Part shown: piece by piece, positions 1-64,000 of the stretch | How positions within the stretch are numbered: position 1 is the first letter of the stretch | Layout: every line of letters starts with the position of its first letter | Source of the DNA: Grifola frondosa | Lineage: Eukaryota; Basidiomycota; Agaricomycetes; Polyporales; Grifolaceae | DNA length: 64,000 nt | Direction: 5' to 3' | Assembly: GCA_001683735.1 (NCBI GenBank) | Contig: LUGG01000003.1 | Coordinates: 2,170,001 to 2,234,000 of the forward strand | Translations under genes and position numbers: made by a program | Notes under the pieces: generated by a model | What the model saw: only the letters and a program-made list of their open reading frames with translations | The model's database searches: none | Told to the model about the DNA's origin: nothing

Positions 1-3000
1 TCCATTCTGTCAGCAGGGTCGGATGTAAACGCAAGGCTCCCGAGGCGCTCAAAGACTACCTTCCAAGCTCTCTGACCGGCCTTCCTAGCTTCTTTGCCCG
101 GCCTCCACCCAAGCCCAAGCACGTGGCTAAAGTGCCACAGTCACCGAGTCCTGTACGATCCCCTACACCTGAGCCACCTCCGTTACCCAAGCACATCCAT
201 ACCCCACCGAACTCCTTCGGAGTGTTTCGTCGCTACGTCGTTCAACCTGTCTCTGATCCAGAAGACACGCTCACTATCGAGCACTTCTCTGACTCACCCA
301 ACCACCTTCCCACCTCCATCGATACACAGCAGTTGAGCCCACTGTGCGGCTTTGGAATTTCACTTTCCAATGCCGCGCAGAAGGCCAAGGACCACTTCTT
401 TGCACCCTTCCTCAACGCAAGCACGTTCAAACTAATGCGTTGGTATTACTCCACCTCTCCCTACAAGTCAGCATCCGACCTCGACCGCCTTGTCACAGAT
501 GTTCTCTGCGCTGACGACTTCAATCCCAACGACCTTGAGAGCTTCCGCGCTGCCCGAGAGATGAAGCGCTTGGACGAATTCACGGACTCAAGCGCCGCCT
601 TTTCTGCAGCGGACGGATGGCGCGAGGAGTCTGTCAAGATCAAACTCCCTCACAGTGGCACACGCTGGGATTCCGAGGACGACGCACCAGAATTCGAGGT
701 CAAGGGCATTTTTGTATGGCCTCTAATTGAAGTTATCAAAGCAGCCTTCCAGGACCCGAGCGCATGCGGCTTCCACTGGCTTCCCTTCAAGTATCTCTGG
801 CAATCTGATCCTGTGTCCGGACCAACTCCTCCCCCGGAACGTGTCTATACTGACACCTACAATTCGGACGCCATGCTCGAGGCCGACGCTGAGATCCGAG
901 CACAACCCCGGAATCCAGAAGACTCGCCCGACATCGAATACTCGGTCGCTCCCATCCTCGTATGGTCCGACTCCACCCACCTAGCGAGTTTCAGCACCGC
1001 CTCTCTGTGGCCCATTTACGCTTTTTTCGGGAACCTTTCCAAGTATACTCGCGCAAAGCCGCGTTCATTTGCAGCGCAGCATCTCGCATACATACCCAAG
1101 GTGCGTTCTCACTTTTTCATCCGCATAAAATTCTCTGTCCATTCTAACACTCCATTTTAGCTCCCAGGGTCGTTCCAACAACATTATCAATCCATCTTTC
1201 AATCGCCTGCGACCGTAGCCGTCCTGCGCTTTGTGAACCGCGAACTCATGCATAAAATCTGGCTCCTCCTGCTTTCGCCAGATTTTATGCACGCGTACGT
1301 GCACGGCATCTTGATCAAGTGCGGCGATGGTGTCATGAGGCGGATATTTCCGCGCTTCTTCACATATTCTGCGGATTATCCAGAGAAGTAAGAGTGCTTC
1401 CATTTACACTGTTAACCGGACTAATTATTTTGTTTAGAATCTTGCTCGCATGCATCAGGTATCTTGCAAGATGCCCATGTCCGGACTGCCATACGAAGAA
1501 GGTCTACGTGCCAGGTTTGGGCACTACTGTAGATCGGCAGCACCGAGTGAAGCGTCGAGAAGACACACAGGTCGTTCAAGACAAAATTGCCCTCACGCGC
1601 AAATGGATCTTCGAGGATGGGGCACCTGTGGAAGGTGCTTGGATCAACCGTAAGCTCAAGGAAACTTTCCTAACAACTACTCGAGTGCGCGTCTTCTCCA
1701 ATTTCATGTCTCCGGGCTAATACCATTGTTTTTACAGAGCACGTTCTCGATACGGTTCGCTCAATTCGGCTTCAATCATTATGAACTCTTCGTGCTGGAC
1801 CTCATGCACGAATTTGAACTCGGAGTATTCAAGGGAATCTTGACGCACACCATTCGTTTACTGATCGCTGCGGGGAACGACAACATTCAAGAATTTGACG
1901 AGCGGTGCGCTTCAATCTATTTGCTTTGTTTAAGTCCTTACTGATTTCTGGCGTGTTGCAGATTTGCGCTTGTGCCCACATTTGGCCGTGATACTATACG
2001 CCGCTTTGGCGTGAATGTCTCGGGCTTGAAGAAACTCGCTGCCCGTGACTTCGAGGACATTCTCCAGGTGCGTATTCACATATTTATATTCTATTCTAAC
2101 TAATCTATGTTCATCAGTGCATAATTCCGATTGTTGAGGGCCTATTGCCCGGCAAGCATAATCGGATCGCGCTGGATATGTTCTTCGAGCTTACACTGTG
2201 GCATGCACACGCTAAACTGCGTCTGCATACCGAGTCTACCCTCCATCAATTCGAGCAGGCCACGAAGACGATGGGCGCAAGTGTTCGGGAGTTCAAGAAA
2301 GTCGTCTGCGCAGCGTATGTCATGAAGGAGCTCCCGAAGGAGACAGCTGCGCGGCAGAGACGATCTGCAGCGCTCAGTGCCAAGACCAAGTCCGGGAAGG
2401 GCAAGGATCCTCCCAAGTCCTCCCAGGTTGCTGCGATGACAACGTCCACCAAGCAGAAGGCTCCGTCCAACGACTGCGAAGACACTGAGGATGCGACATC
2501 CGCGGAGCCCAAGACGCCACTCAAGGACTCCGAAGATGCGAACAAGTTGACACCCGCGGGGCGCAAGGCTCCTGCATCTAGCGGATGCACAAAGGAATTG
2601 AACCTGAATACGTACAAGTGGCACCAGCTGGGCGATTATGTCCACGCCATTCGCCACTTCAGGACTACTGATAATTACACTACACAAATTGTGAGTGACT
2701 CGTGTGCATTTATTTTATTTCACTTACCTGCAACTACAGGGAGAGCTCGAACATCGACGGGTTAAACGCTTTTATGTACGTACCACAAAAACGCACAATT
2801 CCAACTTCAAATCGCAAAGCATCAACGACGGGAAGCCTACCTCCACAAGTTGCAGGATGGTAGCAATACAACTCACGTAACTCAGCGGGCTAAACGCAAA
2901 TGCGCTGAACACAAGAAGACTCGCGCGAAGAAGCGTTGTCGGCCACGTCTCCATTTCAAGGACACGGAGATGCTGCCAAAAGCATCCCCCCGGTTACATC

Positions 3001-4086
3001 ACCACATCGCCGACGACCAGAGTAAATATGTGCATATTTCTGGGTTTGCATCGGACCATCAGGAGGATCCTGCGTGCAAGGTATGTTAAAGTGCTATCAG
3101 TATTTAATTTCATTTAACCTGTAGCTAGGATTTCATACGGAAACTGGAGCAGCACATTCTGGCACGAATGACAGGGCGACTTTACGAAGATCCTCCCCCC
3201 CATTTTACAGACCAAGAACGGGACACTCTGGTGTTGGACCGAGGACGCATGTATCTCCACAAGGTCCTGCGGATCAACTACACGACGTACGACATGCGCC
3301 GCGAGCAAGACACGATCAACCCGTCCACACATGCCGACGTCATGATGCTCACGCCGCATGACAGCCATCACCCATTCCTCTACGCACGCGTGTTTAGCGT
3401 GTTCCACGTGAACGCCTATCGAATTGGACCAGGATTCCCGAAACACCCAGAGGCGGAGCGATTCGACGTGATATGGGCACGTGGTCTGGAGCTGGATGAG
3501 TCTGTCCCAGGAGGGTTTGATACACGAAGACTGCATCATGTCAAGTTCATCGACAGCAGTTCTGAAGACGCATTCTTGTTTCTCGACCCGCAACAAATTC
3601 TGAGGGCCGCTCACCTCATCCCCGCCTTTCACTTCGGAAATACCGATGAACTTCTCCCCGGACCGAGTGTAGCACGTCAAGGAGACGAGGAGGACAATGA
3701 TTGGAAGTATTTTTATGTTGGGATGTGAGTATTCTTAAATTTATTCCCTAATCTACTCTAACAAGATATTCTACTACAGGTTTTGCGACCGCGACATGTT
3801 CATGCGCTTCAATGGTGGGGGCATTGGGCACCGATCCGGCAGCAAACATTCCACTGCCGCAATGCCAAGGATTCAAGTGAACGCGCCGGAAGAAGCCTTA
3901 GACGAGGATGAGGAAGAGGTGCAGGAGCTGCAGGCGGACTTAGATTCCGAGAGCGGCCATGGGTCAGAAGGTGATTCTGATGCAGAGGGCAATTCGGATG
4001 AAGAGCAGGGCTCTGGATCCGAGGACGGTGAGAACGTTGACGGGGATGGAGACAACGACGATTTAGAAGGCTTCGGAGCGCTGTAG
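1..4086 (+). CDS. Plavaka-family DNA transposase, 5' end outside window
   Basis: Transposase of the Plavaka family (CACTA/EnSpm-like cut-and-paste elements frequent in Agaricomycetes). The frame is already open at base 3, so the N-terminus lies outside the window. I read exons 1-1100, 1161-1387, 1438-1649, 1738-1904, 1962-2067, 2118-2690, 2740-2775, 2820-3080, 3129-3724 and 3780-4086, all with GT..AG introns; the 44-nt intron 2776-2819 is the least certain. Recognisable family blocks in order are SLWPIYAFFGNLSKYTRA, HAYVHGILIKCGDG, FFTYSADYPEK, LFVLDLMHEFELG, VPTFGRDTIRRF, GELEHRRVKRFY, HKVLRINYTTYDMRR and FCDRDMFMRF, followed by an acidic Asp/Glu tail. No stop codon interrupts these exons, so this copy could be intact and possibly active. 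The family call rests on remembered homologs; whether it is active is inference. Confidence 0.88.
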
Positions 4087-4331
4087 TTCGCACAGTGTAA
4101 TTGTAGTACCGGATAAATATTTTTATTGTATACTGAACAGAAGTACATGCTATGGTATTGTACTGCATACTATGTATTTCATAATCTACGTGATGACACG
4201 CACCTGTAGGACTGGCGCGATCTGCTGGGGCTTTGTATGCATTTGGCAAGACGCCCGATGTCTGGTAGCCTCGTGGCCGCCTCTGCCAGATAGCGCACGT
4301 CTGGCCAGGTGCTGCAAAGACCACCGGAGTT
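4087..4331. other. 3' non-coding end of the Plavaka element
   Basis: Stretch between the transposase stop codon and the terminal repeat. It holds a plausible polyadenylation region (AT-rich around 4110-4180) and a few TCTGG motifs (for example near 4260 and 4300). No gene seen. Confidence 0.4.
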
Positions 4332-4348
4332 TCAAGTTTTTGCTGATG
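4332..4348. repeat. Right terminal inverted repeat of the Plavaka element (putative)
   Basis: TCAAGTTTTTGCTGATG. Its reverse complement, CATCAGCAAAAACTTGA, differs from the terminal repeats at 7139-7154 and 11757-11772 by one extra A and one C-to-T change. The SET coding sequence starts again directly after it (4349). I infer that this is the 3' terminus of the Plavaka element; the other end lies outside the window, so pairing cannot be checked here. Confidence 0.6.
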
Positions 4349-5283
4349 CCTTGGTTGACATCGATGTTGCTTGGCTAGAGGCCATTTACTCATACAACAG
4401 CTTCAGTCCTGGTTTTGCTCACCTCCTTGGCAACGAGGTTTCAGACACTGATCACTGCATGGACAGTCCCACAGGCTTGTACCTCCTCCCATCACTTTTC
4501 AACCACTCATGCGATGGGAATGCGGCGTGGACTTGCATCGGAGAAGTGATGGTGATCAGGGCGACGGAGCACATTTCAGCGGGCACAGAGATTACCCTAC
4601 CATATGCCGGAGGATATTCCTACGTGGAACGTCACTCCACGTTGAAGCATTTCATGCTCTCAGGCTGCGACTGCTGGTTGTGCAAAGAGTGCAAAGAGGA
4701 TTTAAAGGATGGGAAAGCAGCAATCCAGCGCAGGCACGAATTGTATACGAAGCTGCTCAAGGGGCCAAAATATTCTCTCGCGGAGTTGCGGACACTGGAG
4801 CAGCAGATCGCGAAAACGTACTCGTCGTCGAGGGGCCCAGTTAGACCGATAACATCCAAGGTTCAGCATGCTATCGCGAGCAAGCTGATCGCTCTTGATA
4901 GCCCGAGCACGCTCAGGGAAGGTATCAAAGAAGAGCTGAAGGCGCTGAAAGGCTTCGGATACAAGTTACATGCGTCGTCTTCGGCCTCTGACTTACCCAT
5001 CGCCATGGACAGGTTGCCATCTATGACCGACTTCTACATGGCTGCCTGCATAATGATCTGTTTGAGTCACCTCTTCCTACGTCTTGATGATGACAGAAAT
5101 GCTGCCGGCTGGTTGAAAGCTGCAGTTTGGGGTGAGTCAGGTGCATTCTTGTCAAGGTCGAGATCTCACTATCTCCTAGTGACGAATGCTGCAATTGGTG
5201 GTGGAAAGGAGCTTTTCATGCTGATTATGGGCCTACGTATTGAGCACGCTGGTCTGCAGGAGTTCGCGCTGCACGTACTATAA
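4349..5283 (+). pseudogene. SET-domain gene, copy 1 (3' part only)
   Basis: C-terminal part of a SET-domain protein, presumably a lysine methyltransferase of the TPR+SET/SMYD-like type. Visible are the SET core NHSC (near 4503), the GTEITLPYAGGYS block and a cysteine-rich post-SET (CDCWLC), then the family's C-terminal helical region. Exons are 4349-5131 and 5180-5283; the 48-nt intron happens to be open in frame. It is strongly similar to copy 2 (12070-12986), including about 100 bp of 3' flank, so the two arose by tandem duplication. The N-terminal TPR part and the first half of SET are absent: upstream sits the terminal repeat and the Plavaka gene, which appears to have inserted into the coding exon. 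Probably non-functional unless the missing half lies beyond the window and the element is precisely excised. Confidence 0.82.
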
Positions 5284-5791
5284 ACTATTTTGTAGACATC
5301 TTCATATATATCCGCGCGCATCTTAGCACTACTATAACATCGATTGCAAGTTGTAGAGCGCATCACGGGTGTACAACATATACAAAGCGTTCAACAAAGT
5401 CTTGGTGGCAACAAGCAATAGTTCCGTCTAATCCAAGTCTCTGATACTGAAACTCTACCCACCGAGCTAATGCATGCTTACAAGCGCGACAGGATTTGCA
5501 GGGCTTCTACATTGCACTGACAGCGTCTGTCAACATGTGTTTCATATACTACTTGGTCGGTGAGACATTTCGCTCCCTAAAAGTCGATGAGATCATTGAC
5601 TTCAAAGTCTAAACTAAGAAGTTCCGCATAGGCATCCACACATGCAATCACCTTTCTTAGGCTGTATGAACTTGCCTTGCTCGTGTAGCAAGCAGAGGGA
5701 GGGAAGTGGCATCCCTCATTTCAACACTTCTTTTTTTCCGCAGTAGCGAGACTCGCTTAGCTCACAAGCGATACGACTCCAGATACACGTA
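5284..5791. other. Spacer and promoter region between the SET copies
   Basis: The first ~110 bases are the 3' flank shared with copy 2 (compare 12987-13080). The rest should hold the copy 2 promoter; a T-rich tract at 5728-5738 lies 50-60 bases before the start codon. No gene seen. Confidence 0.5.
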
Positions 5792-8700
5792 ATGGTCCTC
5801 CGCATCGATATGTCCCCCGACGAACTTGACCAGTACTTCGACAGTTATCAGGCGTGGTCTGAAGAAGGCCTGAAAATCGCCCCTGGACCAGCCCCTCTGA
5901 TGAGTCGCGCGATCCTTGTGTCGGAACTGCTCGCTTTGCGTGAGGAACCTGAGACGGCGTTGGCCGGGGAGAGCAAAGTCTATCAGACATATACAGGACT
6001 CGCAAACCACTCCAGTTCGACGCCTCTGCAGAACCTAGAGCGAAGTATGTCAACCTACTTGATTAATTATGGCGTTTTAATGCCGTTTGCGTCAGTCACG
6101 TTCTCTAATATGTCCATTCGGAAAACTCATGTTGTAAGTAGTTTTAGTAACCCGTAGAAGTATTTGCCATACCTTCTGACTCCATTACTAGGGGCATTTT
6201 CTCTTATGCCGTACTATCGCACCTTGCGGTTCGTCACCGTGCTGCATAAACTGTTGTAAATCCTCAAACTAATACTCATCTGACAGCGCGCTTTGTAGCA
6301 ATATCCACTGTCGTGGAAGACACCGATGGATTAGTGCAAAATTTGTCGATGTACAATTTTCCTACGACAATCGGCTGTTCACTCGATCATCTCGACAAGT
6401 TGTTCCCAATAGGCACGGTCATTGCCATTCGAGAGCCTACTCTTAAGGAACCGTTGCAAGGATCCCATCCTCTGGTGCGAGTTGATTCCCCTACAGATAT
6501 TGTCTTCGTCGATCCCAATCATCCCATTTTACATGGGATTACCTGGAGAACTGGACTGCAGAACGTGTCTCCTGCAATGCCAGACACGGTCGAGGGTTGG
6601 AAGGATCGTGGGGATGCGTATTTCAGGGCCTCTGAATGGCTTCCTGCCGCCATTGCATATTCTCGTGGCCTTAGGTTGAACTCAGAAGCCATTGTTCTTC
6701 GCCTGAATTGTTCCGAAGCTTTCCTACGCCTTCGCTATTATTCTGGCGCCCTTTATGATGCGCGCTATGTCCTTTCGTTGGCGGATATACCGGAAGGTTT
6801 CCTCCACAAAGCATTGTTTCGAGAGGCAAAGGCTGAATACGCACGGGGGAATTTTGACGCAGCTCTTGTTAGCTTCTTGCGCTGTCGTGAGATTCGTCCG
6901 GAGGAACAGTCCGTCATCGATTGGATCAGTCGCACCCGCTCACGCCAAGTAGAGAGCACTGGCCAATACGACTGGCCGTCTTTGGTCCGCATGGCTAGGG
7001 AAGATGTCCACTTGGATGTTGCTGACTACCAAGGTAACATAAAGGTACAGTCAATGCCTCATCGCGGTGGTGGTAGAGGTATCGTAGCTACAAAGGATGT
7101 CAAACTGGGAGAATTGCTTGTACATATTTCAACGGCTGCATCAGCAAAACTCGATTCGGTCTGAGTTCGTCTGATTTCATCTGATTTCGTCTGAATTTGT
7201 CTGGAATGTCTTAATTAAGACCCAAAAGATCTCACAGCAATATAAGACACTTAAGATGGCCCAGAACAAGGTACTGTATTACTACATATCTACAGTTCAG
7301 ACAGGTCCAGAGGCATCACAGAAGGCCCAGAGCCACCAGCTAATCAGATGAGAATTTTGGCACTCATTCCGTAAGAATATTAAGACAATCCAGACTGTCC
7401 AAACCAATAAGAACATCTTGATATTCTTCTTGTCACTCTGGGTTCTCTGATTCGAGACTATTCAGAACTCACAGACTGCGAAGAAATTCCACATGACACA
7501 GACGGTGTGCCAGAGGCGGACATACATATGTTCAAAAGGGTCCTCGGGAAGTAGAGACAGAGACTGGTCGGGGTATGCGTCCTGCTGGGGTGTGCGCGCC
7601 GGCACCGGTGATCGTGGCCAAGCCTATGCCCGCCTGTAGGAGCCACTGTGTGCAATCTGATCGCGAGGCCATTGTGCCCAGTGGGAGGCACCGACGCACG
7701 CGTACATAGCCTACAGGAGTCGCATTTGTCCTCAGAACTTGCGCAGCTGCATCTCACCCGCAGCGCGGCCCTCTCCAGTGCCGGCGAGTTGCTCTTGCTC
7801 CTGCGCCGCTGTCGGCATCAAAGTCCGTGGGGCTCACGCCGCGGCTCAGCATCGCCGCGTTGATGACGGTGAAGCGCGGGTGGCAGCCCTAGGACTGCGC
7901 GGCTTCTTGCAGGTGCACGTAGGCTGCTGCGGGCGAGATAGCGGGAGAGATAGTGGCGAGATCTGGGCGGGATGCACGAAGCGCGGGGTATTGGCGGGCG
8001 TGGGCGGGTACTGCAGTGTCCGCTAAATCATACACAGGGTCTCAACGCCATGGCCTCTCTCAGACTCGTCACCACGAACGCATCAGCGACAGTCAGCAGC
8101 ACGAGGTATTGGCTGAATGTAAGGTCCTGCATATGTAAGAATACCAGAGATTGGTATGTAAGAGTCGAAAGCGCGAGTTGAGGTGCGACACGACGTCCGC
8201 GACGCCGCCCTGGATCTCGTTCTCCTCCGTCATCTGTAGTGCAACTTGGATCAGAACAACCTGATGCAACCGCGAAGGTGGTCAGCATGACATAACTGCA
8301 TAGCATATAGTGCGCACTTTGCCTTGATATTCGGGGTATTTGTCGAGGAACGCCTTGAATGCTTGAATCTTGTCGCCCTCGGCATACATGCTCACGATCA
8401 CATCCGCGAAGCGCTGGTTCACCGCGACGTACTTCTTGAACGACGCGCTCTCGTAGAATGCCTTCGTCTTCGGTGCGTCCGGCAAGCACGGCCACAGCAC
8501 CTGGTGGCGATCTGAGCAGGGCAGGCGAGCGAGGCTTCCGGTGATTCACGGACTCTGTCAACATCTTCATATCTGGCAATGAGGCACGACACATGATATA
8601 GATCGAGACAAGCGACTTGCGCTCGTTGAGTGTGGAGGCGACATTTTGCATGTGCGCTCCGCGTGGAACAGCCGGGGATTGAGTCGTTTGGCGAGTTCAG

Positions 8701-11700
8701 CGTGACATCGGACCGTGGTTGGACTCATTGGGACGAGGACCGCACTCTAACGTGAACGCGAATGCAAACGCAAACGCGAACATGGATTGGACTAGAACAT
8801 ATGCACCCCGTGTGTACGGGCGTCGCATGGATGTGTGGTGCCAGGTCTCAGGTCGGCAGACAGGTGACGATAGGGAACGAGGAGAACGACAGAGATGTCG
8901 TGCACGCGTGGGGGTTTTGATCGTGCGGTCAGACGCGTCTAGGATGGGGTATGTGCAGGACGCGCATCGATCGACGGTCTGCATGGAGGAGTTGAAAATG
9001 TGTGGATGCGGGTCGCACGGAATGCTTGCCCGAATGGCAGCTTTCAAGCTGTGTCAGTGGGGGAAACGAAGAAGCCGGCCAATGAGGTGTCCGGGTTGCG
9101 TTCGGCGAGTTCAGCATGACGTCGAACAACTCTACTCGTCGGGTTGAGGACTGCGCTCATCGAATGTGGACGGGGATGCGGGCTGGACTAGAACGAGCAC
9201 ACGGGATGTGCACGGCCGCAGGGTGAATGGCCGGTGCCGGGTCTTAGGAAGGCAGACAGGTGATGAACGGGAACGACGAGAACGACAGAGACGGTGCGGA
9301 CGGGGCTGCTCGTCTACAGCGCAGGACACGGGGGAGGTAAGATGCGTCTGCCTGGATATGCGCAAGGCGCGATATAAAATGGTGTGATGGCGGATGATAT
9401 CAGAGCTAATACTTACGAGGGGTGCAGTGCGCAGGGCGGGCACGTACGATGGGTGCGCGCGGGGTGTGAGCGCGGATGAGTCGGGCGGGCATGGGTGCAG
9501 GCACGAGCACAGGCACAGGCGTGCACTGCAGTGCAGTGGGGGCAGACATGGAGCGTGGACGAGAGATGGGTGTAAGGAGCGCAGTGCGGGGTGTGGGCAA
9601 CGGGCGCAGGCATGTACGCTCGTAGGGATATGCAGGGGTGACAGAGCAGGTAAGTGAAACCAACCGACGGAGACCAAGAGCAAGTAGAGAGACACGCCTG
9701 AGGGCCAAGGTATGACAGCGAGTCATGGAGGTGGAAGTGGACTCGAACGTGAGGCGGCAGCCACCGAACGCCAGAACTGAGAAGTTCGAAGCGCGCAAGT
9801 TCAACTTCGTTTCGTACTCTCACGCTCTCACTCACCTTAGGCTGCATCGCACACCTCGTCCTCTCATCCACTCTCCCCACTTCTCATCACTTATCACTAG
9901 GTTGTTCCAGCGGCCTTAGCGGTACCCATTGCTCAACTTGAGGATGCTCTGCACGATGCACTCGCGCTCATGGACACTGCATACTCCAACACTGCGCGGT
10001 GCAAGCTCTTCCCGCACCGTGTGGCAGTCACCAGCTGCTCTGCCGTGGAGCTCCTCGGGAACCTGCGCAACACACAGATAGTGGAGGTCGTGCCGCAGAA
10101 GGGCAGGGAGCGGGCGAAGGTGCTGTTTGCGTTCAGCGGGCAGGGCGGGTAGTACATCGGGATGGGCGTGGAGCTGCATGAGCGCGTGCCGTTTGTGAGT
10201 GTGTTTTCCTCTTTTTGACTAGCCTTGGCATGGTCACCGTCGGGGTGCTGAAACCGGATGATGCACTATGGCTGGTTGCTGTGCGCGGCCCCGAATTCAC
10301 GACTAGGTCACAGCATGCATCGAGATCGGTCCGCACCCCACGACATTCCCGATGCTGCGCTGCCTCCAGGGATGCGCGGGCACACCCCTGCTCCTCCCCT
10401 CGCTACGTATGGATACCTCCGACTTCGCCGTGCTTTGTGCTGCCCTAGCTGGACTGTACGCGCTCCCCGTTGCCAATGATATCGCGTGGCACAAGGTCTT
10501 CAATGCCCTCGCGTCTATCTCGTGGACCTCCCGCTGTATCCTTTCGCCGGCATGCGCTATTGGGTGACCTTCGAGGAGAACGCCCGCTGCTGCCGCGCTC
10601 GCTTCGACACTCCCCAAGCCCCGCTTTTCCCTGCTTGACTCCTGTGTTGGCTTGCCTTCTGCGGAGGGCGTCGACGGTGTGTTCGAGACGCCTTTCAGCC
10701 TCCTTGCGGACCTAGTCGAAGGCCATAAGGTATCTGGCTTCGTGTTGTGCCCAGCCTCGGTTTACCACGAACTCGCAGCGGCTGGCGCACCGCTCATGCT
10801 TGAGCACCTCGCGCACATGCCAGCGGATGTTGTGCTCGACCTTGCCGGGATCACCTACTCGAACTCCCTCATCTACTCTCCAGATGTCGCAAGCACGGTA
10901 CGCACGGACATCACACTCAACGCATCTGGCGAGAAGTATGCTTACACATTTACCATCAGCTCGTACACTACAGGCGGCAAACGCCAACCGTACTGCACAG
11001 GCGTCTTCGACGTCAGAGGCAGCTCGGAGCGTGCGTCGAAGCTTACGCTTGCGAGCACGATGGTCCAGCGGCGCCGGCAGGCCGTGCTCAACTCCTGCGC
11101 TGCGGAAATATTCTACACGTGCACAGCGTACGACCTCGTCTTCTCGCGTATCGTCGCCTACTCACCGATCTTCCACAGCATGAAGTCTATTGCTATCTAG
11201 GCAAATGGCATCGATGCGTACGCAGTTGTGCAGCTGCCTGCGGCCGCTTCTAAGGGTGCGTACGTCATTCACCCGATCTTCATGGACACGCTGCTCTATG
11301 TTGCAGGCTCCGTTATCAGCTGCAATGCCGGTGCGAACGAGGCATTCATCTGCGCGGGACTACGACGTACTTAGGCAGCCGCTTGTATCACGCCGTCGGA
11401 TGCAAACATACCGTGGCTAACAGGCGGCGCACGTACGTGTTGGAGCACTTTGTGCTGTCGGTGCTGATTGCGGAGGTGCTGTCAGACATTATGTACAAGT
11501 AGCTAAATTATAATCTAGGCAATCTGTAAGCTCTGAGCAGTCTGTAAATAGATCTTGAGGCTCTATTCCATCTGAAATCTGAGCTGTGTCTGGATATTCT
11601 TATTGTTCTGAAGCTCTGAAGCTTCTGCTGAAGACCATCAAGAGGCTTCAGAGCTTTCAGACAACAAGGGCTTATGAAACCTCTGTTACGTCTGGAATGG

Positions 11701-12986
11701 TCTGATGGTTCAGACACTCAGACGAAACAGAGTCATTCAGAGGAAATCAGAGTGTTTCGAGTTTTGCTGATGTGTTCAGTGGTTGAGGCTAATTCACTCC
11801 CGCAGCTTGTGTCCAAACCATTCATTGCTGTATTCAGTAGTGATGTCCCGAAGGGAGAAGTATTCATAACGCATGATTTGCTCTCGAACAGCATCGGCAC
11901 CAGCACAACGCATATATCCTTGTTACGGACCATAGAGAAGATATATGGCAATCCTGAGACCCATGATCTCGTGTATCATTTGTATGCCGGTCCCCACTTC
12001 CCTTGCCTATCCGACTCATATCCCCCGATGACTTCATCGGAACCCTCCTCTGTGGATCCTCTGGTCCCGTTGGTCGACATCGATGTTGCTAGGCTAGAGG
12101 CAATTTACACGCACAACAGCTTCTGTCCTGCTTTTGCCCACCTCCTCCACAACGAGTCTTCAGACATTGATTCCTGCGAGGACAGGCCCTCAGCCCTATA
12201 CCTCCTCCCATCCCTTTTCAACCATTCGTGCGCTGGGAATGCGCTGTGGACCTGCATCGGAGACGTGATGGTGATTAGGGCCTGCGAACGCATCCCAGCG
12301 GGCACAGAGATTACGATACCATACACCGGAGGATATTCCTACGTGGAACGTCACTCCAAGTTGAAGCATTTCATGCTCTCAGGTTGTGACTGCTGGTTGT
12401 GCAAGGAGGATTTACAGGATGGGAGAGCAGCGATCCAGCGCAGGCACGAACTGTTAACGAACCTTGAGGAGTCAAACTATTCTCTCGCGCAGTTGCGGAA
12501 GTTGGAGCAGCAGGTCGCGAAAACGTACTCGTCGTCGAGGGGCACAGTTAGACCGATAACATCCAAGGTTCAGGATGCGATCGCGAGCAAGCTGATCGCT
12601 CTTGCTATGCCGAGCACGTTCAGGGAGGCTGCTGAAGAGGAGTTGAAGTCGCTGCAAGGGGTGGGATATCAGTTACGTGCGCCGTCTTCGGCCTCCAACT
12701 TACCCATCGCAACGGACAAATTGCCATCCACGGTCAGCTTCGACATGGCTGCCAGCGCAATGATCTGTTTGTGTCTCATCTTCCGACGTCTCGATGATGA
12801 CAGAAATGCTGCCAGCTGGTTGAGAGCTGCAGTTTGGGGTGAGTCGGAGGCACATTCTTGTTAGAGATTAAGTTTCACCATCTTCTAGTGACGAATGCTG
12901 CAGTTGGTGGTGGAAAGGAGCTTTTCATGCTGATTATGCATATTGAGGACATGGGTCTGCAGGAGTTCGCGCTGCGTGTCCTGTGA
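5792..12986 (+). CDS. TPR and SET domain protein, copy 2, with a transposon in intron 4
   Basis: Probable protein lysine methyltransferase with N-terminal TPR-like helices. Exons 5792-6044, 6096-6133, 6192-6228, 6287-7119, 11806-12838 and 12889-12986 sum to 2292 nt, an exact multiple of three without internal stops, giving 763 aa. The TPR segment (WKDRGDAYFRASEW onward) is at roughly residues 212-320; the SET domain starts at RGGGRGIVATKDVKLGELL (about 370-387), continues with LVSKPFIAVF after the splice, has NHSC near residue 525 and a post-SET CDCWLC near 580. Intron 4 (7120-11805, phase 0) contains the element 7139-11772; without it the intron would be 19+33 = 52 nt, the normal size here, with a branch-like GCTAATTC and acceptor CCCGCAG retained. 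Whether a 4.7-kb intron is spliced is unknown; failure would truncate the protein inside SET, 14 residues after exon 4. Confidence 0.83.
7139..7154 (+). repeat. Left terminal inverted repeat
   Basis: CATCAGCAAAACTCGA, 19 bases after the splice donor GTACAT of the host intron. The exact complement is at 11757-11772. Confidence 0.88.
7155..7470. repeat. Left subterminal TCTGA/TCAGA motif array
   Basis: About ten short motifs (GGTCTGAG, CGTCTGATT, CATCTGATT, CGTCTGAAT, TTCAGACAG, CTCTGATT and others) in 300 bases, far denser than elsewhere in the window. Subterminal arrays of this kind are typical transposase-binding regions of CACTA and hAT elements. No gene. Confidence 0.6.
7471..8029. other. 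Element interior without recognisable gene
   Basis: GC-rich sequence, with short open frames on both strands but nothing I can assign. It lies directly downstream of the trehalose-phosphate synthase fragment on the minus strand and may be decayed continuation of it. Confidence 0.35.
8030..8515 (-). pseudogene. Trehalose-phosphate synthase (GT20) fragment
   Basis: Internal fragment of a glycosyltransferase family 20 trehalose-6-phosphate synthase. Read on the minus strand, 8500-8290 gives PDAPKTKAFYESASFKKY, VAVNQRFADVIVSMY and KIQAFKAFLDKYPEYQGKV; after a gap and frame change 8155-8035 gives LTYQSLVFLHMQDLTFSQY and the family block LLTVADAFVVTSLREAMALR. No start, no stop and no N- or C-terminal domains are present, and the pieces are in different frames, so this is dead DNA. 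It sits inside the transposon, opposite in orientation to the host gene, and is most simply explained as captured host sequence. Confidence 0.75.
8691..9320 (+). repeat. Two imperfect direct repeats of ~210 bp, spaced ~414 bp
   Basis: The segment beginning GGCGAGTTCAGCGTGAC at about 8690 recurs as GGCGAGTTCAGCATGAC at about 9104. Both copies continue with a GGACTAGAAC block, a CACGGG/TACGGG block and GGCAGACAGGTGA followed by a GAACGA-rich run (8858-8895 and 9253-9290). The copies differ by many substitutions. No coding function recognised. Confidence 0.6.
9330..9900. other. Element interior, GC-rich, no recognisable gene
   Basis: Purine-biased GC-rich sequence with overlapping open frames on both strands that lack family similarity; I treat these as chance frames. 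Confidence 0.35.
9905..11505 (+). pseudogene. Non-reducing polyketide synthase fragment (MAT and PT regions)
   Basis: Broken internal part of an iterative type I, non-reducing polyketide synthase. 9905-10195 carries the linker before the malonyl acyltransferase and its start, KVLFAFSGQGG then a TAG stop, then YIGMGVELHERVPF. The core of the acyltransferase, with its active serine, is missing; 10310-10570 resumes with IEIGPHPTTFPMLR and, after a frame change, LVDLPLYPFAGMRYW. 10600-11200 is the product-template domain, with the N-terminal hot-dog block EGHKVSGFVLCPASVYHE that carries the catalytic His, and 11200-11310 the second half with HPIFMDTLLYVAG carrying the Asp. Several stops and frame changes and no KS or ACP: not functional. 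It lies inside the transposon. Confidence 0.82.
11515..11756. repeat. Right subterminal TCTGA/TCAGA motif array
   Basis: About fifteen short motifs (GCAGTCTGTAA, CATCTGAAATCTGAG, TTCAGACACTCAGACG, ATTCAGAGG and others) mirror the array at the left end. Confidence 0.6.
11757..11772 (-). repeat. Right terminal inverted repeat
   Basis: TCGAGTTTTGCTGATG, the exact complement of 7139-7154. The remaining 33 bases of the host intron, including a branch-like GCTAATTC and the acceptor CCCGCAG, follow. Confidence 0.88.
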
Positions 12987-13318
12987 ACTATTTTGGAGAC
13001 ATCTTCGCATATCTCCGCATCTTTCTTGGCAATGGAACGTCGATTGCAAGTGCAGAACGTATCACGGGTGTACAACATATATAAAGCACACGACAGCATC
13101 AGCGAGTCGATAAGGCCTGCCCAGGTACTTCGATTCCTATATAAACTATTCTTGCAAAAGGCGAACGATACCCGGACCCCGCCGGGATAAGAGCAATAAT
13201 ATAGATACCTATACGCCGAGCGGGGTACCAAGCCCCGCGTGTGGTGCGATAAATAGCGCGAGGGCGACCAAGAGCCGAATTCACGAACGAAAAGAGCCTA
13301 TATCGAGATACAGATGCC
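12987..13318. other. Intergenic, convergent 3' ends
   Basis: The first ~100 bases match the 3' flank of SET copy 1. The rest is short intergenic sequence before the CAP gene, which runs the other way. No gene seen. Confidence 0.5.
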
Positions 13319-15083
13319 TCAAGCTTGGACATTGAACCTATCGTACGTGCAAACAGTCAGATGAGAAGCGATAGACATACGACAGGTGGACTTACTGTTC
13401 TTCGCCCACAATATTGCCGACCGGGTTGTACAGACATACATGATACGTCGCCTGCCCGAAGCCGTTGGGGAAGATGCTGTCGCACAGGGCCGCCGCGCAG
13501 CCCAGCTGTGTCGTGGACTGCCACACCATCTGAGTGAAGTGGGTGAAGGTGGGATTTTGTGGATCGAATTTCGCTGCACATCCATACCTGTCAGTTCACA
13601 ATCGGAACAACATATAGAAAAGGCGCTTACACCCGTCCTGCGCGAACAGAGCCACGGCAGCCTCGGCAGTGAACAGTCCGGTTGCAGCTGCGAGGTTCTC
13701 GCCCACGGGACCCAACGCGCCATCCGAATGCTGGAACTGGCAGCCCTGTGCGTAACTCTCCGCCTTTGCCTGAAGATCGCCCGACCACGTGAGAGGCGCA
13801 GCTCCGTTGGCAACGCGGATGAGATTGTGACCATCGAGGTAGGCGGCTTGATCTACAGGAAGAGCGGGTGATGTTGGGTGGCGGAAGGTGTAGAGGGAGA
13901 CTGAGAGGTCGTTGGCGTGAAAGCGCTGGATGTGGAGGCCACTGATGCAGAGCTCGTAGAGCTTGAAGACGGCGAGGTGATCGATGGAGTGGATGACGTT
14001 GATCCGGGGTCTGACGACGAAGGTGTGAGCGAGGGCGTAGGCGACGAAGCAATAGACGAGGGGGCAGATGAAGAGTCTGTAGAAAAGGAGGGAGAGCTTG
14101 TCGGAGTCGCAGCATTCCCAGTCGGCGAGGTCGAGGCCGACGGTGAAGACGACGGCGGAGACGACGGCTCAGTGCCACTGGAAGTGGAAGATGGAGAATC
14201 CGACGCAGTCGATCCAGAGCTGGTGGTGCTCAAAGACGACGACGACTGCGAAGATGCCACATCGGAGCCAGTGGACGAAGGAGGCTCAGTTGAAGACGTG
14301 GACTGTGAGGACGTGTCAGTGGGGGTAGGAGTCACAGTCTGAGACGCGTCGCCCGAAGTCACTGAAGGCGAAGCAGTCGAACTGTCCGAAGAAGATGTTG
14401 GTGAAGACGTGCTGGCGGTAGTCACTGTGGGCGTGAAGGAACCACTACTAGAGCTTGACTGCGAGGGAGTGGAAAGGGAAGGACTAGAGGTCAGATCTGC
14501 AGTTGAGAAAGTTAAATGTGTTGTCTGTGAGGATGAACTCGACGAGCTCGATGAATCCGCACTGCTGGAGCCCGTCAAAGAGGACGTGTCGGAAGACGAG
14601 GAACCGGAAGCGTCAGACGTGGATGACGAAGCCGACTGAGTGGGACTAGTGGACGCCGAGGACGACGGCAGCGTGGACGTCTCTCGCGTGAACGTGTTCG
14701 AGGGGGATGCAGGGTCAGACGAACCTGAAGGAGTGCTCGAGCCCGATGAGCTCGACGAACTCGAGGGAGTTGCCGAGGACGTGCTCGATGGAGTGATCGA
14801 CGGCGTCGACTCGGGTACAGTTGAGCTCGAAGAACTGGAGGACATGCCAAAAGGCCTCGAGGAGCTGTTGCTCAATGATGAACTTCCAGACGAGCTAGCA
14901 GCACCGTCATTGGTGGCATTAACGACGGCAAAGATCAATTTGAAGTCTGGTGCTGGCGAACGTCGCGCTGTCAGTTATACGACCAATGACCTGGCAGAGC
15001 AGCGACATACGTGTCCTGGGAGTAGGGACAGCTGCTGAAAGCGCAGCAAGCGCGAAAACGACCCATATGCATCGAGCGAACAT
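13319..15083 (-). CDS. Secreted CAP (SCP/PR-1) protein with long Ser/Thr-rich region
   Basis: Secreted cysteine-rich CAP-superfamily protein of the fungal Pry/PR-1 type; family members bind sterols or lipids. Exon 1 (15011-15083) encodes a signal peptide (MFARCIWVVFALAALSAA); exon 2 (about 13631-14946) about 350 residues of almost pure Ser/Thr/Pro, probably O-glycosylated, then the first half of the CAP domain (YLDGHNLIRVANGA, LTWSGDLQAKAESYA, GPVGENLAAATG); exon 3 (13396-13573) has HFTQMVWQSTTQLGC and YHVCLYNPVGN; exon 4 (13319-13337) ends NVQA. The Ser-rich frame meets a stop at 13853 and the CAP domain is one frame away, so the exons come out one base short. Either an intron or a missing base, for example in G runs near 14000-14066, is required. 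About 529 aa when continuous. Confidence 0.82.
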
Positions 15084-15635
15084 TGCGAAGAAGTGTATAA
15101 GTTAGAGAGCGGCGTTCAGTGAGCTCCGTCGACGGCACCACCGAAGAAATGCAAAGCGTACACGAAGCAACGAAGAATTTAAAGATGAAAAAAGGAGAAA
15201 CGGAAACGAGTGGCAGATATTGTTCATCTCGTCCTGCTCAACACCAAGGGGACGATCAGTTTTCCACGTGCCTCCCTGATTTAGCACAGTTTCCAGTGCA
15301 TCTTGTCTGCATCGCGGAGGTCTGTTCTTGCGGAGGTCTTGTTCATCGTCGCGGACATACAAATCCCATATACACAAATCTTCATAATAGTCTAAGACAG
15401 TTCGAGTCACCATGGCACGGAATACAAGCTTCCCAGAACTGCGCTGCCATCGGTGGCAGTGGGCGGACTCCTCGCAGCAAACATCCAGAAATGCATTGTT
15501 ACAGGTCGAATCCAAATTACAGTACATAATTATCTGCAATCCAGTGAATCATACACCATAGTTCTCGACTTCCAAACTCACCCGGTGCCAAAAACATCCG
15601 CCGCTCCCGGGTTCCATACATCGCCCACAAGAAAC
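15084..15635. promoter_or_regulatory. CAP gene promoter and prefoldin 3' region
   Basis: Non-coding space upstream of the CAP start codon (minus strand) and downstream of the prefoldin stop. No further gene; short open frames here have no family match. Confidence 0.45.
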
Positions 15636-16196
15636 TCAGCTCGCCGCAGACGGTTGGATGTTGTAGTCGTGCTTGAACTCCTCGAACTCCTCGTCCTTGC
15701 TTTTGTACTGTTCTGCGAGTCCAGATACCACCTTCATAATCTGTCCAAGGCATGTCAGTACGGAAAGTAGCGAGAACTCTATCATGCTCACGCCATCTCT
15801 GTTTGTTTGCAACGCGGGAACAACATCTTTCACTGTCCGTTCCACAAGAACGCCGCCAACCAGCCGAAAGCATTTGCGGCCAGGCTCCTCGGCGAGTGCC
15901 TCATCGAGCGTCGCTAGAACCAAGCTTTTTGCAACCGTTCAGGATGGGTTTTTTTAAGTGAGACATTCATAAGACACACGCACCCATGCTCCTCAGCTTC
16001 CTGTTCAAGCTCTCCAATTTTGTTTGCCAAAGACTGCAAGTCACTCTGGTATCGATTATAGTGGTGTTGGATCTCTGGCTGGCCCAATTCATTCAATCAG
16101 CGATGGAGGAGATATTCTTGAGTGAGACGTACCCTGTGGTGTTAAAGAAGGCACCTTTGCCTGAGGCGACTTGTCCTTTCCTTTCGAAGTGGACAT
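15636..16196 (-). CDS. PFD2: Prefoldin subunit 2 (beta-type)
   Basis: Subunit of the hexameric cytosolic prefoldin chaperone, which hands nascent actin and tubulin to the CCT chaperonin. Exons 16133-16196, 15984-16074, 15792-15924 and 15636-15740 join in frame to 131 codons including the stop, the usual length. The two coiled-coil helices are seen as QEIQHHYNRYQSDLQSLANK followed by IGELEQEAEEHG, and later YKSKDEEFEEFKHDYNI; between them lie the beta-hairpin motifs RKCFRLVGGVLVERTVKDV and LQTNRDG. All three introns (58, 59 and 51 nt) have GT..AG ends. Its start codon lies 101 bp from that of NDUFS8 on the other strand. Confidence 0.95.
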
Positions 16197-16297
16197 AATG
16201 CAATGAGCAATGAAGTGTGCGCCCAAGTGCTGAGCACGGCCGAAATATCAGATCCTCGCGTCGCAATTGGCTGGCGTCAGTCCTCGGCAAGTCCCGG
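16197..16297. promoter_or_regulatory. Shared bidirectional promoter, prefoldin / NDUFS8
   Basis: Only 101 bp separate two divergent start codons, so both 5' UTRs and core promoters must share or overlap this segment. No clear TATA box. Confidence 0.6.
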
Positions 16298-17464
<1,167 letters not shown>

Positions 17465-18705
17465 CGGGGCTACGGGTCCCGCGAGAAACGGGGCGCCAGG
17501 GGCAGCAGAGCAGAGTGCGGGCCGCCACAAGGATGATGAAACTTCTCTGTACATACGTACTTCCCCGCGGATAGTCCGTGCTTGCTTCTCACCGATTTTA
17601 TCAATTGTTTGGGATCAATTTGGCATCCGCGGATTCGCTTGCGTCGTACGTGCGACATTCTCATCATTTTGAACAGACCTGGGCGTGAATTTGCGCGTTC
17701 TGGGTGAACTCTGTCGGGTTGGAGAGGATAGGACTGGGATAGCAGGTCTGGCCCAGCAGACAATGTATATGTATCCGGGGTCCAGGTGCTGCCGTTCTTT
17801 GCTGCCATTGGACGCGACCGCACATATTGCGCCCGACCTTCTTCTCATGCGCCTTTGTCGGGTGGCTCTGCCTGTCTGCCACACATTCCATGTTCTTCTC
17901 CTCGGCAGGTCGCAGACATTCTATATTTCGCGAGTCAGCGAGATTGATGCCCGACATGAACTCATGATTATCGTGACGACACATTGTACGGCTCGAGACC
18001 TCTCAGTCTCTTAATCTCGCTGACGTGCTGCCATCCACGAACGCACTCGCGCGCGGCTTCGGAGGTCAGTACCTAGTCCTTAGTTCATCGACGGAGCGCG
18101 CATTCAGCTGATCCGCATGCGTCTGTTTGTTTTGCGTTAGACCACATCTATCCGCTGCGGATCCGGAGGCGTTCAAGATAGTTGTGACACAGTGGCGCGC
18201 CGCTGACATACTATCGGTCGCATGTATACGCATTTGGAGCGGCCATAAGCCACCCCTTGCGCCATTGAAGGTACCAGAAACAACAACTCATAGTACTTAT
18301 CCAAAACGTCGTCTGATCTTTTCTTTTTCCCGACAGTTCACATACTTCACTGGAATTACGGTCCGCACCGAGTTCTATCTATGCTATAACTGGCAGCTGG
18401 TTCGACCCCTATCCGTTCGGTGCTATATCGCTGCTAGTCTGTGCAAACTGAAGACATCTTCTGTCTGCACAGAATCACATACACAGACGCGTTCATTTGA
18501 GTTCCAAGTTCATCGGGCGATGCAGTTCCGTTCCGTTTCTCTGGATTTACCACACCATGCGTCTTCCGCAGGCGACTGTCTCGGGTGGATGGGAACAGCG
18601 ATCGGCCAGAACCAGTCATAATTTTAATCAGCCCACATAGCTGCGCACGGTCGGCAGCCTCACGGCGGGTACTCGAAACCCTCACGATGAATCTCCGGGC
18701 CATAA
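17465..18705. other. Intergenic, no supported gene
   Basis: About 1.2 kb with open frames on both strands (for example 18127-18621 plus, 17664-17984 minus), none with recognisable domains or consistent splice structure. It may hold a decayed gene; nothing firm. Confidence 0.4.
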
Positions 18706-19581
18706 TCAATCCAGGGGACGTGGGCGGCTTCTGCACCGCACTTACCAACCACTCGTGAGTCTCGTTCGACGTGTGATGTGGTGACAGGAGCGCATGCTAC
18801 ATCACTCCCCAGCATCCCCGACGACGCACCACGCAAGCCTCCTCGGAGCACCCGCGCACCTGCGGCCAAGCGTCCCCGAGCGGATCGTCCGCAGAGGCAG
18901 CCGCGGAAACAGGCTGTACGTGCACCCACGCAAATTGGCAAACGGAGTGCGTGTGGCGGTGCCAAGTCCACGGGGTCGGCGATCCCGACGGCCGTATCAA
19001 ATTCGCCCCGTCACCGCCACAAGCCCCACGCTCATCTACGCCATACCTCCGCGGGCCCAGCGGTCGCCCACCCGCCCCCGCTGTCCCCGGCGAAGGACCT
19101 GCTCAGACGCGCGCAGCAGTCGGCGGAGGTGGACACGGACTGGCTCGGCCGCCGGCCGTTCGTCATGGACCTCATCCTCAACGCACGACCGCCGGTCTCC
19201 GCGTACAGCGAGGACATCCTCATGGAAGCCCTCGAGCGCAGCCGCACGCCGCGGCCGCGTGGCGAATACATGTTCGGGGACCCGGGGGCCCTCGACGCGT
19301 ACTGGGCAGACCAGGCTGCGGTGTGGCGCGGAGTAGCGGTGGATCGCATGGATTTCCCGTCCGGCATTGGGTATGAGGTCTCGGCGGAGCGGACGACGGC
19401 GTCGTGGGCTGAGGGCGCGGAGGACGGCGCGCAGATGTGTCCATCCGACGCGTGCTCGTCTTGCCTTGCGTGCGCCTATCCGTACGCAAGCTCTGCCTCG
19501 GCCAGGCTCCTCGACGATCCTGCGTGTGCCGCCGGCTTGTGTGGGGCACCTGACAGCGGCGAGGTCTCTGTGAGCCTGTGA
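18706..19581 (+). CDS. Unrecognised GC-rich ORF
   Basis: Open frame from 18706 to the TGA at 19581, with strong GC3 codon use typical of real genes in this window. The N-terminal ~100 residues are rich in Arg, Pro and Ala and look disordered and basic; the middle (DTDWLGRRPFVMDLILNA, EDILMEALERS, GALDAYWADQAAVWRGVAV) is more ordered; the C-terminal third has a cysteine cluster (CSSCLACAYPYASS). No in-frame ATG lies near the 5' end, so a spliced upstream exon is likely; an acceptor TGGTGACAG ends at 18786 and a possible first exon begins at 18687, but the phases do not fit simply. No family recognised. Confidence 0.4.
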   Translation, partial: SIQGTWAASAPHLPTTRESRSTCDVVTGAHATSLPSIPDDAPRKPPRSTRAPAAKRPRADRPQRQPRKQAVRAPTQIGKRSACGGAKSTGSAIPTAVSNSPRHRHKPHAHLRHTSAGPAVAHPPPLSPAKDLLRRAQQSAEVDTDWLGRRPFVMDLILNARPPVSAYSEDILMEALERSRTPRPRGEYMFGDPGALDAYWADQAAVWRGVAVDRMDFPSGIGYEVSAERTTASWAEGAEDGAQMCPSDACSSCLACAYPYASSASARLLDDPACAAGLCGAPDSGEVSVSL

Positions 19582-19896
19582 CAAACCCTATGTCCGACAT
19601 GCCATTCTTGGGCTGCGCACGCTCCCGCGGTGACGAGTGACTCATGTTACTGGCCATGTCTGGATATACCCACCTGCTTAATCCTGATGTAGATGTATCA
19701 TTTGTTCGAATCCTAGTTTCCCCTTCCAGTGGCGGTTTCTGTTCCGCATGGACCCTCGTTCTGCATCTGAGTTCCAAGTGATCGGGAATGGAGGAACACG
19801 TTGGCATATTCGGAAGAAGACTGGGTGCACACGTACTGTGCGCCGCAGGGTATATATTGATACTCTGTGAAACCATACATAGCAGCCAGGAAGCAC
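19582..19896. other. Intergenic, convergent 3' ends
   Basis: Short non-coding stretch between the orphan ORF and the 3' end of the minus-strand INO80-F-like gene. Nothing recognised. Confidence 0.4.
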
Positions 19897-21940
19897 CTAG
19901 GATGCGGAAGGCGGTACATACGAATTCTGAACCTTGCGAACCAGTATTGTCCTGTCATGCATGTGAAAACAACAGTAAGAAGTGCATAATACAATAGTCA
20001 TCCGTAGGCTGGACAGCCTCACACGACAACTAGAAGCAGTACTCGTTTCCTGAGTTCCCCCCCTAACTGTCAGCCTCCGCCATCCTCTCGTCGCGAAGCT
20101 CACCCGCAGTCGCGGGTTGCCATCATCTTCCGTACGCGGCCACTTTGTGCCCCTGCTATCTCCCATAGAATTCCCAGGACCCATAGAGCCCCGGCCTTCA
20201 TTGGGAGACCGGATCTCCCCGCCATACTCCTCGTCTACATCCATATCATCGCGGGGTCGCTTCCTGGACTCCACGGGAATGGCGGCGATCTCCGCCGGGG
20301 GCGCACGCGCTACACGCTCCGCCTCGTCCTCGTACGCGTGCTCACGCTCGCCCCGCGCACGGCCGCCCCGCGCGGCGCATAGGAGCGCGAGTGGTCGCGC
20401 TCAGACGCCTGGTCCGACGGTGGGCGCGAGGGGTCCCCGCTCCCGCCATTGCGGGGTCCCGACGTCGGCGAGTCGGAGCGCGACGCGCCGTGGGAGCGAG
20501 CAGCGGCCTCCTCCTGCGCCCAGAGCGCCTCCTCCTCGCGCTCCATGGCGAGGCGTGCGCGGAACCGCTCCTCGCGCTCGATTTCACGCTCGCGTTCGCG
20601 GTCCCGCTCGAGCTCGCGCTCGCGGCGCCGCTCGTACTCCTGCTCGGGGTCGCGCTCGCGGTTAATGTGCGCGCCGGGGCCGACGCGCTGGTGGTTGTGG
20701 ATGCGGCTCGAGCCGCGCTGGCCCGAGCTCGGCGAGGCCGACGGCGACGTGGGCAGGTTCTGCGCCGGGACCTGGACGTGCGCGTGGGGCATCGCGTGCG
20801 CAAGCACATGCGCATTATGCGTCAGTTCGTGGATATCGTGGCGCCGGGACCTGTCCCTGTCCCTGTCCCTGTCTCTGTCTCTGTCCGCCTGTCCTTGTCC
20901 CTGACCTTCTCCCGCCATACTAGGACTGCGACTGTGCATCTGATGCGCATGCGGGAGCGAGTCAATGCGCGACAAGCCCGCAGACAGGGGATCTAGATCC
21001 GGGCGAGCCGAGGACGGGCGTGACTGGTGGGACGAGCTGCTGTGCGAGAGGGTGTGCGGCGGCGGAAGCGAGTGCGACTGCGCGTACGGGCGTACGTGGT
21101 GCTCGTTTATCGGGGGAGATCCGGGCGCGGTTCGGGCTGCAGCACGGGGATCATGGGTGGCAGGGGAGGCAGCTGCCGGTTGGGGTCGTACCCTGGCCCC
21201 GAGTCGTGTCGGAAGCCGTGTACGAGGGGCAGGCCGTACGGAGGGGCTGGGGTCGTGCTGATTGGCACGCCGGCGGGGCTGATGGCTGCGGGAGTATCTT
21301 CTACTGCGACTACCCTGCCATCCGGGGCTTGGATGAGCCGCGCGTTCGGGTGCGCGCGCATGTAGTCCTCGAGGGCACGGTCATTGGGGTCTACGGGGCG
21401 CGCGTGCTCTGGGAGGGCTGGGAGCTGTTGGTGGAAGAGTGGGTCTTGGTCGAGGGGAGCTCTTGGGTGTGCCGGCCGGGGGTGGGCGGGACGGCTGCGA
21501 GCCGCTCGTAGAGAATGCTATGGTGGCGGGGGGGTCTTGTAAGAATGTGCAGTTGCGAAAGACAGCGCCACAGACTTACGCTCGTTCGAGGTTCATACGG
21601 CGTATGTTCTTCTTGGCCAGAAGCAGCTTGAAGTACAGCCTGTCATTGTCCTTTGCGAATGATGGAAAATGGAAGCCCCCGCATGAATGAGTCGTCTTGT
21701 CGTGTGTGTGCACACGAGCAGCAGGTGACTCACCGACTCGATCTCCTTTACCTTTTTCTTGAGCTCCTTATACTTTGCCTGGTACTTGACGTCTTCGACG
21801 CCGGCGGTGATGCCGGATACGAACTGCTTTTGTTTCTGTTTGTAGGCGTAGGCAGGGAGCGCAGCGAGTGCTGGGGGAGCGAATGTGGCAGGGGGGTTTA
21901 TGTGGTAGTTGGGGATGGGAGGGGACGGTTGGCGGGACAT
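19897..21940 (-). CDS. INO80 complex subunit F-like coiled-coil protein
   Basis: Probable accessory subunit of the INO80 chromatin remodeller. The start is fixed by a perfect Kozak context (GCCACCATGTCC) at 21940. Exon 1 (21734-21940) ends in KYQAKYKELKKKVKEIES, exon 2 (21580-21650) is DNDRLYFKLLLAKKNIRRM then NLERA, and exon 3 (from 21517) opens with ILYERLAAVPPTP: together the short coiled-coil domain of the family. The rest is disordered: an EDYMRAHPNARLIQAPDG block, then Arg/Glu/Asp-repeats (20550-20890) and an NLS-like SRKRPRDDMDVDEEYGG. To stay open, the frame needs one extra base at three places: the C runs 21454-21457 and 21112-21116 and a G run within 20351-20369. The C-terminus after 20104 is uncertain. 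Confidence 0.62.
20856..20892. repeat. CTGTCC-type microsatellite coding Arg-Asp repeats
   Basis: Six to seven tandem hexamers (CTGTCC then CTGTCT) that read as alternating Asp-Arg on the minus strand inside the INO80-F-like gene. Confidence 0.8.
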
Positions 21941-22489
21941 GGTGGCAAACGGCAAGGGCGCAGCCTCGGACTCGCGCGAAGCTTAGCTGTCATGTTTGGC
22001 GGCGTTGAGTCCATTCCAATAAACTTCCCATACAGAGACGCGCCTTCCGGCTGTTTGCGGATGCACCTGCGATTGCAGACGCCAAGTATATCGTCGTGCG
22101 ATGTGCTCTCTGCAATATATCTCTCATTTATTCGGGTACACGATGCTATGCGTTATTCTGAACGACATCGCCTATGCGAAACGAAGGCGGTATTATTTGT
22201 CGACGCTGTCGACGCTGTTAATTCCGGAAGACAGAGAGCAACGTAGTAGCCGCCACAGCCACGTGGGTGGCATCAGGGCAGGACAGGCGCGGGTTGCACG
22301 CCGTTCACTCTCGAGTCCACCACCTGCACACATCTACATCTCAATTTACTGGACCGCCTCGGACTGGTTCTGCAACGCCCGGTCCACGTCGGGAATATCT
22401 GACTCGCCACTAGGGATACTGCCACCAGTGAGTAATCGCGCGTCACACTGTTTCACGCATACGGGGACTGACATGTATGCAACTTGCTA
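21941..22489. promoter_or_regulatory. Intergenic between divergent genes
   Basis: Upstream of the INO80-F-like gene (minus) and NDUFA13 (plus). An open frame at 22101-22490 has no family match. Contains the direct repeat GTCGACGCTGTCGACGCTGT near 22200. Confidence 0.4.
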
Positions 22490-23226
22490 GTGTCAACACC
22501 ATACCGACAGTGAGCCATTGTCCGACTCATTTATCCGCGCTGACACCAACGCTGTGCTGTGCTAATGCAGAGACATGCCCCGGCGGGGGGCTTCGAGGCC
22601 GTCAAGTACAAGCGAAATTTGCCGCTCCGCGGACCGAGTGGGGTCGTTTTTCTCGGCGGCGTGACGGCGTTGTGCGCGTACGGCTTCTATCGCCTTGGAA
22701 AGGGCAACTTGGAGAAGAGGTGCGTGGAAAAGAGTGGTCATGCTGTGGAAAGAAGGGGGTCAGGCGGACGTTAAACGTGGGTCGTGATGGGCCCGCTCGC
22801 GATGGAACGTGGCCTCGTTTGGATCCGACCGCGCGTTTCCGTCTTATCAGTGACGAATCCGAACTGGGATTGGTTCGGGAAATGAGGGCACTTTGCTGAT
22901 ATGGATATGTTTTGCAGGGAGCTGCAGAGGGAGAAGGTGTGGTCGCGCATCCACCTTGTGCCGCTGCTGCTTGCGGAGGGGGACCGGGACGCGTACCGTC
23001 GTCACCAGGCAGCGGTGGCGCGCGAGAGGGAGATTATGAAGGACGTGAAGGGCTGGGAGGTCAGTGACGTCTCAGTTGACGAGATGACGTGTTGTGCGTG
23101 TTTGCTAATGCCCGCGGTGTTATCATGTTGCCATTGCGCGTTGGCGATGCGTGGAATTGACAGGTGGGTAAAAGTGTCTACAACAATCCCAACTACCGGC
23201 CTGCGGACTCGATTGTGGTTCTGTGA
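22490..23226 (+). CDS. NDUFA13: Complex I subunit NDUFA13 (GRIM-19, B16.6)
   Basis: Single-TM accessory subunit of mitochondrial complex I. Exons 22490-22509, 22571-22719, 22918-23059 and 23164-23226. Conserved blocks are FEAVKYKRNLPLRGPSG, the membrane helix VVFLGGVTALCAYGFYRLG, RIHLVPLLLAEGDRDAYRR and the C-terminus GKSVYNNPNYRPADSIVVL. Two oddities: the conserved start DMPPAGGFE needs one more C in the run 22578-22581, and the expected first codon before STPYRQ is GTG (22490), with no in-frame ATG before the upstream stop. A missed upstream exon or a sequence error could explain the latter. Corrected length about 124 aa, as in other fungi. Confidence 0.9.
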
Positions 23227-24342
23227 TGATGGTGGATTGTTGTGCTTGTAACGGATCGCGAGGAATCACATTGAGGCGATGATGAGCTTCCATTGCTGGG
23301 CTCGATGAGGGTCTAATGAGAACCAGCGGATGAAGGTTTGGACATGTATGTATGGAGATATGTCTTTGTCGGAAACATACGTCGAAGCGGGCCGCGCGCA
23401 GCTCAGATGCAATGCGCCGAATGCGCGCTTCGAAGTGATTGGCAGCTGGCCACTCGGCAAGAGCGGTTTCGGGGGACAATGGGCGTGCCGGCTGCAGGGC
23501 GCTGAATTGCCAAAAGTAGAATAACGCATGGTGAGTCCCGCCATTGCCTAAGTGGGCAGCGGTGTTTAGGGCAAGTCGGGGACGGCGAGGACGGGACGAT
23601 GTGACGCGGAAGAAGAACGCATTAGACACGCGCCTCGATACACGCGCCTCGATCTCATTGCACACGTACTACTGAACGCCGCTATCACGCAGCGCCAGCA
23701 CAGCGCCAGTTAACGCCTCGCCAGCTATCACACAGCGCCAGCTATCTATTCCGAGTCTCTGGGAAGCACAGCATCAACGGCGGCGTCAAGAAGCACGTCG
23801 CGTCAAGAATCGCGTAAAGTGGACAGCGTCTCGGTACAGGGTCTGGATATCACACACGCGACATATCGAGACTCACCGTCACGTATGTTTCCAAAGACAG
23901 GCATCGAGGAGAGTCACTGGATAGTCACTGGAGTCACTGGTGGACATCACGCGCCGGGGCTACTGGTTTGTGCCGGCGATCCTTCTCTGGAAGCGGAGTG
24001 AATCGTGGAAGCCATATCGTGGAAGCTATATCGTGAAAGCTATAATTGCTGCACAGACCGCCCAGGAAAGGCAGCGAGTGCGGCAGCGTGCGCGTGAGTG
24101 AGATTCCCCCGAATTCCGCTACGGCCAGATCTAATGATATGCCTCGAATCTAATGCACCGAAATCTAACGATATACTGCATCGAACATATCCATCGAATG
24201 CATCTAATGCGAATGCATCTAATGCAATTGCAATGCGTCTAATGCAATGCGTCTAATGATATGCTATTGGCATGCTATGTGCGTAGTATTTGTCCCGAGT
24301 CACTCGAGGTACCGAATCCATCCTTCGTCTGCTACTACATAA
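23227..24342. other. Intergenic region with several short repeat arrays
   Basis: About 1.1 kb without a supported gene. It includes direct repeats ACACGCGCCTCGAT (23625-23655), CAGCGCCAG (23690-23745), three GTCACTGG (23912-23942), three TCGTGGAAGC/TCGTGAAAGC (24002-24045) and the TCTAATG array described separately. The 3' part should hold the HMG-box gene promoter. Confidence 0.5.
24128..24262 (+). repeat. Degenerate TCTAATG array
   Basis: Six TCTAATG and one TCTAACG within 135 bases, mostly as (G)CATCTAATGC or GCGTCTAATG with spacing of 10-30 bases, interleaved with CATCGAA/CCTCGAA. Immediately upstream of the HMG-box gene. Confidence 0.75.
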
Positions 24343-26477
24343 ATGGCTCCCATCCCGTCCCTCCGGTCCCCGCTACTTCTTCGTCTCCGCCCGTCCCTCC
24401 CCCCTGCTCCCAATCTCCGACTGCGCCCTCTCCCTCCATCTTCCCCGCTCTGTCATCACATCTCCCTTCTTGCTGCGCCGTCCCTTAAAACCCCCCGCCT
24501 CAATCTCTTTCCACCCTTCCCCTTCCCCGTCCTTCGCATGCTCCCATCTCCCGTCTTCAGACGCGACATCAGCCACCACTCTGCCACCGTCACCTACCCT
24601 GCCTCTGACATGTCTCCCGGAGATCACTCCCCCATGTTCTCCTTTGACGAATCCATGCACTTTGATCCCGCGATCTCAGATTCAGACCAGATGATCTTTG
24701 GCCCCCTCGAGTTCGACGACCCGTTGCAGTTTGAGCCCAAATCTCCATTTCTATGGGAGCCCTTTAACGAATACAACATCTCCAACATGTCCACCATCCC
24801 CTTCCCCGCCTCCCCAGAATCCACCTCCAGCCAAATCGACTCCACTTCCGCTATGGGTACGCGTCGTTTCGACTCTACCTTCTCCAATTGCTCCGCCTAC
24901 AACCCTCCCTCCACCCCCGACTACGGCGACGCGTTTTACTCCAATTGGCTCAACGACCCCGACCTGCCTTCTCTTTCCTCCACCTCCGTTCCCATCCCGA
25001 TTCCTCCAACCCATGCCCAGTCTCCGCTTTCGTCCTTTGTGCCGTACAGCGCCAACTCCGTCTTCCCCGACGTCACTCTCTTCTCGCCCAATACCGCTCT
25101 CGCCGCCTTACAGCCGCTTCCGCTCTCTCCGCCAGACGACACCATCATGACCGAGCAGTTGCTGGCCGACGCCCACGCGCATGCGCACGGCTCCATGTCC
25201 CCGCCAGCGTACAAGCTCGAGCCCCCCGCATGGGCTTCGCAGCTGTGGGACGCTTCGCCGAACATGGCTTCCGCCGGACTGCCGGTCCCTATCGCACCCC
25301 TATCTGAGGACCCGTTCGCAACTCAGAGACAGCGCGTTCCTGTCCGAAGAGGTCTCACCCCGGTGACGCAGCTCTTCCAGTCTTCTAGCGCCCCCTCGGC
25401 CTCACACGCTCGCACTCCCCCGCTCGTCCGCTCGTATACGCGCCGAGCCGAGTCTATTAGCGAACACGATGATCGGGACGCGACCATCAGGAAGAAGAGG
25501 CGTCCTCTCGAGCACGAAGACCCTCGGCCCGCGGAAAAACGCTCGGAAAGTCGTAAGTGTTATTCTCGTTCGGTCATGTCTACTTTCTGTCTACTTCACA
25601 TGGTCCTGACACGTAAACTCAGCACCGCTCAAGTCGACGCTGCGACCCCCGAAGCTCGCCCCGTCCGCTTGGCAGTTGTATTTCACCGATTGGATTCAGC
25701 GCCACCAGGCTTCGAGCTCAAAGAAGCTAAATGTTGCACAGGCTGCGAAGGAGGCCGGCCAAGAATATGCTTTGCTGAGCCCCGAGGAGAAGGAAGTGTG
25801 TATTCTTGCATTGATTCTCCGATTGATTGCAGCTGACCCTCATCATCGTCTGATTCTGTAGCCGTACAAGCGGCGCTCACAGGAACTCAAGGACGCGCGG
25901 GAGCGCGAGCACGCTGCGTACATGCGCACGTTGACGCCCGACGACATCAAACGCGAAAACGCGTTTCGGACTGCGCAACGCAAAGCAGGCAAATCGCGCA
26001 GGGGCAACATCAAGGATCCGAATGCGCCAAAGAAGCCGCTCAGCGCGTATTTCATGTTTCTCCAGCAGATCCGGTCGGATCCCGAATTGGTTAGAGAGGT
26101 TTTCGGTGACGAGACCGAGACTACGAAGCAGAGCGTCTTGGCCGCCGCCAAGTGGCGTGCGATGACCGATGACGAGCGCAAGGTGCGTACTTGTTTTGGA
26201 GGCGTTGATGGCAGTCCGTGGCTGATGATGCGTTTGTGCCTAGCCGTTCCTCGCCCAGGCCGAACATGATAAATTAGACTACGAGTCGAAGAGGAAGATG
26301 TACGAGGATGGCACCGTTGGATACGGGACGAGCATCAACTTCAGCATCCTGCCGGGGAACCCCCTCAGCATGATGTCAATCCCGAGGAGCTCGTCGCGCC
26401 CCTTGAAGCAGGAGTCCGAGAGCGAGAGCGACGGCTTCAGCACCGACGATGGCGCGGATAGATCCCGCCGTTCGTAA
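24343..26477 (+). CDS. Protein with two HMG-box-like domains
   Basis: Nuclear DNA-binding protein, probably a transcription factor or architectural HMG protein. Exons start-25552, 25623-25795, 25862-26182 and 26244-26477 join in frame. A ~400-residue N-terminal region is Pro/Ser-rich and disordered. A first, divergent HMG-like region follows (APSAWQLYFTDWIQRHQ ... EEKEPYKRRSQELKDAREREH), then a canonical HMG box (DPNAPKKPLSAYFMFLQQIR ... WRAMTDDERKPFLAQAEHDK), and a Ser/Glu/Asp-rich tail. The start is uncertain: ATG 24343 gives the longest protein, but the Pro/Leu/Arg-rich opening is unusual and ATG 24610 (MSPGDHSPMFSFDESMHF) is an attractive alternative. Confidence 0.85.
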
Positions 26478-26817
26478 GCATATACAATTGACATTGCTTG
26501 GTCTTCTTGTTTGCATATCTTTTTTTTCGTTTGCACATTCCTTTGGTACGTTGCTCTGCTGGGCCCTGGATGGGTACTATGGACAGTCCGTACACACATG
26601 CTTTTCGCTGCGTCTGGTTTCGATCGCTCATATGCCACATCCTTCAACTTCGATACGCATTGCTTGCAATACGTTATGACCTCCACGGACAACCATCGCT
26701 GTATCTTGCTGTATACCACCACTGCCCCGCCATGTTGTATTGCTAGCTGCACCCCGCTTCGTGATGACGATACGTGACGACCTTTTACGACGGCTACCCA
26801 TGTACATCTGCATTAGT
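26478..26817. other. Convergent 3' ends
   Basis: 3' UTRs of the HMG-box gene and the GNAT gene. A T run at 26518-26527. No gene. Confidence 0.5.
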
Positions 26818-27605
26818 CTAATCGGACAGCGACAGCCGTGCGACCATCTTCTGATGTGGAGCACCGTCCTCGTCGAACTCCTCACCCTGTAGAGTCCAAA
26901 ACATATGCCACATGCAATAGAACCATTTATTTAGAATGACGTGCGTCGGCAAGTGAATAGCGGGACGTTACCTCGGGCACGTAGCCAAATCTGCGCGCGG
27001 GCACGGGCAGAAGCTCAGCGGGGTGTTACACGGAATGTCAGGAGTGCGAGTGCGCAGCGCGCCGACTTACTTTGCGTAGAAGCCCTTGACGGGGATCTGG
27101 GAGTGGGAGATGACCGAGACGGTGTCGGACGGGGCGAGGCCGCATATTTTTGCATCGGCCTTGACGTGGTCGTGCAACGCGAGCACGAGCGCACGGCCGA
27201 AGCGGTGCTCGCGGTGGTCCCTCAGTACGGCGAGGCGGCTGAGTTTGTAGTAGTTCTTGGTCTTGACGCAGCGGATGGTCCCTACGGGCTCGAGAGACGG
27301 CACGAGGCGGAGAAGGATGTGCGTGGCGTCCTCTTCGAAGCTATCGCGGCGGGGGAAGACGCGGGCGGGGTGCTCAGATAGGCGGCGCATGCAGAGAGAG
27401 GCGGAGGCGGAGCGGAACACGAACTCATCAATCTCGGTCTTGAGTGGGAACCCCGCTCGCGATGGAACACCGCGATGCGCACGTCGAAGCACTGCTGGAG
27501 GAGCGCCGTGCGCGCAGGCTGCCCCGCGGCGGGGACGACGACGAGCTCGTGCGCGGGTGTGGCTGCTGGCATTGCGGGGGGTGCAGCTGGGACGCGGAGG
27601 TGCAT
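26818..27605 (-). CDS. GNAT-family N-acetyltransferase
   Basis: Acetyl-CoA-dependent N-acetyltransferase of the small fungal GNAT type; substrate unknown. Exons 27425-27605, 27071-27340, 26972-26990 and 26818-26886. Visible: LLQQCFDVRIAVFHRERG, then FPLKTEID, THILLRLVPSLEPVGTIRCV, the acetyl-CoA-binding region YKLSRLAVLRDHREHRFGRA, HSQIPVKGFYAKFGYVPEG and the end APHQKMVARLSLSD. The first part is one base short: ERG and FPLKTE lie in different frames across the C run 27451-27454 (plus strand). With one more base the exons total 540 nt, 179 aa. The 19-nt third exon is unusually small but conserved in sequence. Confidence 0.85.
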
Positions 27606-27901
27606 TTAGAGTGGACGAGTTCTTAGTCGTTGTGCGAAGCAGCGCGTGTGATGGAGATGCACGAGGCTGCAGATGGCTGCGCGGCGTTTGCCGTGGAATA
27701 TTCTTGCCGAGTCCAGTCCCGCAGAGCTCGCCCGGGCGCTCCAACTTTTGCATGTCGCGGTCCACGTCCTCCATTGTTATTTCTCTCTGGAGTCTGGTCC
27801 TGACTTTCCAGGTGCGTGTCCCGCGCCCCGCAGCGTCGCTGGCGTGCTCACCGTGTGTGCCGCCAGGATCCGCATATTTGCTCGTCGCGGCGAGTTCTGT
27901 G
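27606..27901. promoter_or_regulatory. Bidirectional promoter, GNAT / PPR genes
   Basis: 296 bp between divergent start codons. GC-rich and with open frames on both strands, but no domain. Confidence 0.5.
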
Positions 27902-30900
27902 ATGCTGGAGCCTTTGGCCGCGACAGTCCTCAACTCCCTCCTCTCCGCCCGACCATTGAAAGTATCTTCCTTGCCGTCGCAGCCTGCGCTCAGGATGGTC
28001 GCGCGCACCGCTGGTCTGAATCTCCCACACGACTTCTTCACGCCGCACCCGAGGCGCGTGAAGGGAAAAGAGAGGGCGCTGCCGCAGGACGAGTGCGATT
28101 CGTGCAGCAGCAATAACGGCGTCGACCACAACTGGGTCTCAAATTCCTGCAGAGGTACGTGGCGTCGAGTTCTCGCGGCGCGGAAATTCCCTCATGGGTC
28201 GTTTTGTGCGCCAGACAAGAGACATCTTGCTGTCGTGCGCGACGTCGCCGCATCTCGCCAGCGGACGCGTCGGGTATCCGGCCAGAGGTGCCTGCACACC
28301 GCCGGCCGGAACCATATCCCATCGCCTCGGACTTGGATGCGCCACGCAGACCCGTCCCAGAGGCGGCACGCCTCCAGTTTTCAGGATCCCCCGGACACAC
28401 CCCGCCCAGACGAGCCTCCAGACCCTTCACGGCCAGAGGAACCCCCACATGTAACACAGGTGCATCTCTCGGCACACCAAAAGCAGGAGTGGGCTCGGAC
28501 GATAGTGGCGGTCGGCTCACACAGCTCTGCATTCGACCTGCGGAAGGCGTGGGGTGCGTATGAATCGCTCCAGAAGTGCGGTGGGTGCGCGTCATTGGCG
28601 ACAGACCAACTGCTGGCATTTGCGTCGCGGGTCGTGGCGGCGGCGGCGGGCAAACCCCATGAGGCGAAGACGCTCGATGCGCTGCACAGCTGGGGGATCC
28701 GGATACAAGAGCTTTTGCACCAGATCGACCCGGGGATAGCGGACGACCCGCGGGATTTTACCCAGTTTCGCTGGCGCTGTCTTGAAGTGTGCTCGTTCGC
28801 GCTGATGGGGTCCATGGGCGACGTGATGGACCAGGCGCGCGAACTGCTCGAGGTTAAGCACGAGGCCCGCTACAGGGTCGAAGCCGTGAAGATGTATACC
28901 GTCATCGCACTGACCGTACGCCAGTATAGCCGACCGGCCAACGTCCTCGAGTTTGTCATGACGCAGTGGGAGGCCTTGAATATCTACCTTCACCGAAATC
29001 CCGAGAAGATATGGAGGGACCAGACACTTATTAACGCCGCGAATACGTTCAGAAAAGTCATCCGCGAAATTGTCACTTATGTCGACAAGCCTGTTGCGTT
29101 CATGGTGGACGTGCACGAGCGCTGGACGGAGGAACGTCGTCAGTGGACTGGGCATTTTCTCGTCCGGGTGTTATCCGATGCGGAACTGTCTCTCGATGCG
29201 CTACGGGTGTTGGAGAGGATGCAAAGAGAACGGCTATATGTGCCTGCGAAACTGCAGCTCGCGGTTGTCAAGTCTCTGGCCAGGACCGGATCGTACGAAC
29301 TTGCTAATACCTTGTTCCACTCTCTCCCGCAAGCCGCGGATGCCGACGTTCTCTTCAGGGATTACCAGTCTGTAGGATTGTTCCTGTATTCACACCAAGG
29401 CGACGTGGCTAATGCTGAAGCCCACTATGACCGACTGGCGGAGCGAGGATGGGTCGATAGGTCAGACGTTAACATGCTGCTACATGTGCACGCCATCGTA
29501 GGACGTCCAGCACGCGTTGTCGAGCTCTTCAACCATTTCTTCCCCTCTCCAACTAAAGAGCTGCCCCAGGACAAGCGGCCGACCATTGTCCACTATACCA
29601 CTATCATCTTCGCGCACGCTCAGGCCGGCGATCTGGAAGGCATGAATGCGTGGCTGGCGAACATGACCGAATCAGGCTTACAACCAGATCTCTACGTCTA
29701 CAGCATCATTCTGCAGAGCTTCGCTATGCGGGGTCAGACGGATTCTATGGCTGCCCTCCTGGACCAGATGCGCGCTGCCTCAATAAAGCCTACTCGAGTC
29801 GTCTACACTACAGTAATTGCTCTGCTTGCGCGTCGCAGGGACCCTGTCGCAGCGGAGTTAATGTTCAAGCGAGCCCTGAAGGAGGGCATTATTCCCGACC
29901 GTCGTATGATCACTGCCCTCATGAATGCGCACGTCGAGGCTGGGTCTTGGAAAGGTGTTATCCGTGCGTTCGACTATATGCACACCTCTGGCGCTCGTGG
30001 CATCCGCTTAACCATCGAGGTCTTCAATACCCTTCTCAAAGCATACGTCCTCATTGGTGCGCCGTTCCGTGTGGTCGCAAATCTCTTCCAGAAACTGGAG
30101 GGCGCAAGCGTGCGTCCGGATGCACATACATTCGCGCTCCTCATCCAGTCTGCATGCGATGCGGGGATGATGGACATCGCCGTCGATCTCTACAATGAGA
30201 TGCAACGGCTTGCATTGGAGGGACAATCCACACTGGAGATGAACACTTTCACTCTGACTATCCTCATGACCGGTTACCTGCGCAAGAACGACCGGGTGAA
30301 AGCAAAGGGCATGTTAGATGAGATGAAGGCACGAGGGATCCAGCCAAGTGCAGTAACGTTTGGAGCCATCATCAAGGCCTACGGCAACGACCAGTCAGGA
30401 GCGGGTTTGAAAGTGGCAGAGGAATTCCTACAGTCGCTCATGGCCTCTGATCCCAAACAGCGGCCTTGGCTCACGTCAGTTGGTGGCCGCCAGCTCACGC
30501 TGCAGCATATATTTAGCCCGCTGATGGTCGCCTACGCTTACAAGGAGAAACCTGTGGACGTGGAGCGGCTCTTTCAACAGCTTGTGGATGGCGGCGGGGA
30601 GGTAACGCTTGGTGCACTCACGGCTCTCCTCGACGTGTACCGTCGGACTCACAACATCGACGCTGTCCATGATATCTGGCCCCGGATCCTCCAGCTCGGG
30701 CTGCGCTACTCGGAAGCAAACACGCTTTTCGAGGAAGAGAGCACTAGGGGAACTCCTAACCTGCGCCGCCAGGGCGTTGTCATGTGTGTCCCATTGTCTA
30801 TCTACATTGACGCGCTCTCCAGTGCGGGCGAGCACCTGCATATTGCCGAAACGTGGAAGGCTCTCAAGGACCTCGGTTTATCGTTCGACTCGCATAACTG

Positions 30901-31519
30901 GAACCACCTTTCCGTCGCGCTTGTAAGGGCCGGAGAACCCGAGCGCGCATTCAGCGTCGTGGAAGACGTCATTCTCCGCTACCAACGTCAGAGTCGGCAG
31001 TGGTCTCTGGCAAGAGACGAGACCCCGGATTCCCCGCTGCTTTTCGATCTTCCTCCCAAGGAAGAGGACGTTGAACTGGACCAGGAACCTGAAACCAACC
31101 CGGAGGCTCCACTGCATAGCTTGAAGCGAAGAGTTGCTGCTGTCAGGATGTCTTCGAAGCGCCTGCCACGAGATCTAGAAGACTCTAAACCGGACGATTT
31201 CGCACATCCCCTTCATGTCATGCATCAAATATCTCCGTCATGGAACGTTTGGCGGCCCCACGGCGCGACTCTCACTGTACTCAGTGAAGTTCTCACGCAT
31301 CTTAGCAGCGGCAGGTTAATCCAACCCGTCCGTCCTGAGTATGAAGGGGAATTCGCCGAGACGCCGGCCGACATCGAGGACCTCGAACGACGAACACGGG
31401 AGGCGGGTGAGACGTTGGGCAGGATCTACGATAATTACCCGCAAACGGTACGGATTATTGGGGAGTACAACCTCATGAAGCGCTCTCGTGAACAGAGAAT
31501 AGCATACAGGGGTCCCTAA
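27902..31519 (+). CDS. Large mitochondrial pentatricopeptide repeat (PPR) protein
   Basis: Single-exon gene of 1205 codons for a PPR protein, expected to bind mitochondrial RNA and act in expression of a mitochondrial gene (Cya5-like architecture). The start at 27902 (MLEPLAATVLNSLLSARPLK) gives a presequence-like N-terminus; the frame is open further upstream but overlaps the divergent GNAT gene. PPR-type 35-residue helical pairs are visible from about residue 500 to 980, for example TIVHYTTIIFAHAQAGDLEG, DLYVYSIILQSFAMRGQTD, TRVVYTTVIALLARRRD, MNTFTLTILMTGYLRKND and SAVTFGAIIKAYGND. The C-terminal ~200 residues are charged. No intron and no frameshift, in contrast to its neighbours. Confidence 0.87.
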   Translation: MLEPLAATVLNSLLSARPLKVSSLPSQPALRMVARTAGLNLPHDFFTPHPRRVKGKERALPQDECDSCSSNNGVDHNWVSNSCRGTWRRVLAARKFPHGSFCAPDKRHLAVVRDVAASRQRTRRVSGQRCLHTAGRNHIPSPRTWMRHADPSQRRHASSFQDPPDTPRPDEPPDPSRPEEPPHVTQVHLSAHQKQEWARTIVAVGSHSSAFDLRKAWGAYESLQKCGGCASLATDQLLAFASRVVAAAAGKPHEAKTLDALHSWGIRIQELLHQIDPGIADDPRDFTQFRWRCLEVCSFALMGSMGDVMDQARELLEVKHEARYRVEAVKMYTVIALTVRQYSRPANVLEFVMTQWEALNIYLHRNPEKIWRDQTLINAANTFRKVIREIVTYVDKPVAFMVDVHERWTEERRQWTGHFLVRVLSDAELSLDALRVLERMQRERLYVPAKLQLAVVKSLARTGSYELANTLFHSLPQAADADVLFRDYQSVGLFLYSHQGDVANAEAHYDRLAERGWVDRSDVNMLLHVHAIVGRPARVVELFNHFFPSPTKELPQDKRPTIVHYTTIIFAHAQAGDLEGMNAWLANMTESGLQPDLYVYSIILQSFAMRGQTDSMAALLDQMRAASIKPTRVVYTTVIALLARRRDPVAAELMFKRALKEGIIPDRRMITALMNAHVEAGSWKGVIRAFDYMHTSGARGIRLTIEVFNTLLKAYVLIGAPFRVVANLFQKLEGASVRPDAHTFALLIQSACDAGMMDIAVDLYNEMQRLALEGQSTLEMNTFTLTILMTGYLRKNDRVKAKGMLDEMKARGIQPSAVTFGAIIKAYGNDQSGAGLKVAEEFLQSLMASDPKQRPWLTSVGGRQLTLQHIFSPLMVAYAYKEKPVDVERLFQQLVDGGGEVTLGALTALLDVYRRTHNIDAVHDIWPRILQLGLRYSEANTLFEEESTRGTPNLRRQGVVMCVPLSIYIDALSSAGEHLHIAETWKALKDLGLSFDSHNWNHLSVALVRAGEPERAFSVVEDVILRYQRQSRQWSLARDETPDSPLLFDLPPKEEDVELDQEPETNPEAPLHSLKRRVAAVRMSSKRLPRDLEDSKPDDFAHPLHVMHQISPSWNVWRPHGATLTVLSEVLTHLSSGRLIQPVRPEYEGEFAETPADIEDLERRTREAGETLGRIYDNYPQTVRIIGEYNLMKRSREQRIAYRGP

Positions 31520-31662
31520 ACACACTGGTGTGATAGCTCTTGCAGTCGCGAAAACCAATAAATCAAGCAAACAACACATGCACATAGCCGTCGGAAACGT
31601 ATCCCTAATAGTGTTCCGTCTAAACATGTAGCGGGGCGGGCGGGGCGAAGACGCGTCTCTGC
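31520..31662. other. Convergent 3' ends
   Basis: Short 3' UTR region between the PPR gene and velB; AATAAATC near 31556 could be the PPR polyadenylation signal. Confidence 0.5.
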
Positions 31663-33821
31663 CTAGTCAGATTCATCACCGGAGCCATCGGACCCGCTAC
31701 GTAGTCGCTTTCGGCCATTCTTACTGGTGCCGTTACGATTTCTCTGCGTATATGCATCAGCAAATGTGCCACAACCGCTGATGACAACGGTGCTAACTGA
31801 CCAGGGGGAGTTTCTGGCCTTGATTGCCCAGGGCGATGGAGAGGGCGGTAGTATCTAGGGATCATGCGGCAGTTAGTTCAGATAACGAGCATGTTGTACA
31901 GTCCGATGTCGGGCTGCGAGTGTAATAAACTGTTTACCTGGCACGCCAGGGAAGCGCTTGGCGGAGAACACAACAAAAGGCTCCGTAAATGTCTGGGCAA
32001 GTACAGGTGACACGTCGGTGTGCACGTACAGCGCCCTCGGCTCAGGGGCTGGTGGACTGCGAGAACGTCAGAACCACTGAACCCAAAGGGAAATGGGCGG
32101 CTATCGAAGTAAGTTCGAGATACTCACGCGCCGACGTTCATCAGCCGCAGCCGCAGACGGAAGGTCCCTGCGCATCAAGAATAGCATCGACGAACAGAGT
32201 TCATGATAAGGCGCACTAGACCATATACGTTGACAGAAACAATTCAAACGTACCCTCGGTCCTGATGGACAAGTCCTGGAAGAGGAAGAAAATTCCCGGT
32301 TTACGATGTTCGTCCAAAAGACGGCAGGCGTTCGAGGCCAGCGGCCCGACGAGCGTTCGTGTATAGGTGTGCCGAGGCAAAGGGGGAATCGTCGAGGGCG
32401 GTGTGGGTTCCTGGTACGACCCCTGGTGGTATTGAGATTGGGTATGCTGTTGGTGTTGCTGTTGCGCGTATGACGCGGAAGCATACATGTTCGAGTCGAG
32501 AGGTTGGCTCTGGCTTTGGTTCGGACTAGTCTGTCCGGCGGGCGTAAAGGGCTCCTGGGAATACCTGCCCTGCGGATACGCATCCGATGCTGTGCCAGGC
32601 GCCATGGCGTAGGCGTTCTCGCGGGGTCGGGGTTAGATGAAGACGGATGCGCTCCCCGGAGAGAAGACTCCATGGCGCCCGACGTGTGTGCAACCCCATG
32701 ATTGTCCATAGACGAATAAGACGGATCCTGAGGCCACGTGCGATAAGGATTGCCCTCCTGTTCATCCCGCACCGGAGACTCGATGTGCCAATTATCTCCG
32801 CCAGCACCGCTTGGAGCGGCTGAAGAGCTGTACTCCACACTTGTAGCACCGCCACCAGATGGAGGGGCGTTTCGACCAATAGCGTGGATCGACGGGAGAG
32901 CAGGAGGCTCGTAGGGCTGGGTCCTGTCCATAGATGTGTTGGAAGGAGGATAGCCCCAAGAGGGGGGATTGGGATCCGGTGGAGGACCATAAGGACTAAC
33001 CGGCTGGAAGGAAGAAGATTCAGATTGTGGGGGAAAGGGATAGCCTTGTGCAGCAGAATAGCTCCCAGGAGATGGCGCCATGTATGGGGTCATTCCAGTA
33101 GACTGTTGTGGTACATTCGGGAGTGAACTACATTGCATTGGGAATGTTCAGAACGTACCTGAGAATACTGAGGATTGCTCGAAGCAGACACGGAAGGAGT
33201 TGGACTTTGTCGGCTAGATCGCTGAGTGGTTGGGGGATTGGAGACCGTTCCTCGCCGCTTTCCCTTGGGCGTATTGGCTGGAACATAACGATCCGCAGAG
33301 GTTGGATGAAGAACAAGGTTCATCTCCTGCTTGCCATCTGCCGACCATAAATCAACTGTCACCAGAAAGAAGGAACAGTCGACTTCGCTGCAAGCCCTCC
33401 ATCGTGAGAACAGATATCGAGATGGCAAGAACAGAGCTCACTCTACATCGACGAGAGTGCCATCTTCTCTGCTAACGGTCATTTTAGCTACTGCAGCCGG
33501 TGCTAATGGTCGACGATCCTAGAAAGATGTGAACCCATTCATTACCGTGAAGAATCGAAGAATCGAGAACAGATCACATACTTTATCGCCAAACCCGCAC
33601 ATCCGCGCTCTAAGGGGATGCTGAACGACCTCCAATGAGTACAGCCTGAACCAGGACATGACATTGCGCACGACTCATGAGTGAGCACTCGCATAGAAGG
33701 AGCTGTCCACTAACTGCCGCCCAGACCACTGCCCCCAGGAATCTAGACCATCATTTGTAGCTGCCTGCCGCGCAGGTGCGACGGCGGTACTTCCAGTACG
33801 CGCATTCGTTTTCTGGATCAT
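31663..33821 (-). CDS. velB: Velvet-domain regulator VelB
   Basis: Fungal velvet-family transcription regulator; VelB partners VeA and VosA to couple development with secondary metabolism and enters the nucleus with VeA. Nine exons: 33715-33821, 33582-33645, 33442-33518, 33159-33387, 32254-33102, 32128-32167, 31938-32056, 31802-31854 and 31663-31743. The first velvet half is YSLEVVQHPLRARMCGFGDK followed by DRRPLAPAAVAKM and VDCSFFLVTVDLWSADGKQE; the second half is RTLVGPLASNACRLLDEH, PGIFFLFQDLSIRTEGTF and VVFSAKRFPGVP. A Gln/Pro/Ser-rich insert of about 270 residues splits the domain, as in other VelB proteins. The basic tail NGRKRLRSG is a likely NLS. One base is missing in the run 32623-32626 (NPDP then RENAYAM); with it the protein is 539 aa. 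Confidence 0.9.
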
Positions 33822-34789
33822 CTTGTTGCCAGGATTTAAGAGAGGGCGAGGTGAGGGCGAAAGCAAAAGGCGCCTAGTCGACGAGGTGTGAGTATACGGA
33901 GGTCGAGAGAGACAATGAGGGGTCGTTGAGGTCGTTGTATTGTATCAAACGGCTTGGGAAGGTGATAAGTACCGTGTCTCCTTCTCACGTCGTTGGCGGT
34001 AAAGGCAAGAGGAGGGCGGCGGAGAAGAAAGCGAAGCCTGGGAGGATAGCACAGGCCCGAACGACTGGATAGCCAGTATCTGACTGACCCGACACAGGGT
34101 CACAACTCACTATACTCTCCGAGAGTGCGAATGATGGAATATTTGTAGCGTAGTAAACGCAAGCTGTTCTCGAACTGGCAACGGGGTGGAGGTTACAGCA
34201 ACCGTGAAATATCAAGTGTAAGCACACTCGAACATTAACGCTTGGTTAACGCGTGTGGGCATTTGCCGACGTTCGTTCGGTGTCGCTCGCGCAAATCGTC
34301 GCAGTCCTAGGCATCGTCGCTGAATTCATTCTCAACAGCTCTCATAGCGATGAGAGATAATCTGATAGTAGATGAAAGTCGCTCGATGTATCTCACACTG
34401 CAGCTGGGGAGCACCGAATACCTGGTACGGCGGTACCACTGCTCTGGATGGCGTCACAAGAGAGAAAACAAGACAGATAACCTAGACAGTACTGGTAGCT
34501 TCAATGTTGTTCTTTTTTCACCTCCCCTATATTTGTCGACAAGCTACAACGTTGGCGATGTTCGTTGTGGCGTGCCTGCAGTAGAGACGGCGGTAGCGTA
34601 CGCACAGTCACAGTGGGTCACGATTTTTCTTAAAATATATTGTTGAAAATATATCGTGAGAGGGGCTGATTCCCACGACGGACATCATTAATGCGGCTGC
34701 CATGATAGTGAAACCTGATTTCGTGGCTTGTAAGCCTGAACGTGTCTTGCCGAGCTACCTCATCGTCCCCCCTCTTCATCCGCAACACG
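33822..34789. promoter_or_regulatory. Intergenic between divergent velB and ArfGAP genes
   Basis: About 970 bp holding both promoters. Short open frames (34350-34646 plus, 33985-34227 minus) have no domain. CT/AG-rich tracts near 33890-33930; AATATATTG/AAATATATC near 34636-34652. Confidence 0.5.
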
Positions 34790-36329
34790 ATGGACCAGAC
34801 CGTAGCTCGAAAAACGCTGCAAGACCTCGTGAGGCGTGAAGACCTTGACAACAAGAAATGTATAGATTGTTCAAATCCGAACCCACAATGGGCTTCTCTC
34901 AGGTCAGTGTCGGATTCACTATATGTTCCGTGGCCTTTCCGTCTAACCTCCATGCCTCTCAGCTTTGCAGTCTTTTATGCTTGCAATGTGCTGGAGTACA
35001 CAGAGGCTTCGGTGTGCACGTCAGGTGAGCACCAAATTGTTATCTTGAAACCACGAGAACATCGGAAACCGACTATGACCGACTATACGTCCTATTTTCA
35101 GTTTCGTGAGATCAGTCTCGATGGATACTTGGCAGGAAGACCAAATCAAGCGTATGCAAGTGAGTCTTGTCGAGTTGTTCCTTCGTGATCCATCATCCGA
35201 CCTGCATTCTTCAAGCTAGGTGGAAACGCGCCGTTCAGAGAGTTCATAAAGACGTATGACCCTGTGCGAGGCGGGTACAAGGAAGGCATGTCGCCTTACG
35301 ACACCTACCACTCCTGGGCAGCTTCTCAGTACCGGGAGAAGGTGTGTGAATGTCCTCAATACCGTAGTTCTCGAGATTGATTTCCGAAAATAGCTTGATG
35401 CTGAGCTTGCGGGCAAATCGTGGTCGCCGTCCGCTCCGCCTGAACGCGCGAGTTCTCCGAGCGGTTCATTCACCCCACCAGGTCGGCCTTCTTCCGCTCA
35501 AGGCTTGCGTAAATCCCGGGCATCCGCCCGGTCTAACACTGGCCGCGCATTGCGAAGCGACTCTTCATCGCCAGCGTCCTTCAGCAACTCCAACTCGCCG
35601 GCACCGACCCCGAATTCCAACATGACCGGTTCATTCGACCAGAAAGCCGCGAACGAGTCCTATTTCGCAGGCTTGGGACAGGCGAACGCGTCCCGGCCGG
35701 CTGACCTGCATCCCTCCCAGGGCGGGCGCTACCAAGGCTTCGGTAACACGCCCTCGCCCCCACAGGGATCTCAGCACCCGTCGTTTGGTCTTTCTTCTGC
35801 GGCAGCACCGTCACTTTCGGAGTTGCAAGATAATCCCGTCGCGGCACTCAGCAAGGGTTGGTCATTGCTCTCAGCCGCAGTCGTGGGGGCGACGCGCGTG
35901 GTGTCGGAGAACGTCATACAACCTGGAGTGGAGAAGGTGCTGGATCCGACGTTCCAGGCCGGAGTGAAGGGCTACGTGGCGGAGGCAGGAAAGCGTGCCG
36001 GAGAGGTCGGACGGACCGCAAATATGTGGGGAAAGAATAGGTTTGGCGTGGACGTGGCACAGCAGGTGGGAGGTGTGGTGGGCACTGTCAAGGACCGGGT
36101 TGCAGGAGGCCCGACGACAAGAGGGTACGGTGTGGTTGGAATGGGGTATGAAGAGGAATCGTCTGCGCTATATCATGACCATGACGATGATGATTTCTTT
36201 GGTGAGTTTAACGGTGGGTCGACGCAGCACCAAAGTTTGGCTTCGCCGAGCCCGCTAATCGCTCCTACCGCGGGCAAGAGTGGCCCGGCGAAGAAAGCGG
36301 ATGATTGGGATGATTGGAAGGACTTTTAG
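34790..36329 (+). CDS. ArfGAP (Gcs1/ArfGAP1-type)
   Basis: GTPase-activating protein for Arf1, acting in COPI vesicle transport at the Golgi. Exons 34790-34902, 34963-35024, 35102-35159, 35216-35341 and 35394-36329. The zinc finger runs CIDCSNPNPQWASLS then FAV..CLQCAGVHRGFGVHVS, with the arginine-finger block FVRSVSMDTW and GGNAPFREFIKTY. The second half is disordered, with helices resembling lipid-packing sensor motifs (LSKGWSLLSAAVVGATRVV) and a C-terminal DDWDDWKDF acidic-tryptophan motif that in related proteins binds coatomer. The absolutely conserved FAVFLCLQC is one base short at the T run 34973-34976 (reads FAVFYACN). Corrected length 431 aa. Confidence 0.94.
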
Positions 36330-36522
36330 AGGGCTTTGGTATATCCGCACATGTGTATATACGCAATTATTTATGACACCGGACATCTCTGGGCACGTCG
36401 CAATACAATACTTGCCTTTTTGAGACATGCTCGATCAGCTTTGGCATCCCCTGAATCCCAATATTCTCACCGCCACAGCTTGCATACCTCTTCCACCTTT
36501 CACCACGTCGTTGTCTGCATGA

Positions 36523-38011
36523 ATGTCTGATTTTGAATCCTTGCCAGTCGAGCTCATCGCTGATATTCTCAGCGAGCTGGACCTAGCTTCGCTCGTAGTT
36601 GTCTCCTATCTATCTCGTCGTCTTCTCGCGGTATCGTCCGATTCCTCGCTCAATCCCTGGCGGCAGCCCATCCTTCGTACCCTCTACAGTCCAGATGGCG
36701 TTTATGAGCGCTCTTTGAAGCACCTATCTGTGCGCTTCGTAGTTCCGCGACAGAATTGGGTGGAAATCTTGAGCATTGCCAAGGCACACTACTTGCTATT
36801 TGAAGCCACCCTTCCGAATTTGAAGGATAGCGAATGGGAAGAGTGTTTCATGAGGAGATTCTTACCCAGCTGGGTTCGGTGGAAGAAGGATTCCTCCTGG
36901 AAGGAGGTATTCCACAAGTCAGTACTCGTTACCTGTAGACTTATTCAATATTATTCAATCCTGGCGCCTAGAATTCTACATCGCGTCTGGCATCGTAGCC
37001 ATTCATCATGCACCTCCGACGAAGCGTGGACAAAGTGAGATATCCATCTTCCTGCGGTTTGTCTTGCTCAGATCCCCTAGGTACTTGTTACTGAATCGCA
37101 ACGGGTCGGCCAATGAACTTGAGGGTGCATCACGTGGCTTTAGTCCTTTAGCTACTTTCCACGAGATCAAGTCAGCTTCACCATCTGTTAGCTTGCCCAT
37201 CATTAACACAATTTCCGCTTGCATAGGTTACAGAACAATCTTGCTCATTTGGAGACCCATATTCGTGTACGTGTGCTCGACCTCCATCGCATCGCCAGGT
37301 TGCTAAACCTCGGCTAGCTTGTCGTCGAGTTTGCCGACGTCCGCATTCTTGCGTTAGGGGTACTCAACAAACCAAGAAGCTCATTCACAGTCAATCATAA
37401 TGCTCGTATATTCCTCCACCCTCCCGGTACTGACAAAGGAGAGGATGAAGATGAGCCATCGATCGCCGAACGTTCTTCTGTGATCAGCGACAAGTCTTTT
37501 GTGAGCGCTCTGAGTCACGTCGCAGAGCAGTCGGAGTCTACATCCACCGGTCGGCATCGTGAGTGTCGTGATTTATATGACTTTACACAAGGTTCACAGA
37601 GCTCGCGCATCATAGCCAATCTAAACGACGTGTATCGCCGACTTACGTATCCCACGACGTCGCTTTCTCACGCAAACTATCCTTTTTACACCCCTGGAGG
37701 TGGAGACAAACGCTGGCTCGGCTCGAACGAACTTGAGGAACGGGGCATGCAGTGGGTAGGCAGCCTCATGTACGCATTCTCCCCGACCGGCCGCTCGAAT
37801 GGTGCACTCACGATAATGCAGGCTTACAGTTCAGATCATTGGTCCTCATACGAAGGAGGCTTTCGCCGACGGTCCTCCCATGCAGGACTTGGATCTTGTC
37901 TTCGGTCCAGGGCGAAGCCAATATGCCTCAATGACATTTGCCGATCTAGATGTGATCGCGCCTTGGCTGGAGCTATCGAAGAGAATTATTGGGCCAGGTT
38001 TGGGTCATTGA
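36523..38011 (+). CDS. F-box protein
   Basis: Substrate-recognition subunit of an SCF ubiquitin ligase, of an agaricomycete-conserved group. Exons 36523-36917, 36972-37034, 37081-37170, 37227-37266, 37318-37769 and 37822-38011 join in frame without stops. The F-box is at residues 4-45 (ESLPVELIADILSELDLASL). Downstream are conserved blocks of this group: HRVWHRSHSSCTSDEAWTK, LATFHEIKLQNNLAHLETH, FADVRILALGVLNKP, SHANYPFYTPGGGDKRWLG, MQWVGSLM and the C-terminal DLDVIAPWLELSKRIIGPGL. Its substrate is unknown. All introns are 46-55 nt. Confidence 0.85.
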
Positions 38012-38486
38012 TGGTGGCACACGGAGAGAACGTCGGCGCCGGTCTGCCAGACGTTTCGGTAGGGATTATGGACTGCCGTTTTCGCATCTATACCATGGTT
38101 CATCATAAATAGGGAAATGAACACGTTAGGCTTCTAGCGTCTTCAGCCACATCCTTGGTTGTACTTGGGCGAAAGTGGCATCGTTTTTGACCGCTATTGT
38201 TCGTTGGAAGGTGCGGCTAAGCGGATTAGCTAACAACAGAACCTCTCCAACGTGTGGATTTGGTTTGCTACTTTGTGCACACTGTTTCTCACACCGTTGA
38301 GTAAACTTCAGCCGCTGAGGGTGTAACTGTAAAGACTGTCTCTCTTCATGGTGTATGCTCTCTTCACAACCACTAATGAGTTGATTCTGTTCCTGTTCCT
38401 CGCCTTGGCCCTCATCATTTCCATGGCGCCTGTGAGTATCCTACTCATGTGCGTAACACCTTAGCTAATGACTACACACACACAAG
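38012..38486. other. Intergenic
   Basis: No clear gene. An ATG at 38349 opens a short hydrophobic frame (ELILFLFLALALIISMAP) with a GTGAGT donor; it could be a 5' exon of the zinc-finger locus that follows, but this is weak. Confidence 0.35.
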
Positions 38487-38981
38487 GTATACCTGCCTCG
38501 CATGTTATACTATTTGGAATACCAAGGCTGACTTCAAACGACATTGGTTGTTGCATACCAAGGTGAGTAAGCTTGCACTCGGTATGAAATATGCCCTAAC
38601 ATCGTGAAGACCCTTTATTTGTCCTTGGGAAAATTGCGGGAAACGCTTCAACTAGCAAAGGGGTTGAACGTACACATGAATACCCAGTACTATGTCTGCG
38701 ATATACATTGTCCGATATCCATGTCCGATTATGGTTGGCTCCTTGTTTGCATCCATCTTTCCGGTCATCTTCAGATGATGATACTAACTTTCCCAAGTAC
38801 CAGTGACAGACCTCATTCTTGCGATATGGGACAAAGCGAAGAATCGTTCAAAGACCCAGCAGCCCGGTACCGTCATCAACTTAGATGTAACCCAGAACTT
38901 ATACACCGATGCCACACATACAAGAAGAAGTCTGTGCTCGTTATTAATATCGTAATGCGCACGTCTGACATTTTTGCATAG
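38487..38981 (+). pseudogene. Decayed C2H2 zinc-finger gene
   Basis: Three C2H2 fingers of a putative transcription factor, all damaged to different extents. Finger 1 (YTCLACYTIWNTKADFKRHW) keeps its ligands. Finger 2 (ICPWENCGKRFN then QRGLNVHMNT) has an in-frame TAG at the place of a Gln codon (about 38652) and is one base short at the G run 38660-38663. Finger 3 (HSCDMGQSEESFKDPAARYRH) has Ser where the second zinc cysteine should be, and Asn (RCNPE) near the expected last histidine. The order and spacing resemble the neighbouring gene at 40144, suggesting an old paralog. Confidence 0.6.
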
Positions 38982-40143
38982 ATACACGAACTGGGAAAGG
39001 TTTGTTACGCATATGAAAAATCTTCATGGGTTTTGCGTTAAGCCCAAGCACGACGCCGTCGTATGATACCGGTGCTGTGTCGTCTATGATACGCCAGCTA
39101 TGCCAACCTGGAGCAATCGGCTTTTCTCAGGAGCTTCCCGTTCCGCAATCTCAGATACGGATACCACGCTTGTTGGGTCAATACCCATGGATGGCGGTTT
39201 TCCATTCGGACGGTGCACTTACGGCGTCTTATCCGGTACATGCTACATCTTGCAATCAATTTGTGTACTATTGGCTGTCGATACGCTAGTTCCTGAGTAT
39301 TATCATTTGTTATCTCTTACTTATGGATTTTCAGTTCTTGTAACTTACGTGACAGTCACGGTGGCTTCGATCAACCGTGGAATTTAACCGCATTTGGCGA
39401 ATACGACAATTAATCGTTGAGCGCTTACATGGAATTCGTACTCCAACGACATCGTACATATTGCAGATAATATTGTGCCGTCAGGCCTTTTCCATCCACT
39501 AGTACTCTATTGCTTATTACTTCTTCAAGTCCGAGTGATGCTGATGTGAGTAGCCCCCGAACACATGGCCCGCAAAAAAGTTACAGTTCTGATCAGGTTC
39601 ATCTGACAATCATATTCCCAAGAAATCAATTGTTTTTGCACGATGAGGTAGCGTTTCGTAATACTTACTCTTAGACTGTTCGAAGTGAACAGTGTGGCTG
39701 TGCAGAAGTCTTGTTCATCGATCTGAAATCTCGATAGGCTCATATGACGAACATATGGACAATGAGGTTCCATGTGTCTTAATCGTCTTCTAGTTCACCT
39801 AGCAGCCGCTGTTGCTGCAATTATTCGGGATCTGGGTTCCGTGCCGGTGTCAGCGGTTCGTCAACAACAATGCTATAATTTATAAAGGCTACACGTGCTG
39901 CGGCCTCTCTTTATCGTCCTTTTCCCGTTAGCTTGTACTCAGAGTGCGGCCAGTTACGCGCTGTATACCCTTCTCTTCTACAAAAAATCGAAAGTGCTGC
40001 GCGCTTGAGTTTCCTTTCATACGTCTTTACCCAATCATCAACGACATCCCATTCGTATCCGACGTCATCATATTATTCTCTACCAATGCCAGTAAGTCTT
40101 TCAGCAGTTGCTCGCATCATGCAATTGATCGGCTGTCTAGAAG
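38982..40143. other. Intergenic, possibly remains of the zinc-finger locus
   Basis: An open frame at 39026-39289 is Ser/Pro-rich and could be the disordered tail of the decayed zinc-finger gene. Nothing else recognised up to the next fingers. Confidence 0.35.
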
Positions 40144-40817
40144 TTTTATGAATGCGAACAGTGCAGGATCCGATTTGAAAGGAAATACGACCTGAAACGA
40201 CATATGACGATCCATACTGGCGTGAAGTAAGAATTGGCTCTCTTGAACACATCCATTCTAATGTTTGACAGAGAGCACAAATGCTCCGAATGTGGTGCCG
40301 CGTTCGCCCAACGAAGTGCATTGAAAATCCATTTCAATACCCAGTACGTATATACATAACTGCTTTCAATTGATATCTGATAAATAAATTGTCTTTAGTA
40401 CCGGAGCCAAACCATTTGTGTGTGAGTTCTGCTGTCGTGGCTTCAACGACCCGTCATCACACGAATACGCCATCGCAATGAACAACACGGCGATATCAAA
40501 TACTACGAATGTCCCGCGAAAGAGTGCGGCTCACGGTGCGTATGGGACCCATTTTCACTCGTTGGTATTTAAATACCGTTATCAGCATCAAGCGTCGTGC
40601 GGAATTCGCGAAGCACCTTAGGAAATGCCATCAACTTTGCAACGTACCTCAGATGAACCTGAAAGATTATGGAGTTTCTGTGACCCAAGCACAGGCAACA
40701 CCAAGCCGTTCTCATGGTGCACCGTTGCGGATGACTCCCTCTTCAACGGCGTCAGATATAGGAGAAGAGGCGCTCTCTCCTTCCAAATATAGACTGGATA
40801 AAGTGGCGAGTTTGTAA
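40144..40817 (+). CDS. C2H2 zinc-finger protein (partial model)
   Basis: Nucleic-acid-binding C2H2 zinc-finger protein, probably a transcription factor. Fingers: YECEQCRIRFERKYDLKRHM then TIHTG; HKCSECGAAFAQRSALKIHF with NTHTG across an intron (donor GTACGT at about 40344); FVCEFCCRGFNDPSS followed one frame away by RIRHRNEQHG; and YYECPAKECGSR then, after an intron, IKRRAEFAKHLRKCH. The exons therefore need one extra base near 40459. A Ser/Thr-rich tail follows (QATPSRSHGAPLRMTPSSTA). The 5' end and the C-terminus after KVASL are unclear; a further exon may follow at 40880-41090. Confidence 0.68.
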
Positions 40818-41093
40818 GTTTAGTTTTTATCTTTTGCGTCATACGCGAACTACTAAGTAAGTTATTTAACTACCCTAGTATCGAATACATCCAGGGCCAC
40901 GACATTGACGATGCAGCTCCTCGTCAACTGCATCGCAAGCACACTGCAATCCGGGAACCAGGAGAACTGCATAAACTGCATAAGGGCTCCGATCATACCT
41001 CTGAAACTGGACCAAGAACGGGGCTCTAATTTATGTGTGAGTAGCTGTTGTGAGTTGCTGGAGTTTGAGGTATTTGTGTTCACTTGCCAATAA

Positions 41094-41634
41094 TTTTACA
41101 GGCATGCTACGATGGCCTCGTTGGATGCGCGCTTCGCTCGTTGTTTTTTTATTAGATATCTATCATCTATGTTAGCAGCAAGATAGCTGGCGTCTTGAAA
41201 GGCTGCTAAATGTGCGCACTAGTAGCGTCAGTTCGGATTCAGACCGTTTTACCTGTATCATAATTTTCATGACCGCTACGCGCTTTCTATATTGTGTGTT
41301 GCTATGTCATATCCTAAGGTTGCAAGCTGTTTTGGTTGATGTGAAATCGGAATCGGAAGACTCCGAAATTCACAATTGCTCGGACTGAGGCTGTGGCATA
41401 GCGCCAAACCACGTGGTCAGGAGAAACAATCAAGAGTAAACACCAGTGGATTCTTTCTCCCCGCCACTGCCATCTCCATCCAGTATCAAACCGCGTCTCC
41501 CCCAGATGCACTCCCCTCTCCGCTCGTAACTCTGTCTCAGATATAACCACCCATTTCGCTACGCTTGCTTCCCCCCAATCTCGGCGCGTTGTTTATCAGA
41601 AACCGCTGCTAGCTGCTCTTCCTCACGCTGTGAA
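41094..41634. other. Intergenic and promoter of the deubiquitinase gene
   Basis: No gene seen. A T run at 41145-41151 and a C-rich tract near 41568 precede the start codon. Confidence 0.4.
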
Positions 41635-43907
41635 ATGCTTGCATCACCGTTATTACCCTCTCCTGGTTTCTCTGAAGATGCTTCACAGTATCGTCCCGTG
41701 AAAGACCTGGAGGCTTTCAACAAATTACTTCCCCCGCCTATAGAGTTCGTTGAAGGGTCCTCATCTGGGACTCTGGCAATTGCGGAGGGGAAGTACCAAC
41801 CTATCAACAGTTCCCCCAAGTCTAACAAGGTAGAGGTAAGCGCTAACATTCGATTACACTCGAGTGTCTCAATCAGGACGCGATAGACACATGAATTAAA
41901 GAAGGCCCCCCATTCCTCACCTGCAAAATCGACTAAGTCGCTCCCAACGACGTCCCGCGCTGGGAAAGCCCTTTACACCGGGTCCCTTGAAACGGCGTGG
42001 CCTAGCGGTACCGTAGTTGGCTCAGGACTCCACAATACCGGCAACACTTGCTTTTTAAATAGCGCATTGCAATGCCTTCTTCATACCCCTCCGTTGTTAC
42101 ACATCCTGATGGCTCATACCAAAAGCGATCCATGTACGCCTGCCATTTTTTAATTCTTCGCAGGTTGGCTACAACATTTTCATGTGCAGGTCGTGTTACA
42201 AAAGGTTCATTTTGTATGTCGTGCGGTCTTCGTCAAGTCATGATGGAATCACATGGAAAACACCATACGATGACGCCGTATCCCATCATCACCAAGCTGA
42301 ATGGTCTGCAATTATTATTGAAACCCAAATCCTTCTTACTGACCAGCAGAATTCAGTAATCGCCAAGCCTCTGCGCCGTGGTAGGCAGGAAGATTCTCAT
42401 GAGTTTCTTCGTTATGCTGTAGACGCACTGCAGAAGTCTTGTTTGGCAGGCTATCCTCCGTAAGTTCCTACTGCATGCGCTGAGGCATACTATTACTGAA
42501 GGAAGCCGTGCAGCAAGCTAGATCCGAAGCTTGCCGAGACTACATGGGTTCACCGGATATTCGGTGGTCGGTTACGATCAAGGGTCACCTGTCTCTCTTG
42601 TGGCCACAACAGCGACACATTCGATAGTATTCTGGACCTGAGCGTCGATATTTGTGGCGTCAGTAGCCTCAAGGAAGCCCTTCGTAAATTCATCGCTGTC
42701 GACCATTTAAAGGGAGCAGACAAGTACAAATGCGAAAAGTAGGAGCTGACCCTCATGTGTCAGCATCTTGTGTTGATCGCATCTATCACAGATGCAAGAA
42801 GCACGTAACCGCCGAAAAACAGTTCACCATTCATGACGCACCGTTGGTCCTTACCATACACCTTAAACGGTTTTCGCCGATGGGGCGCAAAATTGGTCAT
42901 CCCATCAGGTACGATGAAAAGCTCTCCCTGCAGCCAGTGATGAGCGAAGGCCAACATGGACCGACGTACTCATTGTACGGTGTGATATCACATGCTGGTG
43001 GTGGACCGAACTCGGGCCATTATTACGCCCACGTCAAGGGAGCAAACGGATTATGGTACGAGATGAACGACGATTCTGTCACTCGAGTGCAGGGCGCTCC
43101 CACGGGCATGAAGAATGCGTACATGCTATTCTACATGCGTGATAAGGGCCAGGCGCTGGAAGCTGCTGTCAGCGCACCGAGCCGCCCTATACCCCAGAAA
43201 GCAGGCGTTGTAGCGGCGATGAAGAAGCGGAAAGTCATCGAGAGCGAGGATGAGGATGATAAGAAAGCGACATCACAGTCAACGGCACCATTTATTGGGC
43301 CACGACTTCCATCTCCCACCCCGGCGACACCGTCTCAGTCTAACTCTATTGATCCTCAAGCAGAGTTGCTCAAAAAAAGATCGCCGCCGCCGCTTCGCAA
43401 AGTCCAAGTGCCGCTCTTCAGAGCTTGTCTCAGTACAACGACGATGATGACGAGGATATTGGGGAGAAAATGGAAGTGGATAAAGCGGAATCGGCGGGTG
43501 CTCCGTCTAGTTCCATGCCCGACATTTCTGGATCTTCAATATCTGCCCCGTCCATTCCAGCTCCTCCGACTCCACCACCACCTCGTTTCAAGACACCCCC
43601 GATATCTCCAAGCTCGTTTTATGGACCTCCTGCTACATCGAAGCACGGAAGTGTCACCACTGACAAGAAGCGGAAGTCATCCGATATGGAGGACGATGAT
43701 GAGTCAATGAGTAGATGGGCGCGCACACGTATTTCTCCTGAGCCTTTTTCCTCTGGCTCCAAGAAGGAGCGCAGGCGACCCAAGCACGGCGGCGCTCACA
43801 ATCCTTTCAACCGTTTGAAGGGAGGCAACAACCTGCAGCAGCGGCGCGAGTCTACCGGGAATTCGCCTGGCATGACTAGGTATCGGAGGAAGAAATTCTT
43901 GATATAG
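41635..43907 (+). CDS. Ubiquitin-specific protease (USP36/Ubp10-type)
   Basis: Cysteine deubiquitinase of peptidase family C19; USP36/Ubp10 relatives act in the nucleolus and on histone H2B. Exons 41635-41835, 41902-42133, 42190-42303, 42357-42459, 42514-42738 and 42792-43907. The Cys box is [19 protein letters not shown] (active Cys in NTC), followed by [31 protein letters not shown], zinc-ribbon cysteines (TCLSCGH; KYKCEKCKK) and the His box [20 protein letters not shown] with [10 protein letters not shown] long disordered tail ends in a basic segment (RYRRKKFLI), a probable nuclear or nucleolar signal. The tail is one base short at the A7 run 43372-43378 (LLKK then IAAAASQS); corrected length 663 aa. 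Confidence 0.93.
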
Positions 43908-44013
43908 GCTTGCTGCAGTACCCCTCGCTTGCTATAGTACCGACCCGTGCGTTGGACTTCTGACTGATGCACGTTCAAGGACGCCAGCAACGATGTGTAT
44001 AGTACATACGGTA

Positions 44014-45786
44014 TCATAGTTTTGCTTTGACGTTCTCATCTGGTGTAACAGTCGTCATCTTCACCTTCCCCTCTCGTCCATCTTCCCACCACACGACAGT
44101 CACCGTGACGTCGTCTCGGAAAGACCTGGCTACAGGTGCAGGGATGCTAAGGAGTTTCCTCATATGGTCCATATCTGCTCCGCCGAACGCATTCCTTATC
44201 AGGTGTGTGCTAACATTGTCATCGACGAATGCCCAAGCTCCGCGCTGTTGCTTGCGACGTTTGTCCTTACCCTCGACCGTCGGAGCACCAGATGATGTTC
44301 GCACGAGGTTTGGCAGAGTGTCCTTGGGAATAGTGCCCTTCAGCCCTGAGAAATACCCACCAACGAGCGCGACGACCTCTTCTGATGACAATTCGTCCCA
44401 AAGCCCGTCAGTGGCAAGAACCAAGAAACGCAGCGTGGACTTCGGCTTGGGAGCGGAGGGATCATGGAGTGGGAGGAAAGAAAGGTCACGATGGACCACT
44501 ACTGGACGGGCGGTCACATATGGGGAGTCTTGAGCTTCGCTGGAGTAGAACGCATCGAGTGACCTTTGCCTTCATAAAAGCCTTATTCAAGCTTGACAGG
44601 GAGATTAGTAAGCCTGGGCAGCGGATTAACAGCCGACTTACACCTCCTGCACCTCACGAGGCCATTTGTAGCGAGCGTCGCCAAACGCACGGCTGGGTTC
44701 TAGCCCTCCTAGAATGCGGCCTTTCGAGACAACGCTGGCGGCCTCATCTGGAGGATGCTCAGACTGGATTCTGTGCAGTAAGATTTGGGCCCTTCTTGTT
44801 ATTTCGCACATGCAAACAGACCTCTTTAATTCATTGGGGTTTCTGCCTGTCTGGTCCTCGGTGAGGACTTCTACGCGCCAGGAGCCCTGGCCATCCTCGG
44901 TATCCTCGTAAACACCAGCAACTGCGCGGCTGTCACCTGTGCAGGCGACGTAGAGATTACGGTTCGCTGTGTCGAGCAGCGCTAGTAGAGCGCAACTGCC
45001 TGTGATCGGACCCCTAAATTAGAGAAATGGCGAGAGAACTAGTAATGTCGTACCCGACATAGCCGTCTGCATGCTCATTAGGGCCATAGGGTGTTCGCTG
45101 AGGTCAGGAATCAGCTTCTTCTGAAGGGATTCTTTGTCCATAGCATTCGCAAGAATGTCTAGTGGTGCGTTGATGATCTTAGCATCAAGCTTGGTGAATG
45201 CCGTCTCGATTGTGCGCATAACGTTGGCAGGATCTGCGTCAAACGGGGTAGAAGACCCTGACGAAGACCAGAGTAATGATTTGATCTTCTGTGTAACTGA
45301 TGGGTCGATTACGCTCGAATTCGGGTCGTTGATCATCGCGGATAGCTCCATTGCGACGGTGGGTATCAGAACTTCTGCTAGAACTCGGGATGTGTACGGA
45401 CCAGCATGACCATCCATGACGGCAAAGAATAGAAAGTCACCGGGACCCGTGCTGTCGGACGTGTCTCGTTCTATGATAACGCTAGCATTCGCGTCCTCTA
45501 TGGGATCGTTCGCCGCGAGATGCGCGGTAGCCTGTTTCCAGACAACACCGCCGTGTCGTGTGGTACTCTGGAAGGAAGCGTGTTCGCGAAGACGCGCTTC
45601 AACGTCGTCCTTGGAGAGCAGGGGGAAAGCGCGGGTGGCCATAGTTCGCTTGCCGTCAGGGCCTACCGTCTTCACGGGGAGCTCGAAAGTCTGCACTGTC
45701 GATTTCGAATATTTGTAGTACAGATAGCTCGGGGCACCGACTAGAATAGCCGTACCGAGTATCGGCTTCCAAGCGCGTCTGAACAT
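44014..45786 (-). CDS. Mitochondrial PP2C phosphatase (PDP-type)
   Basis: Mn/Mg-dependent Ser/Thr phosphatase of the PP2C family, closest in motif layout to pyruvate dehydrogenase phosphatases. The start at 45786 gives MFRRAWKPILGTAILVGAP, a basic-hydrophobic N-terminus fitting mitochondrial import or inner-membrane anchoring; the frame is open a little further to 45888. Metal-binding motifs: EDANASV, FFAVMDGHAGPYTSRVL, GSCALLALLD, ACTGDSRAVAG, the long HPPDEAASVVSKGRILGG loop with PSRAFGDARYKW, LVLATDGLWDELSSEE and DDVTVTVVWW. Introns lie near 45012-45057, 44776-44826 and 44592-44640. Between LNKAFMK and YVTARPVVVHRD two bases appear to be missing, one near 44560 and one in the run 44522-44525. 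Confidence 0.86.
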
Positions 45787-46315
45787 GCGTGATTTAATTT
45801 GGCCAGAAGCCGATGAGGAACAGCGGCGGCCCAGCAGTTTTGTTGATTGAAAAGGAAAGACAGTATGAACTATCGGAGACGTCATCAAAAGTCAAAGGTT
45901 TCACAGATACCATCGGACTCACTGGATGTCAATGAATGCTCAGGCGGCCTATCAGAAGTAATAAATGGTAAGTTCGATGCTGCTCAGAACTGGGATTCGG
46001 CGGAGTCCACGAGCGATAGGCGTAGTCGTCGTGAAGAACCTCATTCCATGACCAAGTCAGCAGGTAGTCTTTCTCAGACATTCGACGTAAAACTCACGAG
46101 GAATTTTAGGCGGCCAGTGAGTGGCAGGAGAAGAGTCGTCAATACGCGCTTCGCGTGCGCCTCCGATGCGAATTCAGATCCGCGATGCATTTTTTCTCAT
46201 CTACCACCGTTCTCAAACTCAACCAAGCTTGTTTTCAGACAATTGCGCTAATCGTTATCGAAGCAAATTCAACCAGTGGTACTCTAACGGCGCTGCCAAA
46301 TCGTCGAAGTCGTAT
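45787..46315. promoter_or_regulatory. Intergenic between divergent genes
   Basis: About 530 bp between the phosphatase and release-factor start codons. Overlapping open frames exist on the plus strand (from 45847) but lack family similarity; a 5' exon of the release factor cannot be excluded. Confidence 0.45.
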
Positions 46316-47982
46316 ATGCTGAGATATTCGACCGGGGCGCTCGCTGATACTGCTCGTCAATTGGTATGGTCGCTCAGGCTTCGCACCTGCATTGTGCAAC
46401 GTTGTGCTAGTGCACGCTCTCTGTCTGTCAAAACTCGAGATGTCCAATCCACGAAAGAGACCGTAGCATCCATACATGACTTGTTGAAAGACGTAGAGAA
46501 GTCTCTGCATGACATCAATGGTCATGCGGATTGGAATTCGACTCAGCAGGAGATCAAAGAACTCGAGCGGTCTTTCAAGGTGCGCAGTAGTATGTTGCGC
46601 ACTACGAATATTTGTGTCTGAATAAACCAGGATGAGCAAGCCTGGGCAGACAACCCTGCACTCGCCATCGAAGAGCATGCACAGTTATCCCATTTACAAC
46701 ACCGGCTGTCCACTTACCAAGAGATACGCTCGTCGTTCATAGACATGAGGGATCTGGCAGGTATGTAACCTTCCTTTGAGCAGATGAACCACTACAGATA
46801 TCATTTTCAACAGGCTTAGCTGAGGACACCAATGATGTCCCGATGCAAGGGGAATTACTGTCTGAGTTGCAGACATTAAGATCAAGGACGGATGAGTATC
46901 TCGTGTCGCTTTGGCTTTCAGACCCGGTAGACGTCAGGTCTGCATATGTCGATGTCCGCGCGGGTTCCGGCGGACCGATGCATGCGATTGGGCATCGATG
47001 CTTGCACGAATGTACGCGAGGTGGGCACACTCTCGAAATTACTCAGGTGAGTGCTATGTGCACTATCAATGGGTAAACGCCTGAGAAGAAAGACTCTAAG
47101 ACAACGCGCGGACTTATCCTTAGTGAAGGTTGCGGACGAATCTCCAGGCGATATCGCTGGCATCAAAGCAGTGACATTGCTCCTCGAGGGACCACATGCT
47201 TACGGCTATGCTCAATATGAGTCTGGAGTGCATCGACTGGTCCGCATTTCTCCGTTTGACAAGGCTGGTGCTAGACATACGTCCTTCGCGAGTGTCCGTG
47301 TCTCTCCATATTTCGAAGGAGACAGCGCAGAGGCCGGATACAAACTCAATCCAAGCGATTTACGAATTACCGCCATGCGTAGTCAGGGAGCAGGTGCGTT
47401 GGTCTCCCTACCACAAGTATAGAACTAAATGTGTGTTTTTGATCGATGCGCCATATTAGGTGGTCAGCATGTCAATAAAACAGAGAGTGCTGTTCGACTT
47501 GTTCACGTACCAACTGGAATCGCAGTCTTTGTGCGCTATACCGTTACCCGAACCTCGAAGTGGCCTTGATATTGCGATTTGTAGTGTCAGCAAGAGCGCA
47601 GCCAGCATCAAAATCGCGCGTTGGCGCTTTCGCTTTTGAAGGCAAAACTGTATGACATTGAATTACAGAAGAGGTATTTAGATGATCAGCCCGTCTGTGA
47701 CATATCTCACATCGGTTGTACAGTGCACAATCCAAGGCAGATTTGTACCACTCGCTCCCAGAAAACTCTTGGGGATCCCAGATTCGTTCATATACTTTGC
47801 AGCCCTATCAGCTCATCAAGGATATTCGAACAGGATATGAGGTCTCTGCCAACGAAGTGCAGAGGGTCTTGGATGGAGATATCGGAGGGTAAGTACGGCC
47901 TTGCCTTATACCAATTGCCATTGACTTTGTTCTTGTTAGTTTCATGGAAGCTAGTCTGCGCAAGTTCAAGAAACGAAAGTAG
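46316..47982 (+). CDS. Mitochondrial class I peptide chain release factor (RF2/prfB-type)
   Basis: Stop-codon-dependent peptidyl-tRNA hydrolase factor for organellar ribosomes. Exons 46316-46579, 46631-46760, 46814-47046, 47124-47393, 47460-47530, 47585-47673, 47724-47888 and 47940-47982. The N-terminus is a basic presequence ([20 protein letters not shown]). Domains in order: coiled-coil domain 1; [18 protein letters not shown] then, one frame away, [34 protein letters not shown] with the SPF tripeptide that in bacterial RF2 reads UGA/UAA; the catalytic GGQ ([18 protein letters not shown]); [15 protein letters not shown] and the end SLRKFKKRK. One base is missing near 46973-46976 in the GSGGTDACDW region. 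The start codon is the least sure part. Confidence 0.88.
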
Positions 47983-48825
47983 CTTACTTGGCAATCATCT
48001 CCCCTTTACCACATAGCATGGAAGACTTATGTCTACGGCGACCCCTTACCCGGGCAAACCCTGATGATGAATTCCCGAGGGCCTTTCTCGTATCAATTTA
48101 GAACCTGTTCCAAGTAGCAATCCACGAATATCAGAAGCTTGGTCAAGCATTGGTTACCAGGACTTCATCCTCTGGCGCATCTCCTGGCGTGGACGATACA
48201 AGCATAGCACATCCAGAACACCTCGCTGTATCAACCTATATTGCGCCTAGCCACGATGTGATGCCCAATGAATAGCCTGCGTATTCGTCTCACCAGACCT
48301 TGCAGACGAACCGCATACCTTGAAGATAGCCGTTCTACGGGCGACTGAGGACTGTGGACTGTGTGTTATATAAGACCGTTTGAAAGAAAGTATTGCTTTT
48401 AAGGTGCGTGGCAGTGTTGATGAACGAGCTGATCAACCACCGCCTCTCTGATCGGGGTCGGTGTTGCCGATGCAGTGAATGTAAAAGCGTTCAACGCACC
48501 CACCTGCTCATGCCTCCAGATTTAATTGGCTGTTCGCTCTCTGGTATCGAATTTGATGTCATGACCATATTATTACATCCACAGTTAGAAACGTTACGCA
48601 GGAATCTCGATGAAGTGGGATGCTGTCATGAAATCATACCAACAATCATCCAGCGCGCAATGAAACATGGCTAGCTCGGGCATGACACATCAAAACTATT
48701 TCCTTGTATCGAGGCATAGCAGTCAGTGCTATCACCGATACTTGTTTACTCGCCCATCCCTCAAGCTCTTTCTCTTCGACGTTTTCTTTCTTTCACTTTC
48801 CTTCAACTTGTTCCTGTGTTCTCTC
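47983..48825. other. Intergenic, no supported gene
   Basis: Open frames such as 48393-48674 (cysteine-containing, 93 codons) have no recognised family. The last ~100 bases are CT-rich, as in fungal promoters and 5' UTRs. Confidence 0.4.
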
Positions 48826-50028
48826 ATGTCCAATCAGTCCCAAGCTACAGTATTTTTTGCTGATGACCAAGATTACTCCTCGGTGACATACGAACCAGAG
48901 AATCTCTGGCAACATTCGTCAGTATCCGGCGCAGGTGTCTTCGATGGTACGCTGTCCTCCGGCACTACGAATGCTACAGCGACGTTCACCTTTACTGGTA
49001 TGTAATCTATCCTTTAAGCGATATAATTTTGATATGACGAAGCTACTACAGGAAGCGTTGTCCGTGTGCTAGGTGTCATTGTGACCGCGGCCAACGAATC
49101 ATGGCCACTCCCAGCTATCGGATTTCAATTAGACGGCACGGCACCCTCATTATACCAACCACCCGCATACACTGTCACTCCAAATGGACAACTCCAGCTT
49201 CAGGAGCAGGTTGCAGTGTACACGTCTCCGCAATTGGCAGATGGGCAACATATTTTGAAGATCGGCGTCGTGGAAGGGACGCTGGACTACCCGTTTGTCC
49301 TGGATGCGTTTGAATACGTGCCCAGCTCAAATGCAGCCGCTACAGCTTCGCAACAGGTTGCCACCACGACGATTGTAGCGTCGGGTGCCACGGGCGCTGC
49401 TGGCAATTCATCAAAATCTAGTGGTGCACCTGTCGGCGCAATCGTGGGCGGGGTCATTGGTGGAGTTGCCATTTTAGTATGCGCGGCGATCGCCGTATAT
49501 TTCCTATGCTTTCGGCGAAGGCATGGACAAACATACTTCTATGCGGCTGCAAGGGCTGGGACTTACTCGACGAAGGTTAGCTCACAGGCGTCTTCGGTCA
49601 TGAAATCCGCTGATCAGTCTCTAGAGATCAAAGCTACACCCACTCCCTACATGCTGCCAGTCAGCCCTTCCGTTGTTCCCGAATCAACTGCGGGTGCAGA
49701 ATCCTCCTATAATCCGCCTGTCACTATACCACAGCCGGTCTACGCACCAAGCCAGCTTGGTGGTGCCCCAACGAGCGACATGGGCGGAAGCTCGACGAGC
49801 GGTAGTTCACGTCAGACGCGTTCCATGTATGCAGTAAATGCGATGTCGCAACTGCAGTCGAGCCCTAATCAGCCCATGAGCAAGGCCGCTCAGGCTGGAC
49901 TGCTCTCTGTCCCTCAGCCGACAACCTATCATGCGGATTCGGGAGTACGGTTTACCGCCTCGGCGGAGCCCTCTTCTTCTGGCGTTCATGCTGTTACGGA
50001 TGTTCCACCAACATACTCCGAGAATTAA
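48826..50028 (+). CDS. Single-pass membrane protein with PPxY tail, paralog A
   Basis: Agaricomycete single-TM protein of unknown function. Exons 48826-48997 and 49052-50028 give 382 aa. A beta-rich extracellular-type domain (TVFFADDQDYSSV ... TATFTFTGSVVRVLGVIVTA) is followed by a Thr/Ser/Ala linker, GAIVGGVIGGVAIL and a hydrophobic helix (VCAAIAVYFLCF), a basic stop-transfer RRRH, and a long Ser/Pro cytoplasmic tail ending THHADSG-like YHADSGVRF and DVPPTYSEN, a PPxY motif that in other proteins binds WW-domain ubiquitin ligases. With this start there is no signal peptide; the upstream in-frame start 48667 would add a hydrophobic stretch but lies in CT-rich sequence. Intact. Confidence 0.78.
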
Positions 50029-50692
50029 AGAGGCGGGGAGAGGACATTCAGATTGATCGTTCCTTGGAAATGATGGCACGGCTTGGGGCTTAGCCTATGG
50101 ATTGACGCTTGCAATCTTCTGTAGACTCAGTATCGTGCCTTTCGGGATTTATTTAGAAGTATTAGCCTCTCAGCTAGCCTGGTAATATCATGACCCCTTA
50201 TATCAAGTCGGACTATGTTGGTGCGTTCGTATCTAGCAATGTAAGTATATATAAGTTAGGGAATAGAATGAGAGAGCACGCACTCAGCTGGGGAGAAAAT
50301 AACAATGAGGCCTGAGGCCGCAGCGGCGTGGTCTCCGTTGATGACCATAACTTTAAGGCGATTGATTGATGATAAGTCAATCAATCTGGGTGTTCAGTAA
50401 TTAATGATAACGAAAAAGGAAATATTAAGATCATCCTCAAGCCTCAACGTTACTCAACACCCGCCCGGCCCCAGTCTTGTACAGCAGCACGCTGCAGCAC
50501 GATGTTCCAAGACAACTCGAGGAGACCCATGGACATTTCCGGCGATAATGGCACAGGCCCGCCTCGCTTAACCAGGCTTAACCATCATAAAATCTAGTCT
50601 AGTTTCACTCACATGCTGCACATTTTTTCCAGGTCATCGCAGGAGAGGCAATCCTCTTCCTCATCCCCCGTCGACAGTACTTCGATTGAACG
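50029..50692. other. Intergenic; 3' half belongs to the tandem duplication
   Basis: From about 50400 on the sequence recurs at 52195 (GAAAAAGGAAATATTAAGAT and following), covering the promoter of paralog B. CTTAACCAGGCTTAACC near 50570 is a short direct repeat, also present in the second unit. No gene. Confidence 0.5.
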
Positions 50693-51937
50693 ATGCTCTG
50701 CGTAGTTGACAACGTCGACACGTCTCAAATCGAGTATGTTTCGACCTCCGGCGCGCCGTGGTCGTTCATTCAGGATCCGCTGGGCAATTCTCTGTCGGAG
50801 ATCGATGGGCTAGGAAGCGCGATTTTTCGGTTTACAGGTGAGTTGGATGCATGCTCTTGTTTGTGACGGTAATAGACTGGAGAATTTCACTCACCAGGAT
50901 CACTCGTCACCGTCTATGGTTCCGTGACGCAAACAATCCCAGATAACGGCACGGTCATTAGATCGCAGTATACCCTGGACCAGCAGACTCCCATCAAATT
51001 TGATCTCCCAACGTTTTTTACGCAAAACGGGACGCTTTTTTACACCTCTGGGGACATCTCTTACGGGGATCACATACTTGTTATCAATGTCACGCAAGCC
51101 AGCACATTTGCGCCGTATTATCTGGACTATATCACGTACACCTGCGACGGTATATCCTCGTCTTCCTCGTCTTCGGCCTCGAGTACAGGTACCACAACGA
51201 GCACGATGAGCACGATGAGCACGATGAGCACGATGAGCACGACGAGCACGACGGAAACTGGTTTGCCGACAATATCCATCACGTCTGTTGTGGGAAAATC
51301 TAACCATGTCAATGCAATTGTGGGCGGAGTGATAGGAGGGGCGGTAGGGCTCATGATGATAATCCTTGCGATCTTTTTCTTCTGCTTTGGGCGTCGAGTG
51401 TTGCAGCGCTATACTGCGCGAAAGAAAGGTATGGTCGTCGAACTGTTCCACTTGCGATGGCTGTGCTCATATAAATGTGCAGATATCCAGTCAGAGCTTC
51501 CGACGGAGGCAACGGATGTCACGCCGTACATTGCTTCCGATATTGATTCCTCACCTCACATGAGCGAAGCACGATCTCCGACACCACTCCAAATAGCTAA
51601 CAGAGCATCAGGCGAGCGTCCGTCATTATACCCTCGCGAGGCGGCTCGGGGCTCCTTCACCCTTGCCCCGGAAGATTCCGCATCGCAGGGTGGCCTAAGG
51701 GCTATGATGAATTCGCCATCCGATTCTCGATTGTCCGGTTCTCGCAAATCAGGCGTGCCTCCGCCCGTCGTGTCCGGGCCTCCTGCAACGCACCACGCAG
51801 ATTCGGGCCTGCGCTTCAGGCCGGAGGCAACGCCATCGGAAGTTGCGCCAATAGACGTACCCCCATGTACACGCCGAACTGATGATCGGGGAATGCGATT
51901 ATGTTGTTCAGTACATCGTGGATTGGGCGGACGATGA
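50693..51937 (+). CDS. Single-pass membrane protein with PPxY-type tail, paralog B
   Basis: Same family as paralog A. Exons 50693-50837, 50898-51428 and 51483-51937. Extracellular-type domain (MLCVVDNVDTSQIEYVSTSG ... DHILVINVTQASTF), a Ser/Thr-Met linker coded by a GAGCACGAT microsatellite, NAIVGGVIGGAVGLMMIILA with the membrane helix IFFFCFGRR, and a Ser/Pro tail with HHADSGLRF. The second intron (51429-51482) is open in frame, so retention would add 18 residues. The end reads DVPPCTRRTDD, but one more C in the run 51860-51864 would give DVPPMYTPN and a stop, as in fragment D; so either the tail has lost its PPxY motif or the sequence has a missing base. Confidence 0.75.
51201..51252 (+). 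repeat. GAGCACGAT coding microsatellite
   Basis: Five to six tandem 9-mers (GAGCACGAT/GAGCACGAC) coding Ser-Thr-Met in paralog B; paralog C has about three (GAGCACAAC) at the same place. Confidence 0.85.
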
Positions 51938-51989
51938 GTGACATGGGTTAGAGGAGACATTTCTTTATACCTACGTTAACATCTTGTCT

Positions 51990-52100
51990 TACCTTCCCAA
52001 CTAAGCTTCAAACCATCGAGCCGGAGGCAATTCATCGTAGGTTGCCTGCAGACATACCGTCTGTGTACACGCCGAACTGACGATCCGGGAATGCGTTTAG
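51990..52100 (+). repeat. 3'-end fragment of the membrane-protein family
   Basis: AAGCTTCAAACCATCGAGCC and following through CATACCG..TGTGTACACGCCGAACTGA repeats the last ~90 bases of the family's coding region. A similar fragment is at 57665-57752. Confidence 0.7.
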
Positions 52101-52194
52101 GTTGTTCAGTATACCGTGGCGAATAACAACTGAGGAGGAGGTGGATTGCTTGGCCGTAGCGGCGGGCGTTCAGTATATGCGAGCGGGCGAAGGT

Positions 52195-53705
52195 TAACGA
52201 AAAAGGAAATATTAAGATCATCCGACTCAACATCCACCCGGTCCCAGTCTTGTACAGCAGCGCGATGTTCCAAGGCAACTCGAGGAGACCTTCCATTGGA
52301 CATTTCCGGCGATAACGGCACAGGCCCGCCTCGCTTAACCAGGCTTAACCATCATAAAATCTAGCCTAGTTTCACTCACATGCTGCACATCATTTCGAGG
52401 TCATCACAGGAGAGGCAATCCTCTTCCTCATCCCCCGTCGACAGTAATTCGATTGAACGATGCTCTGCGTAGTTGACAACGTCGACACGTCTCAAATCGA
52501 GTATGTTTCGACCTCCGGCGCGCCGTGGTCGTTCGTTCAGGATCCGCTGGGCAATTCTCTGTCCAAGATCGATGGGCTAGGGAGCGCGGTTTTGCGGTTT
52601 ACAGGTGAGTTGGACGCATGCTCTTGTTTGTGATGGTAATAGACTGGAGAATTTCACGCACCAGGATCATCCGTCACCGTCTATGGTGCCGTGATGCCCA
52701 CAGGCTCAAATAATGGCACAATGATTAGATCGCAGTATACCCTGGACCAGCAGACTCCCAACACATCTGCTCAACCAACGGATTGGGTGTGGACAGAGCA
52801 AAATGAATCGCTTTTTTGGACCTCTGGGAACATCTCTTACGGGGATCACATACTTGTTATCAATGTCACGCAAGCCAGCACATTTGCGCCGTATTATCTG
52901 GACTATTATCACGTACACCTGCGACGGTATATCCTCGTCTTCCTCGTCTTCGACCTCGAGTACAGGTACCACAACGAGCACAACGAGCACAACGAGCACG
53001 ACGGAAACTGGTTTGCCGACAATATCCACCACGTCTGTTGTGGAAAAATCTAACCATGTCATGCAATTGTGGGCGGAGTGATAGGAGGGGCGGTAGGGCT
53101 CATGATGATAATCCTTGCGATCTTTTTCTTCTGCTTTGGGCGTCGAGTGTTGCAGCGCTATACTGCGCGAAAGAAAGTATGGTCGTCGAACTGTTCCACT
53201 TGCGATGGCTGTGCTCATATGGATGCGCAGATATCCAGTCAGAGCTTCCTACGGAGGCAACGGACGTCACGCCGTACATCGCTTCTGATCTTGGTTCCTC
53301 ACCTCACATGAGCGAAGCACGATCTCCGACACCACTCCAAATAGCTAACAGAGCATCAGGCGAGCGTCCGTTACCATACCCTCACGGGGCGACTCGGAGC
53401 TCCCTCGCCCTTTCCCCGGAAGACTCAGCATCGCAGGCTGACCTAAGGGCTATGATGAATTCGCCATCCGATTCTCGATTGTCCGGTTCTCGCAAATCAG
53501 GCGTGCCTCCGCCCGTCGTGTCCGGGCCTCCTGCAACGCACCACGCAGATTCGGGCCTGCGCTTCAGGTCGGAGGCAACGCCATCGGAAGTTGCGCCAAT
53601 AGACGTACCCCCATGTATACTCCGAACTGATGGTGGGGAATGCGATTATGTTGTTCAGTACATCATGGATTGGGCGGACGATGAGTGACATGGTTTAGAG
53701 GAGAC
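52195..53705 (+). repeat. Tandem duplication, unit 2
   Basis: Copy of 50400-51965 with scattered substitutions and small indels; contains paralog C. Confidence 0.85.
52460..53688 (+). pseudogene. Single-pass membrane protein paralog C, frame-disrupted
   Basis: Duplicate of paralog B. Exon 1 (52460-52604) and the first part of exon 2 (from 52665) read well, but relative to B there is one inserted T near 52908 (DYITYTC becomes DYYHVHL), one lost A near 53061, one lost G at the second splice donor (53177) and the same missing C in the tail (53608-53612). The extracellular part also differs in sequence (SNNGTMIRSQY, PTDWVWTEQNESLFW), so the copies have diverged. The insertion in the other direction makes a pure under-calling explanation less likely than for neighbouring genes; I call it a probable pseudogene. 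Confidence 0.7.
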
Positions 53706-54780
53706 ATTTTTTATACTTATGTTAACATCTTATCTTGCCTTCCCCAACTCACATCGACAACTTCATCACGTCTGTGAGCATATGAGTATCCAAGCCATGG
53801 TTGGGCCCTTTGCTTCTTACATCGTGTACGTGTTTCTATGTTGTGGTGCGATGTTCTCAGAATGAACACCATAGGTCCCGTGCTGTCATGTCCTCGTAGT
53901 CATTCGTATAGTAATTCAATGTTTATTTAGATATACTCCATCAGGTTGACAATCACGTTCAGGCAGTGCTACATCATGATACCCTGAACTGGCAAATGCT
54001 AAATGCATGTGCACCCTGTCTACATACTCTCAAAGGTGAGAGCCCTTTGAAGTTTTCCTTCCTAGCCACAATGAACGGAACCCAGTCTTCTTAAACTCGT
54101 AGACAGCATGTTTCGTTCGGGCATTATGCGCGAAGATGACCGAACAGGGTATACGGACATGTGAATCCGATGATGCCTCTCAGAACAAACGCTCAAACTG
54201 GAATTCGTCGTGTTAATAACGTGTTTTCAAGCTTCATCAATGAAACACCTCTCAGAATACTGCACAAACACGCCTATGGCGCATGGATGATCATCTTCGA
54301 TGATATCTGGAAACTCTTCCCCAATATTCGGTACACCGCATGACCCAGTACGGAGAGTGCTAGACTAAGTGAAGTTTTCGAATTTATGCTCGACGGTACG
54401 ATTCACGCTGTGGTCTATATTATCTGCCGCTGAATATCAGTGAATCGAGCAATACATCAGGCTAGCTTGAATGAGTTGTGAGACCAGATCCTGACATGTG
54501 CTGGAAGGCGACCTTGAAGTTGAGTTGGTAGTCTCCAACCACAAATACTTTGACCATAATATTCTTCCATAGCTTCTATGGTATTATCACTACGTCCAGT
54601 GAACTAATGCATGGATATGTGGTAGTTCGAACCACCAATCAATCCCGATGTGTTTGACGGTGAGTGTGCTCGATATTTACGCTTGGGGCTCACGCATCTC
54701 AAGTTTCTATGGTCGACGTGCTTGGACATATGGTTTGATGTGTGTGATCTTTCTTCGACTCTGGTGAGTGCTTTATTCGA
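53706..54780. other. Intergenic, AT-rich, no gene seen
   Basis: About 1.1 kb of AT-rich sequence without recognisable domains; the frame at 54161-54343 is unsupported. Confidence 0.45.
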
Positions 54781-54782
54781 GT

Positions 54783-54790
54783 GTATATAA
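54783..54790 (+). promoter_or_regulatory. TATA box of the aspartic peptidase gene
   Basis: TATATAAA about 40 bases upstream of the ATG at 54825, a canonical position for a gene with a very short 5' UTR. Confidence 0.6.
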
Positions 54791-54824
54791 ACGTAGATTT
54801 CGGCGGTCGAAACCAACTAGTACC

Positions 54825-56837
54825 ATGCTCGCTCTAACCAGCGTTATATCTCTTTGTCTAACGTCTGCCCTCGCTTCAAATCTACCACCTGAACATCGTG
54901 GAGACAATTCAACTCACGTGGTGATCAGCCAGTTCCCTGCACAGCGGTAGTGACGTTCAACGGCGCGGATTCTGACAGCTTCATATTCTCTAATGTTCAA
55001 GGCATTGCATTACACCGCAGCCATTTACGTCAGGATACAATTTCAGGTATGTTGTCCCTCAGTTATCGATTTGAACTTATTTTACTCTATGTTCAGGTCA
55101 TTCTCGACACGTTGGGGTCCGATTATGGATAGATACTAGAGATGTTATGTTCCCGGCTGATGCATACAGGACGCTACACTAGCATCCCTTATTTGTCAGC
55201 CCCTTTCCGGACAGTTGTACATCCATGCCTGGTACTGACATATAGTTTATAGAGGCGGCAAACCGGCGCATAGGTGAAATTATCATGGCAAACGTTACGT
55301 TTGGTGGATTTACAGTTTCGAGATCAACGGCTCTGTAAGCCTCTTACGTACCCATTTCACGTTTGCTTCGGAACTTACGATGAAACATCGCTCAGTAAAC
55401 GCACTTGTGAGTGATAGTACTCGAACGGGATTTTGGGACGGCATATTGGGTCTTGGATCGTACGTGCCTCTTCGAGGTGATATTTTGTTACTAATTTCCA
55501 CACAGTCCTTATAAATCCGTGATCTTGAGTACCATGAATTATGCAAATAATAGTTTCCCCTTCTTGGACAATGTCCGTTTATTCATTTACATTTTCCTGA
55601 AGAAAACTGACCCTTTATCATTTGTCTTGCAGGTATTCAGTGCTTTCAAAAACGATTCCAATTATTTTACCCTACATGAGAGTCGTTTTGCAAATGGTAC
55701 TACGTCTGGAGGGAATTTCGCAATCGGTACGAGCCATGAGATTCACGACTCATTTCGCGGTAACGATGGATTTGCTCGTCAGGTGAAACCAGCCTTACCT
55801 TAGTAGATGTTGCGAACAACAACATCTCAGCGATGCCAACTCTGCCAGTGATTGGACATGCAGCATGGCAGATCTCGCTTGATGGCGTCCGGTTCGACGA
55901 AGAGTTGAAGACAGAACATCTTACCCTATCTGGGAGTCCAACCGTTTCAGCTAATGCAAGCTCCGCTATCTTTGACACAGGATATCGCTATGGTTCGTAC
56001 CTAATATCTCCGTGTGACTTAGCTCATGGACATGACACTTAGTGCTTGCGCCGAAAGAACTCGTCGATGCTATCTACCATCGTGTCCCCAATGCGACGTT
56101 CCAAACTTCTGTGCCTGGAATGTCCACTGGCGGGTATGGGGTTCCTTGCGACACCAAGGTCAACTTCACCTTTGTTTTTGGGTATGTCTTGTCTGTCTTT
56201 GTATGTGCTGTAAGTCTCAAATTTTGAACCGTTCACAGTGGCAAAGAATATCCTATCCATCCATATGATATGATTGACCGCGTAGACTTCAATAGTAACA
56301 TCAAATGTGTCGGCACATTTGTGTACACCCGGGAAAATGCCACCGCCAATTTCACTTTGGGCAATCCATTTTTCCGCAACGTTTACGCGAAATTCAACTT
56401 TGGCAACTGGTCCAATGCCGAACAAGACCTACCTTCCGTCCAGCTCCTCAGTGTAAGCATTCCAAACACTCTTCTAGAACGATAATAGCCCGAAAACCCT
56501 TCTTCTGGCTTGTGTGAAAATAGACTACAAATGCTACGCAAGCATGGTTGGAGACAGATGCCATGAACCGGGCGCGAGCATATTCTTCGAATACCGGTTC
56601 TGCGACCTCTACTTCCGCCAATGCCACCAACACGACGAATTCGATGAACACCAACGCCTCTTCCACGAATACGGACACAGCCACAAGCTCCAACTCTACT
56701 TCTCCTACGAATACGGACACTTCCTCCTCTACTCCGAGCACAACAGCTTCGAATGCTACCGGTAACGCGAATTTCATAGCGGCGCGCTGGCAGGCCATTC
56801 GCCGGACTGCTCTAGAAGTGCTGGCCCTTCCTTGACG
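54825..56837 (+). pseudogene. Secreted pepsin-like aspartic peptidase, disrupted
   Basis: Family A1 aspartic endopeptidase, secreted or cell-wall attached. A signal peptide (MLALTSVISLCLTSALA) starts at 54825. The first active-site region (about 55098-55150) reads VILDTLGSD and then, one base short, LWIDTRDVMFP; the catalytic DTG is DTL here. Later pieces are ANVTFGGFTVSRST, GFWDGILGLG, the flap-side YFTLHESRFANGTTSGGNF, MPTLPVIGHAAWQISLDGV, the second active site AIFDTGYRYVLAPKELVDAI, and FTLGNPFFRNVYAKF. A Ser/Thr/Asn-rich stalk with a weak hydrophobic end follows, as in yapsin-like enzymes. A further break follows the signal region (TAG near 54947). The broken frame and altered DTG argue for a pseudogene; errors could account for the frame but not easily for the Leu. 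Confidence 0.72.
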
Positions 56838-57299
56838 CGGAATCGAGTTTCTCGGGGTCGCTTTCCTAATCCTCATCAACGTGTGCTCGTGGTTGCGTGC
56901 GTGGGGAATGATATCAATGGATACACAGTTATGAACGCCCTGACAGCGAAGTCTCAACTGTAGCTCTAGGTTGTCTTGGAGCCCTTCCGTCAATATCATC
57001 GCATGTGTAACGTTTTGAACATTAATGAGACCAGAAGGTCAAACAGGGTTAGATTTTCGAATGTGAATCCTGCTTGTTCTTCGGATTTCTTGATTTTAAG
57101 TCCTTTCTGTCCTCGCACCGGGACATCGCACCGTGAGGCTGTTCTCAAATTCGTCATTAATAATATTAATATCGAGTGTACATCCTCTGTAGCGATGTTT
57201 CTGGGCCGTCGTCTCCGCTTGAAGTTTGCATCCGCTTCTTTTTTTTCGATCGTCGTTCACGGTGTAGCTGTACTCCGGCCGGCTTTGCCCACCAGATGC
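56838..57299. other. Spacer without supported gene
   Basis: Unassigned sequence; a hydrophobic frame near 56860-56900 could be an alternative end of the peptidase. A T run at 57239-57247. Confidence 0.4.
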
Positions 57300-57554
57300 C
57301 ATATAAAGCGTCCGTCATTATATCCTCACGAGGCGACTCCAAGCTTCTTCTCTCTGACCCCGGAGGACTCCGCATCGCAGGCTGGCCTAAGGGCTTTGAT
57401 GAATTCCGCTTCTCGCAAATCGGGTGTGCCTTCACCCGTCGCGTCTGAACCAGCACCAATGCGCCACGCGGATTCGGGCCTGCGCTTCAGACCGGAGGCA
57501 ACATCATCGGAGGTTGCGCCTGCAGACATACCTCCTATGTACACGCCGAACTGA
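57300..57554 (+). pseudogene. C-terminal fragment of the membrane-protein family, fragment D
   Basis: Only the cytoplasmic tail of the family at 48.8-53.7 kb: SLYPHEATPSFFSLTPEDSA, SRKSGVPSPVASEPAP, MRHADSGLRFRPEATSSEV and the intact end ADIPPMYTPN with its PPxY motif. No extracellular or membrane segment precedes it, so it is a truncated duplicate. It is useful as the reference for the correct tail frame of paralogs B and C. Confidence 0.8.
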
Positions 57555-57664
57555 TGATGCGGGAATGTGATTAGGCTGTTCAATACACCGTGGTTTGGGC
57601 GGCCGATGAGGGGTTAGAGGAGATGTTTCTTTACACTTATGCTAAGATCTTATCTTGCCTTCCC

Positions 57665-57752
57665 AACTAAGCTTCAAATTATCGAGCCGGAGGCAACAGC
57701 ATCGTAGGTTGCGCTTGCAGACATACCGCCTGTGTACACGCCGAACTGATGA
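57665..57752 (+). repeat. 3'-end fragment of the membrane-protein family
   Basis: Second copy of the fragment at 51990-52100, ending TGTGTACACGCCGAACTGA. Confidence 0.7.
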
Positions 57753-58464
57753 TCCACCTGATCGTCCCACGGTGTCCCACTAATTAGTGGGAACAGTCCA
57801 TATCATGTGATCCCCCTAGTTAGTGCGGTTCCCAGCCAAATCTCCCGCCCGGTGAGAAATGGCCAAAAAGATCCTGTGGCGCTGGCGTCATCTGCCACTG
57901 ATGGTCCCGTTCGGCATGGTTGCCACGACCGGTGTTCGGCTTCTACTGCCCTCCCCACATTCCGACCTGTCCCGGCACGTGCTCCCGCCCTCCGCGTGCC
58001 TCCCACAAAGGATGCTGGCGCGCCCTCTGCGCGCTTTCCCGCCCATGCACGTGGCCCACTCCCTCGCGCTTTTTTGATATCTCATTCAGGCTTATCTTGG
58101 GTGCTCTCGAACTTACTTAGATTCCCGACTCCATCTTAGATAATCGTTCCATTTCGGGAAATCAAGTAAGCATTCTCACCTATTACTTCTCCCGCCTCAC
58201 ATATTCTGATTTTTTTACCCCTCTCTATGGTAAATATATTTTAAGTAAATATCTCCCCGCTGAGGAGAGTCTATAAGGGAGGCATGTGGGAATCGTGTGG
58301 GAAAGTTAAACAATCCGTTGGGGCGCTGGGCAGACCACGTGCCTGGATCCACGATGCCAGATCTCTCCCCAGTTCCCGGATGATTAGGGCAAGCTCGATC
58401 CACATCAATTCCCGATTTGTTCACACGACTTACCCAAACGGGTATCTATGTTCGAATTCTGGTG
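57753..58464. other. Intergenic, no supported gene
   Basis: Short overlapping frames on both strands without recognised domains; direct repeat ..CTAATTAGTGGGA / CTAGTTAGTG.. near 57779-57822. Confidence 0.4.
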
Positions 58465-58850
58465 CTTACTCTCTCAACGTCTTCTCCCCCCATCATCCCC
58501 CACTCTCCTCATCGTTCTTAACAGCGGCAGTGCTGCTTTCTCATTGCCTCCGACCACGTCTCATCCCCTCAACGTCCCCCCCCACTCTCCTCATCGTCCT
58601 CAGCGTCAGTGGCACCGCTTTCTCACTGCCACGGACCACGTCTCCTCTCCTCTCCATCCCTCCCACTCTCCTTATCATTTTCACCGGCCGCGGCAACGCT
58701 TTCCCACTGTCACCGACCACGTCTCCTCCACCCAACGGTCCCTCTTACTCTTCTCATTGTTCCCCACAGCGACAGTAACCCTTTCTCATTGCTCCTGACT
58801 ACGTCCCCTCCCCCCACTCTTCTCATCGTTCTCAACGGCGGCAGCGACAG
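58465..58850 (+). repeat. Minisatellite, ~80-bp unit, 4-5 copies
   Basis: CACTCTCCTCATCGT-like blocks start at 58501, 58583, 58664, 58747 and 58815, each followed by a CGGC(A)GTG/CGGCAACG block, CGCTTTCTCA and ACCACGTCTCCTC. Unit length about 82, 81, 83 and 68 bp. Pyrimidine-rich, directly upstream of the next gene. Confidence 0.85.
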
Positions 58851-58872
58851 TTTTTATGGTGCCTATGCCGTT

Positions 58873-60564
58873 ATGGCGACTCTCCCTATCAGCAAGTGTC
58901 AACTGAACCCCGTTGGGGTCGCTTCTCTTCGAAAAATACTCGGTACTGGGGACCTCTATCAAACATATCAGACCAAGTTCGACGCTGCAGATCTTGCCTT
59001 TTTTTTAGCTGGGGCGCATTCCGATGGCTCCCATTACTTCGATTCCGACAAATTTCACCCTTGGTTTCATGTCTCGCGCGAACACACCCCTTCCGGAGAT
59101 GAAGGCACAGCTGCTCATGCAGCATTTCGTGATCGCCTTCAAGACTTGGTCTATGATGCGGTGAGTGCGTTATTATCTTATTTGTTGACTCTTTTTAATT
59201 CTTTTCAAGATCACTTGCTGGGATAGGATCACTGGTGGCGCTACGTACATGTTCCACATCAACGGCAGCCTTCCTCCTCGCACTGCTTTCGAAGTCGAGG
59301 AGCTCAAGATTCATGCGTACGCTCCTCCTGGTCTCCTCAAACTCTTCCCCAACATGCAGTATACCTTAGCACAGATAGCCCAAATGTTTGCGGAGGATGT
59401 AGGTGTACCTGTTGTGTGCTGATGGGATTGCGCCTTCCGCAAGGCGAGACTACGATTCGGCCGTCAGGCCCCCTTACCGCGAACGCACAGGCCTGCGTAT
59501 CGCCCCGTCATCGTCGATCCCAAGGAGGATACGATGCATTATGTATTTGTCGGATGTCCAGTCGGCGAGATCGACGGTGCCATCGCTGAGGCGCGTGGTC
59601 AGGAAGAATTGATGTGAGACGGTAATAGCTTTCCACATCGCCATGAACGTGCCCCTGCCGCCCACGACAACCCCGTGCCACTCCTGACCGCGCCACCCGC
59701 GACGTCCCCATGTCCCCCAGCAAAGCACTGCCGGTGATGCCCCCACCCATGCCAGCGATGACGCCCGCATCCGCGATGATGCCGCATCCGCGATGACGCC
59801 CGCGCCCCTCCCCCGTCAGACCACACCACTCGGCGTGGTGATCTCACGAACCCCATAGAGATCCTTAGTGACGATGAAGCTGACGGTGATAGGACCAGTC
59901 TTCGTGATCGCATTGACGAATTGGAATCTTTGTTGGATCATCGAGATGCGTACGTCATGCGTCTTGAGCAGGAGATTATTAAGCTCTGCAGGAGTAAGTC
60001 AATGTTATATTTTTCATTATGTCATATGCTAATTGTACTACAGGATTGGAACACGTGCACTGCGAAAGTGGTTCTGAGCGTACACCTCGTGGTCAGTCGC
60101 AGAACAGGGAGGCGAAGAATGTGGTCTCGCCATTGTCAGCACAAACACTACCTTCGCATGCGTCTGCGTCCGCTGCCACTCCGCAGCACCTTCGGCTCGA
60201 TTATGCGACAGCAGTGGCATTCACTCCTCCTTCCTCTCCAACTCATTCGTCGACGTCGAGGCTGTCCGCCACACCAGGTGGCTCGAGCATGCCTTCCTCC
60301 ATTTCGTCGTTGACAACCTCATCTTATCTTGCTTCTCCTTCCAGTGAGGTTGTGCGCATATACTCCATCGGCAAGCTTACGGACCTTGTCTTACAGAAGC
60401 GCGATGTTGATCCTGCTGCCCACAACATCTTGTGGGAAATTGTTTGCCGAGAAGCAGATAGCAATTGGATGGAGTCAATTCGCCTGCAGCTGGGTGTCAG
60501 TCATGACGTGGCAGAGGAGATTTATGATGCACTTGATGTTGATTGGTCCCCGAGACAGCGGTGA
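58873..60564 (+). CDS. Hypothetical protein of an agaricomycete repeat-associated family
   Basis: I recognise the style of a multi-copy agaricomycete family without known function. Exon 1 (58873-59160) has KFHPWFHVSREHTPSGDEGT and FRDRLQDLVYDA; exon 2 (from about 59215) has ITCWDRITGGATYMFHI, FEVEELKIHAYAPPGLLKLF and EDVGVPVV; then an unclear stretch (59425-59830); then a coiled-coil SLRDRIDELESLLDHRDAYV, a Ser/Thr/Pro-rich region and a small helical C-terminal domain (KLTDLVLQKRDVDPAAHNIL ... HDVAEEIYDALDVDW) ending at 60564. The middle splice pattern is not resolved. Often found near transposons; role unknown. Confidence 0.55.
59425..59830. other. Unresolved segment inside the hypothetical gene
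   Basis: About 400 bp rich in short repeats (for example CATCCGCGATGATGCC / CATCCGCGATGACGCC near 59768-59805) that interrupts the family pattern between GVPVV and the coiled coil. It could be an insertion or a divergent linker. Confidence 0.35.
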
Positions 60565-60758
60565 TGTGTTTCATCACTTGCTTCGCTTGTGTTTCTGCCT
60601 TCTTTCCAACTTGATCTCTCACCACATGCATTCTTTTTTTCAAATATGCGCTTCCTTGATTTTGTATAAAGCGATGCCCATGACTTTGTCTATGATGTCC
60701 CTATCACCCATCACCTTCCTTTGGACATTCCATACATTTTTCTTCCCACTGTTGCCTC

Positions 60759-62143
60759 ATGACCATTAACCGTGGTCCCTTGACCGCGATCACCGTGAGG
60801 CCCCAGCGCCAGCAAAGTGCCGAGTCCCTCCCACACTTACCCGAGAGGAGCGACAACACAATGCCGAAGAGAGTCAACATAAACAAGCTGCGGTGACTGC
60901 TGACATGGCAAAGTGGTTCGACGACAGCATCGAGTATTCAAAGGAGATGTCAGAGAAGTACGGCAAAGAAACCTGAGCACTATTTTCACCTTATGTTCTC
61001 GAGTGCGTCGAAGACTCAATCTGCGAGAAGGCCGAATGCGTACAATGCCTGGTCCCACCACATCTCGAAGGAGGCGAGCGATGGTAAGCACCAACTTCAT
61101 CGTAAGATATCATCTAACAAAATCTCCAGACGGCGGCGCGCCGTTCCTTCTTGATCTTCAAAAGGAAAATATCGACGATTGTCGAGGCCTCACGTCGGAG
61201 GAGAAGGAATTCTTGATCGAGGAACTCGAGGAGGAGCGAGAGTCGTGGATGAAAGGAGTCCGGCTCTCTCAGCGTGGCCGCATGCAGAATGTCAATAATG
61301 TTTGCAACAAGATGGACGAGCTGGTACGTGGCTATGCAGTCTAGCTACATTGAACTAATGATTATACAGCTCGATGGCCTGAAGCACCGCGCAGGCATCC
61401 AAGGCTTCTACTGTCTTTTCCGCAGTACTCCCGATTTCAACATGGCTCCGCGTTGGTTCTTTACCACTGACGATATCGACATGTACCTTCGTACCACAAT
61501 CAAAAAGGGCTGGGACACGGACAACATAGGTGCGCTGGCCGAGGCGTTTGCGATCGCTGGTTGTGACTACGTCAATGAGTAATTTATCCTTTAGTATCCC
61601 TCAATTTGATCACTGATACTTTATTGTACCAGGGTTCCTTCGTACCTCGAAGAGCAGGCCAGAGTGGCTCAAAAATGAGATTCGGACTCAAATAAATTCC
61701 AAGCTCAGTAATTCTACAGCCTAGTGCTGCATGTCGTATACTAACATTTACACTCAGCAGAGATCACGGGCAACCGCAAAGCTGTGATGAACTATGTTAA
61801 TTATGAGCGCGAGATCATCCTTTGTTATGGTATAAAGCTCGTGGGTTGGACTGCTGACAAGTGGGTCAACCCGTCAGACCTGAGCAATGCTATTGCACCA
61901 TTGCAGAAGCTCCTCAAGGCACTTGAAGATGGCAGCTGCCACTTCGAACGCATGCCTCCCGCTGAACTCGTGGAGCAACAGGAGAGGTATGATCAGAGCA
62001 TGGAAGCTGGCTTGGTTACTGCTCGCAAGGTGCGGAAGAACTTGGGCAAGAAGCGGATGAAGGGAAATGAGCTATTGGAAGCTGAAGACTCGCTCGGTGA
62101 GGATGGGGCCGAGTCCAGCGACCGTGCGTCGAAGCATCCGTGA
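60759..62143 (+). CDS. Agaricomycete repeat-associated protein of unknown function
   Basis: Member of a family with many copies in agaricomycete genomes, typically opening MxxxRGPLTA. Start at 60759 (MTINRGPLTAITVRP), then LTREERQHNAEE, a helical region with DMAKWFDDSIEYSKEM, KPEHYFHLMFSSAS, RPNAYNAWSHHISKEASD, SEEKEFLIEELEEER, LDGLKHRAGIQGFYCLFRST, APRWFFTTDDIDMYL, AEAFAIAGCD, EITGNRKAVMNYVNYEREII and KLVGWTADKWVNPSDLS, and a charged tail. Exons end near 61128, 61323, 61578 and later; two frame slips are seen, one base short near 60831 and one base extra near 60965. No catalytic motif recognised. Confidence 0.6.
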
Positions 62144-62784
62144 AACAGTGGTGAGGAGGTTCAGAATGTCGCATAGGTCATAGGAGAACATTGTGTTGTT
62201 TGTTTCGCAGTGCACGTTATATCCTACCATCGTTCGTTTCGAGAATGTTGTCGTGCGATTTACAGTACTCGATTTCATGTATTGGAATACAGATATTGTT
62301 CTTCGAAATCCGGAAATCTTGAAATCACTGCGCATAAACAATGCTCGGTGCAAAGCAGCGCTGCGAGTGTGATTCAGCTACAACAATTCATGGATGTCAT
62401 TGGGAGTTCCTTACGAAGTGGATATGGCGCCGTGAATTAAGCAGGACTTCAGAGCTTAAGTAGCGGATGGTTTGTTGTAAAAAAATAGGAACTATTGACA
62501 TATAGCCCCTACAATACATAGCCAACACAATTTCCTGTAATGTCCTGCGACATGGAGACTGGAGCGAGGGAACAAATGTGTGTAGTCTGAACGCGCTTAA
62601 CACTCTTGCGTCCGTATTGCGCATAACTGATTATGCTCAACTTTACTATGTCGCACTGCAACGTTGTCAATCTTGCATTCAAACATCAATGAATCACTGC
62701 GGGTCTGACGCGTGTATATTGAGACCAGTACTGTACATGCGAAACAAACTGTATCATACTAGACAAAATCCATGCTGAGTGTCG
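62144..62784. other. Intergenic, convergent 3' ends
   Basis: AT-rich sequence between the previous gene and the KDZ transposase 3' end; no gene seen. Confidence 0.45.
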
Positions 62785-64000
62785 CTAGTTCTCGGGAAGA
62801 CTACCAAGGTCGTCGAAGAAGCCGACGAGATTGTCCGCATCCTGCTCATCTTCGACCCCTGGGATTTGCTCATCCTCTTCATGATCCACATCATCACTGT
62901 CTGACCTATTCGAAGTATAAAGAGTCCATGAAGGTAGAGGGATGTCAGTCGCAAGATCAACGTCTCGACCTATACGATGGCCATATGTAAGCTTCCCAGT
63001 GAAGCCACGCAACCGCGATGCCTTGTACAACCATTCCACGATGCAGTGATGTATCTTATCACGATACTGCCAATGTTCTGAAAGCTCGCGGGCAAGGCTA
63101 CAGTCCATAAGATAGCACTCCTTGATGGCACGGTAATAGTCAACGTGCTCGTCCACCATCCACGTGAAAAGGCGAGCGATCTCAATGTTTAATCGCTGAA
63201 TTTCCTCCTGCACCCGCTTGATGTTGAAATAGATGTTCATAGCATCGCGATTGGCCCGCTGAGCCCAAGGCAGAGCTCGAATATCTTGGCGTGCGTCCCG
63301 GAGGATATCAACATCGGCGACGGAGACCATGTCCATCAGATTGCTCCACGATAACTCGGGGCGAGGAGGATCGAGTTCGGAGGCGCACTTGTTATATTCA
63401 GATAGAGCCTTGCAGATGGCTACCGCTCGCGCTCGCAGTGCCTTTCTGATCTTTTCGCGAAGCTTGTATCCTACGTACAAAGATCAGTAATGTTTCTGAT
63501 GATGAGATTGAACTCACCAATACCACTCATCCCTAGCTTTGCGAGTTCCAGTAGTCGCTGAACAACAAGACGTTCAAGTTTATCCAACACCAGCCAATAG
63601 TCTCGAAGCCTCAGCTCCACAACCATGCTGTCGAACTCTGGCATGCCGGGGATCCAACGCTCAACGATCTGGAGTTCATCTTCTATTCGAAGAACGCTCT
63701 TCGCATGCCCGCCGTCTATTCCACGATGTGCGACGTGCCGTTTGCAGTTTTCTCAGCTCTTGCTCACTGATGCACTGAATTCTGGCTTGTGTGAGCGAAC
63801 TCAGAGCCCCGTCGGTGGCTCTAGCCTCAGCGCTGCAATGGAAAATGTGAATATCAATATTACATGTAACAAAACCTCCGAGCATACCTTGTGGTCGCAA
63901 AATTGCCCAGCGCAGCCATATAATCGACCTTTCGGAGGATTTCAGGGGGCTCGGATTTCAAAGTGAGCAGATATGCGTGCTCCTGTTCGAGGTAGTCTTC
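62785..64000 (-). CDS. KDZ (Kyakuja-Dileera-Zisupton) transposase, 3' part
   Basis: C-terminal part of a KDZ-superfamily transposase, a group abundant in Agaricomycetes; the gene continues beyond the right edge. In reading order: EQEHAYLLTLKSEPPEIL and KVDYMAALGNFATTR (63900-64000), an intron with acceptor near 63836, ELRKLQTARRTSW, GHAKSVLRIEDELQIVERW then IPGMPEFDSM, DYWLVLDKLERLVVQRLLEL, an intron (about 63475-63520), GYKLREKIRKALRARAVAIC, LSWSNLMDMVSVADVDILRD, RLNIEIARLFTWMVDEHVDY and GFTGKLTYGHRIGR, with an acidic tail. One extra base at 63718-63720 separates RRTSW from GHAKSV, so the copy is either broken or has a sequence error. The catalytic core is outside the window. Confidence 0.8.

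What the first reader, a model, noticed from the sequence alone, without database searches (positions are those of the whole stretch)
7120..11805. A 4.6-kb transposon sits inside a 52-nt intron of an otherwise intact TPR+SET gene
Seen: exon 4 ends at 7119 (codon CTT) and exon 5 starts in the same phase at 11806; the six exons sum to exactly 763 amino-acid codons plus stop. Removing 7139-11772 leaves GTACAT plus 13 bases and 33 bases with GCTAATTC and CCCGCAG, a normal 52-nt intron. Inference: the element turned a tiny intron into a 4.7-kb one. Fungal introns of this size are rare, so this locus tests whether splicing still works or whether expression is cut inside the SET domain.
Basis: partly seen in the sequence, partly recalled or inferred. 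Interest (0 to 1): 0.75.

Follow-up and report, generated by a model that had tools for sequence, protein, structure and literature searches.

The report
Gene-scrap transposon inside a mushroom intron
In the maitake mushroom a mobile element carrying scraps of two unrelated genes has landed inside a tiny intron of a TPR+SET gene, stretching it about ninety-fold; the insertion is real and of a known kind, and whether the gene still makes its full protein can now be tested directly.

Summary
Window 7139-11772 is a 4,634-bp inverted-repeat transposon inside intron 4 of a TPR+SET gene of Grifola frondosa; the 763-codon model is exact. All 4 paralogues examined have an intron at this phase-0 site (50, 51, 54, 56 nt).

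By its ends (CATCA, 16-bp perfect repeat) and 2-bp duplications (8 of 10 paired copies) the element is a non-autonomous PlavakaB-type transposon. It carries internally deleted fragments of a trehalose-phosphate-synthase-like (GT20) gene and a PKS gene; likely source genes lie elsewhere in the genome. It resembles soybean Tgm-Express1, a gene-scavenging CACTA element in an intron. The neighbouring tandem paralogue is split in an exon by a 7.5-kb PlavakaB-type element: an exon/intron contrast side by side.

Function is unresolved and leans against efficient full-length expression: the stretched intron's donor (GTACAT) is the only one of 24 tabulated without G at +5; read-through meets a stop after 14 codons, where the public protein model (401 aa) ends. 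Against: downstream exons are open and GT-AG remains. No RNA was available.

The parts
5792..6044 (+). Exon 1 of the TPR+SET host gene
   Evidence: same protein in A0H81_03840
6096..6133 (+). Exon 2
6192..6228 (+). Exon 3
6287..7119 (+). Exon 4 (TPR-like region; ends GELL, phase 0)
7120..7125 (+). 5' splice site GTACAT of the stretched intron; +5 is A, unlike the other 23 donors tabulated from five paralogous genes
7120..11805 (+). Intron 4, 4,686 nt; inferred 50 nt before insertion
7137..7138 (.). Left target-site duplication TG
7139..11772 (+). Non-autonomous, gene-carrying PlavakaB-type transposon, 4,634 bp
7139..7154 (+). Left terminal inverted repeat CATCAGCAAAACTCGA; TCTGA-rich subterminal stretch follows
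7162..7164 (+). First in-frame stop (TGA) if intron 4 is not removed; end of public protein A0H81_03840
8041..8508 (-). Captured fragment of a trehalose-phosphate-synthase-like gene (Pfam Glyco_transf_20), internally deleted; closest gene-like match C5:566975-568012
9919..10197 (+). Captured PKS fragment, 83.5% to the gene at C44
10231..10287 (+). Captured PKS piece, 86% to C44
10288..11353 (+). Captured PKS fragment incl. dehydratase-like region, 87% to C44; about 500 bp of C44 are missing at 10287/10288
11757..11772 (-). Right terminal inverted repeat
11773..11774 (.). Right target-site duplication TG
11806..12838 (+). Exon 5 (SET region)
12889..12986 (+). Exon 6 with stop codon
1..4348 (.). 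Right part of a 7,539-bp PlavakaB-type element (C3:2166810-2174348) with a Plavaka-transposase piece; splits exon 5 of the neighbouring tandem paralogue
4349..4350 (.). Right target-site duplication CC of that element
4351..5145 (+). Severed downstream part of exon 5 of the neighbouring paralogue (SET region)

Best explanation
Shown: a 4,634-bp DNA transposon without recognisable transposase, PlavakaB-type by its ends, stands in intron 4 of a TPR+SET gene of Grifola frondosa with a TG duplication; the intron is 4,686 nt and was 50 nt without the element and one TG. Between its inverted repeats lie internally deleted fragments of a GT20 gene and of a PKS gene. Inferred: it was moved by a Plavaka transposase supplied in trans by related elements that share its ends. 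Inferred effect, the least certain step (about 60%): intron-definition splicing, thought to serve short fungal introns (recalled knowledge), works poorly across the stretched intron with its weakened donor, so most transcripts read into the element, meet the stop at 7162-7164 and make a TPR protein without the SET region; some full-length or chimeric mRNA may remain.
For: 2-bp duplications in 8 of 10 distinct copies that I paired and read at both ends, 3 bp in one, none in one (binomial 9e-9 for 8 of 10). The published PlavakaB features, CATCA..TGATG ends and 2 or 3 bp duplications (PMC12730594, passages), fit. Plavaka transposase matches lie inside 3 of 4 large related copies, on C5, C19 and C6. 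A Plavaka-bearing element with the same first 11 bp and a CC duplication sits in the next paralogue. Captured genes. Effect: A at +5 in 1 of 24 donors, this one; the public protein ends in the element; no public protein with exons 5-6 at 100% identity in the length ranges searched; on this gene's branch changing to silent codon changes are 13:7 in exon 5b against 22:32 in exons 1-4, Fisher p = 0.07, not significant.
Against: Exons 5-6 are fully open; GT-AG and a CTAAT branch-like motif (motif recalled) remain. With exon 5a included the contrast weakens to 16:12 (p = 0.17), and many codons were set aside as ambiguous (54 of 373, 14 of 88, 63 of 259). The insertion is young, so open exons neither prove nor disprove function. 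The public model is a prediction, not RNA evidence. The C10 copy shows no duplication; the large C26 copy shows no Plavaka match in the listed, capped rows; in the large copies a nested transposase cannot be excluded. No transposition was observed.
Confidence: 0.6

Rival explanations
1. The stretched intron is still removed efficiently and the gene makes its full 763-aa protein; the insertion is close to neutral.
For: All downstream exons open, phase kept, GT-AG and branch-like motif kept. A comparable 5.7-kb gene-carrying CACTA element in a soybean intron still gives some correct mRNA (PMC1947982, abstract and passages).
Against: Donor without +5 G, the only one of 24 tabulated; the public model stops in the element; downstream changing:silent ratio raised, though not significantly.
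Confidence: 0.28
2. Captured pieces, the sense PKS pieces above all, are spliced in as cassette exons, giving chimeric TPR-PKS transcripts as reported for Tgm-Express1. It may coexist with the other outcomes.
For: PKS pieces lie in the sense direction. Precedent: 11 of 12 distinct transcripts of the soybean allele held element-derived exons (PMC1947982, passages).
Against: The GT20 fragment is antisense; PKS pieces are interrupted by stops and deletions. No RNA evidence.
Confidence: 0.1
3. The insertion is an assembly error or is present on only one nuclear haplotype.
For: Only one assembly was available; copies with 97% identical stretches exist elsewhere.
Against: Matching TG at both junctions and exact ends; no N; the interior differs from each of the copies compared. 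Haplotype status cannot be seen here.
Confidence: 0.04
4. The cargo is functional: it makes a PKS or GT20 protein, or its sense PKS RNA regulates the source PKS gene.
For: A stretch of about 1.3 kb with the PKS fragment recurs in many copies of the family.
Against: Against C44 the PKS pieces lack about 280 and 500 bp; a GT20 exon is missing; frames are interrupted; CpG decay is seen in the 3' part.
Confidence: 0.03

Closest known systems
PlavakaB DNA transposons of Agaricomycotina (PMC12730594, abstract and passages)
   Same: 5'-CATCA..TGATG-3' ends, 2 or 3 bp target duplications, Plavaka transposase in related larger copies of the same genome
   Different: This copy has no recognised transposase and carries host-gene fragments; the extra gene reported for PlavakaB there is a TET/JBP dioxygenase.
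Tgm-Express1, CACTA element in intron 2 of soybean F3H (PMC1947982, abstract and passages)
   Same: Inverted-repeat element of the CACTA lineage, to which Plavaka is held to be related, packed with fragments of host genes and standing in an intron
   Different: Soybean: 5.7 kb, five fragments, 718-bp intron, RNA known. Here: two identified fragments, 50-nt intron, RNA unknown, fungal host, Plavaka lineage.
Pack-TYPE transposons of plants (PMC8903248, search listing and start of abstract)
   Same: Non-autonomous DNA transposons that capture coding DNA
   Different: Described there from plants; this is PlavakaB-type in a mushroom.
Histone-H3-carrying hAT element of Pseudocercospora fijiensis and relatives (PMC6710886, abstract)
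   Same: A fungal DNA transposon that captured and amplified host-gene sequence
   Different: hAT, one gene, ascomycetes with repeat-induced point mutation.
Gene-capturing Helitrons of Pleurotus ostreatus (PMC4289320, search listing and start of abstract)
   Same: Gene-fragment capture in a basidiomycete
   Different: Rolling-circle elements; lack of inverted repeats and of target duplication recalled.

Membership tests
PlavakaB | Termini 5'-CATCA..TGATG-3' | tested here: met
   Window ends; feature from PMC12730594
PlavakaB | 2 or 3 bp target-site duplication | tested here: met
   Window TG; of 10 distinct pairs 8 have 2 bp, 1 has 3 bp, 1 (C10) has none
PlavakaB | Plavaka transposase encoded (autonomous copies) | tested here: not met
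   The genome search with PF18759 lists no match in C3:2177139-2181772 (listing capped). Hence filed only as a non-autonomous PlavakaB-type relative; matches lie in 3 of 4 large copies and in the neighbouring element
PlavakaB | Transposase tree places it in PlavakaB | not tested
   No transposase tree was built
Pack-TYPE (gene-capturing non-autonomous element) | Host-gene fragments between the inverted repeats, with gene-like source copies elsewhere | tested here: met
   PKS at C44 and GT20 at C5
Pack-TYPE (gene-capturing non-autonomous element) | Moves as a unit with its cargo | tested here: met
   C5:2084867-2087613 and C4:1560062-1562801 share 97% with the window copy and have other flanks with their own duplications CA and AA; movement itself is inferred
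CACTA/EnSpm sensu stricto | CAC..GTG ends and 3-bp duplication | tested here: not met
   Ends CATCA, duplication 2 bp; feature from PMC12730594 passages
Helitron | No inverted repeats, no target duplication (recalled) | tested here: not met
   Both present

The most novel reading that the evidence does not exclude
A gene-scavenging PlavakaB-type element in a 50-nt fungal intron works as an exon-shuffling trap: the SET gene now makes a truncated TPR protein and TPR-PKS chimeric mRNAs, and the donor was weakened (GTACGT to GTACAT, a CpG-to-CpA change) by methylation-linked decay spreading from the silenced element. PlavakaB would then be the fungal counterpart of plant gene-carrying CACTA elements.
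Probability: 0.08. Interest if true: 0.75.

Novelty: new member of a known kind. Interest (0 to 1): 0.42.

Why it matters
It is a natural experiment with its controls beside it: one tandem paralogue hit in an intron, the next hit in an exon by the same transposon group, and four paralogues that keep the intron at 50-56 nt. It makes testable whether fungal splicing tolerates a ninety-fold enlargement of a tiny intron. It also shows host-gene fragments inside a PlavakaB-type element; I saw no description of that in the papers listed, of which I saw titles and starts of abstracts, passages of PMC12730594, PMC9674265, PMC6431247 and PMC1947982 and the abstract of PMC6710886, in a library that lacks most subscription journals.

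Tried and rejected
Relaxed constraint on exons 5-6 was tested by polarised codon counts and is inconclusive. The insertion is young against the gene's branch: 16 non-CpG changes in 1,481 non-CpG sites (1.1%) on the window copy's own branch in the 3' part, against 47 in 754 (6.2%) in exon 4.

Spread of CpG decay from element to host exons was looked for and not seen clearly. CpG transitions against other changes on this gene's branch: exon 4 7 (of 68 CpG sites) to 47, exon 5a 1 (of 8) to 16, exon 5b 1 (of 52) to 47; in the element's 3' part 14 (of 284) to 16, while the C5 and C4 copies have 5 to 6 and 3 to 3. In a second comparison with the C5b and C10 copies the window copy has 9 to 6 and those have 12 to 26 and 14 to 26, so the CpG excess is not the same in all copies.

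Literature on long fungal introns with transposons gave nothing specific in the listings. Artefact was rejected for lack of N and for the duplication. Starship, hAT, Mutator and Helitron readings were dropped on ends and duplication length (their features recalled). A mosaic origin was seen, 5' part closest to C10 (96%), 3' part to C5 and C4 (97.4-97.6%), among the copies compared; recombination was not followed.
Full report
WHAT WAS CHECKED. The window lies at C3:2170001-2234000 of a 39.06-Mb genome in 64 contigs. Proteins of the neighbouring genes, on a contig of the same length (2,745,113), are named Grifola frondosa, the edible maitake. The public protein A0H81_03840 (401 aa) has the same exons 1-4 and then runs 14 codons into intron 4 to the TGA at 7162-7164. 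So the public annotation gives a truncated protein. I saw no public protein with exons 5-6 at 100% identity, in searches bounded to about 420-1,335 aa and 193-614 aa and, for the first, to the 7,996 best candidates. The SET match is above Pfam's cut-off, the TPR matches slightly below theirs; the closest paralogue is publicly named a TPR protein.

THE EMPTY SITE. The gene belongs to a tandem array of four on C3, with a fifth relative on C13. All 4 relatives have an intron at the same phase-0 place after GELL: 51 nt (P1), 56 nt (P2), 50 nt (P3, the closest) and 54 nt (C13). Removing the element and one TG leaves 50 nt that align without a gap against P3's intron. Of 66 homologues the first 45 were looked at by a motif: it was found in 44, and 41 of the 45 run on into a KPF- or KAF-like stretch (P0008 no motif; P0023, P0025, P0038 read otherwise). 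Their introns were not seen.

THE ELEMENT. The outer 16 bp, CATCAGCAAAACTCGA, are a perfect inverted repeat; TCTGA or TCAGA occurs 20 and 43 times per kb in the first and last 300 bp against 2.5 in the middle. Searches with window 7130-7570 and 11500-11790 gave 18 and 23 matches, itself included. I paired ends by place and direction; ten distinct copies have both ends read: 8 have a 2-bp duplication (window TG, C26 CT, C5:971774 AT, C6:49671 AA, C19:733647 TT, C4 AA, C6:1951 TG, C5:2084 CA), one has 3 bp (CTT; C3:1433-1437 kb, with an identical-flank copy on C9 counted with it), and C10 has none. Ends without a partner were left out. 8 of 10 by chance has probability 9e-9. The terminal 16-mer with at most one mismatch occurs 151 times (67 exact, counted in the listing) against 0 for the reversed control; among the listed places 18 pairs span only 209-224 bp. 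Other paired copies span about 3.7-4.9 kb or 15-20 kb.

SUPERFAMILY. A 2025 paper gives PlavakaB families 5'-CATCA..TGATG-3' ends and 2 or 3 bp duplications (PMC12730594, passages). Both are met. Plavaka transposase (PF18759) matches fall inside the large copies on C5 (986142-986983), C19 (722337-726205) and C6 (51077-51595), not in the listed rows for the large C26 copy. On C5 and C19 they begin about 4.3 kb from the 3' end and run against the element's direction; nesting cannot be excluded, since the interiors were not fetched. The window copy has no listed transposase match, so it is filed as a non-autonomous relative.

THE CARGO. Minus strand 8282-8545 matches Glyco_transf_20 (E 8.6e-10, above the cut-off). 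The DNA matches C5:566975-567311 at 93% (window 8041-8376) and C5:567864-568012 at 87% (8371-8508), the gene stretch between being absent. Plus strand 9919-11353 matches a PKS gene at C44 in three pieces of 83.5, 86.0 and 87.1%, with about 280 and 500 bp of C44 missing between them; ketoacyl-synthase matches lie just upstream on C44. The 10231-10287 piece matches a stretch of C44 where the PKS frame is interrupted by stops, probably an intron, which suggests capture from DNA (inference). Pfam scores of the PKS pieces are below the curated cut-offs (E 9.3e-3, 9.7e-6, 7.2e-4; two of nine pieces scanned gave no family); the DNA match to C44 is the stronger evidence. The names acyltransferase and product template for parts of this PKS are recalled. 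GT20 pieces also lie in the large copies on C19, C5 and C26. Among the copies compared the window copy is a mosaic: 96% to C10 in its 5' part, 97.4-97.6% to C5 and C4 in its 3' part.

A SECOND HIT NEXT DOOR. P3 is cut in exon 5 by a 7,539-bp element (C3:2166810-2174348, reaching window 4348) with CATCAGCAAAA ends, a CC duplication and a Plavaka-transposase piece. Its public protein (P0002, 533 aa) reads into the element. Two adjacent paralogues thus carry PlavakaB-type insertions, one in an exon, one in an intron.

DOES THE GENE STILL WORK? For: everything downstream is open; GT-AG and phase remain. Against: the donor GTACAT has A at +5, while the other 23 of 24 donors tabulated have G (the table lacks the last introns of P1 and P3, and one P2 intron is as annotated and may be wrong). 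P1 and C13 have GTACGT here, P2 GTGCGT, P3 GTATGT; if the ancestor had GTACGT, the change is CpG to CpA. CpG transitions are frequent in the window copy's 3' part (14 of 284 CpG sites against 16 changes in 1,481 other sites), but a second comparison shows other copies with less CpG excess and the host exons show none clearly. On the branch to this gene, changing to silent codon changes are 22:32 in exons 1-4, 3:5 in exon 5a and 13:7 in exon 5b; exon 5b against exons 1-4 gives p = 0.07, exon 5a and 5b together (16:12) p = 0.17; P3 shows no contrast (13:26 and 7:14, p = 1); 54 of 373, 14 of 88 and 63 of 259 codons were set aside as ambiguous. dN/dS against P3 is 0.245 upstream of P3's break and 0.556 downstream, but dS also differs (0.472, 0.266), so gene conversion may be at work. 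These are hints only. I put main loss of full-length product at about 60%, mostly normal splicing at about 28%, regular inclusion of element exons at about 10%; the last may coexist with the others.

COMPARISON. The closest functional parallel is Tgm-Express1 in soybean: 5.7 kb, five gene fragments, intron 2 of F3H; 11 of 12 distinct transcripts held element-derived exons and correctly spliced mRNA was also made (PMC1947982, abstract and passages). In fungi, capture of host-gene sequence is reported for hAT and histone H3 (PMC6710886, abstract) and for Helitrons in Pleurotus (PMC4289320, listing and start of abstract). I file it as a new member of a known kind: a gene-carrying non-autonomous inverted-repeat transposon, PlavakaB-type by ends and duplication.

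Noticed in passing
C3:2166810-2174348; window 1-4348: A 7,539-bp PlavakaB-type element with a CC duplication splits exon 5 of the neighbouring tandem TPR+SET paralogue; the public protein (533 aa) reads into it.
   Followed up: partly
window 48855-48865 (-): A further CATCAGCAAAA match, like a PlavakaB terminus, lies elsewhere in the window; a partner end was not sought.
   Followed up: no
C5:971774-991234, C26:360693-376715, C19:718062-733647, C6:49671-68772: Related copies of 15-20 kb with matching ends, three with Plavaka transposase matches inside; interiors not fetched.
   Followed up: partly
C44:2271-6200 (L064 holds 3801-6200): Likely source PKS gene of the captured fragment, near one end of its contig.
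   Followed up: partly
18 places, e.g. C1:268790-268999: Pairs of the 16-bp terminus 209-224 bp apart, probably short MITE-like relatives.
   Followed up: no
C13:722761-726381 (L005): Open fifth paralogue (753 aa), publicly named 'Protein msta, isoform A', which looks like a naming error.
   Followed up: partly
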